From Podochytrium sp. JEL0797 (Eukaryota > Chytridiomycota > Chytridiomycetes > Chytridiales > Chytriomycetaceae), in contig JADGJG010000587.1 in NCBI GenBank assembly GCA_027596195.1, forward strand, positions 1-16,092: 16,092 nt of DNA. Reading direction: 5' to 3'. This document shows positions 1 to 16,092 of the stretch, piece after piece. Both the position numbers and the translations under genes were made by a program. Position 1 is the stretch's first letter, and each line of letters opens with the position of its first letter. Below the pieces are notes generated by a model. It ran no database searches. It was not told the DNA's origin and was given only the letters and a program-made list of their open reading frames with translations.

Positions 1-85
1 TTTTTTTCGATGTTTCGTGTTGTTTTTGTGGTTTTTACTGAACATGGTATTTTTTTTTGGTTTATTTTTGGGTTGTGATCAACCG

Positions 86-88
<3 letters not shown>

Positions 89-116
<28 letters not shown>
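89..116. repeat. Poly-C homopolymer run (28 nt)
   Basis: An uninterrupted run of 28 C on the plus strand lies in AT-rich, non-coding sequence upstream of the first gene. On the minus strand it would read as poly-Gly, giving a spurious glycine-rich ORF. Runs of this length are prone to length error in assembly and could form G-quadruplexes. It mirrors the G run at the other end of the window. Confidence 0.95.
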
Positions 117-384
117 GTATTTGGAGGATTATCAGAGTTAATATTCCGTTATTCCTGACATTCGCATTATATATCACAAAGTGAAATGCATGAAATGAAA
201 GAAGATTTTCAAAAAAGTTAAAAACGATACCTCTTCCTCTTCTTCTCCTTTCCATCTTAACATGAAGTTCGGAGAATATGAAAATTTTGAAGAAATCGAT
301 TTGTGTGGATTCCATTTCGATTTTTTAACGCGTCGAAAATAGCGTATTCCCATGAAACATAAAACACCCCCGAAACAAGCAAAC

Positions 385-882
385 ATGAAGCTGGCTGCCG
401 TGATTCTTGTAGCCTCGAGCGTTGTCCTTGCTCAGCAGTACGTCGCTCCCACACCAGTTTCCAACGCCGTTGCGGCCATCACTGCTACCCCCGCCGTCTA
501 CATCGCTCCAACACCACCCGCCAAATTCAGCTCTGCCGCCGCCGCCGCAACTGAAGGCGACTGTGTCGAGGAGGAAGAATGTGACGATTCCGAAGATTGC
601 GATGATTCCGAAGATTGTGAAGACGATTTGCCCGCCGCCACCCCACTCATTGGCACACCCACACCCATTGGAAGCGGAACGGTTGCTCCATTCTCGGCAA
701 CCACGAAACCAGCGACTTCCAATCCGGCTTCAAGTTCAGTGGCTGCAGCGACTTCGACTGCCAGTGCTGCTGCTGGTTCCCTTGTTCAGTCCACCCAAGC
801 AAACATGTCTCCCAATGTTTCCGGAGTCAAGACCTTAACAGAATTCGGTTCTGTGTTTGTTGTGTTTCTGCTTTGGTTGTGA
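385..882 (+). CDS. Small secreted Ala/Thr/Pro-rich GPI-type wall protein with acidic Cys insert
   Basis: Encodes 165 aa from the ATG at 385. An in-frame ATG at 352 would add 11 residues before the hydrophobic signal and was not chosen. Residues 1-16 (MKLAAVILVASSVVLA) are a clear signal peptide with an A-x-A-like cleavage site before QQYVAPTP. The mature part is low-complexity Ala/Thr/Pro/Ser with Y-V/I-A-P-T-P motifs. Residues about 57-81 form an acidic insert with cysteines spaced in a repeated D-D-S-E-D-C unit, absent from the two downstream paralogues. An N-V-S sequon is followed by a hydrophobic tail ending FVVFLLWL, as expected of a GPI-attachment signal. It is probably a plasma-membrane or cell-wall protein. 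The molecular function is not recognisable. No introns are needed. Confidence 0.82.
   Translation: MKLAAVILVASSVVLAQQYVAPTPVSNAVAAITATPAVYIAPTPPAKFSSAAAAATEGDCVEEEECDDSEDCDDSEDCEDDLPAATPLIGTPTPIGSGTVAPFSATTKPATSNPASSSVAAATSTASAAAGSLVQSTQANMSPNVSGVKTLTEFGSVFVVFLLWL
583..625 (+). repeat. Short tandem coding repeat in acidic Cys insert
   Basis: An 18-nt unit (GAYGATTCCGAAGATTGY) occurs twice in tandem and begins again with GAAGACGAT. It encodes D-D-S-E-D-C twice. The length is a multiple of three, so copy changes would stay in frame. It lies inside the first wall-protein gene. Confidence 0.8.
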
Positions 883-1377
883 TTTTAGCTTCGATTGATT
901 AGACGGAAATTTTAATATATTAGTTCTTTATTAATTTATGGCTGAAAACGCCTGTTGTGTCTGGAGACCTTCGCCGGCCAGTGGCCGCGGTGACCCGCGG
1001 CCCCACAGGACTTATATCATCAGCATTGCTTATATTTCATTCATGTGTCTTTATCATTTATGTTGTGCATGTCGATGACAATCAATCTCCAATACAACCC
1101 AAGGTTCCAAAGGATATGTCTTCCCTCTCTGCAACAGCTTCCTCGCCTCGCCACTTTGTAAACCCCCGCATATCGTAATATTTTTCTCATTTACCCGCTG
1201 CTTACTACTGTAGAGGGGCCCATTTCAGAGTTAGAGAAATTTCCTTTTCGATCCATTCCGGATCATTTCGGATTAAATAAATCAATCGTGCTTCAAATAT
1301 TACGTCATATATTTGAGAAGTGAATAAATAGAATGCCTTCCAAACTGCTTTCATTATATTCACCAAACCTCATCTAA
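883..1377. other. Intergenic region with a perfect 8-bp hairpin
   Basis: About 495 nt between the first two wall-protein genes, with no convincing gene. At 983-1002 the sequence GGCCGCGG-TGAC-CCGCGGCC forms a perfect 8-bp stem with a 4-nt loop in otherwise AT-rich sequence. A 73-codon ORF starting at 957 begins with a non-ATG codon and has no recognisable features. The last 100 nt presumably hold the promoter of the next gene, but no clear TATA box was seen. Confidence 0.6.
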
Positions 1378-1875
1378 ATGCAGTTCCTCACCCTTGCTCT
1401 CCTTACCTTTTCCGCCCCGGCCATTCTCGCCCAAGCCCCACCCCCCATGATTCTCGCGTCTCTGGCTGGAGCCGGTTCTCCCGCCACCCCCGTGATCCCT
1501 CAGACCTCTGCCGCCGCTGGGATCTCAGCCGCCGCCGCGCCGGCCCCCACTTTGCTCTACGCTCCACCCCCCATGCCCTCTTACGCCGCCCCCCCTTCCG
1601 CGGCAGCTGCCTCATCCGTTGCTGCAGCAACCGCCATGCCCTCCTACGCCGCACCTGCCGCTGCTCCTTCCACTCCAGCGTCCTCCGCCGCCGCTGCTGC
1701 AGCTACCGCCGTCTTACAAGCTAGCCCGGCTCCCTACATTCCTGCGCCACCTCCCGCTTCTTACGCTGCTGGAGCGGTAGCGAAAGTTGCACCCGCGACG
1801 GCATTGTACGCGTCCGGATCTGCGTCCAACGTGGTTGCGATGGTGGTGGCGGTTGCGGTTGCAGCCTTGCTGTGA
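1378..1875 (+). CDS. Small secreted Ala/Pro-rich GPI-type wall protein, paralogue 2
   Basis: Encodes 165 aa, single exon. Residues 1-18 (MQFLTLALLTFSAPAILA) are a signal peptide ending before Q-A-P-P-P. The mature protein is dominated by Ala, Pro, Ser and Tyr, with recurring P-S-Y-A-A-P and Y-x-A-P-P-P elements and very few charged residues. The C-terminus has a small-residue stretch (SGSASN) followed by a hydrophobic tail (VVAMVVAVAVAALL), the layout of a GPI-anchor signal. It shares overall design, size and orientation with its neighbours at 385 and 2503, so local gene duplication is likely. There are no catalytic motifs; a structural wall or surface role is inferred from composition. The codons are strongly GC-rich at third positions (GCC, CCC), unlike the flanks. 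Confidence 0.82.
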   Translation: MQFLTLALLTFSAPAILAQAPPPMILASLAGAGSPATPVIPQTSAAAGISAAAAPAPTLLYAPPPMPSYAAPPSAAAASSVAAATAMPSYAAPAAAPSTPASSAAAAAATAVLQASPAPYIPAPPPASYAAGAVAKVAPATALYASGSASNVVAMVVAVAVAALL

Positions 1876-1939
1876 AAAGAATTAGAAGCTTGTCTGTGGC
1901 TCGTTTTAATCTCTCTTTTTGTTCGTTCTTTGTGGTTGA

Positions 1940-1945
1940 AATAAA
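1940..1945 (+). terminator. Putative poly(A) signal AATAAA
   Basis: AATAAA lies 65 nt after the stop of the second wall-protein gene and is followed by an A-rich stretch. This is the usual position for a eukaryotic cleavage and polyadenylation signal. Confidence 0.5.
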
Positions 1946-2430
1946 TGATACAAAAAAAAATTAGATGTAGAAACGCTTTGACATTTTCCACATTGGCAAA
2001 ACGGCTCTTTCAGTCTCGCCAACAAGACTTGCTCATTTCTGAGAATCCCATTATCAAAATCTGTTATGTAAAATAGAATTTGGGTTTCAATGCCCTTTTT
2101 TTCCCCGCACAATTGTTATAATGTATTTTTGCTTTCGTCTCTCGTCCACTTGAATATTCTTACTTGCATCCATAACTCACCTTAGTTAAGGATTTCGTGG
2201 AGGAAGTATTTCGCGGGTTTTCAATTTGAAAATTTCCACGCGTTCGAAATGTGACATTTTGCTGCGGTTTTACATTGGAGATTATTTCGTATTTAGTTGA
2301 TAATTCCTCCTGGGCAAGGGGAGACATGAAACCAATTTAACTTTGTCTCAAACAGTAGTTTGAGGTGGAGAAATGAAACGAATTTAATGAGACTGCTTGA
2401 AACAGATTATTTCGCGCACTCTCAAAAACG
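1946..2430. other. Intergenic region, nothing recognised
   Basis: About 480 nt of AT-rich sequence between the second and third wall-protein genes. Small minus-strand ORFs here are short and have no recognisable features. No tRNA-like or repeat structure was seen. The stretch probably holds the upstream control region of the gene at 2503. Confidence 0.5.
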
Positions 2431-2438
2431 TATAAATA
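2431..2438 (+). promoter_or_regulatory. TATA box of third wall-protein gene
   Basis: TATAAATA lies 72 nt upstream of the ATG at 2503, a normal core-promoter position. The short 5' leader after it is pyrimidine- and A-rich. This is the clearest TATA element in the window and suggests a strongly or conditionally expressed gene. Confidence 0.6.
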
Positions 2439-2502
2439 CGAGAGAAATTTGTAGACTTGTCCTCCCAATACTCCCACTCGCTCAAATAGACTAGAAGCAA
2501 AT

Positions 2503-3150
2503 ATGCAATTCGCTACCCTCCTCTCCTTGTTGGCTGCCACTGCCCTTGCCCAAAACTACGTGGCCCCCGTCCCAGCCTACATCGCCCCAGCTCCAATCTC
2601 TTCCGCCGCCCCAGCGGCCGCTACTACTGCAGCAGCTCTCGTAGTTGTCACACCAACCCCAGCCGTTTATGCAGCCCCAGCGGCTGTTACTACTGCAGCG
2701 GCTCTCATCGTCGTTACGCCAACCCCAGCCGTCTACGCCGCCCCCGTGCCACCACCCTTGTTGATCAAGTCCACAGCCTCCGCCGCCGCCGCGATAGCCA
2801 CCGCTCCCATCGTCTACGTTGTCCCCACACCCGCCCAGCTCAACTCGGTAGCTGCCGCGACGGTTGCCACCCCCCCCGCGTATATCGCACCCACACCCGC
2901 TCTGATCAACTCTGTTGCGGCCGCGACGGCTGGTACGCCTGCGGCCACTCCTGCCAAGTGCATTACGCCACCCACACCCGTTGCTCCATCTGCCGGTCTG
3001 GCTGCTGCGACGGTAGCACCAGCGTTGTATGTCCCTACAAACAGCGCAGTGTCGGCGGTGAAGCCTGCGGCTACCAACTTGATCACCAACGGTGCCAAGA
3101 CGAATGGAGTCGCTGCTGTTGGAGCATTTGTGTTTGCGTTGTTGTTTTAA
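2503..3150 (+). CDS. Secreted Ala/Pro/Thr/Val-rich GPI-type wall protein, paralogue 3
   Basis: Encodes 215 aa, single exon. Residues 1-16 (MQFATLLSLLAATALA) are a signal peptide, followed by QNYVAPVPAYIAPAP, very like the start of the mature protein at 385. The body has internal repeats: a block containing VVVTPTPAVYAAP occurs twice back to back (about residues 38-84), and a block with Y-I/V-x-P-T-P-A-x-(L/I)-N-S-V-A-A-A-T occurs about twice later. The C-terminus ends in AVGAFVFALLF after T-N-G-A-K-T-N-G, as in GPI signals. It is the longest of the tandem family, and repeat expansion explains the extra length. It is probably a surface or wall protein; no enzyme domain is visible. Confidence 0.83.
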   Translation: MQFATLLSLLAATALAQNYVAPVPAYIAPAPISSAAPAAATTAAALVVVTPTPAVYAAPAAVTTAAALIVVTPTPAVYAAPVPPPLLIKSTASAAAAIATAPIVYVVPTPAQLNSVAAATVATPPAYIAPTPALINSVAAATAGTPAATPAKCITPPTPVAPSAGLAAATVAPALYVPTNSAVSAVKPAATNLITNGAKTNGVAAVGAFVFALLF

Positions 3151-3181
3151 CAGATAGTTCTTTATCAGTGAGTTGAGAATG

Positions 3182-3187
3182 AATAAA
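3182..3187 (+). terminator. Putative poly(A) signal AATAAA
   Basis: AATAAA lies 32 nt after the stop codon of the third wall-protein gene, followed by A-rich sequence. The position and context fit a 3'-end processing signal. Confidence 0.55.
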
Positions 3188-3386
3188 AAAGAAAAATAGA
3201 AAATCGAATTTATCCATTAAAAGAATCTGATGTATAAGTCCCATCACGAGAAGTGTAGTAGCAGGACCCTTAGCAGCCGCCACGCAGCGTAAGCGGCCTT
3301 CCGCGGCAGAGTCCTCGTTTCCCGAACCCACGAAGCGGCGCACGAAGCCTCGCGTGGAGACTTCCCCAGATACTTAAATTCTGTTA

Positions 3387-4137
3387 GACGCCAAGGCGGC
3401 CTTCTCCGTCGCTGCGCTTCCCGGGCGCCTCGTCTGCCGCGGCGAAACCATTGCTGCCTTTCCGAACACTGCTTGCTGCTGCCTCGCTAACGAGTATTAC
3501 GCCATGCTCGACGAGATGCTCGCCGACTTTGTCGCTATAAACAACATTACGTACCGCCTCGTCAAACTCAGTCTACAAGAAACTCAATGTTCCCGAAGGC
3601 GCCTTTGGCGCCAACAAGAACGACCCGTACCGCGTCGCTCTGCGTTTGGATTCATGGACGGTGGGGACAAGACTTCAGTCGCTCAAAGTGCCAAAAAGGC
3701 TGCAAAAAAGAAGCCTTCGAATGACGCCAAAGTCGTGCAGTTGAGTGTCGCCCTTTTTCGTTTGGCTTCAGTTGTCCGAAATCTGATCCCACAACACGCC
3801 ACACCAACAGCATCATCGTCCTCGACGAAATCGACCAACTCGCCACAACAAACAAATCCATCCTCTACCGCATCTTTGAAAGGGCCGCCCTCCCCGGCTC
3901 CACCCTCGTCCTCATCGGAATCGCGAACGCCCTCTCAACTCCTCAACGTCAACCTTTACACTCCAATCGAGATTTCGAAAATCATTAAGTCGCGGTTAAT
4001 GGCGCTTCAGCAGTCTGTGGCTTCCCGAATCGACCCATCTGCCCGCCCCGCGAACGGAGACGCGTGTTGTGAACCGCAACAACTCACATCGTTCATGCAT
4101 CCCATGGCTCTTGAAGTATGTGCACGAAAAGCAGGCC
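3387..4137 (+). pseudogene. Decayed CDC6/ORC1-type AAA+ ATPase (replication licensing factor)
   Basis: CDC6 loads the MCM helicase at replication origins. Pieces of this family appear in order but in different frames. Near 3387-3450 is A-K-A-A-F-S-V-A-A-L-P-G-R-L-V-C-R-G-E, the lead-in to the ATPase domain. Near 3525-3590 is A-I-N-N then S-V-Y-K-K-L. At 3812-3841 is the Walker [11 protein letters not shown], followed by [10 protein letters not shown] (sensor 1). From about 3933 comes [17 protein letters not shown], then H-P-M-A-L-E-V-C-A-R-K-A. The Walker A G-x-x-G-x-G-K-T and the D-L-T-D-R-x-L-P-R-L stretch are missing, and at least three frame changes separate the blocks. The C-terminal winged-helix part is absent, replaced by an oxygenase gene fragment. 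A plus-strand ORF at 3504-4688 crosses both pieces but matches neither family consistently. The family call is firm; loss of function is strongly supported. Confidence 0.8.
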
Positions 4138-4585
4138 GAAAAGGCGCAACACAATCCTTCCAACACGACGGCAACAACGTAGCCCGCCACTCAACTCGTT
4201 TTTTCAAGCCCCGTGCCAATGGAGCTCCCGCGCATCAATCCAATCTGGAGAACAATGCTGCCTACCGATTTGCCTACGGGGTCGCCTACACGCAACCTCA
4301 CCTCCACTCACACGCGTTTTTTGACAGTCTCGTCAAGTTTGACTCGCACACGCAAGAGTATATGGCTTGGTTCAAGGTGGGGCATTCACCCAGCGAGCCC
4401 ATGTTTGTAGCGAACCCGAGCGGGTCGAGGAGGATGATGGGGTGGTGTTGTCGGTGGTGTTGGATGGGACGGAGGGGAAGAGTTATTTGTTGGTTTTGGA
4501 TGCAAAAACTTTTGATGAGGTGGCGAGGGCGGAGGTGGGCGTGCCCTTGTCTTATGGCTTGCGTGGAGCTTTTGTTGTTCAATAG
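4138..4585 (+). pseudogene. Broken 3' fragment of a carotenoid oxygenase gene (second copy of 6420-6863)
   Basis: This stretch aligns base for base with the 3' end of the intact oxygenase gene at 6420-6863, offset 2282 nt at the left end and 2284 nt at the right end. In the oxygenase frame it carries an in-frame TAG at 4180-4182 (TAC in the intact copy), a 1-nt deletion near 4250 and another near 4424. The codon for the last iron-ligand histidine is CGT (Arg) at 4562-4564 instead of CAT. Similarity stops at about the stop codon and does not continue into the 3' flank. The left edge abuts the CDC6 remnant at a shared GAAAAGGCGC. It is non-functional as an oxygenase. Confidence 0.9.
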
Positions 4586-5143
4586 TATCTTTTTGTCGTG
4601 TCATGACCCCAGTTGTGTTCATTGTTTTCTGTGGGCTGTGCAATGCCTCGCTCGAGACGCTGCGCCATCAAGTCAGAGAGAAAGTTGAGTTCTGTGTGTG
4701 GTGTTTCAAATGAAGTGGGATATAAACTCTTGCGAAACGTTGGACCAAGCTGAATCACAGTTATTGCGGTGATTATATATTACACTCAATCTACCAAAAA
4801 TCTACCAAATCTCTAAAAGTTGGCTAATCTTTTTTCTCTTCTTCAAACAAGATTTTTATGAAGCCCTGAATTGGTATCGGTTTGATATGGGGGGGAGCTT
4901 TTGAGCTGGGACGAGGAAATGATTCAAAAATGCATACTTTCAAGGCATATCAGTGGAGGCCAAGCCGAGGGCCGGGCCCTGAATCTTTCCCAAGACGATG
5001 AATTTTTGCTTAAATTATATCCAAGCAACTCCAAGCAAAAATTGATGCCCAGTTTGCTGGATTGCTTGGATCTCCCCTTGGCGAAGGGATATGAATAAGA
5101 GGCGCTCCAAAAACCAAAAGTCGTAGAGCACTTGTAACCCCAA
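4586..5143. other. Intergenic region upstream of the oxygenase gene
   Basis: About 560 nt without a supported gene. It has AT-rich stretches, a TATAAACT at 4721-4728 too far from the next ATG to be its obvious core promoter, and a partly repeated CCAAGCAACTCCAAGCAA near 5022. A 65-codon ORF at 4901-5098 has no recognisable domain and a weak start context. The promoter of the oxygenase gene presumably lies in the right half. Confidence 0.5.
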
Positions 5144-6863
5144 ATGACTTCTACTGACGATTCCAAGTGGCCATACACCGCTTGTCTCGAGGACGGCGTG
5201 GAAATCACTGATCCCATCGACTGCGTCGTGAAGGGTTCTCTTCCGAGCTGGTTAAACGGCCGTTTGTACCGCACTGGACCCGGTGTCTACAAGATTGGCA
5301 CAGATGAGCGCAAGATTTCGTTTGATCATTGGGTAAGTGCTGGTGTCGATGGACAGCAGCGCCACTTTTTTTGACAACCCTTCATTCTGACAGTTTGATG
5401 GCGTCGGCATCACCCACCTCTTCACCATCCTCCCCGACGCGAAAGTCACCTACCGCAACCGGCTCACCGGCAAACCATTCATCAACGCAATCACCCAAAA
5501 GGGCAAGCTCCCACTCACGTTTGGTCCCACCAGTGACCCCTGTCAAAGCATCTTTGGCAAGATGTTTGCCGTGTTTGAACCGAAACCACCCATCAACGTG
5601 AATGTGTCTGTGACCCCGCGATTCGTCGTGCCAGGGGTTCAGAACCCCGTTTGTGTGCTCAAAACGGACGCGAATGTGTTGCTGCAGATTAACGCAGTCA
5701 CGTTGGAGCCAGTTGGAGTGAAGTTGAGTTCGTATGGAATTTTGAATGAGAAGGTTTGTTTTGTTTTGTGCTTGATGGCGCGATTTTCAATCCACGCTGA
5801 CTCGCTCCCGCTTTACGCGACATCACCCCCAAAACAGCTGAGTTCCGCCACGCAGTCCGTCTCGCACGAGGAATTCGATCCAGTCACCAACTCTTTCCTC
5901 AGTCTCATTGCGATTCCAGGCCCGAGCCCCAAATACATTGTCTTTGAGGCGAACCAAACCCCAGGCAACTCAGACCCAGCCACCATCCTCGCCGAATTCC
6001 ACGACCCAAACCTTGCCTACCTCCACTCCTTCTCCTCCACCAAGAAGTACGTTGTGATCCAACTCTGGCCGCTTGCCTTCGGAATGCGCGGGTTGAAAAT
6101 ATTGGCATCAAAATGCCTGACAGATGCGATGAAATGGGACCCCACACGTCCAACGCGGATGGTCGTGATTGACCGCGCGTTGAAAAAGGTGGTGGCCAAT
6201 TACCAACACCCGCCTGATTTTTGTTTCCACACCGTCAACGCGTTTGACGAGCGCAATGGCGACATTGTGATGGATTACATTGGGTACAAGTCGGGAGACG
6301 TTGTGCACGCGTTCATGATGACGGATTTGAAGAATTCTACCCACGAGACGCGTGTGGCACGTACACGCGCGTTGTTGAGTCCGTCGTTCCGACGCGTGCG
6401 GATTGTCAACTTGGATGCTGAAAAGGCGCGATACTCTCCTTCCAACACGATGGCAACGTCGTACCCCACCACTCAACTCATTTACTCAAGCCCCGTGCAA
6501 ATGGAACTCCCGCGCATTAACCCAGCGTGGAGACACAACCCTTCCTACCGATTTGCCTACGGTGCTGCCCACACGCAACGTCACCTCCACTCGCACGCGT
6601 TTTTGGACAGTCTCGTCAAGTTTGACACGCGCACACAGGAGGTTGTAGTTTGGTTCAAGGTGGGACACACGCCCAGTGAGCCCATGTTTGTGGCGAACCC
6701 GAGCGGTGTCGAGGAGGATGATGGGGTGGTGTTGTCGGTTGTGTTGGATGGGACGGAGGGGAAGAGTTATTTGTTGGTGTTGGAGGCAAAGACGTTTGAG
6801 GAGGCAGCGAGGGCAGAGGTGGGCGTGCTCTTGTCGTATGGCTTGCATGGAGCTTTTGTTTAA
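5144..6863 (+). CDS. Carotenoid cleavage oxygenase (RPE65/beta-carotene oxygenase family)
   Basis: Non-haem iron(II) enzyme of the family that cleaves carotenoids with O2 to apocarotenals or retinal. Exons are 5144-5332, 5394-5753 and 5838-6863, giving 524 aa, normal for the family. Both introns (61 and 84 nt) have GT..AG ends and are phase 0; the second has a GCTGAC branch-point candidate. Family landmarks are the N-terminal S-W-L-N-G-R-L-Y-R-T-G-P-G, the H-W|F-D-G-V at the first splice junction, and D-P-C-Q-S-I-F-G-K. Four candidate iron histidines sit in the right contexts and spacing: H193 (S-H-E-E-F-D-P), H246 (Y-L-H-S-F), H314 (C-F-H-T-V-N-A-F-D-E) and H520 (G-L-H-G-A-F). The first context lacks the usual A-H-P-H wording. 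The substrate cannot be read from sequence; retinal formation for a rhodopsin is a plausible inference. A truncated second copy lies upstream at 4138. Confidence 0.9.
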
Positions 6864-7008
6864 TATTTCCATTATCTTATTATCAAAAATTGGTAGATTT
6901 TCGAAATCATCTTTGGATTTCGTATCTCTCCATTTTTTTTTCCGATTCACCAAATGAGGCGTGTGAAATTTTTTTTAAAAGGATGCGGAAGCTGGAAATA
7001 GAGTATTA

Positions 7009-7014
7009 AATAAA
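7009..7014 (+). terminator. Possible poly(A) signal AATAAA
   Basis: AATAAA lies 146 nt downstream of the oxygenase stop codon in AT-rich sequence. It is the first such hexamer after the gene, but the distance makes the assignment weak. Confidence 0.3.
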
Positions 7015-7502
7015 CGGCGAGTCTTACAAATCTGGGTTTCTTGAGAAAGACAACAGACTGGATACATAAAAAGAAATTAAAAAACGATGTTTTGCTTATT
7101 CATTCGCGTGGATGGAGAGGCATCAATGAAAAATAATAAACCCCCGAACACATGGAGGAAGTTGACCGCAGAAATACGAGGAGATAGATGATGTGTTTGC
7201 TGAGGTTGAGGTGAACCAGATGTTTGCTGGCAGCAAAAAACGTCAAACTTTCAAAAAGTTATTCATTTCTCTGCGAACAGGCCACCGTTCTTTCGGTGGC
7301 GGAATTGCGCGGCGCCGTGTATTTTATAAGATGAAACTCGTACGGACGGAGTCCAAAATTCAATAATCGTTTTTTTTATTGTGGGGGTCACTTGGGGTGG
7401 TGCCACCCATCCTCCCTCTGATCATTGTGACACACATCCTGTATCAGTATCATTCATTCATCCATCATTCATCCACTCTTTTCTCACTTTTATGCTTTTA
7501 TC
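7015..7502. other. Intergenic region between convergent genes, with a small hairpin
   Basis: About 490 nt between the ends of the plus-strand oxygenase gene and the minus-strand 156-aa gene. At 7281-7300 GCCACCG-TTCTTT-CGGTGGC forms a perfect 7-bp stem with a 6-nt loop. It does not match the histone-type 3' stem-loop. No tRNA fold or gene was recognised. Confidence 0.5.
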
Positions 7503-7508
7503 TTTATT
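7503..7508 (-). terminator. Putative poly(A) signal for the 156-aa gene (minus strand)
   Basis: TTTATT on the plus strand reads AATAAA on the minus strand, about 40 nt beyond the stop codon at 7548. This fits a minus-strand 3'-end signal. Confidence 0.45.
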
Positions 7509-7547
7509 TCTGGTATCCTTGAAGCGTATTCTTCAAAATTCTCACAA

Positions 7548-8015
7548 TCACAACACGATTGACTTTCGCCGCCCGTCAAACGGCACGCTAATGAACCTCT
7601 GCGCCGGCCTCGGCATCTCCCGACACAACGCTTTTTGAACCTTTGCCCTCACCTCCTCCTCCTTTTTCTGCCTCGTTCGCTCCCGTTGCTGAACTTGTTC
7701 CGTCCTTCGCGCAAGGTGAAGCAAGACGTTTTGATCAATGCCGTCGAAATGTTGTAGCCGAGCCAGGACCGATAAGAGGCGTGAATTGAAGGACGGGTCT
7801 TGCGAGTGGGTAGGTTGGAGGCGGAGGAGGTATTGGAGTTCCGTGCAGAGGTGTTCGAGTTCTTCGGTTGTGGCACTCGAAATTTGGGCGACTTGAGGTT
7901 CGGTGGGTGGGGGTGCGGATTTGGGCAGAGTGGGTTCGCGATCATCGGGTGGAAGGTTCTTGGAATCTGACTGAACGTCGTGAAGCATGATGGCAGTAGA
8001 ATGAACAACTCGCAT
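7548..8015 (-). CDS. Hypothetical 156-aa protein, not recognised
   Basis: Single-exon minus-strand ORF. The ORF is open to an ATG at 8153, but that leaves only 15 nt after the Siva-like gene upstream, so the ATG at 8015 (M-R-V-V-H-S-T) is preferred; M at 7988 is a second option. The N-terminal third is Pro/Ser-rich and probably disordered. The middle (about residues 53-100) looks helical and leucine-rich (E-L-E-H-L-C-T-E-L-Q-Y-L-L-R, then R-L-L-S-V-L-A-R-L). It is followed by a charged helix rich in Arg, Gln, Lys and Glu that could be a coiled coil, and a basic C-terminus. No family was recognised. The helical core and the poly(A) signal behind it argue for a real gene. Confidence 0.55.
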   Translation of the reverse strand: MRVVHSTAIMLHDVQSDSKNLPPDDREPTLPKSAPPPTEPQVAQISSATTEELEHLCTELQYLLRLQPTHSQDPSFNSRLLSVLARLQHFDGIDQNVLLHLARRTEQVQQRERTRQKKEEEVRAKVQKALCREMPRPAQRFISVPFDGRRKSIVL

Positions 8016-8168
8016 TTTCGGCGTAAATTTTTCATATCTTATGCGGGGGGAACATCCTTTTTTTTCATTGAGTGTGATTTCCCCAAAAGCTAAGACAGTG
8101 AGACGCGTCGAAATTAATGAAGTTTTCATTTTACAACTTAGATAATTTGGCAATGGAGAAACTTCTCT

Positions 8169-8773
8169 TCATGTTTGCAAACAAGTCAAACAAACTCCTT
8201 GATTGCCCGTATACCCCGCCACCAAGCAACACCGACAAAACACATCCTGGCATCGACTACAAATTTGACAGCACTCGGCACACGCGAGTTTATCACAAAA
8301 CGTGCAACTTTGGAGCGGCTGCGTGCTCATGAACGACATTGGCGAATCAGCAGCGGAAACGCCACAATGCGAGCAGCAGGGTTGGGGTATCGGTTGGTGG
8401 GGTTGTGTTACGATCATCATTGAGTTCGTGTTGTGATTGGTAGGGTGCTGCTGCTGTTGCCGCTGTTGGGGTTGGATCGGATTCATCATCTGTGACCACG
8501 GATTCGTTTGCTGAATCAGAGCCGGGCCAAACACGGATGGATTCGGAGTAGCCATTTGGTACTGCTGTTCAGGTTTGAAGCCAAACGTTGCCTGGGGTCG
8601 CATGAGCCGCGCCTGGGTTTCGGCTGCCAGAAGAGGGTGAGCGAGGTGAGTGAGGGAGATCAGACAAAAGTCCCCTGCGAGTCCCTCTCACCACACACAG
8701 CGTCCCAGTTCACATCAGACCGTCGGTATTTGAGCATCGATCCAGACCCTTCGCTGTCCGTTCGGCGTTTCAT
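8169..8773 (-). CDS. Siva-like cysteine-rich zinc-binding protein
   Basis: Two exons, 8773-8692 and 8623-8169, with a 68-nt phase-1 intron (GTGAGA..CTGGCAG), give 178 aa; animal Siva-1 is about 175 aa. The C-terminal 70 residues carry paired cysteines spaced C-x2-C ... C-x2-C-x4-C-x2-C-x3-C-x2-C-x4-C-x2-C-x11-C-x2-C, ending C-L-T-C-L-Q-T. This order and spacing is that of the Siva family C-terminus and should bind zinc. Splicing creates a V-C-A-E motif that also occurs in the Siva N-terminal half. The middle is Gln/Pro/Asn-rich and probably disordered. In animals Siva binds CD27-type receptors and is linked to apoptosis and p53 control. Those receptors are not expected in a fungus, so its role here is unknown. 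An ORF at 8660-8851 contains exon 1 but reads through the intron. Confidence 0.78.
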
Positions 8774-8906
8774 GTCGAGACCAAGAAGAGGTGCAAAAAG
8801 CGGACAAAAAGCAAAAAATGACGCACAAGCGCCAAAAAAGTAGAGGAGCAAGGCATGTTCTCCCTCCCTTTCTTCCCCTTCTTACACTTCGTTAATAAAA
8901 AACCAG
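8774..8906. promoter_or_regulatory. Short promoter region of the Siva-like gene
   Basis: Only about 220 nt separate the Siva-like start (8773) from the stop of the AFF-like gene upstream (8997), and both genes are on the minus strand. The promoter and the 3' end of the upstream transcript must share this space. No TATA box was recognised. Confidence 0.4.
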
Positions 8907-8912
8907 TTTATT
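8907..8912 (-). terminator. Putative poly(A) signal of the AFF-like gene (minus strand)
   Basis: TTTATT on the plus strand reads AATAAA on the minus strand, 85 nt after the stop codon at 8997-8999. Confidence 0.5.
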
Positions 8913-8996
8913 CAAATCGGAAAACGAAATCCCCTTAATTCACCCAGGCCTTCGCTCAAAAATACAACCCCGTTCTCACGCTCTCCACTCCCCCCA

Positions 8997-11645
8997 TCAC
9001 AACGTCAAAAACTCTAAGCTCCCATTTCGCGCGGCATAATCCTGCAAGCACTGAATCCCGTAATCCCCCAACTCCTTGTAATCCGAATACGCCGAAATTT
9101 TGAAATGCATCTCACTGCCAACACCAGGGAACGCATCTAATCCAACACAAAAACAAGCATGAGAAAAAAAACACGACACCAACAAACACACACACACATA
9201 CTCTCTCTCTCACCTTGATAACTCGGACAAAACTTATCCGCCGCTACCCAATTCGCTTCCGCTTTCCGCAACGAATTGTCCACCTCCAACTGAATCTGCA
9301 GAGACTCCTTCAACTGAATCGCATTCTGCGTGTCGTACCCAATCTCAAAATGTGTCGCGCCCGCGACTTGCTCTTTGGCGCGCTCAGCCAAGAAGGCCAG
9401 CACAAATTTGGACCGTTTGGCCGCATCGTGCGCGCGCTTGCGGGCAAACCGGGAGAGGAGGATGGATTCGATGCGGAGCCTACATCGTGGATGTTGTGGA
9501 AAATACGACGTGAGCTTGCAGACAAAACATGGGTGGTGGGTGGCGGAGCCGGAGAAGGGTGTTCCTTACATCAGAGAATAAAGCGGCCCGCATTTCGAAC
9601 GAGATAGGCGCTTGAGGGTGAACTGGAACAAGGACGTGGTTTGAGCGTGTGTGTTGTAGATGGATGCGTCGTCTTTGCCAGTCTACAACGACAAAAAAAA
9701 TGTTTAGCTCCAACATGAGCGAGGAAATGAAGAAAAACAAAAGAAAGAACCTCAAGCAGCGAATAAAAAATGGAAGCACTGTAATGCAAAGACAACAGCT
9801 GAGAATCCGCATCCGTCAGCGTGCTCCCCCCCTTGACTTTCTGATTGATCTCGTCCCCTTTGTGTTTGTGAATCGCACACAGATTCTTGAAGTTCAGCTT
9901 GGAAGTCGAAGCGGCAAGCCCTCCGTCATCACTCAACGCATTGCTGCTGCTTCGCGCGTTGCTCGACGGCATGGACTCTTGCGGTTCGGTAGCTGCGAGA
10001 GTTTGCTGCTGTTGCTTGGGGGTAGAAGACATGGGAGAGCCGAGAGATGATCCCATCTTGGTGGTGTACTGCGAAAGGCTGACTTTGGTTTTGGGTATCG
10101 GTTGGGCTGGAGGGATAGCTTTGAACACGGCGGCTGCAGGCGGGGTCGGTTTCGAGTCGGTGACCGTTGATCCGTTGGTCGTTTTGGTGGCAGGAGAGGG
10201 AGGCGGGAGGGGTGGAGGGGATTCGTCCCGTTTGCTTGATCGTCCTCCATCCTCGTCGCGAACCGACGACCGCCGTCTATCACCCTTCCGGTCCTCTCGC
10301 TTCTTGTCCCCATCGCGGTCCCTGGATCTCGATCGATCCATTCTGCTGCCATACTTGTCACGCTTCGAGCGATCACGCGAACCACTGCGAGATCGATCCC
10401 TCCCGCTCCTCCCGTCCCTGGACGCATTCCTCCGACTCCGAGACCGCGACACGGACCGATCCCTCTCCTTTCGGTCCCTCGACCGCACACGGGGCCTCCG
10501 GTCCGGAGACTTTCTCTCCACCACGTCCTTCTTTCGCTCCTCATCCTTCTCATCGCCGCGCTTCCTGTCCACCTTTTCATCATCCCCACGTTTCCGTTTT
10601 CTCTCCTCCTCCTTCCCATCATCCCTCTTGCGATCCCTCTTCGTGTCTTCCGACCGCCTCCGATCCCCACGATCCCTCCCACGATCTCTCGACCGCTCCC
10701 TCTCCCTCGACCGGTCCCTCGATCGGTCCCTCTCCCTCGACCGATCCCTCTCCTCCTTCTTATCTCTGCCCCCATTCCTCCCAGACGACCAACCACCACC
10801 GAACCCACCAGATTCATTCTCCCGCCTCAAACTACTCGACCCACTCGACCTCCCCTCCCGCTTATCCCGTGCATCCAACATCTCGCGCGACACACGCTGC
10901 TTCGAACGCGGAGAGCTGTCCGTCTTTTCAATGATTTGGACTTGAATGTGCGCGCGCGAGTTGGGGGTTCGTGAGGGCGGGGTGGTGCCGTTGCGTGGAG
11001 AGGACGCGGAAGTGGGGGGATGGGTGGGAGAAGGTTTGCGGTATGTTTTTATGGCGGGGGTTGGTTTCTATTTTTGTTGTGTGTGGGAGGGTTTTTTTTG
11101 TTTTTTTCGCAAAGGATTGAGTGATTTGTTGCGGGGACAAGAAAGGCACGAAGGGTTGGGTTGCGGGTGTGGAAGAATTCGCTTGGCATACCTTAGAGTC
11201 GGTTGATGGAGGTTGTTCGTCCACATCCATTGGGGCGACGGCGGAAGTTGACGAATCGGGGTTTTGAGGTTGTGGGGAAGCGGAAAAGGCGGAGGAGGAC
11301 GAGGTTCCTGAAGATTCCGAATCGGAGGAGGTTGACTCGTTACTGATGGGATGTGGAGGCGACTCAGTGCGCATCTAGGCGATTTTAGGTGTGATGAGAC
11401 TTTGATGGGCGAACAAGACGGGGGGGAGAAAACTGCGCAATGCGCAAGGCGAGGAGATGGATGGAGCAATTTAGCCTGCATAAATCTCCTATGGTGTGCG
11501 AACGCAGTGCGATGGCCGAAGGATGCGATATGGAACCGCAGAGGAATTGAGGCATTACCTTCTTTTTGGCGCTCTCTTTGGGATACTCCTCGCGCTCATC
11601 CAGCTCGAGGTCTACGGTGGGCGGCACAATGTCAGGGTGAGGCAT
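8997..11645 (-). CDS. AF4/FMR2 (AFF)-like protein with RS/RE-rich charged region
   Basis: AFF proteins are the scaffolds of the super elongation complex, which brings P-TEFb and ELL to RNA polymerase II. Six minus-strand exons keep one frame: 11645-11559, 11374-11192, 11067-9751, 9682-9570, 9479-9214 and 9136-8997. They give 701 aa, with introns of 184, 124, 68, 90 and 77 nt. Residues about 30-90 are Ser/Pro/acidic. Residues about 190-370 are packed with R-S, R-D, R-E and K-R-D repeats. Residues 481-701 resemble the AFF C-terminal homology domain: H-K-H-K-G-D-E near its start, then a Y-N-T-H segment matching M-Y-S-E-T in AFF, and L-R-I-E-S-I-L-L-S-R-F followed by A-A-K-R-S-K. The end has A-N-W-V-A-A-D-K and Y-G-I-Q-C-L-Q-D-Y. 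The donor of the 68-nt intron (GTTCTT) is weak. The 5' end is uncertain: the exon at 11645 may be spliced to more upstream sequence at CCTCCACAG. Confidence 0.68.
9187..9212. repeat. (CA)n-(CT)n microsatellite beside a splice site
   Basis: A CA run (9187-9198) is followed by a CT run (9201-9210). On the minus strand this is a GA run then a GT run that starts inside the 5' splice site (GTGAGAG) of the last intron of the AFF-like gene. Length changes here could affect splicing. Confidence 0.8.
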
Positions 11646-11698
11646 CAGGCTGTGGAGGTGGAGGGATTTGTTGTTTCTCCCAAACTTTTTCTTCGTTG

Positions 11699-11731
11699 GA
11701 CTTCATCCAAACTTCATCCAGGCTTCATCCC
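11699..11731. repeat. Three tandem copies of an 11-bp unit
   Basis: The units are GACTTCATCCA, AACTTCATCCA and GGCTTCATCCC. Because 11 is not a multiple of three, each copy moves the reading frame. On the minus strand the three frames read E-A-W-M-K-F-G, E-V-W-M-K-S-N and similar. It lies just upstream of the first assigned exon of the AFF-like gene and obscures that gene's 5' end. Confidence 0.85.
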
Positions 11732-11839
11732 CGGTGGTCGGGAACGAGGCTTCGATAAGTGGCGCTTGACGGGCGGCCTCGTGGCTCCCTCGCGGTAGTT
11801 GTTGTAGTAAAATCTGAGATGTGGGTGATCGCAGTGATG

Positions 11840-11908
11840 CTCTTCACGAACGAAACCAAAACATGACCCTCTCAATGCCCAACGCGTCCCTCTTCACGAA
11901 CGAAACCA
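11840..11908. repeat. 19-bp direct repeat, 50 bp apart
   Basis: CTCTTCACGAACGAAACCA occurs at 11840-11858 and again at 11890-11908. The second copy encodes L-F-T-N-E-T at the start of the PHM-like domain; the first is in another frame because the spacing is 50 bp. This looks like a small local duplication at the truncated 5' end of the monooxygenase pseudogene. Confidence 0.85.
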
Positions 11909-13050
11909 GCTACCGCTGCACAACTTTCACACTCTCTTTCACGACCAAGCAACACGTATATCAATATGAGGCCGTGTTGAAAGGAACTGACACGCGACTC
12001 GTGCATCATTTGATATTGCATGGATGGTTATACAGATGGGGATTGACGATGCGGGTGAAAGATCTTTCTTTCTCATTTTATCCTCCAGCTGCAGGGTTCC
12101 CTTTGGTAAGCGTTTGCCCTTCCCCATCCTGCGCGTTGCGCTAAACAAAAAATAACCAAGGGCCCTGGTGCCGGCAATGTCCAATATATTATGGCCCTCC
12201 AAATCTATTACAACACCCTTTGGGAATATCAGGCGCATTCGACCACAACCCAGCGATATCGGTGTCCTCATGCTTGGGGACGAAACCAACATTTTCATTC
12301 CACCCAGTTCGCCGCAGTACACGACAGTTCCTCCGAATGTGTGTTCACCGACTTGTACGAAGCTGTTTGTGGCGCCATTGACGGTTGTGGGGAATTTCTT
12401 TCACATGTGAGCAAACGTTTTTTTAGAACGCGTTTTGATTTTCTGTAAGGAGAGCTTATTTTTTCACATGTCGACCCAGATTATCCGCAAAAGTGTCGAG
12501 CTCGAGCCACTTGGTGTCCGCCAGTTCTAAAATTATGGATTTCACCTCCGTTGGAACCGGGCGCGCAGATCATGCCGGGAGACACATTGTTGGCACAATG
12601 CACGTATATTCCGACGGATTCAGTGCATGGGAACCCGACGCAGTGGACGCAGTTTGGTCTTGGAACTCAGGTGGGTCAAAAGAAGTATGTGGATGTTCGG
12701 ACATTTATTACATCCCTTTGATTCACCAGGACGAAATGTGTTACAACTTTATCGTGTATTACCCTGCAGTTCCTAATATTTCGCAGTGCATTAACATTGG
12801 GAACGGGACGGAGGTGTGTGGGGACACGAATGGACCCTATATTGATGCAGCCCCCGTGAAGAATTTTACCACGCGTGCGTTGCCCATGTGCAGGAACGCG
12901 TTTGATGTTGATTTTGGATCTATTATTGCGCCGTCTGCAGTTGTGACTATGGCGACAGTTGGGACGGTGGCGACAGTGGGTACGAAAAGTGGTGCTGTTG
13001 GATTGGGTTTGGCAGCGGTGGCTGGAGTTTTCCCTTTTGTGTTGATGTGA
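11863..13050 (+). pseudogene. Damaged copper type II ascorbate-dependent monooxygenase (PHM/DBH-like) with GPI-like tail
   Basis: This family hydroxylates substrates with two copper sites, using ascorbate and O2. Recognisable parts in order: N-E-T-S-Y-R-C-T-T-F and L-V-H-H-L-I-L-H-G (copper-H histidines); P-P-A-A-G-F-P-L joined across an intron (12106-12160) to M-A-L-Q-I-Y-Y-N; D-I-G-V-L-M-L-G and F-I-P-P; P-T-C-T-K-L-F to F-F-H-M; I-M-P-G-D-T-L-L-A-Q-C-T-Y; and, after an intron at 12671-12729, D-E-M-C-Y-N-F-I-V-Y-Y-P. Defects: no signal peptide, loss of the Cys/Trp segment after the H-H motif, frame changes near 12214, 12250 and 12530, and Tyr where the third copper-H histidine should be (Q-I-Y-Y for Q-V/I-H-Y). 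The second histidine of the H-x-H in the C-domain is not found. An intron at 12407-12479 is possible. The tail ends in a hydrophobic GPI-type signal. A highly divergent active gene with sequencing errors is the alternative. Confidence 0.72.
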
Positions 13051-13082
13051 GGGAGTTGTCCGAACAGTTTTTTTTCTGAAAA

Positions 13083-14693
13083 ATGAACGAAAAATGGAAC
13101 TGCGCCGCATGCACTTTTGCCAACGCGAAGCCCCTCGCTGCCGTGTGCGAAGTGTGCGAGACACCGCGAGTGTTTTCACTCCTTCCAGTAAACCCCACTC
13201 CGGCACTCCCCCGCGAGCACTCTCGAACACTCCCCCCTTCCGCAAACTCATTCTCCAACACTTCCGCAAACACTTCCTCAAACACTCCTCTTCCGTCGCG
13301 CGCCGCCCTTGAACAAGAACGCCTCGCCCGCCTGGCTTCAAAGCGCCCGCGCGAAGAAGACACGCCCTCGCTTGCCAACAAACGAAGCTCGCACCAACAT
13401 CGCCTCGAAGGCTCCGTTGTTCTCACAAACGCTGCCTCTTACGGCCCCTCCTCATACACCTCCTCCACCTTCGCAAAAGTGGTCCAGCCCCAAACCCTCC
13501 GCAAATGCTTCCTCTCCGCCTTCCAGTTCGACCTGCCCTGGATCGCTGGCCACCTCCCGCCACACATCCCCGTCTGCCTCGCGCTCCACAATCCGACCCC
13601 CTCGCCTCCCAAACTTCAAAACAACATTTGCCTCGTGTTTCCAAAACTCGCGCGGGAAGGAACGTACAGCACGATGCACGTGAAGATCGGTGTATTGTTC
13701 CACGATATGTACGTCAGAGTCGTTGTGACGAGTGCGAATCTGGTCGATTATGATTGGAACGATTTGGAGAATGTGGTGTGGATGCAGGATTTTCCCGTCC
13801 GGTCGGTTGCATCCGGAAACAGATTGAACGGGGACGCGGCGACGGAGGAAGCGTCCTCGCCGCTCGGGGTCGCGTTTCAATCCGATTTGATTGACTTGTT
13901 GAAAGAGATGGAGGCGCAAGCGTGGGTGTGGGAGGCGTTGGAGGCGTTCGATTTCAGTGCGTGTAAGGCGCGGTTGGTTGTGTCGCGGCCGGGCAAGTTT
14001 GAGGGGGATGAAGCGTTTCGGTATGGCGTTGGAAGGCTTTCTTCGATTGTGCATGAGGTTCGAGAGAGTTCGGGAAAGAAGGAAGATGTGTCGTTGCTTT
14101 ATCAGGTTTGTGGTTGAGGGCTGGGGATATGATGGGTTTCTCATTTGCTTGAGTTTTTCCGCCCACAGACATCCAGCCTTGGTTCCCTCTCAAAATCATG
14201 GCTCACAGACTTTGAATCCGCTTGCCGCGGAACCCTCTTCCTCAACCCCCAACAACCCCGCCCCGAACCCTCCATCGAAATCGTATTTCCCACGCGAGAA
14301 ACGATCCAAAACAGCACCCTCGGCCCCTCCGGAAGCGGAACCATCACATGGAATCGCGCCATGTGGGAAAAATGTGAATACAAACACCTTCTGCGAGATG
14401 CAGTCTCGAAACGGCGCGGGGCCCTATCGCATTGCAAGATTTTGATTTGCGAATCGGAGAAGAGTGGCAAGAATGTGTATTATTACTGTGGGAGTCACAA
14501 CATGACCATGAGTGCGTGGGGGAAGCCGAGCGTGTTTGGGAAAAAGAAGGAACGAAGGGTTGAGATTTCGAATTGGGAGGTCGGTGTGTTGTTGGTTGCG
14601 GAGGATGGTGGGAGTGAGGGGTTTGTTGTTCCGTTTGTTCGGGAGCCGTTGAAGCGGCATGGGGAAGGACTGCGCGCATCTCACACGCGTTGA
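13083..14693 (+). CDS. TDP1: Tyrosyl-DNA phosphodiesterase 1 with N-terminal RanBP2-type zinc finger
   Basis: TDP1 removes stalled topoisomerase I peptides and other adducts from DNA 3' ends in the nucleus. Exons 13083-14105 and 14169-14693, with a 63-nt phase-0 intron (GTTTGT..CCCACAG), give 515 aa, close to the usual length. Both catalytic HxK(x)nN motifs are intact: H199, K201 and N219 (H-V-K ... V-T-S-A-N), and H429, K431 and N452 (H-C-K ... G-S-H-N-M-T). The Lys-to-Asn spacings of 18 and 21 equal those of human TDP1. Residues 4-25 form a RanBP2/NZF-type finger (W5, C7, C10, N14, C22, C25), which in that family binds RNA or ubiquitin. Residues about 30-105 are a low-complexity Ser/Pro/Asn linker. 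The T-S-S-L-G-S-L after the splice junction is a family motif. The start codon is 32 nt after the stop of the pseudogene upstream, so the promoter probably lies inside that pseudogene. Confidence 0.93.
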
Positions 14694-14860
14694 GTTTTTG
14701 AAATTTGGTATCGCGTTTCTTTTCGGTTTGATTGCGCTTTTGTTTGTTTGAGAATATTCCATGAAATTCAAACTTTGCTTGGGGTGGGCAAAAAAGTCCC
14801 AAACAAGCGTTACCGGTTCCCCACCTTTTCTTCACTTACTTAGGGGGGTGGTTTTTAAAA

Positions 14861-15911
14861 ATGAGATCGACTTCCCTCGTCGATCGCGGTTTCGACGGAA
14901 AAAAAAGCTCGAAACCGATGTTCGTTATCAAATCTGCGACCGTCCCACGGGTTCTCTCGGGGTCTCCAATTACTGGCATCCATGTCGAGATTGATATAAT
15001 TGCCGATTTCTTGGAAGTGGAGCCGGCAGAGGATCCCGAAACGGACGCTTCGTTCGACGTTCGATTTGACGATTCAACGGTGGGCTCTGCCACCATTTCT
15101 TCCATGTTGCCATTGTCCGTTGGCGCAAACTCTCGAACCGTGAAAATGAACATTCGCCCGGATGCGGAAGACGCCGCCGCAGTGTTGGCAACGAGGACCC
15201 TGGTTTCCAAATTTGGCGCAGGCGAGTTCAAACTTGTCAAACTGTTGATGAGATCATCAAGAATCTGACCATGGTATCGCTAACCAGGTGAACCAATCGA
15301 TATCACTCTCGCAAACGGAAACCTGTCGGCCGCAAATTCAACACGAACCGAAGCCTTCCAAACCGCCGCTTTCCCCATCCCCGTTCCCGGAAACAAAACC
15401 AAAATCGTCGAGCTCGTGACCGCCTTTTTCCCGCCCAACCCATTCACCATGACCATTTCTGGAAACGTGAAACTCACGAATCCGTTTGATTGCGAATTTG
15501 ACGTGTTGCGGCTCAAGGGGGAGTGTAAGTATGATGCCCTTGTGATTGGGACTATTAATGCGACGTTTGGGGTGGGTGAAGTGAGGATCGCGTCGAGGAG
15601 TATGGTAGTTTCACCGACACTGACGGTTAGAAATGTCGCTTTTCTTTTTCAATCAAATTAATGGTTGTTCCGTGCTCAACAGGTTTCGTTGGTGATTAAT
15701 ATGGAGACGGTTTATTTGGTCATGGACAGCATGTTGAAAGGGTGAGCGCCGAGCGGGGCATTTTTTTTGTGCAAAATATGATTCTCATGTTTTGTGTTTC
15801 AGGCAGGCGCTCGTGTCGGGTGTCACAGTTGTCGCATGCAGTTTTGGTGGATACGAGGTTGAGTTTGATTATGCCCAATCGGATATTCCTCTGGTTGTCA
15901 GAATGTGGTAG
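14861..15911 (+). CDS. DUF3712/LEA2-like protein, one exon junction unresolved
   Basis: Exons read as 14861 to about 15240, about 15290 to 15625, 15683-15741 and 15803-15911 (stop TAG at 15909). The last two introns (57 and 61 nt) are clean and keep frame. The protein is beta-strand rich, with repeated stretches of the type I-T-G-I-H-V-E-I-D-I and G-N-V-K-L-T-N-P-F-D-C-E-F-D-V, as in LEA2 folds and fungal DUF3712 proteins; their function is unknown. The first exon stops in frame at 15268 unless the frame moves near 15238 into V-D-E-I-I-K-N-L-T-M. From there a GTATCG-CTAAC-CAG stretch (15274-15287) carries intron signals in only 14 nt. Either a base is missing in the A run near 15238, or the gene is broken. 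There is no signal peptide or membrane segment, though family members often have an N-terminal transmembrane helix, so the 5' end may be missing. Confidence 0.55.
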
Positions 15912-16036
15912 CAATATTTATAGTAAAACGAATGCATCAGAACGGAGTTTCTTACTTAATATTCAAAATTTCCAAAAACGAGAGAAAGTGTATTTGATTC
16001 AGAGCTGACACGAGAGGTCGCGTCTTGAATCAACTA
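15912..16036. other. AT-rich 3' flank, nothing recognised
   Basis: A short stretch between the end of the DUF3712-like gene and the terminal G run. No gene or structured element was seen. A read-through ORF here has no features. Confidence 0.5.

Positions 16037-16092
<56 letters not shown>
16037..16092. repeat. Poly-G homopolymer run to the end of the window (at least 56 nt)
   Basis: An unbroken G run of at least 56 nt reaches the window edge. It is on the strand opposite to the C run at 89-116, so the two are inverted relative to each other. It may be genuine, a sequencing artefact or the end of an assembled contig. Confidence 0.95.

Follow-up and report, generated by a model that had tools for sequence, protein, structure and literature searches.

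The window analysed here is a stretch of 16,092 nucleotides from a contig of the chytrid Podochytrium sp. JEL0797. On its minus strand, six joined exons spanning 11645-8997 encode a protein of 701 residues, with the reading frame kept throughout and GT..AG borders at every intron (Table 1). The protein consists of a Ser/acidic and Pro-rich N-terminal part (residues 1-147), an arginine-rich arm, a linker and a conserved C-terminal domain that we compare below with the C-terminal homology domain (CHD) of animal AFF proteins. Frames on both sides of the gene resemble other families. Of two neighbouring RPE65/carotenoid-oxygenase-like frames, the weaker may represent a copy that is spliced, degraded or incomplete, and three consecutive Ala/Pro/Val-rich frames resemble a tandem array of surface-protein genes of one family. 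Fragments resembling a copper type II monooxygenase are divergent from the AFF-like gene, and beyond them a tyrosyl-DNA phosphodiesterase, probably split by an intron, begins with a stretch that resembles a small zinc finger.

Table 1 Features of the window with the evidence or remarks attached to each
Feature	Coordinates	Strand	Evidence or remarks
Exon 1, residues 1-29	11559..11645	-	ATG at 11645; GT donor, in frame
TVDLELDE, VDL-plus-acidic motif near the N-terminus	11595..11618	-	Similar in P0001 (TLVDLDFSDDDEDE) and P0002 (TLVDLEISEDE); absent in P0003
Exon 2, residues 30-90, Ser/acidic and Pro-rich	11192..11374	-	GT..AG, in frame
Exon 3, residues 91-529: arginine-rich arm, linker, CHD start	9751..11067	-	GT..AG, in frame; 498-aa open frame
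QVQIIEK motif, residues 132-138	10924..10944	-	Identical letters in P0002 and P0004; no fit to AF9-binding consensus
RS/RD/RE-rich arm, residues 148-371	10225..10896	-	69 Arg among 224 residues
Linker motif KVSLSQYTTK, residues 418-427	10057..10086	-	Pattern in 6/8 family proteins; P0004 and P0007 without it
AFF-CHD-like domain, exon 3 part, residues 477-529	9751..9909	-	Homologues, predicted fold
Exon 4, CHD continued	9570..9682	-	GT..AG, homologues, predicted fold
Exon 5, CHD continued: LRIES helix, flexible loop, W644 helix	9214..9479	-	GT..AG, homologues, AFF4 anchors, predicted fold
Exon 6, CHD end and stop codon	8997..9136	-	AG acceptor, stop, homologues, predicted fold
Three consecutive Ala/Pro/Val-rich frames	343-882, 1378-1875, 2455-3150	+	Signal-peptide-like starts; YVAP/YIAP repeats
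RPE65/carotenoid-oxygenase-like frame	3378-4688	+	262 bits, nearly the whole model
RPE65/carotenoid-oxygenase-like frame	5391-6863	+	32 bits, short stretch
Frame with Cys-rich C-terminal stretch	8169-8687	-	Siva at 11.2 bits (E 0.3), a weak match under the cut-off
Copper type II monooxygenase-like fragments	11818-12144, 12439-13050	+	37.8 bits for the N-terminal domain; 19.6 bits for the C-terminal one, under the cut-off
Tyrosyl-DNA phosphodiesterase, two frames	13080-14117, 14133-14693	+	117 and 86 bits

A homologue search with residues 460-701 as the query returned four proteins at E<=10 among 1035 candidates: P0001 from Obelidium (57% identity), P0002 from Siphonaria (58%), P0003 from Entophlyctis (46%) and P0004, a partial protein from Siphonaria (61% over 36% of the query). 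A profile search added, among the 7995 candidates listed, P0005 and P0006 from Physocladia (50% and 47% identity) and P0007 from Chytriomyces (38%). The protein thus has at least seven homologues, all of them from chytrids, all annotated "hypothetical" and none with a listed Pfam domain; the three species looked up, of Obelidium, Entophlyctis and Physocladia, belong to the Chytriomycetaceae (Chytridiales). In the Podochytrium genome itself (24.4 Mb, 995 contigs) the domain query matched this gene alone. Alignment A1 below comprises five sequences (the window protein and four relatives), and counts over eight refer to the window protein and its seven homologues, several of which are partial.

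The homologues bear on the gene model junction by junction. The homologue alignment is continuous across junction 3 in all four relatives and across junction 5 in the three that reach that far; at junction 4 two relatives are continuous, P0003 has an insert and P0004 ends. Junction 2 adjoins an indel of 4-7 residues, and junction 1 is supported by a weak alignment with P0001 and P0002 only. The start of the protein is less certain than the rest of the model: P0001 starts near the same position, P0002 and P0003 are longer, and an extra 5' exon resembling the N-terminus of P0002 was not seen by tblastn among the matches listed for that protein. It is nevertheless very improbable that a faulty model has produced a spurious C-terminal protein by joining frames, as the weak third donor (GTTCTT), the poorly supported junctions 1 and 2 and the uncertain N-terminus might allow, given that the domain runs unbroken across junctions 3-5 in other genera (46-61% identity; 38-50% for P0005-P0007). 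The five in-frame splice junctions and 701-residue product put forward in the first-pass annotation are confirmed by their GT..AG borders and by homologues that are clear across junctions 3-5, and the predicted gene model holds.

Some of the relatives depart from this model at its own intron sites. Extra residues occur exactly at junction 4 in P0003 and P0007, and in P0007 at junction 3 as well, and the stretch preceding junction 3 is missing from P0006. Such extra or missing residues are what shared intron sites and slipped deposited models would lead one to expect. They look like introns retained or skipped at shared sites, and the deposited models of P0003, P0006 and P0007 may need correction, with sequence kept or skipped exactly where this gene has its introns.

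The conserved domain occupies residues 477-701, the last ~225 residues of the protein, and its predicted fold matches the CHD of AFF4 over nearly the whole domain, with 13-19% identity in the structural matches. The AFF4 references were PDB entries 6R80, 6K7P and 6KN5, released in 2019-2020; the AlphaFold2 training set predates them. In both structure searches the three AFF4 entries stand alone, and other TPR-like and 14-3-3 entries reach Z values of 7.7 at most. In the prediction a low-confidence loop separates the two longest helices, so that the long-helix handle of the AFF4 CHD, with its flexible loop between two helices, is kept in the predicted chytrid domain; in AFF4 itself, the loop 1045-1082 is reported as missing from the structure (PMC7026398). 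The first-pass annotation had read the last ~220 residues as the AFF C-terminal homology domain and had proposed comparing a structure prediction with the AFF1/AFF4 dimer domain, and the predicted fold agrees with AFF4.

Sequence anchors fall in the same order in both proteins. With the AFF4 letters taken from the PDB chain, MAFFT aligned chytrid LRIES with LRCES, KRSK with KYSK, W..A with W1110..A1113 and GIQCLQDYA with GLHWLRQDA, at 12/40 identical positions for the first anchor and 5/42 for the second, and the LR-x-ES, K-x-S-K, W..A and G..L..A anchors of the AFF4 CHD (Pfam PF18876, AFF4_CHD) thus recur in order in the chytrid domain. The landmark series originally proposed for this protein survives in most of its parts: the LR-x-ES, K-x-S-K, W..A and final-helix landmarks align with AFF4, and HKHK lies within the block AIHKHKGDEINQ, invariant in all five sequences of alignment A1. 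The Tyr-centred segment likened to MYSET falls away, since its Tyr is Ser or Ala in each of the four relatives in A1 and is therefore not a feature of the family.

Searches by sequence gave a more mixed picture. No Pfam family, including PF18876 and AF-4 (PF05110), matched the whole 701-residue protein at E<=10, and no AFF family was found in a Pfam search of five family members, so the profile match to the AF-4 or AFF C-terminal model that the first-pass annotation had suggested looking for was not obtained. Neither PF18876, searched in six frames, nor AF-4 (PF05110) was found in the Podochytrium genome, though no control rang in either case. Comparison with AFF4 alone by hhalign scored 22.5, a value reached by 1 of 300 shuffles; scores against a 60-row AFF profile (13.3) and against 23 cleaned AFF rows (15.9) were reached by 13 and 20 of 200 shuffles, respectively, and exchanging query and target gave 18.8 (E 0.073). 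Pairwise scores with AFF4 varied among members: the number of shuffles out of 1000 that reached them was 2 for the window protein, 105 for P0001, 23 for P0002, 160 for P0003, 0 for P0005, 4 for P0006 and 52 for P0007. We do not claim detection by sequence, because the hhalign comparisons with AFF profiles are weak even when the AFF set is cleaned.

Several further matches were set aside. Urb2, Utp13 and Sas10 each matched one of the five members searched (E 0.015-0.12); a sequence search of the PDB gave one chance match, to a receptor (E 1.6), and none with the family profile. A profile search that returned 63 AFF and 2 chytrid proteins is no evidence of kinship, because the search profile contained both kinds.

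As the sequence statistics are mixed, the case for homology rests on the predicted fold together with the ordered anchors, and on these grounds the C-terminus is very probably a divergent homologue of the AFF1/AFF4 CHD, a TPR-like ring with a two-helix handle. A TPR-like helical domain could have converged on this fold without common descent with AFF proteins, as the weakness of the sequence-only tests and the middling Z values that helical bundles reach by chance would permit. We regard such convergence as improbable, because only the AFF4 entries stand out in both structure searches and the anchors keep the AFF4 order. Since the curated AFF sequence criteria gave negative results, we file the protein as AFF-CHD-like, not as a member of the AFF family.

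The divergence includes the residues on which AFF4 pairing depends. The CHD is described as the dimer domain of the scaffold in animals, and dimerization of AFF4 as dependent on F1014 and Y1096 (PMC7026398). In all seven members with letters at these positions, F1014 is replaced by Ala or Val and Y1096 by Gln, Ser, Thr or Ala; the V1099 position is hydrophobic in 7/7 and the V1097 position in 6/7. These replacements and the lack of a Pfam match distinguish the chytrid domain from the AFF4 CHD. In overall layout the protein resembles the AFF1/AFF4 scaffolds, in which a folded C-terminal domain also lies behind a long low-complexity, Ser/acidic part, but it differs in its length of 701 residues, its RS/RD/RE-rich arm and the lack of both a Pfam AF-4 match and an AF9-binding consensus. 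The S. pombe protein Ebp1 (Ell1-binding protein), which the first-pass annotation gives as a distant counterpart, is likewise fungal and is described as distantly AFF-related. The literature searched, with subscription journals mostly outside its scope, held no account of an AFF protein from a fungus, Ebp1 included.

Outside the CHD, the arm (residues 148-371) holds 33 RS/SR, 36 RD/DR and 15 RE/ER dipeptides; P0001, P0002 and P0004 are comparably rich in arginine and P0003 is weaker. RS/SR, RD and RE dipeptides are shared with SR proteins, which combine an RNA-recognition motif with an RS domain, whereas the chytrid protein has neither an RNA-recognition motif nor any other Pfam domain at E<=10. 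The VDL and acidic cluster near the N-terminus resembles a SUMO-interaction motif, and the linker motif, of the type KK[VI][SN]LSEYxSK in six of the eight family proteins, is a candidate docking motif. The AF9/ENL-binding consensus given for AFF proteins, LxVxIxLxx[VL] (PMC8022399), is absent from all eight chytrid proteins, several of them partial.

We also looked for elongation partners in the Podochytrium genome, among them ELL, whose binding segment in AFF (AF4/FMR2) proteins is described as ELLBow (PMC5290273). Neither ELL nor EAF, whose homologues the first-pass annotation had proposed to seek, was found. The exon-by-exon search for ELL reached only 18.3 bits on contig C33 (cut-off 22.9), a match rejected because Pfam assigns the stretch to NT-C2, and EAF had no match, with no control ringing. 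Occludin_ELL reached 17.4 bits (cut-off 31.2) in a coiled-coil-like frame on C294, and AHD stayed below its cut-off of 27 with 18.7 bits on C574. YEATS gave three matches above cut-off on two contigs, read as ORFs. Exons were taken singly, and in none of 14 genomes did the controls for ELL and EAF give a signal, so this is a weak test that does not demonstrate the absence of ELL or EAF.

We propose, with moderate confidence and by analogy, that this is a mostly disordered protein, with a divergent AFF CHD and an RS/RD/RE-rich arm, that works like AFF proteins. The handle of the CHD would pair with itself or with a partner, elongation factors of RNA polymerase II would be recruited by short motifs of the disordered region, and both the arginine-rich arm and the CHD would contact nascent RNA or RNA-processing factors. 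From the comparison with animal AFF proteins we infer nuclear location, pairing, elongation partners and RNA contact, as well as a super elongation complex role and the link of the arm to splicing. RNA contact by the chytrid protein is plausible, and one may reasonably guess that a protein joining CHD and arm acts in both elongation and RNA processing: a preference for RNA over DNA is reported for the AFF4 CHD (PMC7026398), and AFF2 is reported to localize to nuclear speckles and, like AFF3 and AFF4, to modulate splicing via G-quadruplex RNA (PMC4227175).

The protein could instead act mainly in RNA processing, in splicing bodies and through its arm, with a CHD fold and no super elongation complex role. 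The density of RS/RD/RE dipeptides, the missing AF9 motif, the failure to find ELL and EAF in a weak test and the splicing role published for animal AFF2-4 (PMC4227175) would all fit. We consider this unlikely, though worth weighing, as the protein has neither an RNA-recognition motif nor another Pfam domain, and the animal CHD is described as a scaffold dimer domain (PMC7026398).

AFF proteins are described as scaffolds of the super elongation complex and as fusion partners in leukaemia (PMC8022399), and the predicted fold suggests that an AFF-type scaffold also occurs in early-branching fungi. A more speculative and rather doubtful extension is that the common ancestor of animals and fungi already had AFF-type scaffolds and that the chytrid CHD and SR-like arm, in an arrangement either kept or evolved, couple RNA polymerase II elongation to splicing through a pairing surface chemically unlike the animal one. 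If the AFF-like reading is true, a chytrid protein invisible to Pfam would place the CHD in early-branching fungi. Whether AFF proteins originally served to connect elongation with RNA processing could then be asked in a fungal system rich in introns, where CHD pairing without the two residues critical in AFF4 would also be open to study.
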